Source of the DNA: Acetobacteraceae bacterium B3987
Lineage (GTDB): Bacteria; Pseudomonadota; Alphaproteobacteria; Acetobacterales; Acetobacteraceae
Reading direction: 5' to 3'
Assembly (NCBI GenBank): GCA_026537415.1
Contig: JAFNMF010000001.1
Span: 891,112-955,111 of the forward strand
DNA length: 64,000 nt
The notes under the pieces were generated by a model that worked only from the letters and a program-made list of their open reading frames with translations, was not told where the DNA came from and searched no databases. The translations under genes and the position numbers were made by a program. Positions within the stretch are counted from its first letter, which is position 1; each line of letters starts with the position of its first letter. Shown here piece by piece: positions 1 to 64,000 of the stretch.

Positions 1-1
1 T

Positions 2-379
2 GTTGGAATTAATTATACAACTAAGACACAGTATTTGTTTAGAATAAACAAAGGAATAGATAATAATTGGGACAATAAAGCAATTAATTCTTTCATGCCT
101 GATGAAGATAGACCAATCCCTTTTAACAGAATGGTATTTCTAGGGGATGGAGATACAGACATCCCGGCTATGAAGATGCTTACCTACCAAGGCGGGCATT
201 CTGTAGCTGTTTATGATCCCGATAGGAGTGAAAGAGGTATTAATAAGATTCACAGACTCATATCAGATGGTCGTGTTGATTTTGTTGCACCAGCTGACTT
301 TCAAGAAAAATCGCAATTGGATATTATTGTGAAAGGTATAATAGGAAGAATGGCAAACAAGCTTAAATTGAAGTTATAA
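2..379 (+). CDS. HAD-family phosphatase, C-terminal part (5' end outside window)
   Basis: The reading frame is open from base 2, so the start lies upstream of the window; a TTG at 35 is only an internal codon. The visible ~125 residues contain the HAD motif GDGDTDIPAMKM, the acidic loop that binds Mg2+ in haloacid-dehalogenase-type phosphatases. The catalytic DxD motif would be in the missing N-terminal part. Substrate cannot be told. The gene is clearly AT-richer than the mnmE region downstream, with AT-ending codons, and ends in a further AT-rich non-coding stretch. This suggests acquired DNA. HAD membership is fairly sure; the subfamily is not. Confidence 0.75.
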   Translation, partial: VGINYTTKTQYLFRINKGIDNNWDNKAINSFMPDEDRPIPFNRMVFLGDGDTDIPAMKMLTYQGGHSVAVYDPDRSERGINKIHRLISDGRVDFVAPADFQEKSQLDIIVKGIIGRMANKLKLKL

Positions 380-696
380 AATATTTTGTATTACTTAGAG
401 AATAGAAATTGGCCTAGAAGGATAGGTAGACTTCATATGAACCTGCCTTTTTCTATAACCGGTTTCTCTTAAATGTGGGATTAGCCTCTGAAGAGATTCC
501 AACAAAATTCACTCTCCATTTTTAGCTATATTACTTCGAGAAATATAATATGTACGTCAATGGTAAATGAAAGGGCCTAGTTCCAGCAGGTCGAGGCAAT
601 ATAATGATTTATCGCCCTATTTTTGTAGAGTTCTTTGAAAGGACGATAGTGTGGCCCCTATGGAAGCATTTCTGCATGATTGTGCAGTTCTGGCCA
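380..696. other. AT-rich intergenic stretch, no gene seen
   Basis: These ~317 bases follow the partial HAD gene and end at the ogt stop codon. I see no tRNA, no long inverted repeat and only trivial open frames. Composition moves from AT-rich to the window's normal G+C level near base 640. It may mark the edge of a transferred segment, but no attachment site or transposase remnant is visible. Confidence 0.5.
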
Positions 697-1158
697 TCAG
701 GGAATTGAAGCTCCACGTTCCAGCTCCAGCAGGAAGGCTTTGCTCTCTGGGCCTTCAAACCCACTGTAATCGCCATAGTTCTTGCCATGTGAGGGCAGGA
801 TACGATGGCAGGGAATGAGAATGAGCAACGGGTTCCGGGCTACGGCCTGACCGATGGATTGCGGACTTCCACCAATGGCTTTTGCTAGCTCGGCATAAGT
901 GCGGGTCTGGCCGTGGGGAATGGCACGCAGGGCGGCCCAGACACGTTTCTGATAGGCCGTACCATCAAGCATCAGCGGAATGGACTGGAAGTCCACTACC
1001 TCGCCGTCAAAATAATCCTGCATCATGTCCCGCACTTTCAGCAGGAGGGGCGTTTCGCTTTGGTCCCGGCCCCAACCTTCATCAAGGGAAACAATCTGCC
1101 CCTCTTCTTCACTGAGAGTCAGGGCACCGAGGGGGGAATGGAAAGAAAGCTGTGGCAT
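697..1158 (-). CDS. ogt: Methylated-DNA--protein-cysteine methyltransferase
   Basis: This suicide repair protein transfers the methyl group from O6-methylguanine or O4-methylthymine to its own cysteine. The 153-residue protein carries the family signature IPCHRILP with acceptor Cys117, preceded by the helix-turn-helix segment around RTYAELAKAIGGSPQSIGQ. The start is the ATG at 1158; the frame stays open far upstream on this strand, but that part is antisense to mnmE and has no family similarity. It is divergent from mnmE, only ~90 bases away. The length is normal for Ogt without an AdaA domain. Confidence 0.93.
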   Translation of the reverse strand: MPQLSFHSPLGALTLSEEEGQIVSLDEGWGRDQSETPLLLKVRDMMQDYFDGEVVDFQSIPLMLDGTAYQKRVWAALRAIPHGQTRTYAELAKAIGGSPQSIGQAVARNPLLILIPCHRILPSHGKNYGDYSGFEGPESKAFLLELERGASIP

Positions 1159-1245
1159 AAAAACAAGGCTGCCTGTTTTGCCGGGGAGCGTCAATTCTTT
1201 CTTCGGGCCGCTGCTTTTCCCGGCTGAGTGCTGTATGAAAGGCGC

Positions 1246-2538
1246 ATGACACCATCCAGCACATCCACTCATACCATTTTTGCCGTGGCGACAGGGCCGG
1301 TGCAGGGGGCCATTGCCGTTATGCGGGTCAGTGGACCAGAAAGTGCCGCTTTGTTGAAAGCCCTCTGCGGAGCGGTACCTGCCCCTCGTCATGCCAGCCT
1401 GCGGGCTTTGAAGCATGAAGGTGATGTGCTGGATCACGCCCTTGTTCTTTGGCTGCCGGGGCCTCGTTCCTATACGGGGGAGGACAGTTTCGAGCTGCAT
1501 CTTCACGCAGGTCCGGCCATTGTGGAGGCCGTAGCGCAGGCTCTCGTCTCTTTTGGTGCCCGTCCAGCCGAACCGGGAGAGTTTACCCGTCGGGCTGTGC
1601 AGGCAGGACGGATGGACCTGTTGCAGGCTGAGGCCATAGCGGACCTGATAGAGGCAGATACGCAGGCCCAGCGTCATCAGGCTCTGCGGCAGGCTGATGG
1701 AGCCTTGAGCCAGCTCTATATGGGCTGGGCATCCCGACTGCGTCAGATTCTGGCCCAGCAGGAAGCCCTGATCGATTTCCCGGATGAGGAACTGCCCCCG
1801 GAGGTGGAAGAGGCCCTTCTGGCAGACTGTCGGACCCTGGCTGAGGAGATGCAGGTCCATCTGGCTGATAAACGGGGTGAGATCGTCCGTGATGGCCTGA
1901 AGATCGTTCTGGCGGGGGCGCCGAATGTTGGTAAATCCAGCCTGCTGAATGCGCTGAGCGGGCAGGATGCAGCCATTGTTACGCAGAAGGCGGGCACGAC
2001 ACGGGATGCCATCGCCGTGGACTGGGTGATTGAAGGCATCCGTGTCCGGCTGGTTGATACGGCCGGCGTGCGGGAGACGGAGGATGAAATTGAGGCAGAA
2101 GGCATCCGCCGGACCATGCGGCATGTGAAAGAGGCTGATCTGCTTTTTCATCTTGTCGGGCCGGGGGATGAAACACCCTTGCTGGCGGATCACGCCATAA
2201 AGCTGCGGACAAAGACGGACCTTGCCCCGGCACGGGAAGGTGAGCTTGGCATCCATACGAAGGATGAAGCTGGTCTGGCTCCCCTGAAAGCGTGGCTGAA
2301 AGCCCATTTGGCCCGTCTCATGGCCCAGCGTGGCACTCCGCCTCTGACCCGTGCCCGCCATCGGGCAGGGTTGAAGGAGGCGCAGGAGCATCTGACCCGT
2401 GCGCTGGAAGCCTCATGGCCGGAGGTCCGTGGTGAAGAGCTGCGGCTGGCCATGCAGGCTCTTGGACGGCTGACGGGTCATGTGGATGTGGAAGCCCTAC
2501 TCGATACGATTTTTGGTCAGTTCTGTATAGGAAAGTGA
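1246..2538 (+). CDS. mnmE: tRNA uridine-5-carboxymethylaminomethyl(34) synthesis GTPase MnmE
   Basis: MnmE works with MnmG to install the cmnm5 group on the wobble uridine of certain tRNAs. The protein shows the N-terminal tetrahydrofolate-binding domain ([11 protein letters not shown]), a G domain with P-loop [13 protein letters not shown] and a TKTD in place of the usual NKxD, and the C-terminal FCIGK whose cysteine is characteristic of the family. I chose the ATG at 1246, preceded by GAAAGG; a GTG at 1228 in the same frame is the alternative. It is the first gene of the mnmE-mnmG-rsmG-parA-parB cluster, ten bases before mnmG. Confidence 0.95.
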
Positions 2539-2548
2539 CGTTACCTCA

Positions 2549-4420
2549 ATGAGTACATCACCTACGCATATTTATGATGTCATCGTGGTGGGGGGCGGTC
2601 ATGCCGGGACAGAAGCCGCCGCCGCCGCCGCTCGTTTCGGGGCACGGACTCTGTTGCTGACGCACAAGCTGGACACTGTGGGCAGCATGTCCTGCAACCC
2701 GGCTATTGGTGGAATCGGCAAGGGCCATCTCGTGCGGGAGATTGATGCGTTTGATGGTCTCATGGGCAAGGCTGCTGATCGGGCGGGAATTCATTTCAAG
2801 CTGCTGAACCGTTCCAAGGGGCCAGCGGTACATGGGCCACGGGCGCAGGCGGACCGTTCCCTTTACCGGACGGCCATTCAGGAGCTTCTGGCCGCTACGC
2901 CTAACCTGACCATGCTGGCTGGGGCTGTGGGTGATCTGATCGTGGAAAAAGGCCATGTCCGGGGTGTGATCTGCGAGGATGGCCGCCGTTTTTCTGCCGG
3001 GGCAGTCGTGCTGACAAGCGGCACCTTCCTGCGGGGCGTGATTCATACAGGGCGGGTCAGCCAGCCCGCCGGGCGGATTGGTGATGCGCCGGCCACACAG
3101 CTGGGAGAACGGTTGGAAGCTCTGGGGCTGAAAATGGGTCGTCTGAAAACAGGCACTCCGCCCCGTCTGGCTCGTGAGAGCATCGACTGGGAGGCCCTGC
3201 CTGCCGATGAGGGTGATGCCGAGCCGGAAGCCTTCAGTATGCTGACGACGTCCCTGCCCAATAGGCAGATCGTCTGCCGTATCACGCAGACAACACCGCA
3301 GACGCATAAGATCATTGAAGAGAATCTGCATCTCTCGGCCATGTATGGTGGTGAGATCACAGGGCGGGGGCCACGCTACTGCCCGTCCATTGAGGACAAG
3401 ATTGTCCGTTTTGCAGGGCGGGACAGCCATCAGGTGTTTCTGGAGCCGGAAGCCCTGCCAGGCAATCCGGGTGGGGAGCTGGTCTATCCCAACGGCATCA
3501 GCACGTCCCTGCCCGCAGATGTGCAGGCGCAGATGATTGCCTCCATGCCGGGGCTGGAAACGGCCCGCATTGTCACTCCCGGCTATGCCGTGGAATATGA
3601 CTATGTTGACCCAAGGGAGCTGCGCCCGTCTCTGGAACTGCGGGCCTTGCTCGGTCTCTATCTCGCCGGACAGATCAATGGCACGACAGGCTATGAGGAA
3701 GCGGGTGCGCAGGGCCTTCTGGCCGGGCTGAATGCTGCCCGTGCCGTGGCAGGCAGGGAACCTCTGACGCTGGGGCGGGAGGAATCCTATCTTGGCGTGC
3801 TGATTGATGATCTGACCCTGCATGGTATCAGCGAACCCTATCGCATGTTCACGTCACGGGCGGAATATCGCCTTCTGCTGCGGGCTGATAATGCCGATCT
3901 GCGTCTGACGCCAAAGGCCATTGAAGCGGGTTGTGTCGGGCCTGAGCGTGAAGCGGCGTTTCGTGAAACAATGCGTCAGATTGATGAGGCAATGGAAGAG
4001 GCTCGGAAACCGGCTTTCCTGCCCCAGCATCTGCGGGAACATGGCATTGAGGTTTCACAGGATGGGCGGCGGCGCAGCCTTCTGGATGTGCTGGCTACAC
4101 AGGCTGATGAAGCTCAGATTGCCAGTCTCGCTCCGTGGTTTGCGGCTCTGCCCGTCCGTATCGGGCGGCATGTGCAGACGGAGGCCCGTTATGGTGGTTA
4201 TCTCCGCAGGCAGGAGCGGGAGATTCAGCAGCTGAAAAGTGAAGCGGCTCTGCGTTTGCCAGATGATCTGGATTACGGGGCCATCGGAGGGCTGAGTCAG
4301 GAAATGCAGGAGCGGCTGAGTGCTGCCCGTCCCGCTGATTTTGCTGCTGCTGGGCGTGTACGGGGTGTGACCCCGGCAGCTCTGATTGCTCTGCTTGCCT
4401 ATGTCAGGAGCCGTAAATGA
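2549..4420 (+). CDS. mnmG: tRNA uridine-5-carboxymethylaminomethyl(34) synthesis enzyme MnmG
   Basis: FAD-dependent partner of MnmE in wobble-uridine modification. The 623-residue protein opens with the dinucleotide-binding motif [12 protein letters not shown], then has [20 protein letters not shown], the signature region LKTGTPPR and the conserved segment [19 protein letters not shown]. The length equals the usual ~620-630 residues. The stop TGA overlaps the rsmG start in an ATGA arrangement, so the two are probably translationally coupled. Confidence 0.97.
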
Positions 4421-4998
4421 TGACGCATGTTTCACATGAAACAGAAAAGAAGCTCGCTCATTTTGCCAGCCTGCTGACCCGCTGGAATGAGAAGATCAAT
4501 CTTGTCAGTCCGAAGGATATTGCCCATCTCCGGCAGCGTCATATTGAGGACAGTCTCCAGCTTGTTCCACAGGTGGAAGCTGGTGCCCGGATAACGGACC
4601 TTGGCTCTGGCGGTGGCTTTCCGGGTCTGATCGTGGCGATTGCAACGGGGAATCCCGTCACGCTGATTGAGTCCGACCAGCGTAAATGTGCTTTTCTGCG
4701 GGAGGCGGCACGGGAGTGTGGTGCCCATGTTACCGTACTGGCAAAGCGGATTGAGCAGGCTGATCTGGAGCCAGCGGATATCGTGACAGCCCGTGCGCTG
4801 GCCCCCCTGCCCCAGCTGCTTGACTGGGCACGGCCCTTGCTGAAGGAAGATGGCTACTGTCTCTTCCTCAAGGGAAGAAAAGCATCAGATGAGTTGACCA
4901 GTGCCCGTTCTGGCTGGCACATGACATATGAAACCCTTCCCAGTCGAACAGACCCTGACGGGGCCCTTCTCAGGATCAGTGATTTCAGACGTGTCTAA
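4417..4998 (+). CDS. rsmG: 16S rRNA (guanine(527)-N7)-methyltransferase RsmG
   Basis: S-adenosylmethionine-dependent methyltransferase acting on G527 of 16S rRNA. The SAM-binding motif [11 protein letters not shown] is clear, followed by [20 protein letters not shown] and the conserved [16 protein letters not shown]. Two ATGs are adjacent at 4417 and 4420; the first overlaps the mnmG stop. The 193-residue length is normal. The 3' end overlaps or abuts the parA start. Confidence 0.95.
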
Positions 4999-5782
4999 AG
5001 TTGCTTCACATACACCGCACATCATTGCCATTGCCAACCAAAAGGGTGGTGTCGGCAAGACGACGACCAGCCTGAATTTGGCGGCGGCTTTAGCACGGCA
5101 TAAGCGCGTCCTCTTGGTGGACCTTGACCCGCAGGGCAATGCCTCCACGGGGCTTGGGCTGGATTATGACGAGCGGGGCCGTGGCACTTATGGTGCCTTG
5201 CTGGAAGATGCACCGGCTGAAACGCTCCTGCGTGCCAGCGTGGTGCCGAAGCTAGATGTCATGCCTGCCAATGGTGATCTTGCCGGTGCCGAGCTGGAAA
5301 TGATCGATCAAGACCGGCGGGAATACCGGTTGCGGGATGCTCTGCAACCGTTGCTTAATCGTTATGACATTATTCTGATCGACTGTCCTCCAAGCCTTGG
5401 GCTGTTGACACTCAATGCGCTGGTTGTTGCCCAGAGTGTCCTGGTGCCGCTGCAATGTGAGTTCTTTGCTCTGGAAGGGATCAGCCAGCTGGTCCGGTCC
5501 ATCGAGCGGGTGCGTCTGGCCTTCAATGCGGACCTGCATCTGGAAGGGATCGTGCTGACCATGTTCGATACCCGTAACAATCTTTCCGCTCTGGTGGCGG
5601 AAGATGCACGGGGCTTCTTTGGCGATCAGGTCTTTAAGACGATGATTCCCCGTAACATTCGTATTTCCGAGGCACAGAGCCACGGGCGGCCCGTCATGGA
5701 TTATGCCCGCAGCTCCACCGGGGCACTGGCTTATGAGGCTCTGGGAGCCGAGCTGCTGAAACGGCTGAAGAAGAAAGGCTGA
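4979..5782 (+). CDS. parA: Chromosome partitioning ATPase ParA (Soj)
   Basis: Deviant Walker ATPase that segregates the ParB-parS complex on the nucleoid. The motif [20 protein letters not shown] and the downstream [15 protein letters not shown] and [16 protein letters not shown] are diagnostic. The start is uncertain: a GTG at 4979 has AGGA three bases upstream, a GTG at 4991 lies just before the conserved region, and an ATG at 4928 would overlap rsmG by 71 bases. I prefer 4979. It sits directly upstream of parB. Confidence 0.93.
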
Positions 5783-5787
5783 GCGAC

Positions 5788-6687
5788 ATGGCAAAGAAGG
5801 CATCTCCCTCCTCCCGCAAACTTGGCCGGGGTCTGGCGGCTCTTCTGGGGGATCAGGCTCCCAATCTGGCCCGTGTCGGTGCCCCGCAGGGGGAGGCTCA
5901 GGCTCCGTCCCAGCCGGGGAGTCTGGGGGTGGACCTGCTGGCCCCTAGCCCGTTCCAGCCTCGCCGGGACATGAATGAAGACCGCCTTGCGGAGCTTGCG
6001 GATTCCATCCGGTCCCGTGGAGTCATCCAGCCCATTCTGGTCCGCCCGGACCCGGAAAAGAAAGGCCGGTATCAGATCATTGCTGGTGAACGTCGCTGGC
6101 GGGCTTCGCAGAAAGCGGGACTGCATGAGGTGCCCGTCTATATCCGCCAGCTTAATGATACGGACGCTATGGCAGCCGCCATGGTGGAAAATCTCCAGCG
6201 TTCGGACCTGAATCCTGTGGAAGAAGCAATGGGGTTGCAGCGGCTCCTTCAGGATTACAGCCTGACACAGGAAGAGCTGGCCGGAGCTATCGGTAAATCC
6301 CGGTCTCACATTACCAACACCATGCGCCTTCTGAACTTGCCGGAAGCTGTGCTGGTTCAGTTGCGGGATGGTGGGCTGAGTGCTGGTCATGCCCGTGCCC
6401 TGCTTGGCCACCCTGATCCAGTGGCTGGTATGGCAGAGGTATTGGCAAAGGGGCTGAATGTCCGTCAGACAGAAGACCTTGTGGCTCGTTTGAACAAGGC
6501 TGTCAGTGAGGATAAGGCCGTTGTAGTTCCTGCCCCGGAGATCACCCGGCTGGAGGAAGACCTCTCTGCCCGTTTTGGTCTGAAAACGCAGATCCGTTTC
6601 AACGGGAAAAGCGGCTCATTGAAGATCAATTATTCGTCTTTGGAACAGTTTGAAGCCCTGATGGCCCGCCTGACTGGGCAAGGCTGA
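5788..6687 (+). CDS. parB: Chromosome partitioning protein ParB (Spo0J)
   Basis: CTP-dependent DNA clamp that loads at parS and is moved by ParA. The 299-residue protein begins with KLGRGLAALLGD, has the ParB/Srx catalytic region (LAELADSIRSRGVIQPILVR then IIAGERRWRAS), a helix-turn-helix LTQEELAGAIGKSRSHITNT, and a C-terminal dimerisation segment. It starts five bases after parA, so they form one operon. No clear parS palindrome was noticed inside the gene. Confidence 0.95.
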   Translation: MAKKASPSSRKLGRGLAALLGDQAPNLARVGAPQGEAQAPSQPGSLGVDLLAPSPFQPRRDMNEDRLAELADSIRSRGVIQPILVRPDPEKKGRYQIIAGERRWRASQKAGLHEVPVYIRQLNDTDAMAAAMVENLQRSDLNPVEEAMGLQRLLQDYSLTQEELAGAIGKSRSHITNTMRLLNLPEAVLVQLRDGGLSAGHARALLGHPDPVAGMAEVLAKGLNVRQTEDLVARLNKAVSEDKAVVVPAPEITRLEEDLSARFGLKTQIRFNGKSGSLKINYSSLEQFEALMARLTGQG

Positions 6688-6767
6688 TTTTTTTGAGAAA
6701 ATGTTTAAAAGACCCTTGTCAGGTTCGGTGAGGGCTGATAGATAACCACCCATCGGTTACCGATTGT

Positions 6768-6843
<76 letters not shown>

Positions 6844-6928
6844 CAATCGGCCGTATTTCCTGAAAAAAAAAGAATAGCTTCCTGACTGTCTGAGCGGGCA
6901 CCCGCTTTTATGGTTTGCAGGAAGGCTC

Positions 6929-7279
6929 ATGATTCCATTTCTTCTCAAGACATGTTTGTCTGCCGTACTTGTGGCCTCCATTGCTACGGTGGCCCGTCGT
7001 CTGCCGGCTCTAGGGGCTCTTATTGCCTCATTGCCGCTCGTTTCCGTTCTGGGGATGATCTTCCTCTGGGCTGAAAAGCCCGATCGGGAGCTGATGGCTA
7101 CTCATAGTGAGGCGACCTTCTGGTATGTCCTGCCCTCTCTGCCCATGTTTTTGCTGATTCCGTTCCTGTTGCGGCGTGGCTGGCCCTTTTGGGGGAGTTT
7201 GGCGGCTGGGTGCGTGCTGACCATCTTGCTGTATCTTGTCGTGGTTTGGTGTGCCCGTCGGTATGGAGTGGCTCTGTGA
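6929..7279 (+). CDS. DUF3147-like small membrane protein
   Basis: A 116-residue integral membrane protein with about four hydrophobic segments: residues 2-20, 28-48, 66-83 and 89-108. The pattern ARRLPALGALIASLPLVSVLGMIFLW followed by a soluble D/E patch and FWYVLPSLPMFLLIPFLLRRG matches what I know of DUF3147 proteins. No function is established for the family. It follows tRNA-Lys and precedes the unrelated DUF805 gene. The ATG at 6929 has AGGAAGG seven bases upstream. Confidence 0.7.
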   Translation: MIPFLLKTCLSAVLVASIATVARRLPALGALIASLPLVSVLGMIFLWAEKPDRELMATHSEATFWYVLPSLPMFLLIPFLLRRGWPFWGSLAAGCVLTILLYLVVVWCARRYGVAL

Positions 7280-7375
7280 TGGAGGATGGTTCCCACTCTA
7301 TTGTTTAACAGGTTATTGACTTTTCACTTATTTCCATGGAGTAAAGTCTTTTCCGTTTTTTAGAGGAATTGCGAT

Positions 7376-7711
7376 ATGGGAAAAAATAATCCATTTAAGT
7401 ACTATATAAAGGTACTGAATAACTATGTGAATTTTCGTGGAAGGGCAACACGTTCTGAATTCTGGTATTTTGCTCTTCTTAATGCTATTATTATGATTGT
7501 TCTTGCAATATTTGATGGATTTATAAATAGTGATGTTACAGGATATGTGTATGCACTCTTGGTTGAGCTCCCCTATTTAGCTGTGTCTGTGAGACGTATG
7601 CATGACACTGACCGTTCTGGTTGGTGGATTCTCGTGCCTTTTGCAAATGTCGTTTTCTTTTGTCTGAAAGGCACTGAAGGCGAGAACAGATTTGGTCCTC
7701 AGCCGGACTGA
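7376..7711 (+). CDS. DUF805 family inner membrane protein
   Basis: The 111-residue protein shows the DUF805 hallmarks: NYVNFRGRATRSEFWYFALLN near the start, then SVRRMHDTDRSGWWIL and a C-terminal GTEGENRFGPQP. About three membrane helices are visible. Function is unknown for the family. The coding sequence is markedly AT-richer than its neighbours, with many AT-ending codons, which suggests recent transfer or weaker selection. RBS AGAGGAATT lies upstream of the ATG, and an intrinsic terminator follows at 7742-7775. Confidence 0.85.
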   Translation: MGKNNPFKYYIKVLNNYVNFRGRATRSEFWYFALLNAIIMIVLAIFDGFINSDVTGYVYALLVELPYLAVSVRRMHDTDRSGWWILVPFANVVFFCLKGTEGENRFGPQPD

Positions 7712-7741
7712 CTGGCAGGAAAAGGTCATTTCATATGCTGG

Positions 7742-7775
7742 TAGCCGATAGATCGCAGGTCTGTCGGCTATTTTT
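7742..7775 (+). terminator. Intrinsic terminator after the DUF805 gene
   Basis: TAGCCGATAG, a 9-base loop and CTGTCGGCTA form a 10-bp stem with one G-U pair, followed directly by TTTTT. It lies 30 bases after the DUF805 stop. Confidence 0.85.
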
Positions 7776-8044
7776 GTGACTGAGTGAAGTATTGGATACT
7801 TCGCAGGAATGATAGTGTTTCTGAACTATAAAAAACTGTAATATGTTAAAGTATCCGTGATTTATTTGTGATGGTTATTCATAAAATCGTAGTATGGCCT
7901 TTTTGGTGGTCCGTATTTTTCCCGTATAAGGCTGTTCTGTTACGATGATGGGATAGGACAGTTTATGGAGGCGGGCTGATCATGGGTCTGTTATGGACAG
8001 GCAAGACAGAGTAGAATGGCGGCATCAGAAAAGATGAGAGTGCT
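7776..8044. other. Intergenic leader of the tandem-kinase gene
   Basis: About 270 bases between the terminator and the tandem kinase gene. The first half is AT-rich (for example AAAAAACTGTAATATG near 7829) and could hold a promoter; I cannot assign -35 and -10 boxes with confidence. No open frame longer than about a dozen codons is apparent. Confidence 0.4.
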
Positions 8045-9496
8045 ATGCGTGTAAGCGAGTTCAAGCCTCGGTCTGTCGTAGGGCGGCATCAGCCGGTGAT
8101 AGCCTTGGTCGGGTGTGATGGAAGTGGGAAGTCCACCGTGGGGACGGCCCTACTGGTGTTGTTGCAGGCCGAGCGGCCGACAGTGTTCTGTCATCTGGGC
8201 AAGCAGGCCGGTAATTTGGAGCGGACACTGGCCCCTCTTCCTTTGATTGGCTCGTATGTGACAGGCAAGGCCAAAAAAGAGAATAGTAAAATACAGTCTG
8301 GCAAAAAAGCTGGTGTGTTGGCCGCTATATCGGGATTTGTGCTCTCCATGCGGCGGGTGCTGCGTTACGGGCGCATGCGGTATCAGCACGAGCGGGGCAT
8401 GACGATACTGACAGACCGTTACCCGCAGAATAGTGTTCCCGGCCCTATGGATGGTCCTACTCTGGCGAACTTGAACCGTGATGGCGTTTTGTTCCGGTTT
8501 TTCAGCCGGGTGGAGCGGATGTTGTATGCACGGATGGCTCGCTTCCGGCCAGATGTCGTCATACGGCTGAATGTCGATTTGGAGACAGCGTTACAGCGTA
8601 AGCCAGATCATGTGGCCTTCAAGTTAGCTCGTAAGATTGATGATCTTTCCAAACTGGATTTTGCAGGGGCTCCCATCGTTGATATCGATGCGACTGAACC
8701 TCTGGAGCAGGTGTTGGCACAGGCTGAAGAAACGGTCCGTAAGGTACTGGCTCTTTATCCCCGGTCCGGTCAGGCTGGTGGAGTTACAGACCCTCATGGC
8801 AATAGTCAGGCTGGCCGTGCGGGGCGATTGGTGTCACTTGTTGGTTGTGATGGGTCCGGGAAGTCCAGCATCAGTCAGTATCTTGTTCAGCATATTTCAG
8901 AAACACGTCCGGCGGTCTATGGCTATCTTGGCCTTGGTTCTGGCGATCTCGGGCGGCGGATCGGTACCCTGCCTTTCATCGGTGCTGCCCTAGAAAAGAA
9001 GCTGAACGGAAAAGCCAAAAAGGCGCGTACCAAAGGTGAAAAAATGCCGGGCATGTTGACAGGACTCGTCTTGTTTGCCTTTTCCCTGGTGCGGTTGAAG
9101 CGTTTTTGGCGGGTCAAGCGTGCTGTGGAGAAGGGCTTCCTTGTCGTGACGGACCGTTATCCGCAGATGGAGGTTCCCGGCCAGTGTGATGGTCCTGGCC
9201 TTTCAGCGGCATACAGCCATAATCCGCTAATTCGTTTTCTGGCATGGCTGGAGCGTGGCATCTATCGCAGAATTGCGGCTTTCCGGCCTGATTTGGTCAT
9301 CCGGCTGAATGTTGATGCAGAGACGGCCCATAGTCGTAAGCCAGATCATGATTTGGATGCCCTACGGATTAAAGCAGAGCTGATGCCGCAGCTGAACTTC
9401 AATCATGCACCGCTTGTTGAGGTCGATGCCCGGCAGTCCTACGAAGCCGTACAGCAGGAAGTGTTATATCTGCTGGAGAAACACGGCCTCGTCTAA
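8045..9496 (+). CDS. Tandem thymidylate-kinase-like protein (two fused P-loop kinase domains)
   Basis: The 483-residue protein is an internal duplication. Domain 1 (about residues 17-235) has the P-loop GCDGSGKST at 23-31; domain 2 (about 261-480) has GCDGSGKSS at 267-275. Each half repeats the same later motifs: TDRYPQ, then R-P-D-x-V-I-R-L-N-V-D and RKPDH. This order resembles dTMP-kinase-like P-loop proteins, with DRY as the Mg/substrate loop. Both halves keep their motifs, so both may be active. A short G/A-rich linker joins them. The gene stands alone on this strand, with a terminator at 9520, and faces the CHAD-like, flippase and phosphatase genes. Substrate is unknown; thymidylate is only a family-based guess. 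Confidence 0.8.
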   Translation: MRVSEFKPRSVVGRHQPVIALVGCDGSGKSTVGTALLVLLQAERPTVFCHLGKQAGNLERTLAPLPLIGSYVTGKAKKENSKIQSGKKAGVLAAISGFVLSMRRVLRYGRMRYQHERGMTILTDRYPQNSVPGPMDGPTLANLNRDGVLFRFFSRVERMLYARMARFRPDVVIRLNVDLETALQRKPDHVAFKLARKIDDLSKLDFAGAPIVDIDATEPLEQVLAQAEETVRKVLALYPRSGQAGGVTDPHGNSQAGRAGRLVSLVGCDGSGKSSISQYLVQHISETRPAVYGYLGLGSGDLGRRIGTLPFIGAALEKKLNGKAKKARTKGEKMPGMLTGLVLFAFSLVRLKRFWRVKRAVEKGFLVVTDRYPQMEVPGQCDGPGLSAAYSHNPLIRFLAWLERGIYRRIAAFRPDLVIRLNVDAETAHSRKPDHDLDALRIKAELMPQLNFNHAPLVEVDARQSYEAVQQEVLYLLEKHGLV

Positions 9497-9519
9497 AGGG
9501 TGGGTTTTGTCTGTCTCAT

Positions 9520-9550
9520 CGGGCTGGCAATTTTGGCCAGCCCGTTTTTT
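9520..9550 (+). terminator. Intrinsic terminator after the tandem kinase gene
   Basis: CGGGCTGGC, a 7-base loop and GCCAGCCCG form a 9-bp stem followed by TTTTTT. It ends six bases before the stop codon of the convergent gene. Confidence 0.92.
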
Positions 9551-9555
9551 ATTGT

Positions 9556-10419
9556 TTAACGAGGGCAGCGTTCAAGAAAAGCCTGAAGTCGTTGGGGGAT
9601 TTCCTCTGGGGACTGGAAGCGATCCCGACGGTAATTCTGCGTTCCCTCCAGCTTTTTTTCAATCAACCCATCATGAAAATCACCCATCAGGCCATTGATG
9701 GTGGCCAGATATTCAGAAAGCTGGTTCAGCTTCTGGGAAGGGCGGATTGTGCGTAACGTATCGTTGAAGGCCACACGACGGCTGATGATTTTACGCATGA
9801 CATGGAATTCATGGCCGGTTGTGGCATCCAGCGTACGGATCAGCTTTGCCAGTTTGGCATTTTCTTTCTTCTGATAGGCGATGATCCCTGCCGTATCGTC
9901 TTCTTTCCATAGGGCGATAGGGGCTGCGATGAGCCAATAATAGACTGGTGACAGAGCAACCCAGAGGATGAGGCCATTGGTCAGGGTTGCCCGCCGCTGA
10001 TGGTTTTTGAAGGCGTCCTGCATATTGCCCATAACGATGGTGATGAGATGCAGCAGGATCGGGTAACGGTGATGCCGGGTAAAATTGGCACAGGCAAAGC
10101 GCATATGTTTGAACTTGGCCCGTGCATATTTGAAGGCCAATTGTTCATCTTCACTGGCTTTACCGGAAAGGGCGATTTTCAGGATCAAACGGCGGAAGGC
10201 CTTGCGGTCTACACCATGTTCCAGAAGCTGCCAGCAGAGATTATAGCCATCCTTGATCTCGCTTATCTCACAGGCAGGCAGCACATCGTCAGGGAGTGGC
10301 GTGTCGGGGTGCGGAACATCATCAAGAAGGACATGCTCAAAGACGGTATCCAGCATCTTCTGAGGAAAAGCCGGCGTACTGCGGCGGCTGGCAGAAGGGC
10401 GGAAGGGGAAGATGGGCAT
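9556..10419 (-). CDS. CHAD-like domain protein with a central hydrophobic segment
   Basis: The 287-residue protein is not firmly recognised. Two stretches look like CHAD half-repeats (helical domains known to bind polyphosphate): FKYARAKFKHMRFACANF followed by HLITIVMGNMQDAF, and GHEFHVMRKIISRRVAFND followed by EYLATINGLMGDFHDG. Each has the basic helix followed by an L/I-x2-MG-x2-xD helix. Between them lies a hydrophobic segment ILWVALSPVYYWLIAAPIAL, a likely membrane helix and odd for CHAD. The start is the ATG at 10419, with AGGAG about 12 bases upstream. It is the last gene of the phosphatase-flippase-CHAD series. The CHAD call is tentative. Confidence 0.55.
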   Translation of the reverse strand: MPIFPFRPSASRRSTPAFPQKMLDTVFEHVLLDDVPHPDTPLPDDVLPACEISEIKDGYNLCWQLLEHGVDRKAFRRLILKIALSGKASEDEQLAFKYARAKFKHMRFACANFTRHHRYPILLHLITIVMGNMQDAFKNHQRRATLTNGLILWVALSPVYYWLIAAPIALWKEDDTAGIIAYQKKENAKLAKLIRTLDATTGHEFHVMRKIISRRVAFNDTLRTIRPSQKLNQLSEYLATINGLMGDFHDGLIEKKLEGTQNYRRDRFQSPEEIPQRLQAFLERCPR

Positions 10420-10445
10420 GGGTCTGGTTCTTCTCCTGATGAGGT

Positions 10446-11813
10446 TTAGCTGCCCGATGTGGTCGGCAGGTTGCCACTCTGGCGGGTTTCTCTTTCGTGC
10501 GGGAGGACGATTTTGTTCCGGCGCAGATAGGTCATACCCATCATGACGAATGTGGTCATGGTAGCAAAGAATATGCCCAAAGCATAGGCAAGCCCTGCGC
10601 CGTTCAGGCCATAATGATGACCCATATAGATGAGCAGAGGGACATAAAGAATTACGGAAACAAGCTGGGCCAACATGATGTAATGGGAGCGTCCCGCCGT
10701 GTAGAGTACGCCCTCCATCGGCAGACCAGCGGTAAAGAAGACCAGCGAAGGGGACATCCACATCATCAGGGTGGCTGCATCACCAAAGCGGTGGCCGAAC
10801 ATGCTGATGACGGGCTTCCCGCCTACATAGACCACCAGCATGGCCAGTAGCCCTAACGCCCCGGAAAGGGCACTTGTCCGCAGGGCCAGCTTCCACGGTG
10901 CGGATGTCCGTGGGTCCATGAGGACGACCTCTGGATAATAGCTTTTCTCCAGCAGTTTTGCAGGCCGTTGGACAGCATCCAGAAATTCCATGGACAGGGA
11001 ATAAAGACCAGCTGCTGATGTGCTGACAATTTTACCAACGAGCAGCTTGCTGATTGGCTCCCAGACAGTTTCTAGAATGGTGGTGATGCTGGCTGTCCAG
11101 ACAAAGCTCCACATGCCTTCTGGCATTTGTCGGGCTGCTTTCATGATGCTGGGGCGTAGCCCTTTGAGCAGGTCATGGCGTTTCAGCTCTAACAGGGCTG
11201 TACTCCAGAGATAGATCTGCCCCGCCAGGAGGGCCAGATACCAAGCGATGACAAACCCGGTTAACTTGGTGCCGCTTAGCAAGGCGAACAAGCAGCCAAT
11301 GGCACGGACTGTCGGTGTGATAAGCTGCTGGCGGGAGACGAGGTCGATACGGTCAAAAAGCCGGAGGATACCGTAGGCCGCCGTACTTCCCATGCCGGGG
11401 ATTAGTGTGCAGTAGAGTAGGACCAACAGGGTGGGTTTATCATGGATGCCCAGTGTCTTGCCTAAGCAGAGAAAGGCCAGCATGCCGAAAATCATGGAGA
11501 CAAGCCCGGCGCAGATATCCAGACCTATGGCTAGACTAATGCTAGTTTGGACTGTTTTGCGTTCGCCTTTCTGCCAAGGAACGGCAGCATAATGTAGGAC
11601 AATCTGCCAACTCTGAAACTGTCCGATAGCCGCTACGGTCTCGATGTAAGAGGCAATTAGGGTCAGAACACCGAAGTCATGTGGATGCAATGCACGTCCG
11701 GTCATGACCAGCGCAGCGAGGCCCACCATAGCCCCGATCAGTTTGGTTGAACCCAGCTTTCCCGCATTTTTCAGAACAACACGGAAAAGATCATCCTTGA
11801 ACCACCCCTTCAT
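10446..11813 (-). CDS. Polysaccharide-type flippase / oligosaccharide translocase (MOP superfamily)
   Basis: A 455-residue protein with about 12-14 hydrophobic helices. The N-terminal amphipathic start, KLGSTKLIGAMVGLAALVMTGRAL and then DFGVLTLIASYIETVAAIGQF, is typical of Wzx/RfbX-like lipid-linked oligosaccharide flippases. Its ATG overlaps the stop of the phosphatase gene in ATGA form, so they are co-translated. The neighbourhood lacks glycosyltransferases within the window, so the transported glycan cannot be named. A MATE-like drug role is less likely given the family pattern. Confidence 0.8.
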   Translation of the reverse strand: MKGWFKDDLFRVVLKNAGKLGSTKLIGAMVGLAALVMTGRALHPHDFGVLTLIASYIETVAAIGQFQSWQIVLHYAAVPWQKGERKTVQTSISLAIGLDICAGLVSMIFGMLAFLCLGKTLGIHDKPTLLVLLYCTLIPGMGSTAAYGILRLFDRIDLVSRQQLITPTVRAIGCLFALLSGTKLTGFVIAWYLALLAGQIYLWSTALLELKRHDLLKGLRPSIMKAARQMPEGMWSFVWTASITTILETVWEPISKLLVGKIVSTSAAGLYSLSMEFLDAVQRPAKLLEKSYYPEVVLMDPRTSAPWKLALRTSALSGALGLLAMLVVYVGGKPVISMFGHRFGDAATLMMWMSPSLVFFTAGLPMEGVLYTAGRSHYIMLAQLVSVILYVPLLIYMGHHYGLNGAGLAYALGIFFATMTTFVMMGMTYLRRNKIVLPHERETRQSGNLPTTSGS

Positions 11814-12595
11814 TCTGCAGGCTCTTGGAAGTCAGGGAGTTCATTGATGGCAACCACCCGCCAATAGCCGGCGATATGCTCAATGATGCTCAGGGAAAGA
11901 TTTTGGATGCAGAGGCGCAAGGCGGTGTCCACGGGGATGTCCAGACAGTGGGATAATGCCATACGGATTGCCCCGCCGTGGCTGAGGACGATCATGTCCT
12001 GTCCGGTATGTTGCTGGGCGTAACCATCCAGTGCCTGACCGATACGCTGGCGGACATCCATCATGCTTTCCCCTCCGGGAGGGCGTTCATCCGCAGCGAT
12101 GGACCAGAAAGGAGGGGCTGGCTTTTTGAGCAAGGCGGGGAATGTGTCATGGGGGGTGCCGTTCCATTCCCCTATGGATTGCTCGATGAAAGCGGGGTCA
12201 ATTTCCATAGGGGCGGAAAAATTACCAGCTTTTTGAATGGTCAGGCCGGTTTTGCGTGCCCGTTGGAGGGGAGAGGAAAACCAGACGGCTTTGCGGGGCA
12301 GGCGGCGGGCCAGAGCTTTATAGGCGGGTTTCTGGCTGCTGAGATGCTGGGGGCAAAGGGGCACGTCTAGCGTGCCGTACATGGTCTGTCGTGCCGTTTC
12401 TTCTACAATGGCATGACGTACCAGCCAGAAGCGTGTCACACCGGCGGGGAGGCCTGGTCCATCCAGAAAATGTTCCTGAGGGTCTGGCATGGCGGGGTGC
12501 GTCACGGAAAAATCTCTCAAACAGGTCAAAAGGCCTTTATCAGCGTGTTGGGACAGAACTGACGGCCCGATCAGAATTTCATGATAAGGGCGCAT
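11810..12595 (-). CDS. Histidine phosphatase family protein (phosphoglycerate mutase-like)
   Basis: The motif FWLVRHAIVEE carries the catalytic RHA histidine, and the second histidine is in IVLSHGGAIRMALSH. The segment IEQSIGEWNGTPHD corresponds to the usual E-x-x-x-G-x-W/F-x-G acid site. This fits branch-1 phosphatases such as alpha-ribazole phosphatase or other small-molecule phosphatases. The start is unclear: ATG at 12595 is chosen; TTG at 12619 or ATG at 12490 are possible, the last giving the family's usual short N-terminus. A TATAAA-like element lies near 12630 on this strand. It overlaps the flippase start. Confidence 0.82.
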   Translation of the reverse strand: MRPYHEILIGPSVLSQHADKGLLTCLRDFSVTHPAMPDPQEHFLDGPGLPAGVTRFWLVRHAIVEETARQTMYGTLDVPLCPQHLSSQKPAYKALARRLPRKAVWFSSPLQRARKTGLTIQKAGNFSAPMEIDPAFIEQSIGEWNGTPHDTFPALLKKPAPPFWSIAADERPPGGESMMDVRQRIGQALDGYAQQHTGQDMIVLSHGGAIRMALSHCLDIPVDTALRLCIQNLSLSIIEHIAGYWRVVAINELPDFQEPAE

Positions 12596-12720
12596 AGCGA
12601 GGAAAGGAACCGCCCTCAAGGAGAAGTTTTATAATTTGTGGTAACCGTGTCCTTTTGGGTGTGTTCATTACGGTCTAAAGTCAGGCAGGAATCTGATGGT
12701 CATGAGGGAGACAGACACAG

Positions 12721-12906
12721 ATGAAAATTTCAGCAGGGCCAGTCGCGACACCATCTTTCTGGCATAAGCTGTTCCGGACCGTCTGGCCGAAAAGCGACAA
12801 TGAGGTGTTCGTACTGGATGAGAAATGGGTGGTCCTGTTTCATATTGTTGTCGTGGCGGTTCTCGTTATTTTCCATCTGATTTTAATGAACCTTACGGAC
12901 TTCTGA
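12721..12906 (+). CDS. Small single-pass membrane peptide, unknown function
   Basis: A 61-residue frame with GGGAG upstream. Residues 1-33 are polar and basic; residues 36-57 (WVVLFHIVVVAVLVIFHLILM) form one strong transmembrane helix. I do not recognise a family. The pattern LD, then ~15 hydrophobic residues, then HLIL is faintly like a light-harvesting alpha subunit, but no photosynthesis genes are near and this is not claimed. Its 3' end overlaps znuB by 24 bases on the opposite strand. Confidence 0.55.
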   Translation: MKISAGPVATPSFWHKLFRTVWPKSDNEVFVLDEKWVVLFHIVVVAVLVIFHLILMNLTDF

Positions 12907-13725
12907 CCGGGGCATTTTTCGTTTCATGATGGAACAGGCAAGTAGGTAAAGGCCAACCCCGCCCAGACTGATCCAGAATGGTAGTGGGATGTTGCTGTAC
13001 CAGGAGAGGATAAGCCCGCCCCATGAGAGCAGGAGTGCCCCCAGTACGGAGCAGACCACACCTCGGAAGGGAGGGAGTTCCAGTTTCAGGGCGGCAGAGG
13101 CCGGGCCGATCATTAGGCTGAAACAAAGTAGTGCCCCGGCAATTTCCGCGCAGGCGGCGGCGGCAAGGGAAGCGAGCAGAAGAAAAAGTTGACCCAACCG
13201 GGCTGATGAGAGGCCCTGCGCTTCTGCGAGGCTGGGGCAGAGGCTGATGAAAAGCAGAGGTCGCCAGAGAAAGGCCAACCCGGCGAGGCAGACGGCGACC
13301 AGTCCTGCAAGCAGGCCGAGAGTTGAGCTATCCAGCCCCAGAACATCACCAAAAAGCAGCGTTGTTGTCTGGGATGATGCCTCATTGGCTTCGTGCAGAC
13401 ACCAAACGCCAATGCCCAGGCTGGCGGCCAGAATGAGTCCGGTCATTGTGTCCCGCTGGGCCGGATGTCCCCTGCCCTGCTGCTCCCGGCCCATGAAGAG
13501 ACCGCCTGTTATGCTGGCCGCTACCATGCCGGCTAGTGGAGGAAGGTGCAGCCATACAGCCGCCGCCGCCCCGCTGAATCCTATATGAGGCAGAGCATGA
13601 GCTGCAAAGGCTTGCCGCCGTAGCAGCATGAGCCACCCTAGGCTCCCGGCTAACAGGGAGACCAGAAAACAGCCCAGAAAGGCATGTTGCATGAAAGGGA
13701 AGGTAAAAAGGCCCGGTTCAGACAT
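12883..13725 (-). CDS. znuB: Zinc ABC transporter permease ZnuB
   Basis: The 280-residue protein has about eight hydrophobic helices and the ABC-3 family pattern (QHAFLGCFLVSLLAGSLGW at the start, HALPHIGFSGAAAAVW, and CAEIAGALLCFSLMIGPASAA near the C-terminus). It forms the membrane channel of a high-affinity Zn2+ importer. It overlaps the ATPase gene by eight bases, completing the order znuA-znuC-znuB on the minus strand. Zinc rather than manganese is inferred from the Zur-like operator upstream of znuA. Confidence 0.9.
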   Translation of the reverse strand: MSEPGLFTFPFMQHAFLGCFLVSLLAGSLGWLMLLRRQAFAAHALPHIGFSGAAAAVWLHLPPLAGMVAASITGGLFMGREQQGRGHPAQRDTMTGLILAASLGIGVWCLHEANEASSQTTTLLFGDVLGLDSSTLGLLAGLVAVCLAGLAFLWRPLLFISLCPSLAEAQGLSSARLGQLFLLLASLAAAACAEIAGALLCFSLMIGPASAALKLELPPFRGVVCSVLGALLLSWGGLILSWYSNIPLPFWISLGGVGLYLLACSIMKRKMPRSEVRKVH

Positions 13726-14377
13726 GCAACGTGCCTTCCTTTAGGGTGAGTTCCCGTATGGGTAGCGGGAGGGTTTCTGTTTTCAGAGGGCCGTGAGCCG
13801 TGATGAGCAGATTCGTGCCGTTTTGCTGGTGAAGCCGGACAAAAAGCTGAAGAAGGGCCTCATGGCTTTTAGGGTCCAGCGCAGCGAAAGGCTCATCAAG
13901 AATGAGCAGGTCGGGGGCGTTAGCGAGGGCTTGTGCTAGTGCTACCCGCTGTCGTTCGCCACCAGACAGGACGCCAAGCGGACGCCCTGCCAGAGACAGG
14001 GCCCCGGCCTCATCCAGAAGGACTTCTGCTTTGTGACGGGTTCTGCCGGGGAGAGGAATGCCCCAATGCGTACCCTTTAGGCAGGCCATGACATGACTGA
14101 TGACAGGCAGCATGGGGGCTGTATCATCGGCCTTCTGGGGCATATAGCCACAATGTTGACGGGCTTTGACAGGGGGCTGCCCATTGATGAGAAGTTGCCC
14201 GCTTTGTAGAGGAAGCAGCCCCATGAGAGCCCGGAGGAAGCAGGTCTTCCCGGCCCCATTATGGCCACGCAATATGGTCAGCCCTTTTAGAGGAAGGTCT
14301 AGCGTGGCGTGGTGCAAGATGGCGTGCCTGCCGACCTGAAGGCTGACATCTCGGCAGGAGAGATGGGCCTCTTTCAT
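13718..14377 (-). CDS. znuC: Zinc ABC transporter ATP-binding protein ZnuC
   Basis: A 219-residue ABC ATPase with Walker A GHNGAGKT, signature LSGGERQRVALAQAL, Walker B LLILDEPFAALD and H-loop TAHG. It drives metal import through ZnuB. The ATG overlaps the znuA stop by four bases. The length is on the short side for ZnuC, but no motif is missing. Confidence 0.92.
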   Translation of the reverse strand: MKEAHLSCRDVSLQVGRHAILHHATLDLPLKGLTILRGHNGAGKTCFLRALMGLLPLQSGQLLINGQPPVKARQHCGYMPQKADDTAPMLPVISHVMACLKGTHWGIPLPGRTRHKAEVLLDEAGALSLAGRPLGVLSGGERQRVALAQALANAPDLLILDEPFAALDPKSHEALLQLFVRLHQQNGTNLLITAHGPLKTETLPLPIRELTLKEGTLHV

Positions 14378-15300
14378 GGTTGGGGATGGTTGTGCGCAGC
14401 CTGAGGAGCTGTCTGTTTCAGAGCATCTTCTAAAGATGTTAGGATCGTGTTCAGCCAGTCTTGCCAGTGTTGCCCAGCCGGCAGGCTTTCTCCAATAGCA
14501 ATGACGGGAATACCCGCCTGACGAGCTATGTTTTCTACTCTACTAGCTTGAGGTGCGCTGATGGCCGGGTTGCGGACCATGAAGCGGATGGCTTTCTGTT
14601 TGATGGCGGTTTCCAGCAGGGCGGTATCATAGGGGGCGAGGCTAGTTTCATTCATCAAGGAACGGGCCCAGCTCTGGTTTGTCATTTCTAGCCCAGCGGC
14701 CAGAAGAAGACGTTCGCCAGCCGGTTCAGTCATGGCAAAAGGTGCGCCGTGATATGTTTGACTGATGGTTTGGAGGCGAGCGGAAATCAGGTCGATTTGT
14801 TTTTCGAACAGAGCGAGGCGGTCGCTGATGTCTTGATGGCTCTGCGGTGTTCTCTCCATAAGCCATGTGGCGATTTCCCGGGCTGTTTTCCGCACGGTGG
14901 GAAGATCGAAAAAGAGATGTGGGTCCTCCCCTGCCAGCCAACCTGTATGGTCCGCTGCTATGAAGAGCTTTACAGGAGGAGGCAGAAGGTTTGCTGCCCA
15001 GTCATCATAGGTTGCCCCGTTGAGCAGCACCGCATCACTCATGGCCAGCTGTCGGGCCATGAGAGGGGACGGCTGGAGATGATGTGGGTCCAGCCCTTCA
15101 CTGGTGATGAGGGCGTGCGTCTTTAGTGCAGAGCCACCAACCTGCTGAGCAACATCGCACCATACAGGTTCCACGCAGGTCAGTAGCGGGGGAACCTGTT
15201 CCTGTCCTGCTCCGGTCTCGGCAAGGGCCGGGCGGGATAGCAGACCTGCCATCAGCAGCAGAAGGAAGGATAGGCAGGCGAAGGGACGCAACAGGGACAT
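14374..15300 (-). CDS. znuA: Zinc-binding periplasmic protein ZnuA
   Basis: Solute-binding protein of the zinc importer. It has a signal peptide (LLRPFACLSFLLLLMAGLL, cut near ALA). The mature part shows the cluster A-1 pattern: SEGLDPHHLQPSP with a metal-ligand histidine pair, a shorter acidic/histidine loop (GEDPHLFFDLP) and GAPFAMTEPAGERL. In this copy the position usually His in the third motif reads TEP, so the ligand set may differ. The long His-rich loop of E. coli ZnuA is absent. First gene of the operon, 28 bases downstream of a 19-bp inverted repeat. Confidence 0.88.
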   Translation of the reverse strand: MSLLRPFACLSFLLLLMAGLLSRPALAETGAGQEQVPPLLTCVEPVWCDVAQQVGGSALKTHALITSEGLDPHHLQPSPLMARQLAMSDAVLLNGATYDDWAANLLPPPVKLFIAADHTGWLAGEDPHLFFDLPTVRKTAREIATWLMERTPQSHQDISDRLALFEKQIDLISARLQTISQTYHGAPFAMTEPAGERLLLAAGLEMTNQSWARSLMNETSLAPYDTALLETAIKQKAIRFMVRNPAISAPQASRVENIARQAGIPVIAIGESLPAGQHWQDWLNTILTSLEDALKQTAPQAAHNHPQP

Positions 15301-15328
15301 GAGAGACTTTCAAGCCGTAAGCAGAAGC

Positions 15329-15347
15329 AATGTTATATAATAACATT
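15329..15347. promoter_or_regulatory. Probable Zur operator (perfect inverted repeat)
   Basis: AATGTTATATAATAACATT consists of two perfect 8-base arms around a 3-base centre. Its TGTTAT...ATAACA core matches the AT-rich dyads bound by Zur in Alphaproteobacteria. It lies just upstream of znuA and ~125 bases from the divergent Rieske gene. The Zur assignment is an inference. Confidence 0.8.
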
Positions 15348-15472
15348 CCCTTCACCTGCAAAGGAACGTCCTCCCCAGCAGGCAGGAACCTTTTATCGGA
15401 CACTATGGCCGCCAGTGGTGTGCTGGCGTATGCTAGTTGCCGTTCCTCAAATAAGCATACGGTGTTGGTGCC

Positions 15473-16579
15473 ATGACTGAAGTATTGTCAGAACAACCTC
15501 ATGACCTTCGCAGGATCGATATCTCACCGGATTACTGGTACCCCGTTGCCTGGTCGGAAGACCTAAAGGCAGGGAAGGCCATAGGCCGCAATTTCAGCGG
15601 GCAGCCTGTCGTACTTGTCCGCCCGAAGAGAGGGCCGGTCTATGCGCTGGAAGATAAATGCGCCCATCGGCAGGTGCCCCTCAGTGAGGGCGTTGTGGAA
15701 GGTGGGACCATCAAATGCGGCTATCACGGCTGGGCCTATAGCCGGACAGGGGATTGCGAGGATATTCCCTATCTGGGCAAGGATGAGAACCAGAAGCGCA
15801 TCCCGAACTGCGTCCGGCCCTATCCCTGTATTGAAGCAGGTGGAATGATCTTCATCTTTCCCGGCGATCCAGAGAAAGCCCGGACAACCCCGTTGCCAGA
15901 GCTGGCACAGGTGGGGAACAGGGCCTTCAAGACCCGGCGTTTTGATCCATCCGTGAAGTGCCATTACACCTTCATGCATGAGAACCTGATGGACATGAAT
16001 CATCAGTTCCTGCACCGGCGGCAGATGGGCAAGATCAGGGCCCGTTATCTGGGTGGTGATCAGGGAGAAGGTTATGTGGAGGCCCGCTACAGCTTCGCCC
16101 GTGTGGGCAGCGAGGGGCAGCCTCTGGCGGAACGGCTGATCTTCGGCAAGCACAAATATGATCCCAGCAAGCCCCAGCCTGTGGAAGAGGTTGTGACCAT
16201 CCGCACATCCTATCCGTATCAGAGCCTGCACATCCACGATAAGGATGGCGACCTGATTATGCAGCTTTTTGCCGTCTATGTCCCCGATAGCGGTGATGGG
16301 CAGAGCTGCCAGACCTTCGGGCTTCTCTCCGTCCTGCGGCCGAAGGTGCCGTTCGTGCTGGACCTCATCTGGCCAGTTCTGGGCGTGTTTACCAACCGCA
16401 TCTTCCATGAGGATAAGGACATCGTGGAGATGGAGCAGAAGGCATGGAACATGCAGGGTGGGGATCGGAATATCGAGGTCTTCCCCATCGTCAAAAAACT
16501 CCGCCATCTGCTGCGGTCAGGCGGGATTCCCCATAAGGGTGGGGTACAGACCATGTATCCGGTCCCACAAGAGACCTGA
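15473..16579 (+). CDS. Rieske-type aromatic-ring-hydroxylating oxygenase, alpha subunit-like
   Basis: The 368-residue protein carries the Rieske [2Fe-2S] ligands Cys63-x-His65 and Cys82-x2-His85 (CAHR and CGYHGW), then the mononuclear iron site N171-x2-D174-x2-H177-x3-H181. These are the complete catalytic features of Rieske oxygenases such as vanillate or phthalate-type demethylases. No reductase or ferredoxin gene is adjacent, so the electron donor must be elsewhere. The substrate is unknown. It is divergent from znuA and convergent with the aromatic-acid-type exporter, which may hint at an aromatic substrate, but this is only context. Confidence 0.88.
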   Translation: MTEVLSEQPHDLRRIDISPDYWYPVAWSEDLKAGKAIGRNFSGQPVVLVRPKRGPVYALEDKCAHRQVPLSEGVVEGGTIKCGYHGWAYSRTGDCEDIPYLGKDENQKRIPNCVRPYPCIEAGGMIFIFPGDPEKARTTPLPELAQVGNRAFKTRRFDPSVKCHYTFMHENLMDMNHQFLHRRQMGKIRARYLGGDQGEGYVEARYSFARVGSEGQPLAERLIFGKHKYDPSKPQPVEEVVTIRTSYPYQSLHIHDKDGDLIMQLFAVYVPDSGDGQSCQTFGLLSVLRPKVPFVLDLIWPVLGVFTNRIFHEDKDIVEMEQKAWNMQGGDRNIEVFPIVKKLRHLLRSGGIPHKGGVQTMYPVPQET

Positions 16580-16629
16580 TGAGTCTGGAGAGGCATCATC
16601 GGGATGGGTAAGCCCTCTCCCCTCATCGC

Positions 16630-17580
16630 TTATTTATACCCGAAGAGATGGCGGAGATCGTCACTGAGATGCTGGAAGGCATCTTCATTGCTACGCCGCC
16701 GTCTGTTGCCTTTTTCGGAGATGACCGTGACTGTTGCGGTCATGCCTGCGGCAAGGTTGAGGTCCGGTGGAATGGTGTCCAGACTGATGCGGACAGGGAT
16801 ACGCTGGGCCAGCCGTACCCATGTATAAACCGGGTCTACCATGGGTAGCCCAAGGGTGTTTGTCATGGCGTTCTTGCTGGCGATACCACGGGTAATGCTG
16901 CTTACATGCCCGTAAAGCGGTGTGTGATAGCCCATCAGGTCCATGCGGACTGGGTCGCCGATACTGAGGTCATGGACCTTCACTTCCTCAAAATACCCGT
17001 CCACCCAGAATGAATTTGTGTCGATGACATGGATGTTCACTTGCCCGGCAGAAGCGAAATCACCCGGCCTCATGGTCAGGTTGGTGATGATGCCATCGAT
17101 GGAACTGCGAACGGTCGTGCGGTCCAGATTGATTTGAGCCTGCTTACGCTGGGCTAGTGCCGTATTGTAAATGGCCCGGGCTTGCTGGGCTAATGCCTCG
17201 TACTGTGTCTTTTCTTCCTGCGAGACAGCCGTGCCGGGAATGGCATGACGCCACCGGGCCTGATTCAGCCGGAAGTCAAGGTCAGCCTTAGCCTTGTTCA
17301 CGTCCGCATCGGCTTTTTCAAGGGCGACCCGATAGTCGAATGGGTCAATGACATACAGCACATCCCCGGCATGAACCTGCTGGTTGTCATGCACCGGCAC
17401 GGTGAGGATCTGCCCGGAAACACGGGGGGCAATATTCGCTACCTGAACACGGACCTGCCCGTTACGGGTCCAAGGGGCAGCGGTGTAATAATCCCAGAGG
17501 ACAACAGCCACGAACCCGGCCACGCAGAGAATGGAGGCAGTGACAGAGAAACGGATGAGGCGATAGGCACGGGTAAACAC
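16630..17580 (-). CDS. Membrane fusion protein of an AaeA/EmrA-like efflux system
   Basis: A 316-residue HlyD-family periplasmic adaptor: one N-terminal membrane helix (FSVTASILCVAGFVAVVLW), then the first lipoyl half APRVSGQILTVPVHDNQQV, a helical hairpin, the second lipoyl half VRSSIDGIITNLTMRPGDF and a beta-barrel. The frame runs open upstream, but the start is probably the GTG at 17580, with AAGG six bases upstream. It lies nine bases after the DUF1656 gene, giving the order FUSC-DUF1656-HlyD, the same three proteins as E. coli AaeB-AaeX-AaeA. A role in exporting aromatic acids or similar anions is inferred. Confidence 0.88.
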   Translation of the reverse strand: MFTRAYRLIRFSVTASILCVAGFVAVVLWDYYTAAPWTRNGQVRVQVANIAPRVSGQILTVPVHDNQQVHAGDVLYVIDPFDYRVALEKADADVNKAKADLDFRLNQARWRHAIPGTAVSQEEKTQYEALAQQARAIYNTALAQRKQAQINLDRTTVRSSIDGIITNLTMRPGDFASAGQVNIHVIDTNSFWVDGYFEEVKVHDLSIGDPVRMDLMGYHTPLYGHVSSITRGIASKNAMTNTLGLPMVDPVYTWVRLAQRIPVRISLDTIPPDLNLAAGMTATVTVISEKGNRRRRSNEDAFQHLSDDLRHLFGYK

Positions 17581-17588
17581 TGGCAGCC

Positions 17589-17792
17589 TTATAGTAGAAT
17601 GGTGAACAGGCCGAGCAGGCAGATCATGATGGCGAACTGTGCCAGAGGCGGGTTGGCAAAGAAACGCCAGAGCCGCAACCATTGGAGGGTGAGGCGCAGC
17701 AGGAAGGTCCCCAGTAGGGCAAGGGCTAGGTCAATGATGAAGGAAGAGACAAACAGCCCGTCCAGATTGATAACAAGGTGGTGCATTACCAT
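17589..17792 (-). CDS. DUF1656 (AaeX-like) small membrane protein
   Basis: A 67-residue protein with two hydrophobic helices (SFIIDLALALLGTFLLRL and FAIMICLLGLFTILL) and the DUF1656 pattern, including the W-x2-F/L region between them. AaeX-type proteins sit between FUSC and HlyD genes of aromatic-acid pumps; their own role is unknown. The ATG at 17792 has AGGA eight bases upstream and overlaps the preceding stop by seven bases. Confidence 0.82.
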   Translation of the reverse strand: MVMHHLVINLDGLFVSSFIIDLALALLGTFLLRLTLQWLRLWRFFANPPLAQFAIMICLLGLFTILL

Positions 17793-19825
17793 CGCTTGCG
17801 TCCTATTCCGTAATGGCGGAGAGCGGATTTATTTTCCTGAAGGAGAAAGCGAACCTCTTCCAGCCCCGCCGCGCAGAGAACCGCCACAACATAGGCGGGC
17901 CCGTTGGAGGAAGATACCTGAGAGAGCATCTTTTCTGCCATGAGGGAGAGATGGTCTGCCAGTGAAAATAGTTCCATATGGCTTACATCTTTTTGTGTGG
18001 TTTCGGCCAGTTGGGCCAGTTCCGGGTACTGGCGGGCCGTTTTTAGGTCTAGCTCCAGTCGGGCCAGAGCTGTCGTGAGGTCAGCTAGGCTGATGAAACG
18101 TTCGCAGACCCGCCATGCCGCCTTGCCTTTGCTTGCCTCGCTGATGGTCTGGCTCAGCGTATAAAGCTGGTGAAGCCGATCATATTTACGGCTGAGAAGG
18201 GCCGGTGTGAACGCTGGAGAGCGTGAGGAAAATTGACGTTCCAGCTCATTGGCGATGGAGAGGGTGATGCGGAAGCGTGTCCGCCGTGGCTGTGGCGGAA
18301 TGAACTTGATGAGAAAGAAAGCGGTGATGCCTGCCGCACAGAGATAGAACGTATTGCGGTCCACAAAACTGAGGAAATCATAGTCGTGATGATTATTCAG
18401 CCCCAGAAAGACGAAGAAAAAGGGTGCGTAATGTGAACCAATGGCTGTTGTGGCCGGATTGATGATGAGCAGACAGCTGACGACGGCTTGCACGAGCATG
18501 ATGATGGCCATGCTGGGTATGGTGCTGGTATGTGGCAGGATGAAGAAGGACGTAATTCCGGCTGCGATGATACCCAGCGGTGTACCGATCAAAATTCCTC
18601 GGCCAAAGGTAGCACTATTGGGCTGGGTAACACCCAGGCAAAGCAGCATGGCACATTGAGAGAGGGCCGTGGAAGCATTGGGCAGACCGCTGCCGATAAA
18701 GAGAGCCGCCGCCGCACTGAAGCAGAACAGTACCCTGATGGCATTGATGAAGGCAGCAACCCTGTCCGGATGGAAGGCAAACTGGCTCATGGCCTTTACC
18801 TTGCCGAGCGGGGCTGCCTTCAGAAGTGTGTTGAGGCCTTTGCGGCTGCTATGGCGGCTGGCGATCAGGCTGGCCGTGCGTTCTAGACGCCACGCATCGG
18901 CACGGGTCAGGCGGGATGTGTCTGGCGGCAGGCGGCCAATCAGGTCAGCCATGATGGTCTCTCGGTCTGTACCAGAGGGAGCGTGTATGTCCGAGCGTGT
19001 TAGTGCCAGTATGGCCGGGCTTATGGTGGCATGACGCATGAGGAAGAGCAGACTGCGGCAGCAGGACAGGGCCGTGACCATACCAATCAGGCAGACCTGA
19101 GCCCCTTTTGCTCGGAGTCTGCCTTTTGTCAGTTCCGTGCGGGTGTCATGCACCTGATGAGCCAGTGAGAAAACAGTGCTGGAGAGGGCCACGGTCTCCA
19201 GCGATGTAAGGGTGGGTACGGTGTCATCAAGGGCGAGGTGGGTTTCATAGCGGGCTTCTGCCGCCACCTTCTGAAGGCTACGCACAAGCCGGGACCAGAC
19301 ATGCGGCGTGCCAGAAAGTAGAGCGACCGTAGCGATGGAGGCCACCCCGATCATCACGGTGGATACACGGGCAATCGTGACATGGAATGCATTTTGCGGG
19401 GCATCAATATGTGCAATGGCGATCAGGGCCACGACATAGCCGGACAGCAACGCCCCATAAGCCCGGAACCCTCGGCGCAATGTACCGACATAGGCGCATA
19501 TGGCCATCCAGACGGCACATCCGCCTAGCAGAAGCTGGCGTTCCTGCCCGAACATGGAGATGAGGCAGAGTGCAACCACCCCTCCGATGAGGGTGCCTAC
19601 GACACGATAGAAGGCTTTGCTGAGGGCCTGCCCTCGCAGGGGCTGAGCCAGCAGCATGACTGTCACAGCAGCACTGGCAGGGGATTCAATCTGTGCCCAG
19701 AAGGCGATAAGCAGGGACAGCAGGAGAGCCGCCCATATACGGAGGGTAAAGCTCCACCAGCCGGGAGGGAAAACCGTTCTGGCTCCATTACGCAGGCGGG
19801 TCATGAATGTAGGGTGAGCCTGCAT
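17786..19825 (-). CDS. FUSC family (AaeB-like) inner-membrane efflux protein
   Basis: The 679-residue protein has two sets of about five to six hydrophobic helices (roughly residues 25-170 and 375-520), separated and followed by large cytoplasmic parts, as in AaeB-type aromatic-acid exporters. The first membrane block includes SPASAAVTVMLLAQPLRGQALSKA, a typical FUSC segment. It is the first gene of the FUSC-DUF1656-HlyD operon. The substrate is not shown by the sequence. Confidence 0.87.
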   Translation of the reverse strand: MQAHPTFMTRLRNGARTVFPPGWWSFTLRIWAALLLSLLIAFWAQIESPASAAVTVMLLAQPLRGQALSKAFYRVVGTLIGGVVALCLISMFGQERQLLLGGCAVWMAICAYVGTLRRGFRAYGALLSGYVVALIAIAHIDAPQNAFHVTIARVSTVMIGVASIATVALLSGTPHVWSRLVRSLQKVAAEARYETHLALDDTVPTLTSLETVALSSTVFSLAHQVHDTRTELTKGRLRAKGAQVCLIGMVTALSCCRSLLFLMRHATISPAILALTRSDIHAPSGTDRETIMADLIGRLPPDTSRLTRADAWRLERTASLIASRHSSRKGLNTLLKAAPLGKVKAMSQFAFHPDRVAAFINAIRVLFCFSAAAALFIGSGLPNASTALSQCAMLLCLGVTQPNSATFGRGILIGTPLGIIAAGITSFFILPHTSTIPSMAIIMLVQAVVSCLLIINPATTAIGSHYAPFFFVFLGLNNHHDYDFLSFVDRNTFYLCAAGITAFFLIKFIPPQPRRTRFRITLSIANELERQFSSRSPAFTPALLSRKYDRLHQLYTLSQTISEASKGKAAWRVCERFISLADLTTALARLELDLKTARQYPELAQLAETTQKDVSHMELFSLADHLSLMAEKMLSQVSSSNGPAYVVAVLCAAGLEEVRFLLQENKSALRHYGIGRKRW

Positions 19826-19948
19826 CAGGAACGAAACACGGCTGGGGGTGACGCAGTCGCATCGCCGATGAAACGGACAGAACTGGCGACAGAATCAGAC
19901 GGACTATCCGACCGATGCTTCACGTGGAACAAATTGTAAGAGGAAATA

Positions 19949-20024
<76 letters not shown>

Positions 20025-20143
20025 ACTTTTCACGTGGCATCGACTGCCTCGTGTGGGGAGCATATATCCTTACATGGCCGGAAAAGGCAAGAGGAAAGAT
20101 GCAATTTTTTCCATAAATTATCATCCTGCCTTCTGTTTCCTTG

Positions 20144-20734
20144 TTAGGTGAAGAGAACACCGTGCTGGCGCAGGGCCGTGAGCAGCGGAATGAGCGGCAG
20201 CCCTGCAATAGTATCGCTATTGCCAGAGACGGACTCAAAGAGTTGTATGCCCAGCCCTTCAATCCGGTAACATCCTACGCAGGATAGAAGGGCTGTGCCT
20301 TCCGTCTGAAGATATTTGGCTAAAAAGTCACCCGAGAAGGAACGCATGGTCAGGGTCGGGCTAAAGACATCCCCCCAGAGAGTTCGCCCATCTTTCCATA
20401 GGGTTACAGCGGTATGGAGGGCATGTGTTCGGCCCCGCAATGCTAGAAGATGGGTACGGGCCTCGGCAAGGTCGGTCGGTTTGGCGAAGGCCCGTCCGTC
20501 CAGTTCTAGAATCTGATCTGCAGCGATGATGAACCGACCGGGGTGATGGGGTGTTGCCGCTCCGGCCTTGGCATAAGCCAGAGTAAGGGCCGTCTCTCGT
20601 AAGGGTAGGCCGTCTTGCTGGGCCTGCTGGCGTAGGGTGTCTTCATTCACATCTACGGGAAAGCAGGTGACATTGACGCCAGCGTTATGAAGAAGCTGGC
20701 GGCGGATGGCGGAACCGCTGGCAAGAACGGGCAT
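20144..20734 (-). CDS. Maf family nucleotide pyrophosphatase (paralogue next to hemE)
   Basis: A 196-residue Maf/YceF-like protein. It opens with PVLASGSAIRRQLLHNAG, the Maf phosphate-binding S-x-S-x-x-R variant, then FIIAADQILELDGRAFAKP with the catalytic Asp, and YRIEGLGIQLFESVSGNSDTIAGLPLIPLL. Maf proteins hydrolyse modified or canonical nucleoside triphosphates. The ATG at 20734 is chosen because AAGGAG lies eight bases upstream; a GTG nine bases earlier is less likely. A second Maf gene is at 47799. Divergent from hemE, a common arrangement in the group. Confidence 0.9.
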   Translation of the reverse strand: MPVLASGSAIRRQLLHNAGVNVTCFPVDVNEDTLRQQAQQDGLPLRETALTLAYAKAGAATPHHPGRFIIAADQILELDGRAFAKPTDLAEARTHLLALRGRTHALHTAVTLWKDGRTLWGDVFSPTLTMRSFSGDFLAKYLQTEGTALLSCVGCYRIEGLGIQLFESVSGNSDTIAGLPLIPLLTALRQHGVLFT

Positions 20735-20822
20735 GAAAAGCACTCCTTACGGTTTATTGAACCGCCGCCATCATATCAGTTCATCCTGCAATAGCGGCCC
20801 ACATTCCATAGTTGACGCCCGC

Positions 20823-20837
20823 TGCCCCTGCGGGGCA
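20823..20837. repeat. Short perfect inverted repeat upstream of hemE
   Basis: TGCCCCTGCGGGGCA has 6-base arms around TGC in the Maf-hemE intergenic region. It could form a hairpin in the hemE leader or bind a regulator. Function is not known. Confidence 0.45.
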
Positions 20838-20929
20838 AGGATAATCTTATGGATGCCATACGATGGATATGGCCATGGCAGGGGTCGTTACCCCCTTCCC
20901 TTTTCCGGGATATTGAACAAGGTACAAGC

Positions 20930-21994
20930 ATGACACAACAGGACGGAGCTACCTCTTCAGGGATGAAGACGAAGAACAAGCCACTTTTGCGAGCCTTGAG
21001 AGGTGAAGCCGTTTGGCCGCCGCCGGTCTGGTTGATGCGGCAGGCAGGGCGTTACTTGCCGGAGTTCCGGGCCATGCGGGAACAGGCGGACTTTATCACA
21101 CGCTGTATGACCCCCGATATCGCCGTAGAGCTAACCTTACAGCCCATCCGCCGTTACGGCATGGATGGGGCAATCCTGTTTTCGGATATTCTCATTCTGC
21201 CGTGGGCGATGGGGCAGGATTTGCGTTTTGAGGAAGGGCGTGGCCCGGTCATGACCCCTATCCGCAGCGAGGCAGACCTTGCCCGGCTGGATGAGGGCCG
21301 GATGATGGAGGCTGTGGCTCCCGTGCGGGAGGCTCTGCGCCGCCTGCGGGTGGAGCTACCTGAAGAGACGACCCTGCTCGGCTTTGCAGGTAGTCCTTTC
21401 ACGGTGGCCTGTTACATGGTCGAAGGGGGCAGTTCCCGTGATTTTGCTCATATCCGGGCAATGATGCAGAACGACCCGGCTTTGTTTGATAAGCTGATGG
21501 ACATTCTGACCCGCAACACGGCCGAGATGCTGTGCGGGCAGATTGAGGCTGGAGCCGAAGCTGTCATGCTGTTCGATTCATGGGGGGGCATCCTTCCACC
21601 GGAGGCTTTCCGCCGGTATGTGATTGAGCCGACCCGGAAAATCGTGGCGCATATCCGTGCCCGTCATCCTGATGTGCCGCTGATTGGCTTCCCTCGTCTG
21701 GGCGGTGTCATGGTGGCTGAATATGCCGAGAAGACCGGCATCAACGCTCTGGCGTTGGATACGGTGGCCGACATGGCCAAAGTTGCCGAGATGGTGCCTG
21801 AGACGGTGACGCTTCAGGGCAATCTTGACCCTATGATTCTGCTGAATGGCGGTGACGCTCTGAAGACAGAAGCCCGCCGCATCCGGGACAGCCTCAAAGG
21901 GCGGCCTCATGTGTTCAATCTGGGGCATGGGGTCATCAAGACCACACCGCCAGAGCATGTTGCCACTCTGGTTGAGACGATCCGGGACGTCTGA
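20930..21994 (+). CDS. hemE: Uroporphyrinogen decarboxylase
   Basis: Converts uroporphyrinogen III to coproporphyrinogen III in heme synthesis. The signature PVWLMRQAGRYLPEFR with its substrate-binding arginines is near the N-terminus, followed by ILFSDILILPWAMG and GFAGSPFTVACYMVEGG. The start is the ATG at 20930 with AAGG seven bases upstream; the frame extends 81 bases further without similarity. The 354-residue length is normal. The stop overlaps the HAD gene start, and hemJ is nearby, so heme genes cluster here. Confidence 0.96.
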   Translation: MTQQDGATSSGMKTKNKPLLRALRGEAVWPPPVWLMRQAGRYLPEFRAMREQADFITRCMTPDIAVELTLQPIRRYGMDGAILFSDILILPWAMGQDLRFEEGRGPVMTPIRSEADLARLDEGRMMEAVAPVREALRRLRVELPEETTLLGFAGSPFTVACYMVEGGSSRDFAHIRAMMQNDPALFDKLMDILTRNTAEMLCGQIEAGAEAVMLFDSWGGILPPEAFRRYVIEPTRKIVAHIRARHPDVPLIGFPRLGGVMVAEYAEKTGINALALDTVADMAKVAEMVPETVTLQGNLDPMILLNGGDALKTEARRIRDSLKGRPHVFNLGHGVIKTTPPEHVATLVETIRDV

Positions 21995-22698
21995 TGATGA
22001 AGAACGCATTGCGGTCGGGTCTGAAGCTGGTCATCTTCGATTGTGACGGTGTGCTGATCGACAGTGAAGGGCCATCCTGCCGGGCCACGGCGGGGTTTGC
22101 CCGTTCGCTGGGCCTGAATATTTCCGATGAGGAAGGGTTGGCCCGTTTTGCGGGCAAGGCCCTGCCTCAGGTGGTCAAGGAGCTTGAGGCTGAGCTTGGT
22201 CATCCCTTGCCCCCCGGTACGAATACGAAAATGCGGGAAAATCTCGTCAGACTCATGAAGGAGGGTGTCGAGCCTGTCGAGGGAGCCATTTCTCTGCTGG
22301 AAGCTCTGGCGGAACGGCATGTACCTGTCCGTGTCGGCTCCAATTCCTCCATGGCGGAAATGGATGCGAAGTTTGGTTTCACCGGGATGAACCGTCTTCT
22401 GCCGGTGGAGCGCATCCATTCGGCAGCGGATATGGGAAAGCCAAAGCCGGACCCGGCTGTCTATTTGCGTGGTGCCGAGGTGGAAGGCGTCAGGCCAGAA
22501 GAAACCGTGGTTATCGAGGATAGCGACACCGGGGCCGAGGCTGCTCGGCGGGCGGGTATGTCCTGTATTTTGCTACGTCCGGCCTCTCACCCTCTTCCCG
22601 CTTTCTGGCCGGTGGAAGGCTTTGTGCGGGTGGAGCATCTGGATGAAGTTGTGCCTCTGCTGGATGCTGCTCTGGTACCGGTTTTCAGGCAGGGTTAG
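21994..22698 (+). CDS. HAD-superfamily hydrolase (beta-phosphoglucomutase/GPH-like)
   Basis: A 234-residue HAD protein with nucleophile motif FDCDGVLIDSEG (Asp16, Asp18), motif II in VGSNSS, the lysine in MGKPKPDPAVY and the acidic motif VIEDSDTGAEAA. The cap domain between residues 30 and 95 is helical, as in phosphoglycolate phosphatase and beta-phosphoglucomutase relatives. The ATG overlaps the hemE stop (ATGA), so it is co-expressed with hemE. The substrate is undetermined. Confidence 0.88.
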   Translation: MMKNALRSGLKLVIFDCDGVLIDSEGPSCRATAGFARSLGLNISDEEGLARFAGKALPQVVKELEAELGHPLPPGTNTKMRENLVRLMKEGVEPVEGAISLLEALAERHVPVRVGSNSSMAEMDAKFGFTGMNRLLPVERIHSAADMGKPKPDPAVYLRGAEVEGVRPEETVVIEDSDTGAEAARRAGMSCILLRPASHPLPAFWPVEGFVRVEHLDEVVPLLDAALVPVFRQG

Positions 22699-22774
22699 TC
22701 GTAAGCAGGTCACAGAGGGTGTTTATCTTTGTGGCTGAGGGTTTGGATTGAAATGCGCGGAAGGTAACTGGATT

Positions 22775-23221
22775 ATGGCACTGTTTCTGCTGGAACATCT
22801 TAGCTGGTTCGTGGCGTTGCACATCATGGCGTTCGTGTCATGGATGGCCGGGATGTTCTACCTGCCCCGTCTGTTTGTTTATCACACACAGATCAAGGCA
22901 GGTTCCGAGGAGAGTGCCCGTTTCTGCCTGATGGAACGCCGCCTACAACGGCAGATTATGGCTCCAGCCATGGTTGTAACCTTCTTTACCGGGGCCTTGA
23001 TGGCCTCCCTGCCCGGTGTGGTGAGCTGGTCTTCCGGCTGGTGGTGGGTGAAGATTGTCTGCCTGCTGGGCCTGTTTATGTTTCACGGGGCTTGTGCCAT
23101 ATGGCGTCGCGATTTTGCCGCTGGACGGAACCGGCACAGCGAGCGTTTCTATCGGATAGCCAATGAGGTTCCGACCATATTGATGGTCCTCATCGTTATC
23201 ATGATCGTGGTGCGTCCATAA
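22775..23221 (+). CDS. hemJ: Protoporphyrinogen IX oxidase HemJ
   Basis: Membrane enzyme oxidising protoporphyrinogen IX to protoporphyrin IX. The 148-residue protein has four hydrophobic helices and the HemJ/CopD features: WFVALHIMAFVSWMAGMFYLPRLFVYH, the MERRLQRQIMAPAM stretch, and WWWVKIVCLLGLFMFHG. The ATG at 22775 is preferred, with GGAAGG upstream; a TTG at 22748 gives a longer version. Its position after hemE supports the function. Confidence 0.9.
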   Translation: MALFLLEHLSWFVALHIMAFVSWMAGMFYLPRLFVYHTQIKAGSEESARFCLMERRLQRQIMAPAMVVTFFTGALMASLPGVVSWSSGWWWVKIVCLLGLFMFHGACAIWRRDFAAGRNRHSERFYRIANEVPTILMVLIVIMIVVRP

Positions 23222-23274
23222 GGAGGGCAAAGTCCTTCTTCACGTCCCGACCTTTCACGGGCTGTGAGGTCTGA

Positions 23275-23940
23275 CTAGTGGTGGTGCGTCCGTTTCTTTC
23301 TGGCTTCCCATTGTTTCTCATCAGCAATAGCCTTTTTGATGAGTGCCTGTTCATGGTGGCGGAGGAAGAGGAAGGAGCCGATTAGAAGTATCAGCATAAT
23401 AGCGGCAAGCCCTATGCCGACAGGGCCGGTGAAGCTGTCGATTTGGCTGCCAAGCTCATAGGGGATAAGAACGTAGCACGTCCCCCAAAGCAGCCCTCCA
23501 AGGGCGTTATAGAATGTGAAGGTTAGCCACGGCATCCGTGAGGCCCCAGCGAGAATGGCAATCAGGATGCGCAAGAAGGCAATGAAACGGCCCAGTAGTA
23601 CTCCAACCCCTCCGAAGCGGCGGAAGAGATAACGGCCAAGGATGAGGCGATCTTGATGCAGTCTGACTTTGTGCCCGTGCTTTTCCAGCAGGCGATATCC
23701 GATCTGATAGCCGATGATATAGCCTATATTGTCCCCAATGATAGCACCACTCACAGCCGAGATAATCAGCCCCTCCGGGGTGAAGTGGTGTGTATGGGAG
23801 GCATAGAGGGAAGCGAAAATAAGCAAGCTCTCGGCAGGCAGGGGGATGCCTGTGCTTTCCAGCAGGATAACGCCGCCTAGCGTCAGATACGCATAAAGCG
23901 GGGGAAGATGTTCGAGAAAAGCAGAGAGATGCTGTATCAG
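23275..23940 (-). CDS. DedA family membrane protein, probable CTG start
   Basis: DedA (SNARE-associated/VTT) protein of about 221 residues with five hydrophobic segments. The conserved ILLESTGIPLPAESLLIFASLYA, GAIIGDNIGYIIGYQIG and FGGVGVLLGRFIAFLRILIAILAG blocks are present. DedA proteins act in lipid translocation and envelope homeostasis. No ATG, GTG or TTG exists in frame between the conserved region and a TTG at 24123 that would overlap the divergent peptidase. A CTG at 23940 has AAAGGAAG eight bases upstream, so I place the start there. The C-terminus ends in RKKRTHHH. Confidence 0.8.
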   Translation of the reverse strand: MIQHLSAFLEHLPPLYAYLTLGGVILLESTGIPLPAESLLIFASLYASHTHHFTPEGLIISAVSGAIIGDNIGYIIGYQIGYRLLEKHGHKVRLHQDRLILGRYLFRRFGGVGVLLGRFIAFLRILIAILAGASRMPWLTFTFYNALGGLLWGTCYVLIPYELGSQIDSFTGPVGIGLAAIMLILLIGSFLFLRHHEQALIKKAIADEKQWEARKKRTHHH

Positions 23941-24101
23941 GGGGAAGGCTTCCTTTAGGTAAGGGGGACATGTGGTTGCACCAGCCAGCCCAGCCGGAAG
24001 AACCGGTCCAGATGTGCGAACTGCCCTGCCAGTTTTTCTTTTTGGCAGAATACTGGGGCAGTTCGAAATAAGGCAAGAGCGTTTTTTGCAGGAGAGACAC
24101 C

Positions 24102-26069
24102 ATGATGCCAGCCCCCTCCCCAACCCGCCCTTCCCTGCCTTGGGTTACACCGGACCTCATGACACGTCGGACACGTAGTTTTGCGGAGATACGGTCTGTG
24201 GAGGGTTGGGTTCTTTGGCAGGAGCGACGCCCTGATGAGCAAGGGCGGAGTGTTGTGGTTGGGCGTGCGCCTGATGGCACCTTGCATGATCTCACGCCAC
24301 CGGAGGCACAGGTCGGTACGGACATGCATGTTTATGGTGGCGGAGCATGGGCTGCGGAATGTCACGGGCCGGACATGCTGGTGGTGTTCAGTGACAGTAA
24401 AAAGGGTGGCCTCTGGCGTAGTTTTAACGGTCATGCCGCTCTGCCGCTCTGCCCTTCCACCGGGTCGGAGGGTGTGACGTATCGCTATGCAGACCTCTCC
24501 CTGCGTGATGGCCGGCTTGTTTGTGTTCGAGAAGTGGAAACAGCTACCGGTGAGGAACGGGCAGACCTTGTGGAGGTTGATGCGCAAGGGAATATCAGCA
24601 CCCTCCAGAGTGGAGCGGACTTCTATATGTCTCCCCGCCTCTCGTCCGATGGCAGGTTTCTGGCCTTTATTGCATGGCAGAATCCTCATATGCCGTGGAC
24701 GGAAACAGGCCTGTATGTGACAGACCTTTCCGGCTCTGGTGGTACGGTCTGCCTTGCTGGGGGAACAGGTCAGGATTGTAGTGTGATGGGTCCCTTCTGG
24801 GATGGGCAGCGGCTTTATGCATTGTCTGATGCGGCTCCGGCTGATGCCCCTCCCGGTTATTCCCGGCACTGGACACCCGTTTCCTTTGAGCCTGAAACAG
24901 CGGCGGAGTCTGACACTGTGACATGGCGGATTTGTCCCCTCCCCCCGTCTTCGGCTGAGGTGGGGCTTCCCGCTTGGGTATTCGGACAGTCCTGTTGTGC
25001 AGCTTTGTCAGGCGGGCGGCTTCTGGCTCGTGCGGTGCGGCATGGCGTGCCGGTGACCCTGCTTTATGAGCCGGAATCTGGCTGGCGGGAGGTGCTGACC
25101 GGTGCTGTGCCGGATGATGTTCCCGTACCGTTGGGTGATGGGGAACGGTTTGCATGGTTGAACAGTCCGCCAGATGCCCCCCCTACCCTGATGATTGGTA
25201 CGCTGGATGGTGCCGTGCAGGGGCGGGAAATTGTCCGTCAGGCATGGGAGCTGCCATCTGATGTTGTGGAGGCGGATATTGCCCTGCCGGAAACGCTGTC
25301 TTTCCCCGTGGAAGATGGGCCGGGGCCGCTTTATGCCCAGTTTTACCGCCCAGCACAGGGGCCGCATTGTGAGGCTGTGGCAGGGAAGCCGCCGCTTGTC
25401 GTGATCGTGCATGGCGGTCCGACCGGGCAGGCCCGGACAGACCTGTCCTTCAAGGTCCAGTGGTGGACATCACGGGGCTTTGCGGTATTGGATGTCAATT
25501 ACCGTGGCTCTACCGGCTTTGGCCGGGCGTATCGGGAAGCACTGGACGGACGCTGGGGTGTGTTGGATGTTCAGGATTGTTGTCGGGCCGTTCAGGGAGT
25601 GATTGAACAGGGGCTGGTGGACCCGCAACGCTGTGTCATCCGTGGTAGCAGTGCCGGGGGACTGACGGTTCTTTCCGCTCTGGCACAGTCCGATTTGTTT
25701 GTGGCGGGGACATCCCTATATGGCGTGACGGACCTGCGGGGACTGGCTGAGGAGACGCACCGTTTCGAGGCCCGTTATCTGGATGGTCTTGTGGCTCCGT
25801 GGCCGGAGGAGGAAGCGGTCTATCTGGCTCGTTCGCCACTTTCATGGCCGGAGAAAATCACGGCTCCCGTGCTGTTCCTGCATGGGGATGCCGACCGTGT
25901 CGTGCCGCTCTCTCAGGGGCAGGCGTTGCAGAAGCAGCTTCTAGCATCGTCCCTGCATGTTTATCCGGGAGAAGGGCATGGCTTCCGGGATGCGGATGTC
26001 ATTGCCGATTCCCTCGCCCGGGAGCTAGCCTTCTACCGGGCTGTGTTCGCTGAAGGGAAAGCGGCCTAG
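24102..26069 (+). CDS. S9 family prolyl oligopeptidase / acyl-aminoacyl-peptidase-like
   Basis: The 655-residue cytoplasmic protein has an N-terminal beta-propeller-like part and a C-terminal alpha/beta-hydrolase. The catalytic serine is in RGSSAGG (Ser517), the Asp in LHGDADRVVP and the His in GEGHGF. The segment VNYRGSTGFGRAYREALDGRWG is typical of S9C peptidases, which release amino acids or acyl-amino acids from short peptides. The ATG at 24102 has GGAG seven to eight bases upstream. The 3' end overlaps the convergent MATE gene by four bases. Confidence 0.9.
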   Translation: MMPAPSPTRPSLPWVTPDLMTRRTRSFAEIRSVEGWVLWQERRPDEQGRSVVVGRAPDGTLHDLTPPEAQVGTDMHVYGGGAWAAECHGPDMLVVFSDSKKGGLWRSFNGHAALPLCPSTGSEGVTYRYADLSLRDGRLVCVREVETATGEERADLVEVDAQGNISTLQSGADFYMSPRLSSDGRFLAFIAWQNPHMPWTETGLYVTDLSGSGGTVCLAGGTGQDCSVMGPFWDGQRLYALSDAAPADAPPGYSRHWTPVSFEPETAAESDTVTWRICPLPPSSAEVGLPAWVFGQSCCAALSGGRLLARAVRHGVPVTLLYEPESGWREVLTGAVPDDVPVPLGDGERFAWLNSPPDAPPTLMIGTLDGAVQGREIVRQAWELPSDVVEADIALPETLSFPVEDGPGPLYAQFYRPAQGPHCEAVAGKPPLVVIVHGGPTGQARTDLSFKVQWWTSRGFAVLDVNYRGSTGFGRAYREALDGRWGVLDVQDCCRAVQGVIEQGLVDPQRCVIRGSSAGGLTVLSALAQSDLFVAGTSLYGVTDLRGLAEETHRFEARYLDGLVAPWPEEEAVYLARSPLSWPEKITAPVLFLHGDADRVVPLSQGQALQKQLLASSLHVYPGEGHGFRDADVIADSLARELAFYRAVFAEGKAA

Positions 26070-27502
26070 CGCATCTTGCCCCTCTGACGGGGGAGCGTCT
26101 GGCCGAGGCGATGAATGACGGTGAGGGCAGCGACAAGAGCCAGAGAGCCGATAAGCGTGACCCCCAGAGCTTGACCAATCATCACGCCTTTGGGTCCATA
26201 ATGGACGCCAACGGCGATAAAGGGGATGGTGCCTAATGTGGCCCGTCCCCAGTTGAAGGCGGTGGAATAAAGCGGGTGGCCCAGATTGTTGAAGGCTGTA
26301 TTGGAGACAAAAAGCAGCCCGACAAACATATAGCTGGCTACAGCCCAGTGGCAGAAGAGCCGCACCAGCTCCACGCCCGCTCCTTGAACATGGAACACAT
26401 GGAGAATCAACGGTTCGCATAGGGCGAAGATGAGCCAATCTAGCCCGACACAGAGAGCTGTCAGCTTGAGGGATGAAAGGAAGGTCTCCCTGACCCGGTC
26501 GGGCTGACGGGCTCCCAGATTCTGCGCCATGATAGGCCCGACAGACCCCGTCAGAGCAAAGACGAAGGCAAAGGCGACGGGGACCATCCGGTCCACCACG
26601 GCTTGGCCGGAGACGGCCTCAAGCCCGAAGCGGGACATGGCATGTGTGACGATGAGATTGCCAATGGGGGTGGCCATATTGGTGCCAATGGCGGGTAGGG
26701 CGATGGTACCGATGGCCCGGCTGGCATGGGGGATGATTTTTAGGCGGGGGCGTTCCAGCATGTCATGTCCCCGGAGATTGAGAAATCCGCTCAGGGAAAT
26801 GACACAGCGTGAAAGCACGGTGCTGATGGCCGCTCCCTCCAGTCCAAGATGGAATCCGAAAATCAGGATAGGGTCCACGATGATCGTGCAGGCGGCTCCT
26901 GTCAGGGTAACTCTCATGGCCCTTCGGGCATCTCCCACAGCCCGCAGGAGGGAGGAAAGAGCCATGCCGAGGCAGACCAGAGGCAGGGCCGGCGAGGTGA
27001 TGTAAAGGAAGTGCGTGGCATGGTCCAGCGCAGCACCGTGGGCGCCGAGCAGGGCAAGCAGTGGGCGAGCAAGACAGGCTGTTATCAGCCCCAGCGCACT
27101 GGTAACGGCCAGCATGAGGACAAGAAACGCTGAAGCATGTCGGCGCGCGCGGAAATGGCGGCAGGCACCAATGAGTCGCCCGGTATTGGCACCCAGCCCG
27201 ATGGACATACCCAGCGATACGGCAACCTGCACGAAGCCCAGAGAGGTGGCAAAGGCGATGGCTGCTGTCAGTGTGGGGTCATGCAGATGGGAAATGTAGA
27301 AGAAATTGAGCAGATCTACGAAGAATACAGCCATCAGCCCGATGGCACCCGTCCCGGCCATGGTGATGACATGGCGCATGATGTTGCCATGGACGAACCG
27401 TGCCCGTCGTGCCTTCTGTCGTGCGCAGGGCGTATCCTTTACACCAGATGGCGTAAGAGGTGTGGAAACGGAGGCGAGGGTCGGATCGGGCTTGGGCTGC
27501 AT
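26066..27502 (-). CDS. MATE family multidrug/toxin efflux transporter
   Basis: A 478-residue protein with about twelve hydrophobic helices in two halves. The MATE hallmarks include VVDRMVPVAFAFVFALTGSVGPIMAQNLGA in the second half and QVAVSLGMSIGLGANTGRLIGA in the first. A basic, soluble N-terminal ~35 residues precede the first helix. It probably couples Na+ or H+ entry to drug or metabolite export. It stands alone, convergent with the peptidase gene. Confidence 0.88.
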   Translation of the reverse strand: MQPKPDPTLASVSTPLTPSGVKDTPCARQKARRARFVHGNIMRHVITMAGTGAIGLMAVFFVDLLNFFYISHLHDPTLTAAIAFATSLGFVQVAVSLGMSIGLGANTGRLIGACRHFRARRHASAFLVLMLAVTSALGLITACLARPLLALLGAHGAALDHATHFLYITSPALPLVCLGMALSSLLRAVGDARRAMRVTLTGAACTIIVDPILIFGFHLGLEGAAISTVLSRCVISLSGFLNLRGHDMLERPRLKIIPHASRAIGTIALPAIGTNMATPIGNLIVTHAMSRFGLEAVSGQAVVDRMVPVAFAFVFALTGSVGPIMAQNLGARQPDRVRETFLSSLKLTALCVGLDWLIFALCEPLILHVFHVQGAGVELVRLFCHWAVASYMFVGLLFVSNTAFNNLGHPLYSTAFNWGRATLGTIPFIAVGVHYGPKGVMIGQALGVTLIGSLALVAALTVIHRLGQTLPRQRGKMR

Positions 27503-27589
27503 GGCTCTTTATTCTGCCCTGTTTGCCGGAACAGGACCAGAGCAGAATGTAAAGGTCTGTAGCGTGTCTGGTATGTTAAGCGGGGCGTT

Positions 27590-29020
27590 TCATTCCATTC
27601 CGATGAGTTTCCATTTCACCTGATGATAGTGGGTGTGGGGGTCATATAGGGTCACATGCAGTTTGAGTTCTTTGGCCGTCAAGTGCCCGGTTGCGGCAGC
27701 CAGCTGGTAGGAATCCTGAATCAGGTTGGCAGTATTCTGGACGAGAGTCTTTTGCTGGTCGAAGAGTAGTTCTTGCTGCTGTAAAACCTCGAAAGTAGTG
27801 CGTACGCCTAGAAGCTCTTGTTGTTGGATGGCGTGAAGGGCCTCCACACCAGTGGCGACGGCTTTTTGGTTTCGGGCAAGCTGGTCACTATCGGCAGCAA
27901 GTTTCTGCCAAGCACTTAGGGCATTTTCTCGAGCTTCCCGGCGTTGCTCAGCTAGATTATGGAGCGCAGCATTCACCGCCTGCTTGGCTGCCCGGATGTG
28001 GGCATATTCACTACCACCTTGATAAAGCGGTAGAGAGGCCTGAAGCATGACAGCTGTAGCATTCTCGGAGAATTTGCCATTCCCCTGATTCACCTGTCGC
28101 TGGTAGGAGGCTTGAGCGGAAACCTCTGGTAGCAGCTCGGCAATGGCCAGTTTGACATCATGCTTTGCTGATTCCAGTTGGTATTGAGCCTGCATAACCT
28201 GCGGCAAATCATTGATGGCCAACTGGTTTATTTGCGCTTCCGAAACAAATGGAGAAGGAAGCCGTTCCGCTGGGGAAAGTTTTTCTGGCGCAACAATGCC
28301 GATGACACGCTGGAAGGTCGCTTCTGCAACACGGACCTGTCCTTCTGCCTGACGTGTAGAGGCTTGCGCTGCCTCATATTGCGATTCGGCCTGAAGGGCA
28401 TCGGTACGGGTGGCCTGATTCAGGGCAAGCTGCCGGGTGGTCAGTTCGACCTGTCCCTTCAGAGTGTGTTCATTTTCCAGAGTTAGGGCCAGCAGGGCCC
28501 GTGCTTGCGTAACTGCCACATAGGCCGAAACGACGTTGATGAAGAGCTGCTGCTCAATCTCCACAAGATGCGCTCGCTCCCCAAGGATGGAGCTGCGTGC
28601 CTTGCGCATGGAAGCCCACGTCTTGCCGCCACGGAAGATGGGTTCGCTAACGGTCACGCCCGCTGCATAACCCGGTGCCCGGAATTTCTGATTGTAGCGG
28701 AAGCTCCCTCCATACGGGAACGTAACGTAGTTGGATTCGTTATAGTTGGCCGTAGCACTGCCCGTCACTGTTGGCCGCCATCCGGACAGGGCTTCAGGCA
28801 TAGATTCGTCCGTCTGGCGCAAAATGGCCTGCTCACGCAGTATCTGCGGGTTGGAGCGGTAGGCAATGGCCATAGCTTCTGGCAGGGAAAGATGCGTGAC
28901 AGGAGCCGGAGTAGGGTCCGGGTCTGTGGCTGCCAGAGTGGGATGTGGTAAGAGGAGGCTGATAAACGTTATTAGGAGGGCGGCGTGTCTTTTCTCTGAC
29001 AAGCAAAAGAAAAGATACAT
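27590..29020 (-). CDS. TolC-family outer membrane protein of a type I secretion system
   Basis: The 476-residue protein has a signal peptide (LLITFISLLLPHPTLAA) and the two repeats of TolC-like trimeric channels. Key segments are SLPEAMAIAYRSNPQILREQA, the GVTVSEPIFRGGKTWASMRKA strand region, and in the second repeat VMLQASLPLYQGGSEYAHIRAAKQ. It is divergent from, and shares a ~130-base promoter region with, the HlyD-like and C39 ABC genes. This makes a complete inner-to-outer membrane export path. Confidence 0.88.
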   Translation of the reverse strand: MYLFFCLSEKRHAALLITFISLLLPHPTLAATDPDPTPAPVTHLSLPEAMAIAYRSNPQILREQAILRQTDESMPEALSGWRPTVTGSATANYNESNYVTFPYGGSFRYNQKFRAPGYAAGVTVSEPIFRGGKTWASMRKARSSILGERAHLVEIEQQLFINVVSAYVAVTQARALLALTLENEHTLKGQVELTTRQLALNQATRTDALQAESQYEAAQASTRQAEGQVRVAEATFQRVIGIVAPEKLSPAERLPSPFVSEAQINQLAINDLPQVMQAQYQLESAKHDVKLAIAELLPEVSAQASYQRQVNQGNGKFSENATAVMLQASLPLYQGGSEYAHIRAAKQAVNAALHNLAEQRREARENALSAWQKLAADSDQLARNQKAVATGVEALHAIQQQELLGVRTTFEVLQQQELLFDQQKTLVQNTANLIQDSYQLAAATGHLTAKELKLHVTLYDPHTHYHQVKWKLIGME

Positions 29021-29033
29021 AAAATATTAACCT

Positions 29034-29090
29034 CAAGCAAATAAAGCGTTAGTCATTTAGTGACTTGCTTGTTTTGTGTCTGGATATAAT
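29034..29090. promoter_or_regulatory. Divergent promoter region of the type I secretion genes
   Basis: An AT-rich region with a perfect -10 box TATAAT at 29085-29090 for the rightward genes; GACTTG at 29062-29067 is a weak -35 at 17-base spacing. Two nested inverted repeats lie here: AGTCA/TGACT (29051-29065) and CAAGCA/TGCTTG (29034-29039, 29066-29071). They overlap the presumed -35 and could be an operator. Confidence 0.5.
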
Positions 29091-29150
29091 ATTATGAATG
29101 ATAAATGTTAATATTTATTTACTTTCTCTTTCAACTGTTCTGTGTGGTTT

Positions 29151-30557
29151 ATGGCCGAAGATTCAGCAAGTCCCCTTTTTAGGGGAGAGGCTCTGAAATG
29201 GCGTCAGGAGTCGTGGATTGGCTCCGTGCAGTTGATCGAACCTCTCTCGGGTAAGATTGCAGCACTTTGTACCGTGGCCCTGGTTGCCTGTCTGGGGCTT
29301 TATGTTGTGTTTGGGTCCTATACACGGCGCATCCACGCCAATGGGGTTATGCTTCCTCCAGAGGGGCTGGTCGTTGCGGAGGCGGATCAGGGTGGCGTCA
29401 TTGCGACAATTCACGTCCATGAGGGCGACCATGTCGCAGTGGGCGAGCGGCTCTTCAGTGTAGATGTCTCCAGCTGGTCTGAATCTGGTGCAACCGGGCG
29501 GCAGCTTGTTGCTGGGCTGCGGCGGGAGCAGAACCTGTTGGAAACTCGACAACAATTGCTGGCTTCTGATGCGCCTGTGGAGCTTTCATCTCTCAAGGAT
29601 GAGCTGAACTTTTTGCGTCAGCAATATAGCATGTTGCAGGAGCAGTCCGGCCGGGACAAGAAGTCTCTGCCTCTGATTGAAAGAGCCATGAATGAGATGC
29701 GGGCGGCGATGGACCGCCACCTCGTGACGGAAAGCCAGTTTCAGAGTCAGCTATTTAGTTATGTCCAGTTCATGGATACACAATCTCAGACTCTACGAAC
29801 ACTTGTCGAAATGAATAGCCATATGGCTGATCTCCAATATCGGATAAACCGGCACCAGTATAAGGTTGCCGAAGACATGAATGACCTTGCTGTTCGTCTT
29901 TCCGATGTGCAGAGGCAAATCATTCAGGCACATGGCCAGAGTGTAGGGGTCATCAATGCCCGCGTAAGTGGCACGGTGGATGGTATCCGTACGGTTGTGG
30001 GGCAGCGGGTGAATCCGGGGCAGTCCTTGTTGAGTATCCTGCCCGATAAGGCTGAATTGCAGGCCGAACTCTATGTGAATAGCCAGGCGATTGGCTTTGT
30101 TCGGCCTGGGCAGCATGTGTTGCTGAAATATGCCGCTTACCCTTACCAGCGTTTTGGCCTTTATGAAGGTGAAGTGGTGGAGGTCACTAAAGCACCTTTG
30201 CCAGAGCGGAGCGGTTATGCGGCCAAAACAGAGCAGCAGGGTGGTAGTGCGTCTGCCCCGCAGCCCGGTGCGGATGTGTACCGTATCCGTGTTCGGCCTA
30301 ATCAGGATTTCATTATCGCTTATGGTCAGCATGAAAAGCTGACACCCGGCATGGCCGTGGATGCGGAAATCGCCATCGACCAGCGTAAACTTTATCAGTG
30401 GTTGCTCGACCCTGTTGTTTCCATGGTGGATACGGTCCGGTCCATATCCGGCGGTGCAGCCCCTGCCGACTCTTTGGCTGATAGGGCATCCCGACCAGAA
30501 ACCGCTTCCTCTTCTATCCCTTCCAAACATGATCAGCCCACAGAGGGAACGCCGTGA
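29151..30557 (+). CDS. HlyD-family membrane fusion protein (CvaA-like)
   Basis: Periplasmic adaptor of the type I exporter. One membrane helix (IAALCTVALVACLGLYVVFGS) is followed by a lipoyl half (EADQGGVIATIHVHEGDHV), a long coiled-coil hairpin (about residues 125-275) and the second lipoyl half (NARVSGTVDGIRTVVGQRVNPG). The C-terminal beta-barrel part includes GMAVDAEIAIDQRKLYQWLLDPV, as in CvaA/LcnD-type bacteriocin adaptors. The tail after residue 435 is Ser/Pro-rich and disordered. The ATG at 29151 is preferred over the GTG at 29142. The stop overlaps the ABC gene by four bases. Confidence 0.9.
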   Translation: MAEDSASPLFRGEALKWRQESWIGSVQLIEPLSGKIAALCTVALVACLGLYVVFGSYTRRIHANGVMLPPEGLVVAEADQGGVIATIHVHEGDHVAVGERLFSVDVSSWSESGATGRQLVAGLRREQNLLETRQQLLASDAPVELSSLKDELNFLRQQYSMLQEQSGRDKKSLPLIERAMNEMRAAMDRHLVTESQFQSQLFSYVQFMDTQSQTLRTLVEMNSHMADLQYRINRHQYKVAEDMNDLAVRLSDVQRQIIQAHGQSVGVINARVSGTVDGIRTVVGQRVNPGQSLLSILPDKAELQAELYVNSQAIGFVRPGQHVLLKYAAYPYQRFGLYEGEVVEVTKAPLPERSGYAAKTEQQGGSASAPQPGADVYRIRVRPNQDFIIAYGQHEKLTPGMAVDAEIAIDQRKLYQWLLDPVVSMVDTVRSISGGAAPADSLADRASRPETASSSIPSKHDQPTEGTP

Positions 30558-32743
30558 ATCTTCATACTATCCATACTGGTTTCCGGCGTAAGGTTCCTGT
30601 TATCCTTCAGACCGAAATTGCAGAGTGCGGATTGGCCTGTTTGGCTATGGTGCTGTGCTATTATGGGCGTTTGGTGGATCTTGTTTCCATAAGACGGGAG
30701 ACAGCCGTTTCCGGCACGGGGCTTAATCTGCGAGCCCTGATGAAAATTGCCAACCGCTATGGGCTGCATTGCCGCCCTGTTCGGCTGGAGCTGGAAGACC
30801 TTGGCAAACTTTCCCGCCCTTGTGTCCTGCATTGGGACTTCAATCATTTTGTCGTGCTGACGAAGGTTACGGACACCGGCATTGTCATAAATGATCCGGC
30901 CCGAGGGGAACGGAAAGTCTCTCTGGAGGAAGTCTCCCGCCACTTTACTGGTGTGGCGTTGGAGCTAACGCCAGAAACAAAATTCGAGAAAAAGGATGAC
31001 CGCCGCCTGCTGAAGGTGCGGGACATGTTCCGCCATATCGTGGGGTTGAAGACGGTCCTATGGACATTGGGCGGTTTGTCTTTGGGGTTGGAGGCTCTGG
31101 CCCTAATCAACCCTATGTTGGGGCAGGTGGTCATTGATGAGGTGCTGACAACAGGCGACAAGTCCCTTCTCTGGACCATTGCGGCCGGGATGCTCATTCT
31201 TGTGGTCATACAGGGTGTGATCTCCACCTTCCGCACATGGTTGGTGATGATTTTCTCCACCCGTATTTCCTTGCAATGGAATGTCAGCCTGTTCACCCAT
31301 CTGCTTAGCCTTCCGCAGGACTTCTTCGCTAAACGTGGTGCTGGTGACATCCTCTCCCGTTTCGGTAGCCTTGGGGCCATTCAGCATACTTTTACGACAG
31401 ACCTGGTGCAGAGCATTCTGGATGGCATCATGGCCATTGGTATGCTGGTCATGATTATCATGTACGGTAAATGGATGGCGGCTCTTGTGGCCATTACCGT
31501 GCTGGTGGATTTGGTCGTGCGTTTCGTCCAGTACGGCCCTTACAAGGAGATGAGCGAGGAATCGCTGGTTCATTCAGCAGCACAGCAAGGACACTTCATC
31601 GAGACATTGCGTGGGATACGCAGCATCAAGCTAATGGGCTTGCAGCGGCGGCGGACGGTTGTCTGGACCAATCGGATGATCGACAACATCAATGCGGGGC
31701 TGCGTATTCAGCGTTATGACCTCATTTTTGCCCGGGCACAGGAAATTTTGATTGCTCTGGACAAAGTGGCAACACTTGTTCTGGGGGCACGGATGGTGAT
31801 GTCCGGCGGCATGTCGATCGGTATGTTGATGGCCTTCATGAGCTATCGTGACCAGTTCTGTGGCCGTGTTGGTAATCTGATTGGCGTTGTTTTCAAGATT
31901 AAGAATCTGAAGGTCCAGTGTGATCGTCTCTCTGATATTGCGCTGGCTGAAGCAGAAGGGAGCGCGGCTGATAGCCCTATGAGCGATACTGCTGGGCTTG
32001 CGGATGACGATGGGATGGAGAACCCGGGTGTTCCGATGCTGGAATGTCGCAATCTTGGCTATCGTTACGGTAAGGAAGATGCATGGGTGTTCCGTCATCT
32101 GAATTTGAAGATCTATCCGGGGAAGAGTCTCGCAATTGTTGGGCCTTCAGGTTGTGGTAAATCTACCCTGCTAGGGCTGTTGATGGGGCTTATCCAGCCT
32201 GAAGAAGGTCAGATTTTCTGGAAAGGCATGGAGCTGAAGGCTTCCAACAGGGAGGCTTACCGTGCCCGGATTGCTGGTGCCCTTCAGGATGACATTCTCT
32301 TTTCTGGCAGCATCGCCGAGAATATTTCAGGCTTTGACGATGAGATGGATCTGGAATGGGTAGCCGAATGTGCGAGAAATGCGCAGATTTATGAAGATAT
32401 CCAGCGTATGCCGATGGGGTTGGAAACTATTGTTGGTGAGATGGGAAGCACGCTCTCTGGTGGGCAAAGGCAACGTCTGATTCTAGCCCGTGCCCTGTAT
32501 CAGGCTCCCCGTATCTTGTTCCTTGATGAAGCAACGAGCAACCTTGATCCTGCCTCCGAGCAGGCGGTGGAAGCCGTGTTGAATGAACTGCCTATCACAC
32601 GGGTGATTGTGACACACCGCCCCGGTACGGCGGAGCGGGCAGACGAAATATTTGGCATGGGTATGCCGCCAGAGTTGGTAGCGGCTCTTTCCAAGGAGAA
32701 TGTCTCAGCCACAATGTCTGGTGGGGTGGCCAGCTCTGCCTAG
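30554..32743 (+). CDS. C39-peptidase ABC exporter (CvaB-like)
   Basis: The 729-residue protein combines three parts: an N-terminal C39 protease that cuts double-glycine leaders, a six-helix ABC membrane domain and an ATPase. The C39 triad is intact: Cys25 in QTEIAECGLACLAM (Gln19 as oxyanion residue), His98 in NHFVVL and Asp114 in INDPARG. The ATPase has Walker A GPSGCGKST at 530-538, LSGGQRQRL and Walker B ILFLDEATSNLD. Such transporters mature and export class II bacteriocins or microcin V-like peptides. No double-glycine substrate is visible next to the gene. Confidence 0.93.
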   Translation: MNLHTIHTGFRRKVPVILQTEIAECGLACLAMVLCYYGRLVDLVSIRRETAVSGTGLNLRALMKIANRYGLHCRPVRLELEDLGKLSRPCVLHWDFNHFVVLTKVTDTGIVINDPARGERKVSLEEVSRHFTGVALELTPETKFEKKDDRRLLKVRDMFRHIVGLKTVLWTLGGLSLGLEALALINPMLGQVVIDEVLTTGDKSLLWTIAAGMLILVVIQGVISTFRTWLVMIFSTRISLQWNVSLFTHLLSLPQDFFAKRGAGDILSRFGSLGAIQHTFTTDLVQSILDGIMAIGMLVMIIMYGKWMAALVAITVLVDLVVRFVQYGPYKEMSEESLVHSAAQQGHFIETLRGIRSIKLMGLQRRRTVVWTNRMIDNINAGLRIQRYDLIFARAQEILIALDKVATLVLGARMVMSGGMSIGMLMAFMSYRDQFCGRVGNLIGVVFKIKNLKVQCDRLSDIALAEAEGSAADSPMSDTAGLADDDGMENPGVPMLECRNLGYRYGKEDAWVFRHLNLKIYPGKSLAIVGPSGCGKSTLLGLLMGLIQPEEGQIFWKGMELKASNREAYRARIAGALQDDILFSGSIAENISGFDDEMDLEWVAECARNAQIYEDIQRMPMGLETIVGEMGSTLSGGQRQRLILARALYQAPRILFLDEATSNLDPASEQAVEAVLNELPITRVIVTHRPGTAERADEIFGMGMPPELVAALSKENVSATMSGGVASSA

Positions 32744-32870
32744 TGAAGGACGACATGAGGAGCCACGCTACATAGCGATTAGCATGTGGGCTAGGATGCG
32801 GGGGGATAAGAGTGCATTGCATGTGGCTCCCTTGTGATTGACTGATGCGTACAGGCTTCGGGGTCTAGGG

Positions 32871-32908
32871 ACAAAAATACCCGCCTGTTTTGAAAATAGG
32901 CGGGTATT
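32871..32908 (-). terminator. Intrinsic terminator for the copZ transcript
   Basis: On the minus strand AATACCCGCCT, an 11-base loop and AGGCGGGTATT form a perfect 11-bp stem followed by a T-run (TTTTTG). It closes the copZ/micro-ORF unit. The plus strand lacks a T-tail. Confidence 0.88.
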
Positions 32909-32943
32909 CCCTTCATAAGGGGCTTCAGGCCGGAAAACCGATC

Positions 32944-33012
32944 TTAGACCCGGATGGCCGCAGCGTTGCCAGAGTTTGGTCGGGGAATAGACCCCGGTAG
33001 CTCTTTCTTCAT
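32944..33012 (-). CDS. 22-residue micro-ORF coupled to copZ (unproven)
   Basis: The frame MKKELPGSIPRPNSGNAAAI plus two residues starts with an ATG that overlaps the copZ stop as ATGA and ends ~36 bases before the terminator stem. The overlap suggests translational coupling. It has no membrane segment or metal-binding Cys/His. I know of no family. It may be a real peptide or chance; the transcript clearly continues through it. Confidence 0.3.
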   Translation of the reverse strand: MKKELPGSIPRPNSGNAAAIRV

Positions 33013-33218
33013 GCAATGTCGAAGCCGGATTTTTTTATGAGGGCAATGCATTCTTCCCAGGACAGGGGAGGACCGGAAAAGATGATATATACTTGTGGCG
33101 GGTCGAGCGTGACGGTGGCTGTCTCGATGGCAGGAGAGGCCTCAAGCGCACGGGTCAGGGAACGGACGCAGCCATCGCATTTCAGGCCCGTGAGAGGCAG
33201 GATGAGGGGTTCACTCAT
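33009..33218 (-). CDS. copZ: Heavy-metal-associated (CopZ-like) copper chaperone
   Basis: A 69-residue single HMA domain with the metal site GLKCDGCVRSL (Cys14, Cys17), slightly different from the usual GMTCxxC. The ferredoxin-like fold order is visible: strand, metal loop, helix RALEASPAI, strand ATVTLDPPQVYIIF, helix ECIALIKKSGF. It binds Cu(I) and hands it to other proteins. It is divergent from the Met-rich/copA/copB genes, sharing a ~100-base control region. Confidence 0.88.
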   Translation of the reverse strand: MSEPLILPLTGLKCDGCVRSLTRALEASPAIETATVTLDPPQVYIIFSGPPLSWEECIALIKKSGFDIA

Positions 33219-33257
33219 AAAATATCTCGCTTCATGGCAAGGGGACGGTGAGGAACT

Positions 33258-33289
33258 GTCTTCCCAAAGGGGAGGAACCTTCTTAATCT
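33258..33289 (+). promoter_or_regulatory. Candidate MerR/CueR-type copper promoter
   Basis: TGTCTTCCCAAAGGGGAGGA is followed by TTAATCT. A TTCC-N9-GGAA dyad sits in a long spacer between a poor -35 (TGTCTT) and a -10-like TTAATCT. This resembles CueR sites such as the one before E. coli copA, but the dyad is imperfect. Confidence 0.35.
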
Positions 33290-33321
33290 GGGGACTGATC
33301 TGGGAGGAGAAAAGGCGTTTC

Positions 33322-33723
33322 ATGTCCGTTGGGCGGTTCTTTCGCATGATGATGGGGGTGGTGCTGTGTCTGATGATGCAGCTTCCGCCTTTTGCCATGC
33401 ACGCAGCGATGGCGGATGGAATGAAGATGTCTTCCCCCCAGGGGCCGGCCCAGCAGCAGGAGGCTGCTTCCAGCATCACTATGGCAATGCCGGGGATGGA
33501 GATGGTGAAGGAGTCTCCTTCTGCCCGGATGGGCATGGAAGGGGATATGGCTCCCTGCTGTCAGAGTCACCATGCCGTCTGTGAAGCCGGTCTGTTGCCG
33601 GAGACCCGGATGCTGGCCCCGGCGCAGCTCTGGCAGAAAGCGTTCCTTCTTTATGATGTCCGGCTGGCCCTGCGCTCTTCTGTTGTAAATCCTTGGCGTC
33701 CACCAGCCATTCTGCCTGTCTGA
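33322..33723 (+). CDS. Met-rich periplasmic protein of the copper locus
   Basis: The 133-residue protein has a signal peptide (MMGVVLCLMMQLPPFAMHAAMA). The mature part is rich in metal ligands: MKMSS, MAMPGMEM and ARMGMEGDMAPCCQSHHAVC, a mix of methionines, a Cys pair and histidines. I do not recognise a named family. Its place as first gene before copA and copB, and its composition, point to periplasmic Cu binding. The ATG at 33322 has AAAAGG six bases upstream; longer versions of the frame are antisense to copZ. Confidence 0.72.
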   Translation: MSVGRFFRMMMGVVLCLMMQLPPFAMHAAMADGMKMSSPQGPAQQQEAASSITMAMPGMEMVKESPSARMGMEGDMAPCCQSHHAVCEAGLLPETRMLAPAQLWQKAFLLYDVRLALRSSVVNPWRPPAILPV

Positions 33724-33786
33724 CTAGTCTTTTTGTTCCCTCCGGGAGAGGGGCATTTTGCGTCACGTCTTTCAGGTAAATCTGTC

Positions 33787-35499
33787 ATGTCACGTCATTT
33801 TATGCCGCGCCGTCAGTTTCTGGCGGGGTTGGGAGCAGCTGGCTCCTTCATGGCTCTGTCACGAACCGGTCAGGCCGGGACCATAACAGCCGGGGAACGG
33901 CCTCCTTTGGAGATGGAGCTGCACATCACTCGTCAGAAGGTCCATATTGCAGGGCGTAGTGGCGAGGGATACTGCGTCAATGGTCACATGCCCGGACCGG
34001 TCCTGCGCTGGCAGGAAGGGCGGGAGGTGCGCATCCATGTCCATAATCATATGGATGAACCAACGTCCCTGCACTGGCATGGCATCCGCCTGCCAAGCGA
34101 TCAGGACGGCGTGCCGGGGTTGAGTTTCGCCGGGATACCACCGGGCGGGCAGTTCACCTATTCATTCCCGGTCCTGCAGAGCGGGACATACTGGTATCAC
34201 AGCCATATGGGCCATCAGGAATCATCTGGCCTGTATGGTGCCCTGATCGTGGAGCCTGCCGGGGCGTCCCCGTTACCGAAGGCTGATCAGGATTACACCA
34301 TTCTGCTTTCGGACTGGTCGGACGTATCGGCAGAGCAGATTGTTGATAATCTCAAGATGCAGGATGACTATTACAATTTCCGTCAGCGCAGTCTTGCTTC
34401 CCTGCCGGAGGAAAGCCGTCAGGCTGGCGGGCTGATGGCGGCCCTGAAGAGCCGTCTGCAATGGTCCCGTATGCGGATGAGTGCCACGGATATTTCTGAT
34501 GTCAGTGGCGTGCTGTACACCTATCTCATGAATGGTGAGGCCCCTGCACAGGGATGGAGCGGGCTGTTCCGTCCAGGGGAGCGGGTCTGCCTGCGTGTCA
34601 TCAATGCGGCGGCCATGACCCTGTTTGATGTGCGTGTGCCGGGGCTTGAGATGCTGGTGGTGGAGGCGGACGGAAATCCTGTTGTCCCGGTGCCGGTTGA
34701 TGAGTTCCGCATCGCACCGGGTGAGACCTATGCCGTGATGGTCACACCACGGAAGGCGCAGCCTTACACCATCTTTGCCCAGAGTGAAGACCGTACGGGC
34801 TATGCCCGTGGCACGCTGACACCACGTTACGGCCTGCTGGGGGATATCCCACCGATGGACCCCCGGCCCGTGCGGGGCATGGTGGATATGGGCATGGCCA
34901 TGCCCATGAAGGCGGGCATGAAGAGCATGGCCGGTATGGCCATGCCTCCCGCCATCAGACGCACGCCTGCTGATGAGATTGATGATCCCGGCCCTCCTCC
35001 CCTGAATGTGGAGAATCAGAATGTCGCTGAAAGCCCGGTGGAGCGTGTCAGCAGCCCGGGGGATGGGCTGGAAGGAACGGGTCGCCGTGTTCTGGCCTAT
35101 AGTGACCTTGTGGCTCTGTGCCCTCCACCGGACCAGCGTCCGCCGTCAAGGGAGATCATCCTCCATCTCACGGGGAACATGGAGCGGTACATCTGGGGCT
35201 TCAACGGGCGGAAATATTCCGAGTCCGGGCCAATCCATCTGGCTCTTGGCGAGCGGGTCCGTTTCACGGTCATCAATGATACGATGATGGAACATCCCCT
35301 GCATCTGCATGGTCTCTGGAGCGAGCTGGAAAATGGTGCGGATGACCAGCACCGGCCTCTGAAACACACGGTCATCTCGCAGCCTGGTTCCCGCATGAGT
35401 GTGCTGGTCACGGCGGACGCACCCGGTGCGTGGGCCTACCACTGTCACCTCATGTATCACATGCAGACAGGCATGTTCCGGGAGGTGGTGGTCTCATGA
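33787..35499 (+). CDS. copA: Multicopper oxidase CopA (copper resistance)
   Basis: Periplasmic multicopper oxidase that detoxifies Cu(I). It has a twin-arginine signal (PRRQFLAGLGAAGSF), the first copper-ligand pair LHWHG and YWYHSHMGHQ, and at the C-terminus HPLHLHG and WAYHCHLMYHMQTGMF, holding the T1, T2 and T3 copper ligands. A Met-rich insert (MGMAMPMKAGMKSMAGMAMP, around residue 370) is typical of CopA/CueO-like oxidases. The ATG at 33787 is chosen for the Tat signal. The stop overlaps copB. Confidence 0.95.
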   Translation: MSRHFMPRRQFLAGLGAAGSFMALSRTGQAGTITAGERPPLEMELHITRQKVHIAGRSGEGYCVNGHMPGPVLRWQEGREVRIHVHNHMDEPTSLHWHGIRLPSDQDGVPGLSFAGIPPGGQFTYSFPVLQSGTYWYHSHMGHQESSGLYGALIVEPAGASPLPKADQDYTILLSDWSDVSAEQIVDNLKMQDDYYNFRQRSLASLPEESRQAGGLMAALKSRLQWSRMRMSATDISDVSGVLYTYLMNGEAPAQGWSGLFRPGERVCLRVINAAAMTLFDVRVPGLEMLVVEADGNPVVPVPVDEFRIAPGETYAVMVTPRKAQPYTIFAQSEDRTGYARGTLTPRYGLLGDIPPMDPRPVRGMVDMGMAMPMKAGMKSMAGMAMPPAIRRTPADEIDDPGPPPLNVENQNVAESPVERVSSPGDGLEGTGRRVLAYSDLVALCPPPDQRPPSREIILHLTGNMERYIWGFNGRKYSESGPIHLALGERVRFTVINDTMMEHPLHLHGLWSELENGADDQHRPLKHTVISQPGSRMSVLVTADAPGAWAYHCHLMYHMQTGMFREVVVS

Positions 35500-36491
35500 A
35501 AACAGGAAACATGCTGCCTCTGGCCCTTCTGTCATGCCTGCTGGCATCACCACTTCAGGCGATGGATGGAATGAATATGGGCCATTCTGCCTCTGGTGCA
35601 GAAAAACCTTCCCAGCCTGCCCGGAAAGCGGGTCATGACATGTCTGGAATGGATATGTCGGATATGGGCGATATGGATATGTCGGGCATGAATGGCATGG
35701 CGGATATGGACATGCCAGATAAGGCCCGCCCTGCCGCTCCGAAAGCTCAGCCTGCCGGGAGCCGGACCACGGAGAAAAAGCCCCGTATCGTTTATAAGGC
35801 TGTGGATGCGCCTTCATCGGCTCCTATGGTGGATATCGGGCATCACATGCATGGCATGGATGCGGGACGCTGGTTTCATGGCGTGCTGGATGAATTTGAA
35901 GGGCGGTATCAGACTGGTGGAAAATCGTCACTGCGCTGGGATGGAGAGGCCTGGTATGGGGGAGATTACAACCGCCTCTGGCTGAAGAGTGAAGGCACCA
36001 TGACAAAGGGCAGGGTCCGTGATGGTGATCAGGAACTGCTCTACAGCCGGGCCATATCCACCTATTTCAATCTTCAGGGGGGTGTCCGTCTGGACCTTGA
36101 TAGTGGTCCGACCCGTGCCTGGGGGGCTGTCGGTGTGGAAGGGCTGGCCCTGTATCAGTTTGAAGTGCAGGCGACGGGCTATTTCAGCGACCGTGGCGTG
36201 GCAGGCCGGTTTGAAGGGTCTTACGACATTCTGTTGACCAACAGGCTGATCCTTCAGCCGCAGGTCGAGCTGAATCTTTATAGTCGGGCTGATCCGAGGC
36301 GTCAGGTCGGGTCGGGGCTGGCGGATATCGATACGGGTCTGCGCCTGCGTTATGAAGTCTGGCGCAAGATGGCCCCTTATGTGGCCGTGACCTATGATTC
36401 ACCTCTTACGCAGGGCCGTCATATGGCCCGGAAGCGGGGTGAGAAAGCGAGCGAGGCCCGTTTCACGTTCGGCATCCGTAGCTGGTTCTGA
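35496..36491 (+). CDS. copB: Copper resistance outer membrane protein CopB
   Basis: The 331-residue protein has a signal peptide (LPLALLSCLLASPLQA), a Met/Asp-rich stretch (MSGMDMSDMGDMDMSGMNGM and similar, residues 45-75) that should bind Cu(I), and a C-terminal beta-barrel domain ending in aromatic residues (RFTFGIRSWF). CopB proteins reduce copper entry or sequester it in the outer membrane. The ATG overlaps the copA stop (ATGA), and GGAGG precedes it. The barrel region includes WHYGGDYNRLWLKSEG-like strands (GGDYNRLWLKSEG). Confidence 0.93.
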   Translation: MKTGNMLPLALLSCLLASPLQAMDGMNMGHSASGAEKPSQPARKAGHDMSGMDMSDMGDMDMSGMNGMADMDMPDKARPAAPKAQPAGSRTTEKKPRIVYKAVDAPSSAPMVDIGHHMHGMDAGRWFHGVLDEFEGRYQTGGKSSLRWDGEAWYGGDYNRLWLKSEGTMTKGRVRDGDQELLYSRAISTYFNLQGGVRLDLDSGPTRAWGAVGVEGLALYQFEVQATGYFSDRGVAGRFEGSYDILLTNRLILQPQVELNLYSRADPRRQVGSGLADIDTGLRLRYEVWRKMAPYVAVTYDSPLTQGRHMARKRGEKASEARFTFGIRSWF

Positions 36492-36511
36492 TTCTGGAGG
36501 AGAAGGGTACG

Positions 36512-36552
36512 CATCACGCCTCATGACAAATAAGGTTTTCTGGGGCGTGATG
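36512..36552 (+). terminator. Possible hairpin terminator after copB
   Basis: CATCACGCC and GGCGTGATG pair over nine bases around a 23-base loop, 20 bases after the copB stop. There is no strong T-run, so it may be a factor-assisted terminator or mRNA-stabilising hairpin. Confidence 0.4.
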
Positions 36553-36750
36553 TGTCCTTTGTGTGGTGATTGTGTTTTTATTGAGTACATAATGTCAAAA
36601 TATAGATGAACATGACATATATAAGATGTTTTATTTCGTATATCTTTCATATTCACTATAAATCTTCTCTGCAAGGGTGAATTGTAATTTTACATTAAAT
36701 AAAATGACTTAAGTAAATCTCGTTTTCATAATGGCTAACGGGATATACAC
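36553..36750. other. AT-rich leader of the Hint-domain gene
   Basis: About 200 bases with many A/T runs and no open frame of note. It presumably holds the promoter of the Hint-domain gene; I cannot assign convincing -35/-10 boxes. Its composition contrasts with the flanking genes. Confidence 0.4.
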
Positions 36751-38505
36751 ATGGCCATGGCATTAATCAGGGTGGAGGCCGGCGTAGCCACCATCTATAG
36801 CAGTGGATCGATACCGAGTTTGCTGGAGATCAGCGGGCTTTCATCCATCGTTGTCACCCGTACACAAGGCACGCCACCAGGTGATCCCGTGCAGGTGGAC
36901 CTGTCGTCTGCTATAGGGCAGGTGCGTGGTGATTGCAGCATTACCGTGAAGGGAGGGGCAACGGCTTACGTAGGAGGGGGGCTGGTCAATCTGGGGGTGG
37001 GCAATTCGCTCATTCTGGATGGTGGCCGCCTCGTTGTCCGTTCCAGCTTTCTGAGTGCCTCTGTTATATCGTCCATCACAGTGGGGCCTCACGCTGGTGA
37101 GCTGCGGATAGAGCCGCAGGGGTTGGGTGTTAAGCTGGATATTCCGGTCAATTTTGTGGATGAATGTGGTCGGCCCACGACAAAGATTCCTCCCAACTTT
37201 GTCATGGATTTTCCGAACACGCAGTCCGTTGGAGCTGTCTATGACCCCCGCACGAATCGGACAGTCATCGGTGACGGTGTGGATGTGCTGGGGCTTGTCA
37301 GTGTCGGGCGGAGTACGACCCTCCAGGGGGATCCGTTCAATCTGTGCGTGAATGGGCAGCCGCAGCGGGATTTCTGGGGGTGTATCACGAGCTATTGCTA
37401 CTACTTCACCAGATATAATGGTCATGCTGATGGGTGTGGTGGTGTCATAACCTGTTATTTGCCGGGTAGTTTGGTCCGTACGGATGTGGGGGCCGTACCG
37501 GTGGAAACGCTGGCTGTGGGGGATGCAGCCGTCGTCTTTACGGCAGATGGCCAGTCCTTAGGTCTGCGTCAGGTAACATGGGTCGGTCAGGGTCATGTGA
37601 CGGTCCGGCCTGAATTGCCGGATGATGAAGCAGGCTGGCCTGTATGTATCCGCCGGAATGCTCTGGCGGATAATGTGCCGCATAAGGACATGTTTGTTAC
37701 GTCAGAGCACTGTCTTTTGCTGAATGGTCATTTCATTCCGGTCCGAATGCTGGTTAACGGGTCTTCGATTTTCTATGATCGGAGCCGTACGGAATATGAC
37801 TACTGGCATTTCGAAATAGAACCTCATGGTATTGTTGAGGTGGATGGGGCTCTGACGGAAAGCTACCTTGATACGGGCAACCGTCATGGCTTCCTGTTCC
37901 AGGCGGGCCGGTTGGCTGAAAGTTCTGGCCGGTGCTGGGAGACGGATGCAGCTGCTCCGCTGGGTGTTCAGCGAGCGTTTGTGGAGCCGATTTATCGTGC
38001 CCTTCAGGAGCGTTCTGAAGCCGGAATGGATGACGCAAAAGAGCTGGTGACTGACCCTGATCTGACCGTTCTGGCTCCATCAGATCAGGTTCTGCCGCTG
38101 GTGCGTAGGACAGGGCAGCGTTACCTGTTCCGCCTGACGGAGGCTTGTGATGAGGTTATGCTCGTTTCCCGTACCAGCCGCCCTTATGACGTGATCGGTC
38201 CTTTCGTGGATGATAGACGTTGGCTCGGTGTGCTGGTCAGTCGTGTGCAGCTCTTCTGGGAGGATGGAACGAGGGAAGACGTGACAGGATTCCTGTCTGC
38301 GCCTCAGAAGGAAGGGTGGGATGTGCAGGAAGCATCCCCTTGCCGTTGGACTAACGGGGCAGCTCGTCTTGTGCTGTCAGAACGGCAGGAGAAGGTGGGC
38401 CAGCCACTCTTCCTGTCCATCGAGCTTCTGGCGGGTGGGCCGTATCTCTGTGATGCCAGCCCTGTTAATGGGGAAGGCGTGAAACTGGGTGGCAGTACGT
38501 TCTGA
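36751..38505 (+). CDS. Hint-domain (Hint_2) protein with N-terminal beta-repeat region
   Basis: The 584-residue protein has a beta-rich N-terminal part (about residues 1-235, many G/S/V and T, like passenger repeats) and a Hint domain starting at CYLPGSLVRTDVGAVPVETLAVGD. The block VTWVGQGHV and then CIRRNALADNVPHKDMFVTSEHCLLL are characteristic of the Hint_2 family, related to hedgehog and intein autoprocessing domains. The Cys and the His of SEHC would be catalytic. A linker and a C-terminal beta domain (residues 430-584) follow. No classical signal peptide is seen. Export by a type I system is possible. Confidence 0.82.
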   Translation: MAMALIRVEAGVATIYSSGSIPSLLEISGLSSIVVTRTQGTPPGDPVQVDLSSAIGQVRGDCSITVKGGATAYVGGGLVNLGVGNSLILDGGRLVVRSSFLSASVISSITVGPHAGELRIEPQGLGVKLDIPVNFVDECGRPTTKIPPNFVMDFPNTQSVGAVYDPRTNRTVIGDGVDVLGLVSVGRSTTLQGDPFNLCVNGQPQRDFWGCITSYCYYFTRYNGHADGCGGVITCYLPGSLVRTDVGAVPVETLAVGDAAVVFTADGQSLGLRQVTWVGQGHVTVRPELPDDEAGWPVCIRRNALADNVPHKDMFVTSEHCLLLNGHFIPVRMLVNGSSIFYDRSRTEYDYWHFEIEPHGIVEVDGALTESYLDTGNRHGFLFQAGRLAESSGRCWETDAAAPLGVQRAFVEPIYRALQERSEAGMDDAKELVTDPDLTVLAPSDQVLPLVRRTGQRYLFRLTEACDEVMLVSRTSRPYDVIGPFVDDRRWLGVLVSRVQLFWEDGTREDVTGFLSAPQKEGWDVQEASPCRWTNGAARLVLSERQEKVGQPLFLSIELLAGGPYLCDASPVNGEGVKLGGSTF

Positions 38506-38617
38506 CGGATGCTCCTAAAGGCGGCGGGTATGGTGGACAAGCCATGCCCGCCTGTCCATATCTGAGGGCAATGACCATTCAGGTCATGGCACGATGATAT
38601 GTGAGGAGAGAGCTGGA

Positions 38618-39415
38618 ATGGCACAGGGAAGAACCGTACTGGTGACAGGTGGAACCTCTGGTATCGGGTTGGCGATTGCGGAAACATTTGCCCGGTCAGG
38701 GGATAATCTCATCCTGCTGGGGAGCAGCCCGGAACGGGACTATACGAAGGCCGTCCAAACCGTGGAGGCAGCCGGTCGGGCTGTAGGGCATGATGTGCGT
38801 GTCTGCGCTCATGGCGTGGACATTACTGATTTTTCTGCCGTGAAGACCCTGATGAAAACCATCAGTGATGAGGCTGGTCTGTTGGATGTTCTGGTTCATT
38901 CCGCAGGCGTTTTTTTCGGAACGCCTATCACGGATGAAACGCCTGATGTGTTCGACAGGATCATGACTATTAACGTCAATGGGATGTGGAACGTCGTGCA
39001 GGCGGCATTACCTCTCATCCGGCGCAAGGATGGTGAGCAGCCGGGCGGGAAGATCGTGGCCATTTCCTCTATTTGTGGGTTTTACGGGTTTGCCGGTTAT
39101 GCGGGCTATGCCGCCAGCAAGGCCGCAGTAACATCTCTCGTTCGGACTCTGGCACTGGAACTCGGGCCGCTGGGCATCAACATCAATGCCGTGGAGCCGG
39201 GCCGTGTGAAAACCTCCATGCATGATGCGTTGATAAACGATCCTGCACAGGCTGAGACCCTGAAGGCCGTGGCAGAAGCCAACCCCAGCAAGCGAAGCTT
39301 CTCCGCACCGGAAGATATTGCCGCCGTGGTGCAGTTTCTTGCCAGCCCGGGGGCGGTGGCCCTGCACGGCTCAGCCATCGTCGTGGATGAGGGGACATCG
39401 CTCGGCCTCGTTTGA
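38618..39415 (+). CDS. Short-chain dehydrogenase/reductase
   Basis: A 265-residue classical SDR with cofactor motif TGGTSGIGLAIAETFA, HSAG in place of NNAG, the catalytic Ser in ISSICGFYGFAG and the YxxxK pair in YAASKAA. The C-terminal DEGTSLGLV differs from the common VDGG ending but keeps the position. The substrate is unknown; such enzymes in acetic acid bacteria oxidise or reduce polyols, ketones or 3-oxoacyl groups. The ATG at 38618 has GGAGAG upstream. It stands alone. Confidence 0.9.
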   Translation: MAQGRTVLVTGGTSGIGLAIAETFARSGDNLILLGSSPERDYTKAVQTVEAAGRAVGHDVRVCAHGVDITDFSAVKTLMKTISDEAGLLDVLVHSAGVFFGTPITDETPDVFDRIMTINVNGMWNVVQAALPLIRRKDGEQPGGKIVAISSICGFYGFAGYAGYAASKAAVTSLVRTLALELGPLGININAVEPGRVKTSMHDALINDPAQAETLKAVAEANPSKRSFSAPEDIAAVVQFLASPGAVALHGSAIVVDEGTSLGLV

Positions 39416-39452
39416 GGTACCCGTTTCGTTTTCATGATGATTATGAATGAGT

Positions 39453-39488
39453 CCTTCCCGCTCTGTTAACAGCTTGAAAGCGGGAAGG
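39453..39488 (+). terminator. Hairpin after the SDR gene
   Basis: CCTTCCCGCT and AGCGGGAAGG form a 10-bp stem with a 16-base loop, 38 bases after the SDR stop. A T-run is missing. Confidence 0.5.
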
Positions 39489-39586
39489 GCCTCTCCCATA
39501 TCTGCACCATCTTACGGCGGCAGGGCAGGGTAGCCGCAGAAGATGGAGCCTATGGAGCCTGCCATTTTGGAGGAGAGCAACGCATC

Positions 39587-41461
39587 ATGAGTGATGGCAA
39601 GAACGCAGCGGAGATGAAGCAGCATAGTTTCAGTGCCGAGGTCGGGCAGCTGCTCGATCTGGTTGTACATTCTCTTTATTCCGACCGGGAAATCTTTCTG
39701 CGTGAGCTGGTCGCCAATGCGGCCGATGCCATGGACAAGCGGCGTTTCGAGGCTCTGACCAATCCGGCTCTGTCCCTGCCGGAAACGCCGTCCATTCATA
39801 TCTCTACCGATAAAGACGCCAAGACGATCACCCTGTCGGATGACGGGCTGGGCATGAGTCCGGATGAGCTGACCCAGAATCTTGGCACGATCGCCCGTTC
39901 CGGCACCAAAGCTTTTGGTGAGAAGCTGAGCAACGCCAAGCCGGAAGAACGTCCAAACCTCATTGGTCAGTTTGGTGTGGGCTTCTATTCTGCCTTCATG
40001 GTGGCGGACAAGGTGGATGTCGTGTCCCGCCGTGCTGGTGAGGATGTGGCCGCCCGTTGGGTGTCTGAAGGTAAAGGCTCTTACAGCCTCGGTCCTGCTG
40101 AGCGTGACCGTCCGGGCACGGATATCGTCCTGCACATGAAGGACGATGCTGAGGAGTTCATCGACCCGTGGCGTCTGCGGAGCATCATCCGTAAATGGGC
40201 TGATCATATTGCTTGGCCGGTCGTACTGCATGAGCCGGATGAGGATGGTAAGGAGAAGGAAGAGACCATCAATGAGGGCAAGGCCCTCTGGTTGCGCCCG
40301 AAATCCGAGATCACGTCTGAAGAATATACCGAGTTCTACCGCCATGTAGCCCGTGCGTTTGATGAACCCTACGCCACGCTGCATTGGAAGGCCGAAGGCA
40401 CGGTTGAATTCGCTTCCCTGCTGTTCCTCCCTGGTGCCCGTCCGTTCGATTTTATGGAGCAGAGCAGCCGTGAAAGCCGCCTGCACCTGCATGTGAAGCG
40501 CATGTTCATCACGGATGAAGCTAATCTGGTACCGAACTGGCTGCGTTTCGTGCAGGGTGTGGTCGATACGGATGACCTGCCGCTGAACGTTTCCCGTGAA
40601 ATGCTCCAGTCCACGCCGGTTCTGGCCCGCATCCGCAAGGCTGTGACCAAACGTGTCATCAGCGAGATCAAGAAACGGGCGCAAGAAGGTGGCGAGGCCT
40701 TCAACGGCTTCTGGAACAATTTTGGTCTCGTCATCAAGGAAGGTCTCTGGGAAGATTCCGAACACCGGCAGGAAATTGCCGAATTCTCCCGCTTCCACTC
40801 CACGAATGGCGATGAGCTGATCACGCTGGATGAGTATATCAGCCGTATGAAGCCGGAGCAGGAGACCATCTATTATCTGGTCGGGGACAATCTGAATGCC
40901 CTGAAGGCCTCTGCCCAGCTGGAAGGGTTCCGTGCCCGTGGGCTGGAAGTCCTGCTGCTCTCCGATGCCGTGGACAGCTTCTGGCCGGACCGTCTCCATT
41001 CCTACAAGGATAAGACTTTCCGTTCAGTGGCGCAGGCTCATGGCGACCTTGAGAAGTTCGCTGCGGAGACTGAGGAAGAAGGCGAAGCCGCTGACGTGGC
41101 AAAGCTGTCTCCGGCTCTGAAGGAGGCCCTTGGCGAAGCCGTCAAGGATGTTCGTAGCACCGTGCGTCTGACAGGCAGTGCCGTAGTGCTGGCCAGCGAG
41201 GGTGGGCCTGATCTGGCCATGCAGCGTCTCATGCGCCGTTCCGGGCAGGAAATGCCCGCCCTGCCGCCGGTGCTGGAGATCAACCCCCGTCACCCGCTCA
41301 TCCGTGCGCTGGCCGAACGTGTGGAGAAGGGTGAGAGCGTCGCAGAACATGCCCGCATCCTTCTGGACCTCGCCCGTGTTCAGGAAGGCGAGGCCCTGCC
41401 AGACCCCAGCGGCTTTGCCCGCACCCTCGCAGGCCTGCTCGCCGGGACTGTTGAGAAGTAA
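39587..41461 (+). CDS. htpG: Molecular chaperone HtpG (Hsp90)
   Basis: ATP-dependent cytosolic chaperone. All N-domain motifs are present: [48 protein letters not shown], and the middle-domain [11 protein letters not shown]. The 624-residue length equals that of E. coli HtpG. A strong intrinsic terminator follows at 41489. A long antisense frame across this gene is a codon-bias artefact. Confidence 0.97.
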
Positions 41462-41488
41462 GATCAGGCGGATTGTTTGATGAAAAGG

Positions 41489-41522
41489 AAGGGGCTGCAC
41501 ATGAGCGTGTGCAGCCCTTTTT
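41489..41522 (+). terminator. Intrinsic terminator after htpG
   Basis: GGGGCTGCACA, a TGAGCG loop and TGTGCAGCCC form a stem of ten or more pairs, followed by TTTTTT. Confidence 0.93.
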
Positions 41523-41529
41523 GTTCTTA

Positions 41530-42036
41530 CTATTCGTCCGTCAGTAGGGCCGGCAGCACTTCCTTGAGGCTACGGGAGGCATTCTTGCTGTTCTGGCGCA
41601 GTTCCGTAAGGGTGGCGGCGTCATCCGTCAGAGAGAGTTTTTCTGCCAGTAGCAGGAGCAGGGCGAGTGAGGTGCGCAGGCGGGCGATGTAGCCTGCAAT
41701 ATCCAGCATGACGCTCAGAAGATGGGTGGGTACATCACCGGATGGAAAACAGGTCACGACTGTGTCTAGCAGGCCGGAGAGCGTATCAGACCCGTTGCGG
41801 GGTTTTTCTCCGTGTGTGCGGATGAGGTGAGCCACCTGCCGTTCCTGCTCTCTGTTCTGGTCCAGAATGGTGGTGATCCAGTGTTGGAGGGGCGGCGGCG
41901 CAGCCGGACGGCTGAGCAGCTCCAGTAGGCTTTCCCGCAAGGTGCCTGTTAGTACCAGATGGGCGTGCAGACGCTCCAGATAAGTGAGGCGTATGGAGGA
42001 TAGTTCAGAGGGATGACGTGGCACATCTGTCTCCAT
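41530..42036 (-). CDS. Ferritin-like DUF892 (YciF-type) protein, divergent
   Basis: A 168-residue all-helical protein. The pattern LTYLERLHAHLVLTGTLRESL followed by EQERQVAHLIRTHGEKPRNGSDTLSGLLD resembles YciF/DUF892, where the equivalent region reads ETEGQVERLEQ-x-FE-x-LGEKPRG-x2-C-x-AMEGL. The C-terminal ~70 residues, with a long hydrophobic Leu-rich helix (LRTSLALLLLLAEKLSL), do not fit well, and several iron-ligand Glu positions seem lost. The assignment is therefore tentative. The gene runs toward the htpG terminator. Confidence 0.45.
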   Translation of the reverse strand: METDVPRHPSELSSIRLTYLERLHAHLVLTGTLRESLLELLSRPAAPPPLQHWITTILDQNREQERQVAHLIRTHGEKPRNGSDTLSGLLDTVVTCFPSGDVPTHLLSVMLDIAGYIARLRTSLALLLLLAEKLSLTDDAATLTELRQNSKNASRSLKEVLPALLTDE

Positions 42037-42119
42037 GTCAGGCGGGGAAGAGAGGCAAGCCTAGCCTGCCTGCCGTTGTTTGTGAAACAGGTAGGGAGCG
42101 GTGCTTCTGCATGGCAGCT

Positions 42120-43112
42120 TTACTGTGGCGTTTCGGCTTCATGGGTCATCTCAGGGCGTTGTGCATAATGGCGGGCGATAACGGTACAGATGAAAAGCTG
42201 AAGTTGGTGATAAATCATCAGGGGTAGGACGATGATTCCGGCTGAAGCAGGAAAGATGACGCTGGCCATGGTCACGCCGGATGTCAGGGCTTTTTTGGAA
42301 CCACAGAATTGTAATGTGATGTCGTCTTCAATGCTCTGCTTCATCATCCGGCCCAGCCCATAGGTAATGCCCAGTGCCAAAGCAAGCAGTATGGCGTCGG
42401 CGATTCCTACCCCGACAAGTAGGATGACAGGGATGCGGTGCCACAGCCCTTGAAGCACCGCCGTACTGAAGGCCGAATAGACCAACACGATGATGGAACC
42501 ACGGTCACTGCAGGAGATGAGGAACTTATGGCGGTGGACGATGGGGCCCATCCAGCGTTGAACACATTGTCCCAGAATGAAGGGCAGGAGCAGTTCTTCC
42601 GCTACATTCAGGATGGTCTGAAGGCCGGAGCCACCAGAGCCGCTATGGTCAAAGAAGAGACCGCAGAGAAGGGGGGTGAGGAGAATACCCAGAATATTCG
42701 AGACGGTGGCGGCACAGATAGCTGCTGGCACATTGCCTCGGGCCATGGATGTTAGGGCAATGGAGGATTGTATGGTGGAAGGCAGGCAGCAGAGGAAGAG
42801 CATCCCGGCCCAGAGGTCAGGCCCAAGAAAACCGGTGGTAGATAGCCGATGGGCGAGCCAGTCCATACCTGCCCCGAGCAGGGGAAAGACAGTAAAGGTG
42901 ATGAGAAGCGTACAGCCCTGTAGTCGCCAGTTTTTTACGCTGTCGATCAACGCTTGGCGTTTCAGTTTGGCTCCCTGAAAGAAGAACATCAGCATGATGA
43001 GCAGTGATGTCAGGCGGGAGAGCCACGGCTGCCACACAGCCGGGCAGGGCAGGAATGATGCCAGAAGAACCGCACCGATCAGGCACATCAGGAAGGGGTC
43101 GAGGCGTTTCAT
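42120..43112 (-). CDS. Bile acid:sodium symporter-like (SBF-like, YfeH type) transporter
   Basis: A 330-residue protein with about nine to ten hydrophobic helices. The segments LMFFFQGAKLKRQAL, CLPSTIQSSIALTSMARGN and FCGSKKALTSGVTMASVIF are the conserved cores of SBF-like transporters of the YfeH/PF13593 group. Substrates of this group are not known. The ATG at 43112 is preferred over one 30 bases upstream because AGGGA lies nine bases before it. It is divergent from the GH32 gene. Confidence 0.87.
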   Translation of the reverse strand: MKRLDPFLMCLIGAVLLASFLPCPAVWQPWLSRLTSLLIMLMFFFQGAKLKRQALIDSVKNWRLQGCTLLITFTVFPLLGAGMDWLAHRLSTTGFLGPDLWAGMLFLCCLPSTIQSSIALTSMARGNVPAAICAATVSNILGILLTPLLCGLFFDHSGSGGSGLQTILNVAEELLLPFILGQCVQRWMGPIVHRHKFLISCSDRGSIIVLVYSAFSTAVLQGLWHRIPVILLVGVGIADAILLALALGITYGLGRMMKQSIEDDITLQFCGSKKALTSGVTMASVIFPASAGIIVLPLMIYHQLQLFICTVIARHYAQRPEMTHEAETPQ

Positions 43113-43373
43113 GGGTGATGGTCCCTGCGGCTGGAGCAACATGGCAGTGGGAAGACCATCTTGTAATAATGATGGTCAGCGCAGAGGGAACGGTAGAACA
43201 GAAGCTCTACGCTGCCAATGAGTGAAACAGCATGGCTAACAACCCGGCTAATTGTAAAATATTTTTTATAATTAATGGTAAATAACTTGCAAAATAGGAC
43301 TGGATAGGGGCATTTTCCCGGCGGACCTGAGAGCGGGTCATCTCCATTGAAATCCTAGGGAGGGGGTCAGAGT
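43113..43373. promoter_or_regulatory. Divergent intergenic region before the GH32 gene
   Basis: About 260 bases holding promoters for both neighbours. An AT palindrome, TTGTAAAATATTTTTTATAA (43253-43272), stands out in otherwise balanced sequence and could be an operator; arms are 8 bases with one mismatch. Confidence 0.4.
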
Positions 43374-45272
43374 ATGACCGTCAATCGGCGTATGGTTCTG
43401 GGATCGTTTCTGGCAGCAGGTGCCCTTTTAGGGGGCAGAGCCCGAGCAGCGGAGGGCAGTGGTGGGGGAGCCGCTGCACCCGCACAGCCTAACAATGCCC
43501 ATGCTGAACCGGGGAATGCGGCCGCTGCTGCGCCTCAGTCCGTGCATGAGACATTGGCAGACAAGCAGTACCGCCCGAATATTCACTTCTCCCCGCCAAC
43601 AGGATTCATGAATGATCCGAACGGACTGATTTTTGATGGACGTTATTACCATCTCTATTATCAGTATAACCCGTTTGGGCCTTATGCTGGGCATGTTCAT
43701 TGGGGGCATGCTGTCAGTACGGACCTGTATACATGGCAGGACCTTCCGATTGCGATTCGGGAGACGGAAGCCGGGGAGGCCTATAGTGGCTGTGCTGTGT
43801 TGGACTGGGACAACCGCTCTGGCCTGTTCCCGCCTCGTACGCAGGATAAACCTCAGCCGGGGTCGGTGGAGACAGCGGCCCAGAAAGCGGCTCAGCTTTT
43901 CTCGTCACTGCCGGAAGATGAGCATGAGCGGCGTCTGGTCGACAAGCAGGCGCAGAGCCTGTTGGATGAGGCAAAGACAAATACGGGCCTTCTGAATCAG
44001 CTAGGTGACAATCCCGTATCACAGGATAAGTCCCCCGTTCCTATGGCACCGGCTTTGCCGCCGATGGCTGGTGGCCTTGTGGCCATTTACACACGGGCCA
44101 CGCCGCAGCGTCAGACGCAGTATATTGCGTGGAGTCCCGATGGTGGACGGACGCTGAAGGATTACGAAGGCAACCCGGTGTTGGATATCGGGCATAATTC
44201 CTTCCGTGACCCCAAGGTGATCTGGCACGCCCCGACTGAGAAATGGGTCATGGTTGTGGTGCGTTCCCGTGAACATAAAGTGTCTTTCTATGGGTCATTC
44301 GACCTGAAGCACTGGATGCATCTGAGTGACTTTGGCCCCTCCGGCATCACAGGGGTGGATTATGAATGTCCGGCTCTGGCTGAGGTCGAGGTGGAAGGTG
44401 AAGCTCCCGGTGAAAAACGCTGGGTGCTGTTTGTTTCCATCAATCCCGGCGGGCCACAGGGTGGTAGCATCACGCAGTATTTTGTCGGGCATTTCGATGG
44501 TGAGCGTTTCACACCCGATGACACGATCGTGGACCTGACAGATTTTGGTAAGGACAGCTACGCTCTCCAGACCTATGAGAACATGCCGGGGAATCAGACG
44601 GTCTATATTGCCTGGCTGGATAACTGGCAGTATTGCGAAGAACTGCCTAACAAAAGCTGGCGTGGCATCATGACCATTCCTCGCAAGGTTGTGCTGCGGC
44701 GTGATACGTCCGGCTGGCTGCGTATTGCCCAGAATCCCTACAAGCTGGAGGCACTGCGTCAGCCTGCCATCCCGTTCCCTCTGTCCCGTCTGGAACCACA
44801 GAGCAGCCGTCAAGTGTCCCTGCCAACCGGGGATGCTGTGGAACTGTTGCTGGATGTCTCTCTGGAGGATCGGGCCAGTAATCTTCCTGACGGCGATCAG
44901 GGGCGTGCGGGACGGTTCGTGGTTGTCTTTTCCAACCGTCAGGGCGAAAGCCTGAGCATCGGCTTTGATGGCTTCTCCTGCCAGCTCTGGCTGGACAGAA
45001 GCAATCTGCACGGCTTCAGCCATCCTTTCTTTACGGGGACATTCTCATCGGCCCTGATCCCGGGCAGCCGCCGCTTCAGTCTGCGGATCGTGCTGGATGC
45101 CTGTACACTGGAAGTCTTTGCCAATGACGGCATGTCCGTCGGTACGGCTTTGATCTATCCGGCCAATCCGCTGGAAACACTGAGCCTTCAGGTCACAAAC
45201 GCTGCGGCGGTGATCCATAAGGTTGCCCTCTATCCTCTGCGGAAGACGATGGACCGTATGGAACAAGGCTGA
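43374..45272 (+). CDS. GH32 fructan hydrolase (levanase/invertase-like), Tat-exported
   Basis: The 632-residue protein has a twin-arginine-type signal (NRRMVLGSFLAAGALLGG), an Ala/Gly-rich linker and the GH32 catalytic triad: nucleophile Asp81 in MNDPNG, Asp279 in FRDP and acid/base Glu331 in YECP. The C-terminal part after residue 460 is the usual beta-sandwich. GH32 enzymes release fructose from sucrose, levan or inulin. An unusual ~80-residue insert of charged helices (about residues 152-232) splits the catalytic propeller. The ATG has GGGAGGGG upstream. Confidence 0.93.
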   Translation: MTVNRRMVLGSFLAAGALLGGRARAAEGSGGGAAAPAQPNNAHAEPGNAAAAAPQSVHETLADKQYRPNIHFSPPTGFMNDPNGLIFDGRYYHLYYQYNPFGPYAGHVHWGHAVSTDLYTWQDLPIAIRETEAGEAYSGCAVLDWDNRSGLFPPRTQDKPQPGSVETAAQKAAQLFSSLPEDEHERRLVDKQAQSLLDEAKTNTGLLNQLGDNPVSQDKSPVPMAPALPPMAGGLVAIYTRATPQRQTQYIAWSPDGGRTLKDYEGNPVLDIGHNSFRDPKVIWHAPTEKWVMVVVRSREHKVSFYGSFDLKHWMHLSDFGPSGITGVDYECPALAEVEVEGEAPGEKRWVLFVSINPGGPQGGSITQYFVGHFDGERFTPDDTIVDLTDFGKDSYALQTYENMPGNQTVYIAWLDNWQYCEELPNKSWRGIMTIPRKVVLRRDTSGWLRIAQNPYKLEALRQPAIPFPLSRLEPQSSRQVSLPTGDAVELLLDVSLEDRASNLPDGDQGRAGRFVVVFSNRQGESLSIGFDGFSCQLWLDRSNLHGFSHPFFTGTFSSALIPGSRRFSLRIVLDACTLEVFANDGMSVGTALIYPANPLETLSLQVTNAAAVIHKVALYPLRKTMDRMEQG

Positions 45273-45291
45273 TCGGGCCTGTTCAGGTGCA

Positions 45292-45320
45292 GCCTGCTCC
45301 GAAGCGTTATCGGGGCAGGC
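45292..45320. terminator. Possible hairpin between GH32 and aldo/keto reductase genes
   Basis: GCCTGCTCC and GGGGCAGGC form a nine-pair stem (one G-U) with an 11-base loop between two convergent genes. No T-run follows on either strand. Confidence 0.4.
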
Positions 45321-45328
45321 ATACCACA

Positions 45329-46189
45329 TCAGATGACTGCCAGCGATTCCTTGCGGCGTGGCGGCGGGAAGGCATCATCAAGGGCCTTCAGGTCCGCCTC
45401 TGTAAGCTGGATGTCCTGAGCAGCAATATTGAGAGCCTGATGCTGGGGCGTGGAGGCCTTGGGAATGGCGATCATGTTCCTGCGGCGCAGAACCCACGCC
45501 AGAGCGATCTGCGCGGGAGTGGCAGGGCCGAGGCTGGTTTCATGCTGGCGGGCAATGACCTGCAAGGTGGGGTGATGGAGCAGGTCACCACCTTGCCCGA
45601 TGGGGCAGTAGGCCATGCTGGTGACATGGGCCTGTTCGTCCCGTGGCAGAAGGTCATATTCCGTGCCACGATATTCGAGGCTGTACAGAATCTGGTTGAC
45701 CAGAGGACAGGCTCCCATGTCTGCCAGCTCATCCATGTCCGCCGTATCGAAATTGGAGACGCCCCAGTCGCCAATCAGGCCTCTTTCTTTCAGGGTTTCG
45801 AAGGCACGAAGCGTCTCCTCGAAAGGAACGGAGCCGGGCCAGTGCAGAAGATACAGGTCCAGATGATCCGTATTCAGGTATTTCAGTGAACGTTCGCAGG
45901 CTGCTAGCGTGCCTTTGTAAGAAGCATTCTGAGGCAGAACCTTGCTGATGAGAAAGGCCTGATCCCGCCGCCCCTGAAGGGCCTCTCCGATCACGCCTTC
46001 CGAACGGCCATGACCATACATTTCTGCTGTATCGATGATCCTGAGGCCAGCCTCCAGCCCGCTTTGCAGGCTGCGGATTTCATCGGCCCGTCGGGTAGCG
46101 GAATCCCCCATACGCCATGTTCCCATGCCCAGAGCTGGGAGGGTGATGCCGTTATTGAGTGTCACGGTGGGATGTGAAGATGTGGTCAT
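45329..46189 (-). CDS. Aldo/keto reductase
   Basis: The 286-residue TIM-barrel oxidoreductase has the family tetrad: Asp and Tyr in IIDTAEMYG, Lys in LISKVLP and His in LYLLHWPG. The NADPH-binding IPKAST segment is near the C-terminus. It probably reduces small aldehydes or ketones. It is close to the AKR group that includes E. coli YeaE. It stands between the GH32 gene and tRNA-Phe. Confidence 0.92.
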   Translation of the reverse strand: MTTSSHPTVTLNNGITLPALGMGTWRMGDSATRRADEIRSLQSGLEAGLRIIDTAEMYGHGRSEGVIGEALQGRRDQAFLISKVLPQNASYKGTLAACERSLKYLNTDHLDLYLLHWPGSVPFEETLRAFETLKERGLIGDWGVSNFDTADMDELADMGACPLVNQILYSLEYRGTEYDLLPRDEQAHVTSMAYCPIGQGGDLLHHPTLQVIARQHETSLGPATPAQIALAWVLRRRNMIAIPKASTPQHQALNIAAQDIQLTEADLKALDDAFPPPRRKESLAVI

Positions 46190-46367
46190 GGTGATATCCC
46201 TCCTTCTGATGCGATAGGGGATGGACTCGACACTATCCCGGTAGGGTAGGCCTGCGCTTCATGGAGGGTAAAGACATTTCGCCTGACTGTTTCGTGACTG
46301 CTCTGTTACGGCAGCAGACAGCAGAGCCTTGCGGTCCATCGAACAATCAATTTTTGGGAGAAATGAA

Positions 46368-46443
46368 TGGTGCCCAAGGGCGGGATCGAACCACCGACAC
46401 TGCGATTTTCAGTCGCATGCTCTACCAACTGAGCTACTTGGGC
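46368..46443 (-). tRNA. tRNA-Phe(GAA)
   Basis: A 76-base cloverleaf on the minus strand: acceptor GCCCAAG/CTTGGGC, D-arm AGCTCAGTTGGTAGAGC, anticodon arm CGACTGAAAATCG with anticodon GAA, T-arm GGTTCGATCC and encoded CCA. Confidence 0.95.
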
Positions 46444-46540
46444 ACCGGGCCTTGGTGGCAGGGCCACCCGGCTATGCAGAGGGGTTTACCCTATGAATGA
46501 GGGGTTATCAACCCTCTTTGCAGAAGAAAATGCAGCAATC

Positions 46541-46738
46541 CTACGGTGTATGAGAGGAAGCCTCTTCTGCTAGTCGTGCGATTTCGGCTTCAAGCTCTTC
46601 CGGGTCATTGTCCTGCCGTAGGGAGGGCACACGGTAATCGCCTTTGAACCAGCGTCCAAGGTCCACATCGGCGCAGTGCTGGGAGCAGAAAGGTCGGAAG
46701 GCAGGAACAGTTGGTTTCTGACAAATCGGACAATTCAT
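46541..46738 (-). CDS. yacG: DNA gyrase inhibitor YacG
   Basis: A 65-residue zinc-ribbon protein with the YacG ligands CPICQKP and FCSQHCADVDLGRWF, and an acidic C-terminal tail. YacG binds GyrB in E. coli. The ATG overlaps the RNase E/G stop in ATGA form. This is the last gene of the infA-maf-RNase E/G-yacG series, which is typical of Alphaproteobacteria. Confidence 0.93.
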   Translation of the reverse strand: MNCPICQKPTVPAFRPFCSQHCADVDLGRWFKGDYRVPSLRQDNDPEELEAEIARLAEEASSHTP

Positions 46739-47793
46739 GAAAGACTCCAGCAGGATGATGGAGAAACAGGATGGCTATGAAGGGTAAGACGTTGGCCCGT
46801 GGCATGGAAGAGGTCTTTCAGTGCCACGGTGTCGGCCTCCAGTGCCCGGATGATGGTTGGTGGGGCGTGGAGCTGGTCGCCTTTCAGCCCTTCACTGGCA
46901 ATGCGCTGAAGGATGGCCAATCCCTGCCCATGAGGGGAGTTATAAAGCTCATGCAGCGGTGCCCGGTGGCGGGGACGGGTCATTTCCAGCAGCCCGCTGG
47001 GTGTGATGCCAGTAATGCGGGGCTGGAGTGGGTCTTGTTCCTTATCCGCTGCCTTACGCAGGAAGGGGACAAGAGCGGGCCGCTTGTTGCTGCGGATTCC
47101 TGCGGGGTCAATCAGGAGCGTGCCAGAGAGATTGCGGAGCCTGATTTCTCGCAGCAATGGGCCAAAACAGGCCAGATTGGCGGCAAAATCTGGGTTCTGA
47201 TGGGCGTCCAGATCAATGGCTGTCAGGGCTGGAGTGGGGGTGATACGGGCAATCAGTGGCCCCACCGATGCATCAGGGCTGGATAGGGCCGCCCAGTCTG
47301 CCTCCAGAACCTCATCAAAACTACGGGTTACCCGTTTTAGGCGGGGATGCAGGGATGCGGGCAGGCGGGCCGCCAATGCGGCATCATCTACAATCAGGGG
47401 GCAATTGGCAGGAGCCTGTTGGAGAATGTCATCCAGAGGGGTAGGGCCGGGCGTGATGAGGCGTGGGGAGTCCCCCACCTCCATACCATCCGGTAAAGGA
47501 AGGGCACGCAAGCGTAGCCCTTTTCCATTCTGGGCCGACCGGGTTACCTGAGCGCAAAGCAGGCTGCCTTCTGCAGGTAGTTTACGCCCTTTCATGAAGC
47601 CTGAACCAATCGGGCCAGCTAGTTCTACAAACGCACCACCAAGATGGGGCGCATGGGCCGTGATGCGGACGATGTGTGTATCGCCCCAGCCATCTGGGGC
47701 ACCGGGTCGCCAGAGAGCAACATCCAGCAGTTCATCATCCTTCAGCAGGGCGATGCGGATTTCTCCTGGCGCACTGGCAAGGCGGATTTCCAT
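46735..47793 (-). CDS. Short ribonuclease E/G-like protein
   Basis: The 352-residue protein matches the RNase E/G core. An S1-like N-terminal part (GGAFVELAGPIGSGFMKG), the metal-binding TAIDLD (equivalent of E. coli RNase E D303, but Asp where N305 is) and LLIDPAG (equivalent of D346) are visible, then SGLLEMTRPRHR. The Zn-link CPxC of RNase E/G is replaced by NSPHGQG, and there is no C-terminal scaffold. It probably cleaves single-stranded RNA, perhaps as a different oligomer. It lies five bases after maf. Confidence 0.85.
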   Translation of the reverse strand: MEIRLASAPGEIRIALLKDDELLDVALWRPGAPDGWGDTHIVRITAHAPHLGGAFVELAGPIGSGFMKGRKLPAEGSLLCAQVTRSAQNGKGLRLRALPLPDGMEVGDSPRLITPGPTPLDDILQQAPANCPLIVDDAALAARLPASLHPRLKRVTRSFDEVLEADWAALSSPDASVGPLIARITPTPALTAIDLDAHQNPDFAANLACFGPLLREIRLRNLSGTLLIDPAGIRSNKRPALVPFLRKAADKEQDPLQPRITGITPSGLLEMTRPRHRAPLHELYNSPHGQGLAILQRIASEGLKGDQLHAPPTIIRALEADTVALKDLFHATGQRLTLHSHPVSPSSCWSLS

Positions 47794-47798
47794 AGGGG

Positions 47799-48419
47799 TC
47801 AGAGCAGCCAGTGTTGTCCGGCGGGCAGAGGCTGACCCCGGAGTAGCTGGGCCGTCTCAAATAGGGGAAGGCCGATGACGCCGGAGGGGCTGCCCCCTAC
47901 CTGCCGGATGAAGGAAGCTGCCTGCCCTTGCAAACCATAGCCCCCTGCCTTGCCCTGCCAGTCCCCCCCTTCGATGAGGGCTTCAATTTGCCGGGTTGTC
48001 AGGCGGTTGAAGGTGACGTGGCTTTCTACCACACGCTCGCAGTGGCGGCCCTCGGCCCAACTCTTTGTGGGCTGGCAGACCACAGCGGTCACGACTTTGT
48101 GGCGGCGGCCTGAAAGCAGTGTGAGGTAGCGGCGGGCTGTATCGGCATCTTCTGCCTTGGGTAGGATACGCCGCCCCGCTGCTACGACTGTATCAGCTCC
48201 GATGATGAGCGCAGGGCCATCATGGTGAGCGGCGACATGTGCTGCCTTGGCACGGGCCATTCGTAGCGCATAAGGGCGGGGTAGTTCGTCTTTCTGCGGT
48301 GTTTCATCCAGATCCGCTGGGCAGATGGCATCCGGCTCCACTCCGATCTGTCGGAGCAGGGCAATGCGGCGGGGCGATGCGGAGGCCAGTATGAGGGCGG
48401 GCCGGGATGGAGCAGACAT
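47799..48419 (-). CDS. maf: Maf family nucleoside triphosphate pyrophosphatase
   Basis: A 206-residue Maf protein with LILASASPRRIALLRQIG, the catalytic GADTVVAAGRRILPKAED, and GKAGGYGLQGQAASFIRQVGGSPSGVIGLPL, the YhdE-like dTTP/UTP pyrophosphatase signature. It removes modified nucleotides. It follows infA and precedes the RNase E/G gene in one operon. A second, more divergent paralogue is near hemE. Confidence 0.95.
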   Translation of the reverse strand: MSAPSRPALILASASPRRIALLRQIGVEPDAICPADLDETPQKDELPRPYALRMARAKAAHVAAHHDGPALIIGADTVVAAGRRILPKAEDADTARRYLTLLSGRRHKVVTAVVCQPTKSWAEGRHCERVVESHVTFNRLTTRQIEALIEGGDWQGKAGGYGLQGQAASFIRQVGGSPSGVIGLPLFETAQLLRGQPLPAGQHWLL

Positions 48420-48451
48420 GAGGAACGAAATAATCCTAGCTTCTGCTATAC

Positions 48452-48670
48452 TTACTTGAAGCGGAAGGTGATGCGACCCTTGCTGAGGTCATACGGGGTC
48501 ATCTCGACATTGACCCGGTCACCAGCCAGCACACGGATGCGGTTCTTACGCATTTTGCCGCTCGTATGGGCGAGGATGGTGTGTTCGTTATCCAGCGTGA
48601 CGCGGAACATGGCGTTGGGCAGAAGTTCGGTTACCGTGCCAGTAAACTCGATCAGGTCTTCTTTAGGCAT
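48452..48670 (-). CDS. infA: Translation initiation factor IF-1
   Basis: The 72-residue S1-like OB-fold protein is highly conserved ([20 protein letters not shown] and [22 protein letters not shown]). It binds the ribosomal A site during initiation. First gene of the infA-maf-RNase E/G-yacG group. Confidence 0.98.
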
Positions 48671-48788
48671 GAATATCCCTTGCAGGAAATGGGTAAAAAC
48701 TGTGCGGGCTACACGGCCAGCCTTCGGAAAAGCCTAGCCTACAGCCTCGTCATGACGGCGCATTATGTGCGGGGAGGAGGGGAAGACG

Positions 48789-49451
48789 TCAAGGTTTTTT
48801 GCTGGGTGGAGCAGGATCAGGCAGGTGGGCTTTCGCTTGCCAGCAATACCATGCCAGAGCGGAACGGTGCGGGCTGAACATGATTGTAGCCTCACGCAGC
48901 TGCCGGGGCGTGGGGCGGGCGGACAGTTTTTTCAGTCGCTTCCAGCCTTCTTGCACCCCAAGGTCTCCCGTTGGCATGACGTCCGGCCTGCCAAGATGGA
49001 AGATGAGCAGCATCTCGACTGTCCATTGTCCTACGCCACGTAGAGACGTCAGTCGCTTTATCAGTGTGGCATCATCAAGCTGGTGAGCTTCGGTAAGACT
49101 GGGTACAAGCCCTTCCAACCGCCCTTGGGCGATGGCCCGTAGGCTGGCAATCTTGGCCGCTGAAAGGCCGCAGCGTCGTAGGGCATCGTCTTCCAGAGCG
49201 AGAAGTGCTTTCGGTGGAGGTGGAGGGCCACTCTCATTATGGTCTGGCCCCAGAGCGCAAAGCCGTCTGAATATGGCTCTGGCCGCAGCATTATGGAGCT
49301 GCTGGCCCGTCACGGCTTTGATGAGTGAGGCATAAGGCCCCTGTATCTGAGGGTCCGGTGTCGTCTGTTCATGCAAGCGGCAGGGGCCGATCTTTGCAAT
49401 GAAGCGGGAAAGATCAGCATCCCGGAGGAAGCAGGGTGGCAGGGAGACCAT
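48789..49451 (-). CDS. DNA-3-methyladenine glycosylase (AlkA-like, HhH-GPD)
   Basis: A 220-residue base-excision glycosylase. The HhH motif LTSLRGVGQWTVEMLLIFHLG is followed by the catalytic Asp in VMPTGDLGVQEG. It has no N-terminal AlkA domain, so it resembles the short MAG/AlkA type. It removes alkylated purines. The ATG at 49451 has GAGG about nine bases upstream. It is the second alkylation-repair gene here, after ogt. Confidence 0.9.
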   Translation of the reverse strand: MVSLPPCFLRDADLSRFIAKIGPCRLHEQTTPDPQIQGPYASLIKAVTGQQLHNAAARAIFRRLCALGPDHNESGPPPPPKALLALEDDALRRCGLSAAKIASLRAIAQGRLEGLVPSLTEAHQLDDATLIKRLTSLRGVGQWTVEMLLIFHLGRPDVMPTGDLGVQEGWKRLKKLSARPTPRQLREATIMFSPHRSALAWYCWQAKAHLPDPAPPSKKP

Positions 49452-49606
49452 GGAGCGGACCTCGTTCAGGAAAGGTGTTGCACAAAAGTAGAGGCTAGGG
49501 CTTTTCCGGTGATGACAATATGGCCCTTTTTGAGGCACAAGGGAGGGGATATGATCCTCACCAGTCTGCGCCCCTCTTTTTGCCGACGGGTTTTTTACCC
49601 GTGACG

Positions 49607-50596
49607 ATGCAGGACGCCCCTACGCAGATGCGCCGGGAGCGGCTGGGTGATTACGCAGAGCCGGTCGCTGGCCTGCGGACAGAAGCCCGCACCCCCATGC
49701 GGCGCACGCAGGTTCTGGTAGATCCGCCGCTGATTGGCCCGTTACTGCTTGCTGCCAGTGTGCATGGCCTTGCGCTCTGGTTGATGATGCAGACCAGTGC
49801 TGTCGTGCATGGTACGCCCAATGGTGCGCAGCAGCCGCAAGTAGAAATGGTGTTTGATGCTCCGCCGGTCAAACATAGTATGCAGGGGGCTCCAACGCAT
49901 GAGGTAGGCGGAGCTGCCAGTGCCCCGGCACCGACCACGCCAGAGGAAGCCACCCCCGCCCCGCTGGAGCCAACCCCTCATACGCCATCCTCCCCACAGA
50001 TGGCCCCGTCGCCCACCGGGGAGCTGACCAATTCGGAAATGTCGGTGAAGCCGATTTCCAAAGCGGCCCCACGTCGCCCGCATCGGAGTCGGGCCACACC
50101 AACCCACCAGCATGTGACCCGCCAGAGTGAGACGAATCCATTTGCTCATCCGATGGACCTGTCCTTTGATGGCGAGCCTGCACCCCATCCTCACAAGCGG
50201 GGAAGGCATGGTGGGACACGTGGTCCGATTGACTTCTCCCTTGGGCCTCTGAGCCTGAATGGGCAGATTAATGCACCCTATAAGACGAAAAGCAGCGTAA
50301 GGGGTGTCAGTTCCGATTACGGTAGCGAGATCGACCGCTGGGTGCGTAACCATATGTTCTACCCGGACGAAGCGGCGCAGAACGGAGAAGAGGGGCCGTC
50401 TTCCGTTCATGTAGTGATCGACCGGACCGGGAAGGTTCTTCGTGTACGGTTGACGGATTCATCCAACTCTTATTCGCTGGATGCCGCTACGACAGGTATG
50501 TTCCAAGGGGCGCAGCTTCCTCCCGTTCCGCCGGATATGCAGGGGGATCATTTCGATCTGGATGTGACAATCCATTACATACTGATTCGCCATTAG
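49607..50596 (+). CDS. TonB-like energy transducer
   Basis: The protein of about 329 residues has one N-terminal membrane helix (IGPLLLAASVHGLALWLMM), a long Pro/Ala/Thr- and His-rich periplasmic spacer and a TonB C-terminal domain (VRNHMFYPDEAAQNGEEGPS, then VHVVIDRTGKVLRVRLTDSS). It should link the proton motive force to outer-membrane receptors. No exbB or exbD is adjacent. The start is uncertain: ATG at 49607 is chosen; ATG at 49628 or the GTG at 49601 are possible. Confidence 0.78.
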   Translation: MQDAPTQMRRERLGDYAEPVAGLRTEARTPMRRTQVLVDPPLIGPLLLAASVHGLALWLMMQTSAVVHGTPNGAQQPQVEMVFDAPPVKHSMQGAPTHEVGGAASAPAPTTPEEATPAPLEPTPHTPSSPQMAPSPTGELTNSEMSVKPISKAAPRRPHRSRATPTHQHVTRQSETNPFAHPMDLSFDGEPAPHPHKRGRHGGTRGPIDFSLGPLSLNGQINAPYKTKSSVRGVSSDYGSEIDRWVRNHMFYPDEAAQNGEEGPSSVHVVIDRTGKVLRVRLTDSSNSYSLDAATTGMFQGAQLPPVPPDMQGDHFDLDVTIHYILIRH

Positions 50597-50715
50597 GGAC
50601 ATCTGCGGTCCTTCTCCCTGTGGTCAGGAGTGGGAAAGGACGTTAGATTACGAGGCCCGCCGGGCAAAGCCGGTCGGGGATTTTGTCCAAATATTGCAGG
50701 GAAAGTGGGCTGTTC

Positions 50716-51738
50716 ATGCGCTTCTGTCGTAAGCTGCTGGTATCAGGGCTGTGCGTGCCTCTCCTCGGTCTGGGGGGCTGCCTTCAGGTCTATAAGCCAT
50801 TTGCTCATAACCCGGGTAATCAGGCCCAGCATCTTGTAAGGGACAATATTCCCCCCGTCCGTCTGGCTGTCCCCGTGCCTGTGCCAGAGAAAGCACCGTG
50901 GCGGGAAGCAACGGCCATGTGGGCACGGGATGTGGTTGTGGCGTTGGTTGGGCAGTCTATCCCCGCTGTGGCAAAAGTGCCGGAACCGGGCGACTGGTGG
51001 GTTCGTCTTGGGGCTGTTCGGGCAGAGAATGGCGGTATCCGCCCCCGTTATGCGATTGTCGGGCCTGATGGCAAAGTAAAGGCCCGTGGGTTCGGGGCTG
51101 TGATTGATGAGGAAGGTTGGCGCAGTGCCGACCCGGCTGCCCTGAACACGGTTGCCCTCCAGATGGCTCCAGAAATTGCCCGTGAGCTGACCGAAATTCA
51201 GACCCGCATGATGATGGATGACCCGCAGAGCCTTATGCATCGTTCTGCTCGCATCTGTTTTGAGGGCGTGCAGGGTGCGCCGGGGGATGGCAACAAGTCT
51301 TTGGCAGAAGCGTTCTATATGATGCTGCCTGATGGTCATAATAGCGTGCAGACCACACGGAATGGTGCGGATTACATTGTGAAGACAGAGGTCAGCATCA
51401 AACCATCGCCAGATGCTCCTCCGCCGGGTGAGGCCCCAAAGCAGCAGGTCACCATCGTGTGGCATGTGTTGACCCCGCAGGGCGTGGAAGCCGGAGCCGC
51501 CACACAGGTGCATGACGTGGTGGCACATTCATTGGATGGCCCTTGGGCTGATGTGGCTGGTGCCGCAGCGCAGGAGGCTGCTGAGGCGGTACGGACTATC
51601 ATCACTAATTATTCTGGCCGGTCCCGCAAGGCAGCTACGGCTCAGCCGGATATTGGAGGAGAGGCGTCCAAGGAGAAGGATGGCATGAAGAAATTCATCG
51701 CCGGTCCGGATCAGGAAGGCCCGGCAGGAGCAAAATGA
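50716..51738 (+). CDS. Putative lipoprotein, unknown function
   Basis: A 340-residue protein with a lipoprotein signal: basic start MRFCRKLL, hydrophobic VSGLCVPLLGLGG and lipobox Cys22. The rest is alpha/beta with no motif I know. Features include GDWWVRLGAVRAENGGIRPRYA, KARGFGAVID and a C-terminal charged tail. It lies between the TonB-like gene and the J-domain protein and reads in the same direction. Cell-envelope attachment is inferred. Confidence 0.7.
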   Translation: MRFCRKLLVSGLCVPLLGLGGCLQVYKPFAHNPGNQAQHLVRDNIPPVRLAVPVPVPEKAPWREATAMWARDVVVALVGQSIPAVAKVPEPGDWWVRLGAVRAENGGIRPRYAIVGPDGKVKARGFGAVIDEEGWRSADPAALNTVALQMAPEIARELTEIQTRMMMDDPQSLMHRSARICFEGVQGAPGDGNKSLAEAFYMMLPDGHNSVQTTRNGADYIVKTEVSIKPSPDAPPPGEAPKQQVTIVWHVLTPQGVEAGAATQVHDVVAHSLDGPWADVAGAAAQEAAEAVRTIITNYSGRSRKAATAQPDIGGEASKEKDGMKKFIAGPDQEGPAGAK

Positions 51739-51908
51739 CAGGATAATCCGGCCTCTGTAGGCCGTGATGACATGTAACATCTTTTCCCGGTCATATGGCC
51801 AGGGAATGGTGGAGTCTTGTGCGTAGCTTTGCTGTAGCTGGTGGTTCGAATGGACAGGGTGTAGCAATCAAATTATACAAACGGGACATAAATAATAAAT
51901 GGCCCGTT

Positions 51909-54359
51909 ATGCGTTCTGTTCTTCTGAAATGTTTGCTGATTTTATGGGGCATTGTTCAGTGTCAGGTAGCTTCTGCTGAAGTCTATCATCCTGATTTTGA
52001 CTGTAGCCGGATGGATAGAACTTCACCGGGGCAAGTTCTTCTCTGTTCGGATTCTGACTCGGCCAGAAGTGAACTGGTGCTGGATCAGGCCTATTATGCT
52101 CTGAGGCACCAGAGTGCCGCTTATCTTCTGCCGCAGCTCAAGGCGAATCTGGTGCGTGATTTGGCACCGTTGCAGGCGTGTTTCTCTCCAATGGGTGTGC
52201 AGGGGGAAAGTCAGGCTGAATGTTATCAGCGGGTTGTAGCGCAGATTACGGACAGATACCGGGCACAGTTGACAGAACGGGCGCATGAGGAAGCCATCCG
52301 CCCGATTGACGATCATATCGCCTTACAGAAAAAACTTCAGGAGCTTGGCTTTCTGCCGCCTGGGGTTGTGCCAGATGGCGTGTATGGGAAAACAACCAGA
52401 CAGGCCATTCTGCGGTGGCAGGAGCAGGTTAGCCAGCCCAATCGAGATGGGTTTTTGGGGGATGATGATGCCAGAGTGCTTATGCCAGAGCTGGCCGCTA
52501 AGACCAGTCCGCAGGAGGCCCCTTCCGCTTCGACTGAGACCGTAACTCCCACAGCCACTCCGTCTGAGCCCAGCACCCCCGCTGCTGCCTCGACTGAAAT
52601 CAGAACCCCCACCGCTCCGACAGAGGCCGGAACAGGCAATGATGGGCCTGCCCCTTCCATCCTGCGGCAGGGAGGGACACCGGGTAATGCTGAGCGTCAG
52701 CCACCGGCGTCTCCCCCGCCACCATCGAATGACACATCATCGGCGGCTCCATCAGGGGAATTTGCCTCGCCTGCGGAGGTGTCTCCTCCCCGGCAGGAGG
52801 CAGCCCCGTCGTCTTCATCCTCTACGGATGATTCAACTGCTCAGCAGAATATCGATCATGAAACGACAGGGAGGCATAGCTCTCTCTTAGCTCTGCTGTT
52901 CCAGCCTATTGGGGCTATCATTCACATGTGTGGTGCCGTGCTGTCGGCATTTTGGCATGTGCTGGTGTTTGTTCTTCGGCTGCCCATAAGGCTTGTCAAT
53001 CTGATTTGGAGCTTCATTACGGCGTTGTTTAGCTGGAAAGGGCTGCTGCTCTTTATTGGCTATCTCATTATTAAGGGACTTTCTTCTGGGGAGAAGAAGA
53101 GCAAGGCAGGGGCGTCTGAATTTTCCTCAGAGGAGGAAGAGGAAGCCTATCAGCAGGTCGGATTGTTATGGAGCAGCTTTTATGAGGAAACAGGCGTCCG
53201 CCCCATAAAGACCCTCATTGAACTTCTTCTTGAGAAACGCCGGGATGAGGCTTTTGTTTTTCTAAAGACCCTGTTGGAAGAGGAAGTGGGCAAGCTGCCT
53301 GCTTCCCTGCAGGAAACATTCTCTCAAGCACGGCAGGAAAAGAGCTGGAAAGGTTTTCAGCGTTTCTCCATAGGGGTGATGGCTTTTCTGAAGGAGCATT
53401 TTCAGGACGGGAATGAAGAGGCTGCGCAAGAGCAGCGGGAAAGGGAGAAAGCCTACCGCCGGGCCAAACAATCCGGCTCCGCCCCGCCAGAGGATGAGCC
53501 TTGGCATATCGTACTGGAAGTTTCCGCAACCGCCTCTGCCGAGGAGATTACAGCCTCTTACAGGCGGCTGATGAAACAGCATCATCCAGACCGCTTCGCA
53601 CAGGCGGGAGAGGCTGCCTACGAGGCCGCCGTTGCGAAGAGCAAAAAGATCACCGAGGCTTACCGTTATGCTCGAACGCTGAAGCAGTTTTCGGAAAAAG
53701 CAGGGCAGAAGAGTCAGGGCAGCCGACAAAAGTCTGATGCAGGAACATCATCTTCAGGCTTTACCTCCAGCAAGGAGCAGGAGGCACATCAGAAGATCGG
53801 CATATTGTGGGTTAACTGGGTCGTGGAGTTGAGGATTGCGAACGGGCATGTGTTGCTAGAGCATCTCGTTGAACAGCGTCTTCAGGAAGCATTCCGTTTT
53901 TTGGTGGATCTGGTCCGCCCGATAAGTGGTGAGACAGCCCGGGCCGTGTTGGAGGAGCTGGATAAAGGGCGGTCATGGCAGGATTTCCAGCGTTGCTCCG
54001 TTCATGTGCATGGTCTGTTGCAGCAGGTGGCCAGAGCGGCAGAGGCCCGTAAACGGCGGCAGCAGGAACAGGAGCGGGCCAGAGAGCAGGCCGAGGCGCA
54101 GAAGAAGCAGGAGCAGGCCCGTCGTGACAGGCAACGTGCCAGAAACACAGCTCCCCGGGGGCGGGCATGGCATGTTGTATTGGAGGTTTCTGAAACGGCG
54201 TCTAATGAGGATGTCACCAAAGCCTATCGCCGGCTCATCAAGCAGCATCACCCGGACCGTTTTGCCCATGTCGGTGGGGAGGCCTACGAGGAAGCTGTGC
54301 GCCGAACGGCAGAAATCACGCAGGCTTATCGCTATGTGAAACAGTACCGGCAGTTCTAG
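51909..54359 (+). CDS. Envelope protein with LprI-like, peptidoglycan-binding, membrane and two J domains
   Basis: The 816-residue protein has an uncommon domain order. A signal peptide (LLKCLLILWGIVQCQVASA) is followed by an LprI/DUF1311-like Cys-rich part (about 30-125), a peptidoglycan-binding-1 motif (LQKKLQELGFLPPG then PDGVYGKTTRQAILRWQ, about 137-172), a Pro/Ser/Thr spacer (about 190-315), a hydrophobic block with two or three helices (about 330-395), then two copies of a helical unit plus a J domain. The J-domain HPD triplets are at 559-561 and 781-783, each in KQHHPDRFA. An ATG at 51795 is also open, but the signal peptide favours 51909. The J domains would sit in the cytoplasm if the hydrophobic block crosses the membrane. 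Function unknown. Confidence 0.75.
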   Translation: MRSVLLKCLLILWGIVQCQVASAEVYHPDFDCSRMDRTSPGQVLLCSDSDSARSELVLDQAYYALRHQSAAYLLPQLKANLVRDLAPLQACFSPMGVQGESQAECYQRVVAQITDRYRAQLTERAHEEAIRPIDDHIALQKKLQELGFLPPGVVPDGVYGKTTRQAILRWQEQVSQPNRDGFLGDDDARVLMPELAAKTSPQEAPSASTETVTPTATPSEPSTPAAASTEIRTPTAPTEAGTGNDGPAPSILRQGGTPGNAERQPPASPPPPSNDTSSAAPSGEFASPAEVSPPRQEAAPSSSSSTDDSTAQQNIDHETTGRHSSLLALLFQPIGAIIHMCGAVLSAFWHVLVFVLRLPIRLVNLIWSFITALFSWKGLLLFIGYLIIKGLSSGEKKSKAGASEFSSEEEEEAYQQVGLLWSSFYEETGVRPIKTLIELLLEKRRDEAFVFLKTLLEEEVGKLPASLQETFSQARQEKSWKGFQRFSIGVMAFLKEHFQDGNEEAAQEQREREKAYRRAKQSGSAPPEDEPWHIVLEVSATASAEEITASYRRLMKQHHPDRFAQAGEAAYEAAVAKSKKITEAYRYARTLKQFSEKAGQKSQGSRQKSDAGTSSSGFTSSKEQEAHQKIGILWVNWVVELRIANGHVLLEHLVEQRLQEAFRFLVDLVRPISGETARAVLEELDKGRSWQDFQRCSVHVHGLLQQVARAAEARKRRQQEQERAREQAEAQKKQEQARRDRQRARNTAPRGRAWHVVLEVSETASNEDVTKAYRRLIKQHHPDRFAHVGGEAYEEAVRRTAEITQAYRYVKQYRQF

Positions 54360-54520
54360 TTTGCCTGTGCAAGGTGGGGATAGCGCGCAGTTTTTCGGGT
54401 AAACAGAGGGTAAACTCACCGTGTCGTGGCCTGCTTGCTGTAAAATCATGACATTGATCGGGCAGACTGATAGAAGGAGCTGTACCGCTTCTTACTGTCC
54501 TTCTATGAAAAGTACCCGTC

Positions 54521-55456
54521 ATGAAGATCGTTGCCTGTAACAGTAATCTGCCTTTGGCTCAGGCTGTGGCTGATGAGCTTGAGATTCCTTTGTGCAAGAC
54601 ATCCATTCGTCGCTTTGCGGATGGTGAAGTGTTTGTCGAGATTCAGGAAAATGTGCGCGGGGAGGATATGTTTGTTCTCCAAAGTACCTGCACACCGACC
54701 AACGATCATCTGATGGAACTTCTCGTTGTGCTGGATGCCCTGCGGCGTGGGTCCGCACGACGTGTCACGGCTGTGATGCCTTATTTCGGCTATGCCCGAC
54801 AGGACCGTAAATCCGGCCCCCGTACGCCTATCAGTGCCAAGCTGGTGGCCAATCTTCTGACAGAAGCCGGTGCTAACCGTATCCTTACGATGGACCTGCA
54901 TGCCATGCAGATTCAGGGCTTCTTTGATATTCCTACGGATAATCTTTACGCAGCTCCGCTTTTTGTGCGGGACCTGATGACCCGTCACCCCAATCATGAG
55001 AAATTGATGATTGTCTCACCGGATGTAGGCGGTGTGGTGCGTGCCCGCCAGCTGGCCCGCCGGCTGAATGTTGATCTGGCCATCATCGATAAGCGTCGTG
55101 AACGGGCCGGTGTCTCTGAGGTTATGAATGTGATTGGTGATGTATCAGGCCGTTTCTGCGTGCTGGTGGATGACATCATCGACAGTGGGGGCTCTCTCTG
55201 CAACGCAGCCGAAGCCCTGATGAAGTACGGTGCCGCTGGTGTGGAGGCTTATGTGACGCATGGTGTGCTGACAGGCAATGCCTGCGAGCGTGTGCAGAAC
55301 AGCCCGCTTTCTATGCTGACATTGACGGATAGCATCCCCGCTACGGAGGAGCTGAAGGCGGTCTCCAACATTCGGCAGATTCCTACCGCTAATCTGCTGG
55401 GTCGGGCTATCCGGGCCGTGGCAGATGAAAGCTCGGTCTCCACTCTTTTCGATTGA
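54521..55456 (+). CDS. prs: Ribose-phosphate pyrophosphokinase
   Basis: Makes PRPP from ribose 5-phosphate and ATP. The 311-residue protein has [20 protein letters not shown] and the PRPP-binding loop [17 protein letters not shown], plus [20 protein letters not shown]. The length and motifs are standard. It follows the J-domain gene after ~160 bases and probably has its own promoter. Confidence 0.97.
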
Positions 55457-55530
55457 GACAGACATGCCGTGGCTGGTGCTGGAGACAAGGCCCAGCCACG
55501 TTCTGACGGGATTTTGGGGGAGGTCAGGAA

Positions 55531-56127
55531 ATGACAGAGCTTCGTGCAGAACCATACTGGTTTCTTCGGCATGGTGAAACGGATTGGAACGCACGCCATC
55601 TCTCACAAGGGCGGACGGATATTCCACTCAATGAGACCGGCCTGACGCAGGCCCGTCTGGCAGGCCGCCAGTTGGCAGACCTGTTCGAGGCAGGGATGCG
55701 CCCCTTCACGCATATCGTCAGCTCCCCGCTGAAACGGGCTTTTGTCACAGCCGAGCATGTACGGGATGCAATCCGTGACCGGACAGGCATCGACTTACCG
55801 CTGAGCAAGGATTCGGACCTTCAGGAAGTCAGCTTTGGCGTGCAGGAAGGCAAGCCAATGGGTGACTGGTACAATACATGGATTGATGGAACCTTCGTGC
55901 CGGAGAAGGGCGAGGATTTCATCACGCTGAAGACCCGTGGCATCCAGGCACTTAACAGGGCGCAGGAGGCCGGAGAGGGTGCCCCCCTGATTGTAGCGCA
56001 TGGGGCACTTTTTCGTGGGTTGAGGGCGGCCATGGGGCTGGAGATTAATGTCCGTCTGCCCAACGCAATGCCGCTGAAGGCCACACCGGAAGAAGAAGGC
56101 TGGGTTCTGAAACTGCTTTCAGCCTAA
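55531..56127 (+). CDS. Histidine phosphatase family protein (GpmB-like)
   Basis: A 198-residue phosphatase/mutase with the catalytic LRHGETDWNA at residues 12-21 and the second His in IVAHGALFRGL. The segments SSPLKRAFVTAEHV and LQEVSFGVQEGKP match the branch-1 family. Unlike the phosphatase near 12 kb, it has a normal short N-terminus. The role may be nucleotide or sugar-phosphate related, given prs upstream, but this is not shown. RBS GGGGGAGG precedes the ATG. Confidence 0.9.
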   Translation: MTELRAEPYWFLRHGETDWNARHLSQGRTDIPLNETGLTQARLAGRQLADLFEAGMRPFTHIVSSPLKRAFVTAEHVRDAIRDRTGIDLPLSKDSDLQEVSFGVQEGKPMGDWYNTWIDGTFVPEKGEDFITLKTRGIQALNRAQEAGEGAPLIVAHGALFRGLRAAMGLEINVRLPNAMPLKATPEEEGWVLKLLSA

Positions 56128-56142
56128 GGGTGTTTCCCTATG

Positions 56143-56182
56143 AAAAAGGCCGCTTCCCTTTAGTTGGGAAGCGGCCTTTTTT
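56143..56182. terminator. Bidirectional intrinsic terminator
   Basis: AAAAAGGCCGCTTCCC and GGGAAGCGGCCTTTTTT form a long stem with T-runs in both directions, between the convergent phosphatase and NodT genes. Confidence 0.95.
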
Positions 56183-56210
56183 ATGTCTGGATGGTGGTGT
56201 GGCTTTCAGC

Positions 56211-57770
56211 TCACCACGGGACGAGTGTGGTAGAGAGGCGTTTGGCATCCTTCGGGCTGACCCCAAGGTCGTTACGGTTCCACCAGCCACCGCCGAGTGC
56301 CTGAAATAGCCCGACCGTATCGGAGAGGCGGGTTACTTTGTCCTGTGCGACGGAAATCTGGTCCTGTGCCACGGCCATACGGGCCTGTGCTACGTCAATC
56401 TGACTATTATCCCCAAGCCTATGCTGGGCCTCTGCTATGCGCAGAGCTTGCGTAGCGGCATCAAGCCCGCCTTGGTCGGCCAGAAGCGTGCTGCCATCCA
56501 ACTCTACAGCATGAAGGCTGTCTGCAACATCACTGACAGCCGACATGATGGCCGCCTTATAATATTCCTTGGCCTGCTCATAATTGGCTTTGGCCTCCCG
56601 CTGGGCATGGAGCAGTGACCCACCCTGGAAAATGGGTTGGGTGACCGTTGCGGCCAGCATCCAGTTGCCCATACCGGGTTTGAACATCTTGCTCATGCTA
56701 TCCACAGCCTCACCCGGCAGGGCACTCAGCTGCACGTTGGGAAGGCGGTTGGCAATAGCAATGCCAAGCTGCGCTCCAGCAGAACGGATTTGCGCCTGAG
56801 CAGCGGCAATGTCGGGTCGCTGCGTGAGAAGCTGCGCAGGCAGTGAAACAGGTAGCTGTTTGGGGAGGGTGAAGTCTTTCAGCTCGAAAATGGGGAGTTC
56901 TGCATTGGGGCTGAGGCCTACAAGGGTGGCCAGCTGATCCCGGGTCTGGGCAAGCTGTGTCCGCAGCGGGGGGAGGTCGGCCTGTAGCTGTGCAAGGGAA
57001 TCCCGCATGATGAGCTGGCTCTGGCGGGATTGATCGCCTAGCCCAACCTGATTCTGGTTGATGCGAACCATGGTCGTCTGCTGGGCAATTAGGTCTTCCT
57101 TGGCACGGATTTGCTCACGAAGTCCGGCCTCGGTGATGGCTGTGTTGACGATGTTGGAGATCATCGTCAGCGTTGTGGCTTCCAGCTGGAAACGCTGAAT
57201 ATCTGCCTGCGCCTTGGCGTTGCGGATGGCAAGGCGTGTCCCGCCCCAGAGGTCGGGCACATAGCCGACATTCAGCTGTGCTGTATGCAGGTTGTAAAGC
57301 CACTCATTATTGTTGGGGACAGGCGAGAGTGCCTTGGAGGTCTTGTTTCGTGTCGGAATGAACTGGGCAGAAATGCTCGGATAGAGCGAGGCCCCTTCTA
57401 CGCGACGCTGTTCCCACGCTGCCCGTAGGCCAGCCTGCATAGCCTTCAATGTCTGGTTGTTAGTCAGAGCCAGCTCTACCATCTGGTTCAGGCGGGGATT
57501 TTGGAAGGCTTCCCACCATTTACCGGAGACATCCGCCCCGGAGATGAACTGCTGACGAGTAAGGAGGCTGTCTCTGGTTTTCTCCCGTCCTGCTTCAGAC
57601 TGCGTGATGGTTGTCTGGCTGTATCCTGTCCGCTCTGGCAGAGGAGGAATGTCTTTGGAGGAGGGGCCAACGATGCAGCCCCCTAGCCCGACAGCCAATC
57701 CGCTAATCAGTGTGCTGGCCAGCAGCAGGGAAGGGCGCACTCGCTCGAAGAGGGTGAAACCGTGTTTCAT
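56211..57770 (-). CDS. RND efflux outer membrane lipoprotein (NodT family)
   Basis: A 519-residue TolC-type channel. It has a lipoprotein signal (LLLASTLISGLAVGLGGC, Cys32) and the two-fold NodT features WWEAFQNPRLNQMVELALTNN and the paired helices with LPTQLLTQRPDIAAAQAQIRS-like sequence (LPAQLLTQRPDIAAAQAQIR). It probably completes the metal RND pump encoded just upstream; its ATG starts one base after the RND stop. Confidence 0.92.
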   Translation of the reverse strand: MKHGFTLFERVRPSLLLASTLISGLAVGLGGCIVGPSSKDIPPLPERTGYSQTTITQSEAGREKTRDSLLTRQQFISGADVSGKWWEAFQNPRLNQMVELALTNNQTLKAMQAGLRAAWEQRRVEGASLYPSISAQFIPTRNKTSKALSPVPNNNEWLYNLHTAQLNVGYVPDLWGGTRLAIRNAKAQADIQRFQLEATTLTMISNIVNTAITEAGLREQIRAKEDLIAQQTTMVRINQNQVGLGDQSRQSQLIMRDSLAQLQADLPPLRTQLAQTRDQLATLVGLSPNAELPIFELKDFTLPKQLPVSLPAQLLTQRPDIAAAQAQIRSAGAQLGIAIANRLPNVQLSALPGEAVDSMSKMFKPGMGNWMLAATVTQPIFQGGSLLHAQREAKANYEQAKEYYKAAIMSAVSDVADSLHAVELDGSTLLADQGGLDAATQALRIAEAQHRLGDNSQIDVAQARMAVAQDQISVAQDKVTRLSDTVGLFQALGGGWWNRNDLGVSPKDAKRLSTTLVPW

Positions 57771-57771
57771 A

Positions 57772-60700
57772 TCAGGCCTCCTGCTCTTTCTGGCTGGTCC
57801 GGCGTTTGACCATTTCTTCCAGTCGGCAGAAGCAGACGGGCAGGATGAAGAGAGTCAGCAGGGTGGCAATGCCAAGGCCCCCTACAACCACAGTTGCCAG
57901 ACCACGTTGCACGTCTGTGCCCACGCCTGTGGCCATGGCGGCGGGCAACATGCCGACACTGGCCACGGTGGCGGTCATCAGGACGGGCCGGAAACGCTCC
58001 GTTGCCCCCAGCCGGGTGGCTTCCCGGATGTTGCCGCCTGCACCAAGATGGCGGTTGATGTTGGATACCATGATGATTCCGTTCTGAATGGCCACACCAA
58101 ACAGAGCAATGAAGCCGACAGCCGTGGCAATATTCAGGGTTTCGTCCCGCAGATGCAGGGCGATCAGACCGCCCAGAGCGGCAAGAGGTACAATGCCGAT
58201 GATGAGCAGTGCCTGACGGAATTTCTGGAACTCTGCATAAAGCAGCCCCAGCATGACGGCGAACATGACACCCAGAGCCGCCACAAGCCGGACCTGTGCG
58301 TGCTGAGCCTCTTGGAATGTCCCTGCCCATTCCAGACGGAACTTCTGGTGATCGTAATGGACATTCTGGTCAATGAGCTTCTGAGCATCATCAAGATACT
58401 GGGACATGGGCCGGTTGCCATTATCCACCTGAAGGGTGATCTGCCGTTCACCCATTTCATGGGCAATGCTGCTTTCCCCCATCTGGAGGCGGATGCGGGC
58501 GATTTCAGTCAAAGGAATGGCACTGCCATCGCTCGTAATCATGGGGATCTGCCCCAGAAGCTGGAGATTGGAACGCTGCGTGTTATCAATACGCAGGGTC
58601 GCATTATAGAAGCGATCTCCTTCGATCACGCTGGTCAGTGGCTCATCACCGATGGCACTGTTGATGACATCCGTTACGTCATTGATGCTGATGCCGTAGC
58701 GAGCTGCTTTCAGGCGGTTTGGTGTGATTTCGATCTGCGGAATTCTGGGTTCCTGAAAGATGTCAGCCTGCACGGTACCGCGTACCTGCCAAAGCTGCTG
58801 GACTACTTGATTCCCCAGTGTCCGCAAGCCTGCAAGGTCATCGCCATAGATGCGCATGACAAGCGGGCTATGCGCCCCACCAAGCTGGTCGCTGAGGTTA
58901 TCTTCAATCGGCTGGCTGATGGAGAAGGAAATACCAGCAATTTTGTTCAGACGGGCACGGAGCTTCGTGATGAACTCGGCCTTGGTCTCGCCATTAGCCC
59001 ATTGATTATAGGGTGTCAGACCAACGGGCATCTCAATATGAGACGGTGTCCAAGGGTCTGTCCCATCATCCGAGCGGCCAAGCTGGGTAATGGCGTAAGA
59101 GGTCTCCGGGAACTCCCGCACGGCACGGCGGATTTCCGAGGCTTTTTCTTGCCCTTTCTCCAGTGAGATGCCGGTTGGCATCTGAATCTGAAGCCAGAGT
59201 GCGCCTTCATCAAGATCAGGCAGGAACTCCCGCCCTGTTGTAATGCCAAGTGCAATGACCGCCACCAATGCCAGTCCTGCACTGACAAAGGGAATAACAG
59301 GATGGTCAAGCAGATGGCCGAGCAGAACGTCATAATATTTATGCAGCCAGTCCAGCGGCTTATTGTGCCAGATGGGCCGTGGCTTACGCAGAGCCAGAAA
59401 CGACATGGTCGGCGTCAGGGCTAGAGCGCAGAGCAGGGCTCCAAGCAGAGCGAAGCTGACGGTCCATGCCATGGGGCGGAAGATTTTGGCTTCGCTGCCT
59501 TCAAAGGCGAAGAGCGGGCTGTAGGCCACCACGATGATGATGGTGGAAGCAAAAATGGCCCGGCCCGCACGGCGGGTGATGGCAAGGATGTCGGGCTGGT
59601 TCAGTGGGAGAGAAGGATGTTCTTCCCTATGGCGGAGGATGACCTCGGTAATGACGATGGCCCCATCGACAATCACGCCGAAATCCACCGCTCCGAGGGA
59701 GAACAGGTTGGCCGCCATGCCGCAGGCCCGCATGAGGATGAAGGCAAAGGATAGCGCAAAGGGAATGGTCACGGCCGTAATGGCGGCACTGCGTGGTGAA
59801 CCAAGGAAGAAGGTCAGAATGACCAGCACGAGGCCGATCCCTTCCAGAATGGTTTCACTGACCTTGTCCGTCGTGGATTTTACAAGGTTATCACGATCCA
59901 GATACGGGACAATGCGGATATGTTTGGGTTTTAGCTGCGTTTGAAGTTTTGCAACGGCTGCGTGCAGGTCGTCCAGCACCTGTGAGGGGTTGGCCCCTCG
60001 CAGCATGGTCACGACACCTTCGATGGTATCGGGGTTGCCGTTCTTGCCGAGCATCCCCTCACGGACCTGATGGCCAAACTCAATCCGTCCCAGTTCGGAG
60101 AGGAGAATGGGGACGCCATCATGATGGCCGATGACGGTGTTACGCATGTCCTCCAGAGAGTGAATCTGCCCCACGCCACGAACGATGTAGGACTGTTCCC
60201 CGCGGGTGACACGGCCACCGCCCGCATTGGCGTTGCTGTTGCGGATGGCATTCATCACATCACTGATGCTGATGCCAAAGCGGATGAGGGCGTTGGGGTC
60301 GAGGATCAGCTGATATTCCCGGGTGAACCCACCGAAATTATCAATATTCACCACACCGGGTACCCGCTGGAGGGCGGGGATGATTTCCCATCTCTGGACA
60401 TCGGAGATGGTCATGAGGTCCTGATCGTCCGATTCCACCGTGTAGCGGTAGATTTCGCCGCTGGCACCGCTGATAGGACCGAGGGACGGCTGGGCTCCGC
60501 CTGTCAGCTGGAGGCCATCAAGCTGGCTCTGCACCAGCTGACGGGCCCGGTAGATGTCCTCTCCATCCTTGAAGATAAGCGTGATGAGGGACAGGCCGAA
60601 TGTCGTGCTGGAGCGGCTCTCCACCACACCGGGGACAGCTGCCAGCTCACGCTCGACAGGTGTTGTGACCTGATGCTCCATCTCTTCGGCAGCAAGGCCA

Positions 60701-60864
60701 TTGACCTGCGTTGTTACGATAACACTGGTCGGGCCGAGGTCTGGATAAGCTTCTACGGGCAGCTGTTTCCATGCCAGCATGCCGGTGACGAATAGGGCTA
60801 CGGTGAGAAAGGCCACAGCCTTGCGGTGACCAAAGCACCATGTAATAAATTTCTCGATGAACAT
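57772..60864 (-). CDS. Heavy-metal RND efflux transporter (CzcA/CusA family)
   Basis: The 1030-residue inner-membrane pump has twelve helices and two large periplasmic loops. The helix-4 signature GAVDFGVIVDGAIVITEV has the DFG-x3-DGA pattern of heavy-metal efflux proteins for divalent cations (Zn, Co, Ni, Cd), unlike CusA for Cu/Ag. N-terminal QLPVEAYPDLGPTSVIVTTQ is also typical. The order adaptor-pump-outer membrane protein (minus strand) forms one operon. The exact metal is not proven. Confidence 0.92.
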   Translation of the reverse strand: MFIEKFITWCFGHRKAVAFLTVALFVTGMLAWKQLPVEAYPDLGPTSVIVTTQVNGLAAEEMEHQVTTPVERELAAVPGVVESRSSTTFGLSLITLIFKDGEDIYRARQLVQSQLDGLQLTGGAQPSLGPISGASGEIYRYTVESDDQDLMTISDVQRWEIIPALQRVPGVVNIDNFGGFTREYQLILDPNALIRFGISISDVMNAIRNSNANAGGGRVTRGEQSYIVRGVGQIHSLEDMRNTVIGHHDGVPILLSELGRIEFGHQVREGMLGKNGNPDTIEGVVTMLRGANPSQVLDDLHAAVAKLQTQLKPKHIRIVPYLDRDNLVKSTTDKVSETILEGIGLVLVILTFFLGSPRSAAITAVTIPFALSFAFILMRACGMAANLFSLGAVDFGVIVDGAIVITEVILRHREEHPSLPLNQPDILAITRRAGRAIFASTIIIVVAYSPLFAFEGSEAKIFRPMAWTVSFALLGALLCALALTPTMSFLALRKPRPIWHNKPLDWLHKYYDVLLGHLLDHPVIPFVSAGLALVAVIALGITTGREFLPDLDEGALWLQIQMPTGISLEKGQEKASEIRRAVREFPETSYAITQLGRSDDGTDPWTPSHIEMPVGLTPYNQWANGETKAEFITKLRARLNKIAGISFSISQPIEDNLSDQLGGAHSPLVMRIYGDDLAGLRTLGNQVVQQLWQVRGTVQADIFQEPRIPQIEITPNRLKAARYGISINDVTDVINSAIGDEPLTSVIEGDRFYNATLRIDNTQRSNLQLLGQIPMITSDGSAIPLTEIARIRLQMGESSIAHEMGERQITLQVDNGNRPMSQYLDDAQKLIDQNVHYDHQKFRLEWAGTFQEAQHAQVRLVAALGVMFAVMLGLLYAEFQKFRQALLIIGIVPLAALGGLIALHLRDETLNIATAVGFIALFGVAIQNGIIMVSNINRHLGAGGNIREATRLGATERFRPVLMTATVASVGMLPAAMATGVGTDVQRGLATVVVGGLGIATLLTLFILPVCFCRLEEMVKRRTSQKEQEA

Positions 60865-60880
60865 AGCTGCTCAGCGGCCT

Positions 60881-61996
60881 TTAGTAATCATTGAGCAGGA
60901 TGGCCCCATGCGTGATGATACGCTCACCAGTTTTCAGGCCAGAGAGGATGCGCACGGACTCTCCTTCCTCATAACTGATGGAGATGAAGCGGCGGCGATA
61001 CGTGTTAGGTGATGTTTCCACAAAAACGGAAACCTGATCATTATCCATCAGAAGGGCCGTTTTGGGCAGGATGGGTTGGGCCTGTTGGGTAATGTTCAGT
61101 GTGGCGGTGGTGAACTGCCCGGGGCGCAGGATACCCTGTGCGTTGTTGCAACGCAGATAGAGGTTCAGGCGGCGTGTATCGGTATGGACGGTGCCGTCCA
61201 GTGATGTCACGGGGCCGTGGCAGTTCTGGCCGGGGAAGGGGGCGTCCAGCGTCATGGTGGTGCCAAGCATGGGTAGGAGGGAGTCTGGCAGACTGGCCTG
61301 TACCCAAACGGTATCAACATTAGAAACATTCATCAGGACGGCGGTCATATCCGTTACGTTCTGGCCGACACCAGTGGAAATAGATGTCACGATCCCGGAG
61401 ACGGGAGCAAAAAGTGGCTGATACCCTGCATTGCCATCCGTACCGAGTGCCTGAAGGCGGAGGCGTGCCCGTGTGGCCTCGGCCTGTGCCTGTTCCAGAT
61501 CATTTTTGGCGGACTGCATGTCTTTCACGGCATTACCCCCAGCATTCAGCACGCCAACGGCACGGCGATAGGCTTGCCGGGTAAGGGTGAGGGTTGCCTG
61601 TGCCTTGCGGTCATCCGACCAAGCTTGTGCGAGGTCGCCAGAATAGAGAATGGCAAGAATATCGCCCTTCTGCACATGCTGGCCGGTCTGCACATACAGA
61701 TTGGTGAGCCGCCCAACGACCGGGGAGTGGATGTCCACGCTCTGGCCGGGTGTGGCGATAATTTGGGCAGGAAGCTCGACCTGATGGGGAGAGAGGGTTT
61801 CCTGAACAGGTTCGATCGTGAGCTGGCCATCCAGTGGCCCGCCGGGGCGGATGCGCAGCAAGTCACCATCGTGAGTAACGGCAGGTGGTGGTGCAGTCTC
61901 AATGGTTCGATGAGGGAGGAGAGACCACACACCCCAGAGAAGCAGAAGAGCGATCAGGATGACGCCAGTAATAATAATGTTACGTGAGACACGCAT
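60881..61996 (-). CDS. Periplasmic adaptor of the heavy-metal RND pump (CzcB-like)
   Basis: A 371-residue adaptor with one N-terminal hydrophobic anchor (IIITGVILIALLLLWGVW), lipoyl halves (IHSPVVGRLTNLYVQTGQHV and FAPVSGIVTSISTGVGQNV), a coiled-coil hairpin (about residues 130-195) and a C-terminal membrane-proximal domain. No Met-rich metal-binding start like that of CusB is seen. First gene of the adaptor-RND-NodT operon, 16 bases before the RND gene. Confidence 0.92.
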   Translation of the reverse strand: MRVSRNIIITGVILIALLLLWGVWSLLPHRTIETAPPPAVTHDGDLLRIRPGGPLDGQLTIEPVQETLSPHQVELPAQIIATPGQSVDIHSPVVGRLTNLYVQTGQHVQKGDILAILYSGDLAQAWSDDRKAQATLTLTRQAYRRAVGVLNAGGNAVKDMQSAKNDLEQAQAEATRARLRLQALGTDGNAGYQPLFAPVSGIVTSISTGVGQNVTDMTAVLMNVSNVDTVWVQASLPDSLLPMLGTTMTLDAPFPGQNCHGPVTSLDGTVHTDTRRLNLYLRCNNAQGILRPGQFTTATLNITQQAQPILPKTALLMDNDQVSVFVETSPNTYRRRFISISYEEGESVRILSGLKTGERIITHGAILLNDY

Positions 61997-62160
61997 TATT
62001 GGGATGTTCTCCGCTCTTCTGACTGATTGGACAAAATTCGATCTCTTCTGACACAGATAGGCTGATTTGTCACGGGATTGTATCTGTACCGTAATAGTCG
62101 AACTTTATGGAGAATGATGGCCGTGGTGAATAATTATTCAATAGTATTGCGAGCGCATGA

Positions 62161-62194
62161 AAAAGGGGCCGCAATTACTCTGCGGCCCCTCTTT
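62161..62194 (-). terminator. Intrinsic terminator of the OmpW-like gene
   Basis: Read on the minus strand, AGGGGCCGCA, a 7-base loop and TGCGGCCCCT are followed by TTTT. It lies ~30 bases past the OmpW-like stop. Confidence 0.9.
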
Positions 62195-62221
62195 AGAAGA
62201 TTTTATGTACTGACTAAAAGA

Positions 62222-63088
62222 TCAGAAGCGGTATTCGATACCAGCACCAACAACAGTTGGATGCACATCATCATGAACACGCACGCGGCCACCAGTAATG
62301 GGGTTGTTACGTGAACTCAGATGGATGCTCTGATTGAAAAGCAGGATCTGTTTGATATCAAAGTTGAAGAACCAGTTACCGACCAGCTGGTAATCGAACC
62401 CGAGATTGAAGCTCGGCCCGACGTTGGTTTTCATGTGCATGGCATCAAAAACGGCCCCGTTATAAGCCCCACCCAGATTTGTGGCTGAATGCATATTGTG
62501 GAAGATGGCCACTGTGATGCCCAGCCCCGCATAAGGGTTAAAGCGTTTGTTGGGGCGGAAATGATAGGCGGCGGTCAGTGTCGGGGGGAGGATCCAGAAG
62601 CTGCCAGCATCCAGCTTGCCCAGATTGCCGACATGGGCGGCAGCTTCGTGTCGGGTGGAGGACGCGATGAGATCCAGAGAGAGATGATCTGTCAGGAAAT
62701 ATTCAAGTGTCAGTTCCGGCATGACCTGATTGGTCACACTTACATCATGGCGGAAGGTGCTGCCCCCTGCCAGAGCAGCGGCGGGAGAGCTGGCGTTCAG
62801 CCGGACACGGGAGCCTGTGTTGTTGGTAATTACGCCCAGAGCGGAGAGGCGGACGATGAAGTCACCTTTGCCAAGGCCGATTTTGGTGTTGGCGCAGGTC
62901 TGGAAGATGCCGCAGCGGTGGCCATCCGGTGCATGGAGATGCACGGAAGCATCTGGTGCAGCCTGCATGGTGCTGGATGCAGACACGGAGTTGTGGGCTC
63001 CTGGCGTCGTTGTCTGAGCAACGGCGAAGGAGACAGACCCAAGAGCAAACAGCGCAGCTGTGGCCATCCGAGTGAAGGTGCGGCTCAT
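62222..63088 (-). CDS. OmpW family outer membrane protein
   Basis: A 288-residue protein with signal peptide (MATAALFALGSVSFAVA), a ~50-residue His/Ser-rich start and an 8-stranded barrel of the OmpW type: FIVRLSALGVI, PELTLEYFLTDHLSLDLIASS, LPPTLTAAYHFRPNKRFNPYAGLGI and the end GIEYRF. The Asp/Leu patterns match OmpW, but the N-terminal extension is longer than usual. OmpW proteins may carry small hydrophobic compounds. The start is ATG 63088. It is divergent from fnr, with an FNR box between. Confidence 0.9.
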   Translation of the reverse strand: MSRTFTRMATAALFALGSVSFAVAQTTTPGAHNSVSASSTMQAAPDASVHLHAPDGHRCGIFQTCANTKIGLGKGDFIVRLSALGVITNNTGSRVRLNASSPAAALAGGSTFRHDVSVTNQVMPELTLEYFLTDHLSLDLIASSTRHEAAAHVGNLGKLDAGSFWILPPTLTAAYHFRPNKRFNPYAGLGITVAIFHNMHSATNLGGAYNGAVFDAMHMKTNVGPSFNLGFDYQLVGNWFFNFDIKQILLFNQSIHLSSRNNPITGGRVRVHDDVHPTVVGAGIEYRF

Positions 63089-63236
63089 GTTTTCGAGAAT
63101 CCTCAATATGATACGACGGCGTGGCGAAAATGGACAAAATGTAATTGTTCCTTTTTTGGCTATAAGAATGAACCGTCTTAGAAATCAAGAAAAAACTTAT
63201 AACTGTAATAGGGTGTTTACCAAAAATATTGGAATA

Positions 63237-63250
63237 TTGATCTAGATCAA
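63237..63250. promoter_or_regulatory. Perfect FNR box between the OmpW-like gene and fnr
   Basis: TTGATCTAGATCAA matches the FNR consensus TTGAT-N4-ATCAA exactly. On the minus strand TATTAC (63205-63210) is a possible -10, putting the box about 45 bases upstream of the start. On the plus strand it lies ~100 bases before the fnr ATG, so autoregulation is also possible. Confidence 0.85.
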
Positions 63251-63348
63251 ACGATGCCCTTCCCTGTAACTGTCATAGGGAACGTTTCTTTTAAAAGGGG
63301 GCATCAACCAGCTAATTCAGATGTCGGTTATAGTGAGACGGGAAAGAT

Positions 63349-64000
63349 ATGATGGAAACAGGTCGCAGCCTCGTGGACGCAGTGCGGGAGCGGTGTGGTC
63401 GCTGTTCCGGCCGGTCGCTCAGCATCTGTAATGTCATTGATGATCAGGACCTGCCTGCTCTCGTGGCAGAGTCTTCCCGTGTGGTTGTCCAGTCCGGGCG
63501 TTGTTTTATTCGGGAGGGAGCCCCAGCGCATGACTTCTATGTGCTGACAGGTGGTCGGGCTAGATTATTTACTCTTATGCCTGATGGGCGGCGGCAGATT
63601 GTCGGGTTTGCGGAATTGGGTGATTTTCTGGGGCTTGCTTCGTCTGAGACCTATGCTTTCACGGCGGAAGCGTTGGGCGATGTGACACTCTGCCGTTTTC
63701 CTCATTCCGCTATTGACCGTCTTGTGGAGCGTTTCCCTCGTTTGCGTTGCCGGTTGCAGAAGGAAGCTTCTAGCGAACTGGTCAAGATGCAGGCCCGGCT
63801 TATGCTGCTGGGACGTAAGACGGCACGGGAACGTCTGGCCAGTTTTTTGGTCGAGCAGGCTAATCCCTGCTGTGGTCATCACGCATTAAAGGATGAGCAG
63901 GAGCCGTTAACGTTTCCTCTGCCTATGTCTCGGACGGATATTGCTGACTATTTGGGTTTGACGATTGAAACGGTCAGTCGAACCTTCGGTCTCTTCCGGA
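63349..64000 (+). CDS. fnr: FNR-type oxygen-sensing transcription regulator (3' end outside window)
   Basis: The visible 217 residues start at adjacent ATGs (63349, 63352) after GGGAAAG. The N-terminal cysteines are Cys16, Cys19 and Cys27 (CGRC then SIC), and Cys115 lies in DVTLCRF; these four match the [4Fe-4S] ligands of E. coli FNR in number and order, with a C-x2-C-x7-C spacing. The cyclic-nucleotide-fold region and a helix-turn-helix follow, with E207-T-V-S210-R211 in the recognition helix, the residues that read TTGAT-N4-ATCAA. The end is cut by the window. The gene is divergent from the OmpW-like gene. Confidence 0.93.
   Translation, partial: MMETGRSLVDAVRERCGRCSGRSLSICNVIDDQDLPALVAESSRVVVQSGRCFIREGAPAHDFYVLTGGRARLFTLMPDGRRQIVGFAELGDFLGLASSETYAFTAEALGDVTLCRFPHSAIDRLVERFPRLRCRLQKEASSELVKMQARLMLLGRKTARERLASFLVEQANPCCGHHALKDEQEPLTFPLPMSRTDIADYLGLTIETVSRTFGLFR

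Follow-up and report, generated by a model that had tools for sequence, protein, structure and literature searches.

A predicted envelope protein of bee-associated Bombella joining an LprI-like unit, a peptidoglycan-binding domain and duplicated J-domain modules

The locus considered here raises the question of what a single protein would do with a peptidoglycan-binding domain in its N-terminal half and two J domains in its C-terminal half, and whether such an arrangement is genuine at all. The gene (51909..54359, + strand) lies in the window, i.e., the whole stretch of 64,000 nucleotides analysed from Acetobacteraceae bacterium B3987, and its 816 codons, uninterrupted by any stop, encode a protein of 816 aa; the longest stop-free run among 300 base-shuffled versions of it was 236 codons for the whole stretch. 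A further in-frame ATG is present upstream at 51795, and the start at 51909 is the position matching orthologue starts in the alignment. From the N- to the C-terminus, the protein comprises (i) a signal-peptide-like start, (ii) an LprI-like unit, (iii) a peptidoglycan-binding domain, (iv) a Pro/Ser linker, (v) a hydrophobic block, and (vi) two successive modules, each made of a helical unit and a J domain, all encoded on the + strand. The predicted signal peptide (51909..51977, residues 1-23, ending ASA) was delimited by hydropathy, with the cleavage site placed by eye. The peptidoglycan-binding motif noticed in the first-pass annotation corresponds to a Pfam domain, namely PG_binding_1 (PF01471; 52317..52460, residues 137-184), with an E-value of 1.9e-7 and 31.6 bits vs a cut-off of 23; it is followed by a Pro/Ser/Thr-rich linker (52485..52862), whose length in the alignment depends on the species. 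The J domains were found by Pfam in two stretches (protein E-value 9.9e-20), namely J domain 1 (53505..53666; 41.1 bits) and J domain 2 (54168..54338; 40.9 bits), both exceeding the PF00226 cut-off of 27.8 bits and both keeping the motif KQHHPDRFA, as had been read from the letters. The HPD signature is present in all eight J modules from five genomes, one J1 reading HPDCFA. Ahead of each J domain stands a helical unit of about 95 aa (53118..53402 and 53757..54035, delimited by alignment), and the copies of the whole module share 40-45% identity with each other, which upholds the duplication proposed at first reading. Of note, the NCBIfam adenylosuccinate lyase models NF006502, NF006503, and NF006504 also match the J domains, far under their cut-offs, and may themselves contain a J domain.

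The LprI-like part (51990..52271, residues 28-121) called for closer scrutiny. The corresponding Pfam family (PF07007) matched this part in none of nine relatives, nor in the bacterium's own genome; the likeness seen at first reading nonetheless stood on other grounds, since a nine-sequence profile aligned by hhalign with 16 LprI domains of Acetobacteraceae with a score of 40.9 and a probability of 93.5%, vs a best score of 14.2 in 60 column-shuffled controls, and four cysteines are invariant in 9/9 relatives. The unit would be best termed LprI-like rather than a member of the LprI family. In Salmonella, the LprI-domain protein ScwA is described as periplasmic, bearing four conserved cysteines and altering the levels of wall enzymes (PMC7933661). 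Proteins of this type (PF07007) share with the Bombella protein export (predicted here), the four conserved cysteines and a link to the cell wall; the Bombella protein differs in having no PF07007 match, whereas ScwA is itself free in the periplasm and the domains described for it include no J domain (PMC7933661).

Both the signal peptide and the side of the membrane on which the J domains would lie were predicted solely from hydropathy and charge. In the hydrophobic block (52863..53078), two segments rise over the hydropathy threshold in the window protein (residues 337-355 and 370-388) as well as in G002 and G005, and three in G001 and G004. The last segment (370-388 in the window protein) is common to all five proteins and is followed by K/R residues, which outnumber D/E after it in four of the five and equal them in G001. 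Summed insertion energies, computed with a per-residue scale, are positive for 10 of 11 block segments in the five proteins. Since the number of segments over threshold is two or three depending on the protein, the cytoplasm-facing orientation originally given to the J domains is a prediction; should both segments span the membrane in the proteins that have two, their J domains would end up outside, away from DnaK. In two other Acetobacteraceae (G051 and G011), relatives of the outer half, i.e., the LprI-like unit plus the peptidoglycan-binding domain, carry a single strong membrane helix, whose insertion energy contrasts with those of the block segments; these single-helix relatives (L095 and L096) suggest the same outside-to-inside order in the Bombella protein.

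On the inner side so predicted, the plan is close to that of DjlA. The E. coli DjlA begins with a short periplasmic stretch, crosses the membrane by one helix, and carries its J domain in the cytoplasm; its TerB-like domain is given no defined role, and its overproduction activates Rcs, reportedly requiring both the helix and the J domain (PMC11709261). In Caulobacter, DjlA is described as having no recognised membrane helix, with HPD mutants that do not complement (PMC10754441). Like DjlA of the E. coli type, the Bombella protein combines an anchor, a helical spacer, and a J domain at the extreme C-terminus; unlike it, its outer half is large and it carries two J modules, without a TerB match. 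Its best NCBIfam match is DjlA NF006948 (E-value 2.4e-22, 79.8 bits vs an equivalog cut-off of 162). A DjlA profile (26 sequences) outscored a DnaJ/CbpA profile (5 sequences) by 0.5-8.5 bits for 8/8 J modules; contrary to these scores, a tree grouped the modules beside DnaJ with a support of 0.908. Respective to the helical unit, a shallow alignment of 8 sequences compared by hhalign with 26 N-terminal (TerB) regions of DjlA reached a probability of 0.2%, i.e., chance level, and a TerB identity was not supported with these few sequences. The whole module compared with DjlA reached 97.3% over profile positions 57-198, the clear similarity sitting in the J part; several DjlA matches start at positions 68-88, within the end of the helical unit, and a distant link between this unit and DjlA is thus possible. 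Searched across the class sample, the helical-unit profile matched 0/288 other genomes and retrieved only its own gene, and in the phylum sample it matched one of 397 other genomes (E-value 0.00135 for one genome), judged a chance hit; in large genomes, scoring in these searches is restricted to a limited set of first-look candidates, and weak relatives may escape. The phylum match falls in an ORF antisense to one of 953 aa, which we take to be MukB-like. In sum, the plan is that of a DjlA-like protein whose outer half is of another kind, whose helical unit has no assigned family, and whose J modules are doubled in one group. The own genome also encodes a separate DjlA-like protein (L006), and dnaK adjoins dnaJ. 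Two further observations concern the chaperone complement: a 226-aa ORF of the own genome (L003:1009-1689) bears a C-terminal J domain and was not assigned to DnaJ, CbpA, or DjlA, and a second, partial match to the Hsp70 profile (L158, G000:C28:127431-127736; E-value 1.7e-13) falls in a 348-aa ORF, which we assume to be perhaps MreB.

Within the genus, the gene is solitary at a variable site, flanked on one side by a lipoprotein-like gene (50683-51738; no Pfam match), itself preceded by a TonB_C gene, and on the other by a prs-like gene (54521-55456), both assignments being a reading. Across 11 genomes, an open two-J gene occurs in G000, G001, and G004, and an open single-J gene in G002 and G005; at the aligned start, G002 reads ATA where other genomes read ATG. 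A broken copy in G003 (L043) has lost most of the LprI-like part and retains one hybrid module, switching from J1-type to J2-type sequence near the HPD. The gene is missing from the site in the five remaining genomes: in G007-G010, the aligned ends of the lipoprotein and prs genes lie 194-306 bases apart, and in G006 the site (L058:2565-5494) harbours instead genes for a hexapeptide-repeat protein and a GT61 glycosyltransferase, so the site accepts different accessory genes. Elsewhere in G006 (L044:3230-4588, - strand), a 453-aa peptidoglycan-binding protein weakly matches the outer half over residues 18-187, at 31% identity, with no J domain matched. An unrooted tree of prs plus the lipoprotein gene splits the six carriers from the five non-carriers with a support of 0.974. 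Named records place relatives of the gene at three Bombella loci, in Bombella apis, B. intestini, and B. favorum; a fourth named-genome match, from an Endozoicomonadaceae (L010), proved to be DnaJ and was set aside. A promoter-like element (TGGACA-17-TATACA; 51851..51879, + strand), spotted by eye in the upstream alignment and the window letters, occupies the same place in six genomes, about 30 bases ahead of the start in an otherwise variable region, its first hexamer reading TAGACA in two genomes and TGGATA in one, and its second TATAGA in two. A consensus promoter scan, which requires a final T, reported none at this block, whose conservation would fit a gene having its own promoter.

Selection was estimated as dN/dS by the Nei-Gojobori method, with a high dS making all values rough and with the Pro/Ser linker outside the measurement. 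Among the three two-J genomes, values were 0.03-0.05 for J1, 0.03-0.15 for J2, 0.08-0.13 for the LprI-like unit, 0.06-0.16 for the peptidoglycan-binding domain, 0.06-0.22 for the helical units including the charged linkers, and 0.18-0.28 for the hydrophobic block. The window protein vs G005 gave 0.16-0.27 where computable, dS being saturated for J2, and G005 vs G002 gave 0.09-0.21. All measured parts are under purifying selection, which is strong on the J domains. With the same domain order in five genomes, this supports the initial view of one evolved protein.

Beyond the genus, 98 genomes from other genera of the family yielded a strong match to the LprI-like unit plus the peptidoglycan-binding domain in four (G051, G011, G076, and G065), none with a Pfam J domain, and two more matches to the peptidoglycan-binding domain only; with the two halves searched apart, no protein with both was among the matches listed. 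The proteins of G051 and G011 share the outer unit with the Bombella protein at 40-42% identity and continue with their membrane helix, yet they have an additional part in front and a short basic tail (RRRR or RRR) in place of the J modules; those of G076 and G065 have different C-terminal parts. Across the class, where the best candidates (at most 8 per genome) were scored, the outer-unit profile matched 30 of 385 genomes at an E-value of 1e-6, including the own genome and G065; among the other matches listed, five cover the LprI-like part only (L129, L136, L138, L147, and L151) and the rest mainly the peptidoglycan-binding domain. When ORFs of at least 200 aa were searched for a J motif in 40 loci, short enough that the far ends of long ORFs fall outside, the canonical motif appeared in the window's own locus only, the 40 loci comprising four places twice, the window's own, and G065 again; loose matches in L102 and L104 both fall in other ORFs. 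A plasmid search returned one Methylobacterium peptidoglycan-binding protein covering 19% of the query. In the literature surveyed, from which subscription papers are mostly absent, no title or abstract start mentions this domain order, which is weak evidence of absence, and the words DnaJ, chaperone, and peptidoglycan do not occur in the main text of a Bombella comparative genomics paper (PMC9147383). What emerges is a real, conserved, lineage-limited protein of some bee-associated Bombella, in an arrangement not encountered in the sampled genomes beyond the genus. As for its origin, module 2 shares 64-68% identity with the single module of G002 and G005, and module 1 only 40-43%; the eight modules fall into three groups without a root. 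As other Acetobacteraceae have the outer half with no J domain attached, an old fusion of the outer unit with a J module, followed by duplication of the module, appears likely from the sequences, and in a simple history the fusion would have arisen in an ancestor common to the carriers, and the module would afterwards have been duplicated or, in G002 and G005, lost. The fusion of two genes, raised earlier as a weaker reading, thus holds in part, as the likely evolutionary history; as a joining artefact it is countered by the intact orthologues.

The reading we tentatively prefer, at somewhat short of an even chance, is an inner-membrane J-domain co-chaperone anchored in the envelope and bringing DnaK to the membrane. 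The N-terminal half would be exported and bind peptidoglycan, the LprI-like unit beside it, presumably disulfide-bonded, may touch wall enzymes, and the flexible linker and hydrophobic block would run on to the cytoplasm, where the two helix-plus-J modules would stimulate DnaK. DnaK activity would then be concentrated at membrane sites close to the wall, and may shift with wall or envelope stress. In favour of this reading speak the PF00226 and PF01471 matches, the HPD of all eight modules, the low dN/dS values, the four invariant cysteines, the single-helix relatives, the K/R surplus, the neighbouring dnaK and dnaJ, and the precedents of DjlA and ScwA; against it stand the two block segments seen in three of the five proteins, the mostly positive insertion energies, the lack of a PF07007 match, and the solitary position of the gene at a variable site, where five of 11 genomes lack it. 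The same domain evidence fits a static anchor, whose wall-binding half would merely hold the protein at the envelope, with the J modules doing general DnaK work and sensing nothing of the wall; the proteins L095 and L096 lend weight to this possibility, improbable on balance but a serious contender, as they keep the outer unit and membrane helix with a mere short basic tail, and the outer unit therefore requires no inner output. Against it, the dN/dS values in the LprI-like and peptidoglycan-binding parts (0.06-0.16) hint at more than loose anchoring, which anchoring could explain too. Wall sensing, as opposed to the wall as a mere anchor, is possible as a guess; in its full form, which we regard as doubtful, the outer half would bind damaged or nascent peptidoglycan and thereby shift the presentation of the two cytoplasmic J modules, such that the state of the wall would directly tune what DnaK does at the membrane, with one or two modules arising by recent duplication and loss. 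An accessory role in protection or host interaction, in which the LprI-like unit would counter attackers of the wall encountered in bees, lysozyme or others, with the J modules aiding recovery, agrees with the variable site, where across the 11 genomes the gene is open in five, broken in one and absent from five, in one case with other genes present; it seems decidedly unlikely, however, as neither the protein, the lipoprotein neighbour, nor the two genes at the G006 site matched PADLOC at an E-value of 0.001, the protein matched none of 50,697 phage records, and the ScwA null mutant is no more sensitive to lysozyme (PMC7933661). That the gene is two genes joined by a frameshift, a decaying fusion or a chance ORF, for which the broken G003 copy and the ATA of G002 might speak, is scarcely credible, as no frameshift is indicated, the same frame staying open in five genomes, three with two J domains and two with one, and as intact orthologues, purifying selection, and the shuffle control rule out a frameshift or chance ORF.

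If the co-chaperone reading is true, one polypeptide would physically link the external cell wall with cytoplasmic Hsp70 in a bee symbiont with a small genome. At one site and in one genus, the absence of the gene, one module, two modules, and a broken copy form a natural series from which it could be learned what a second J domain adds.
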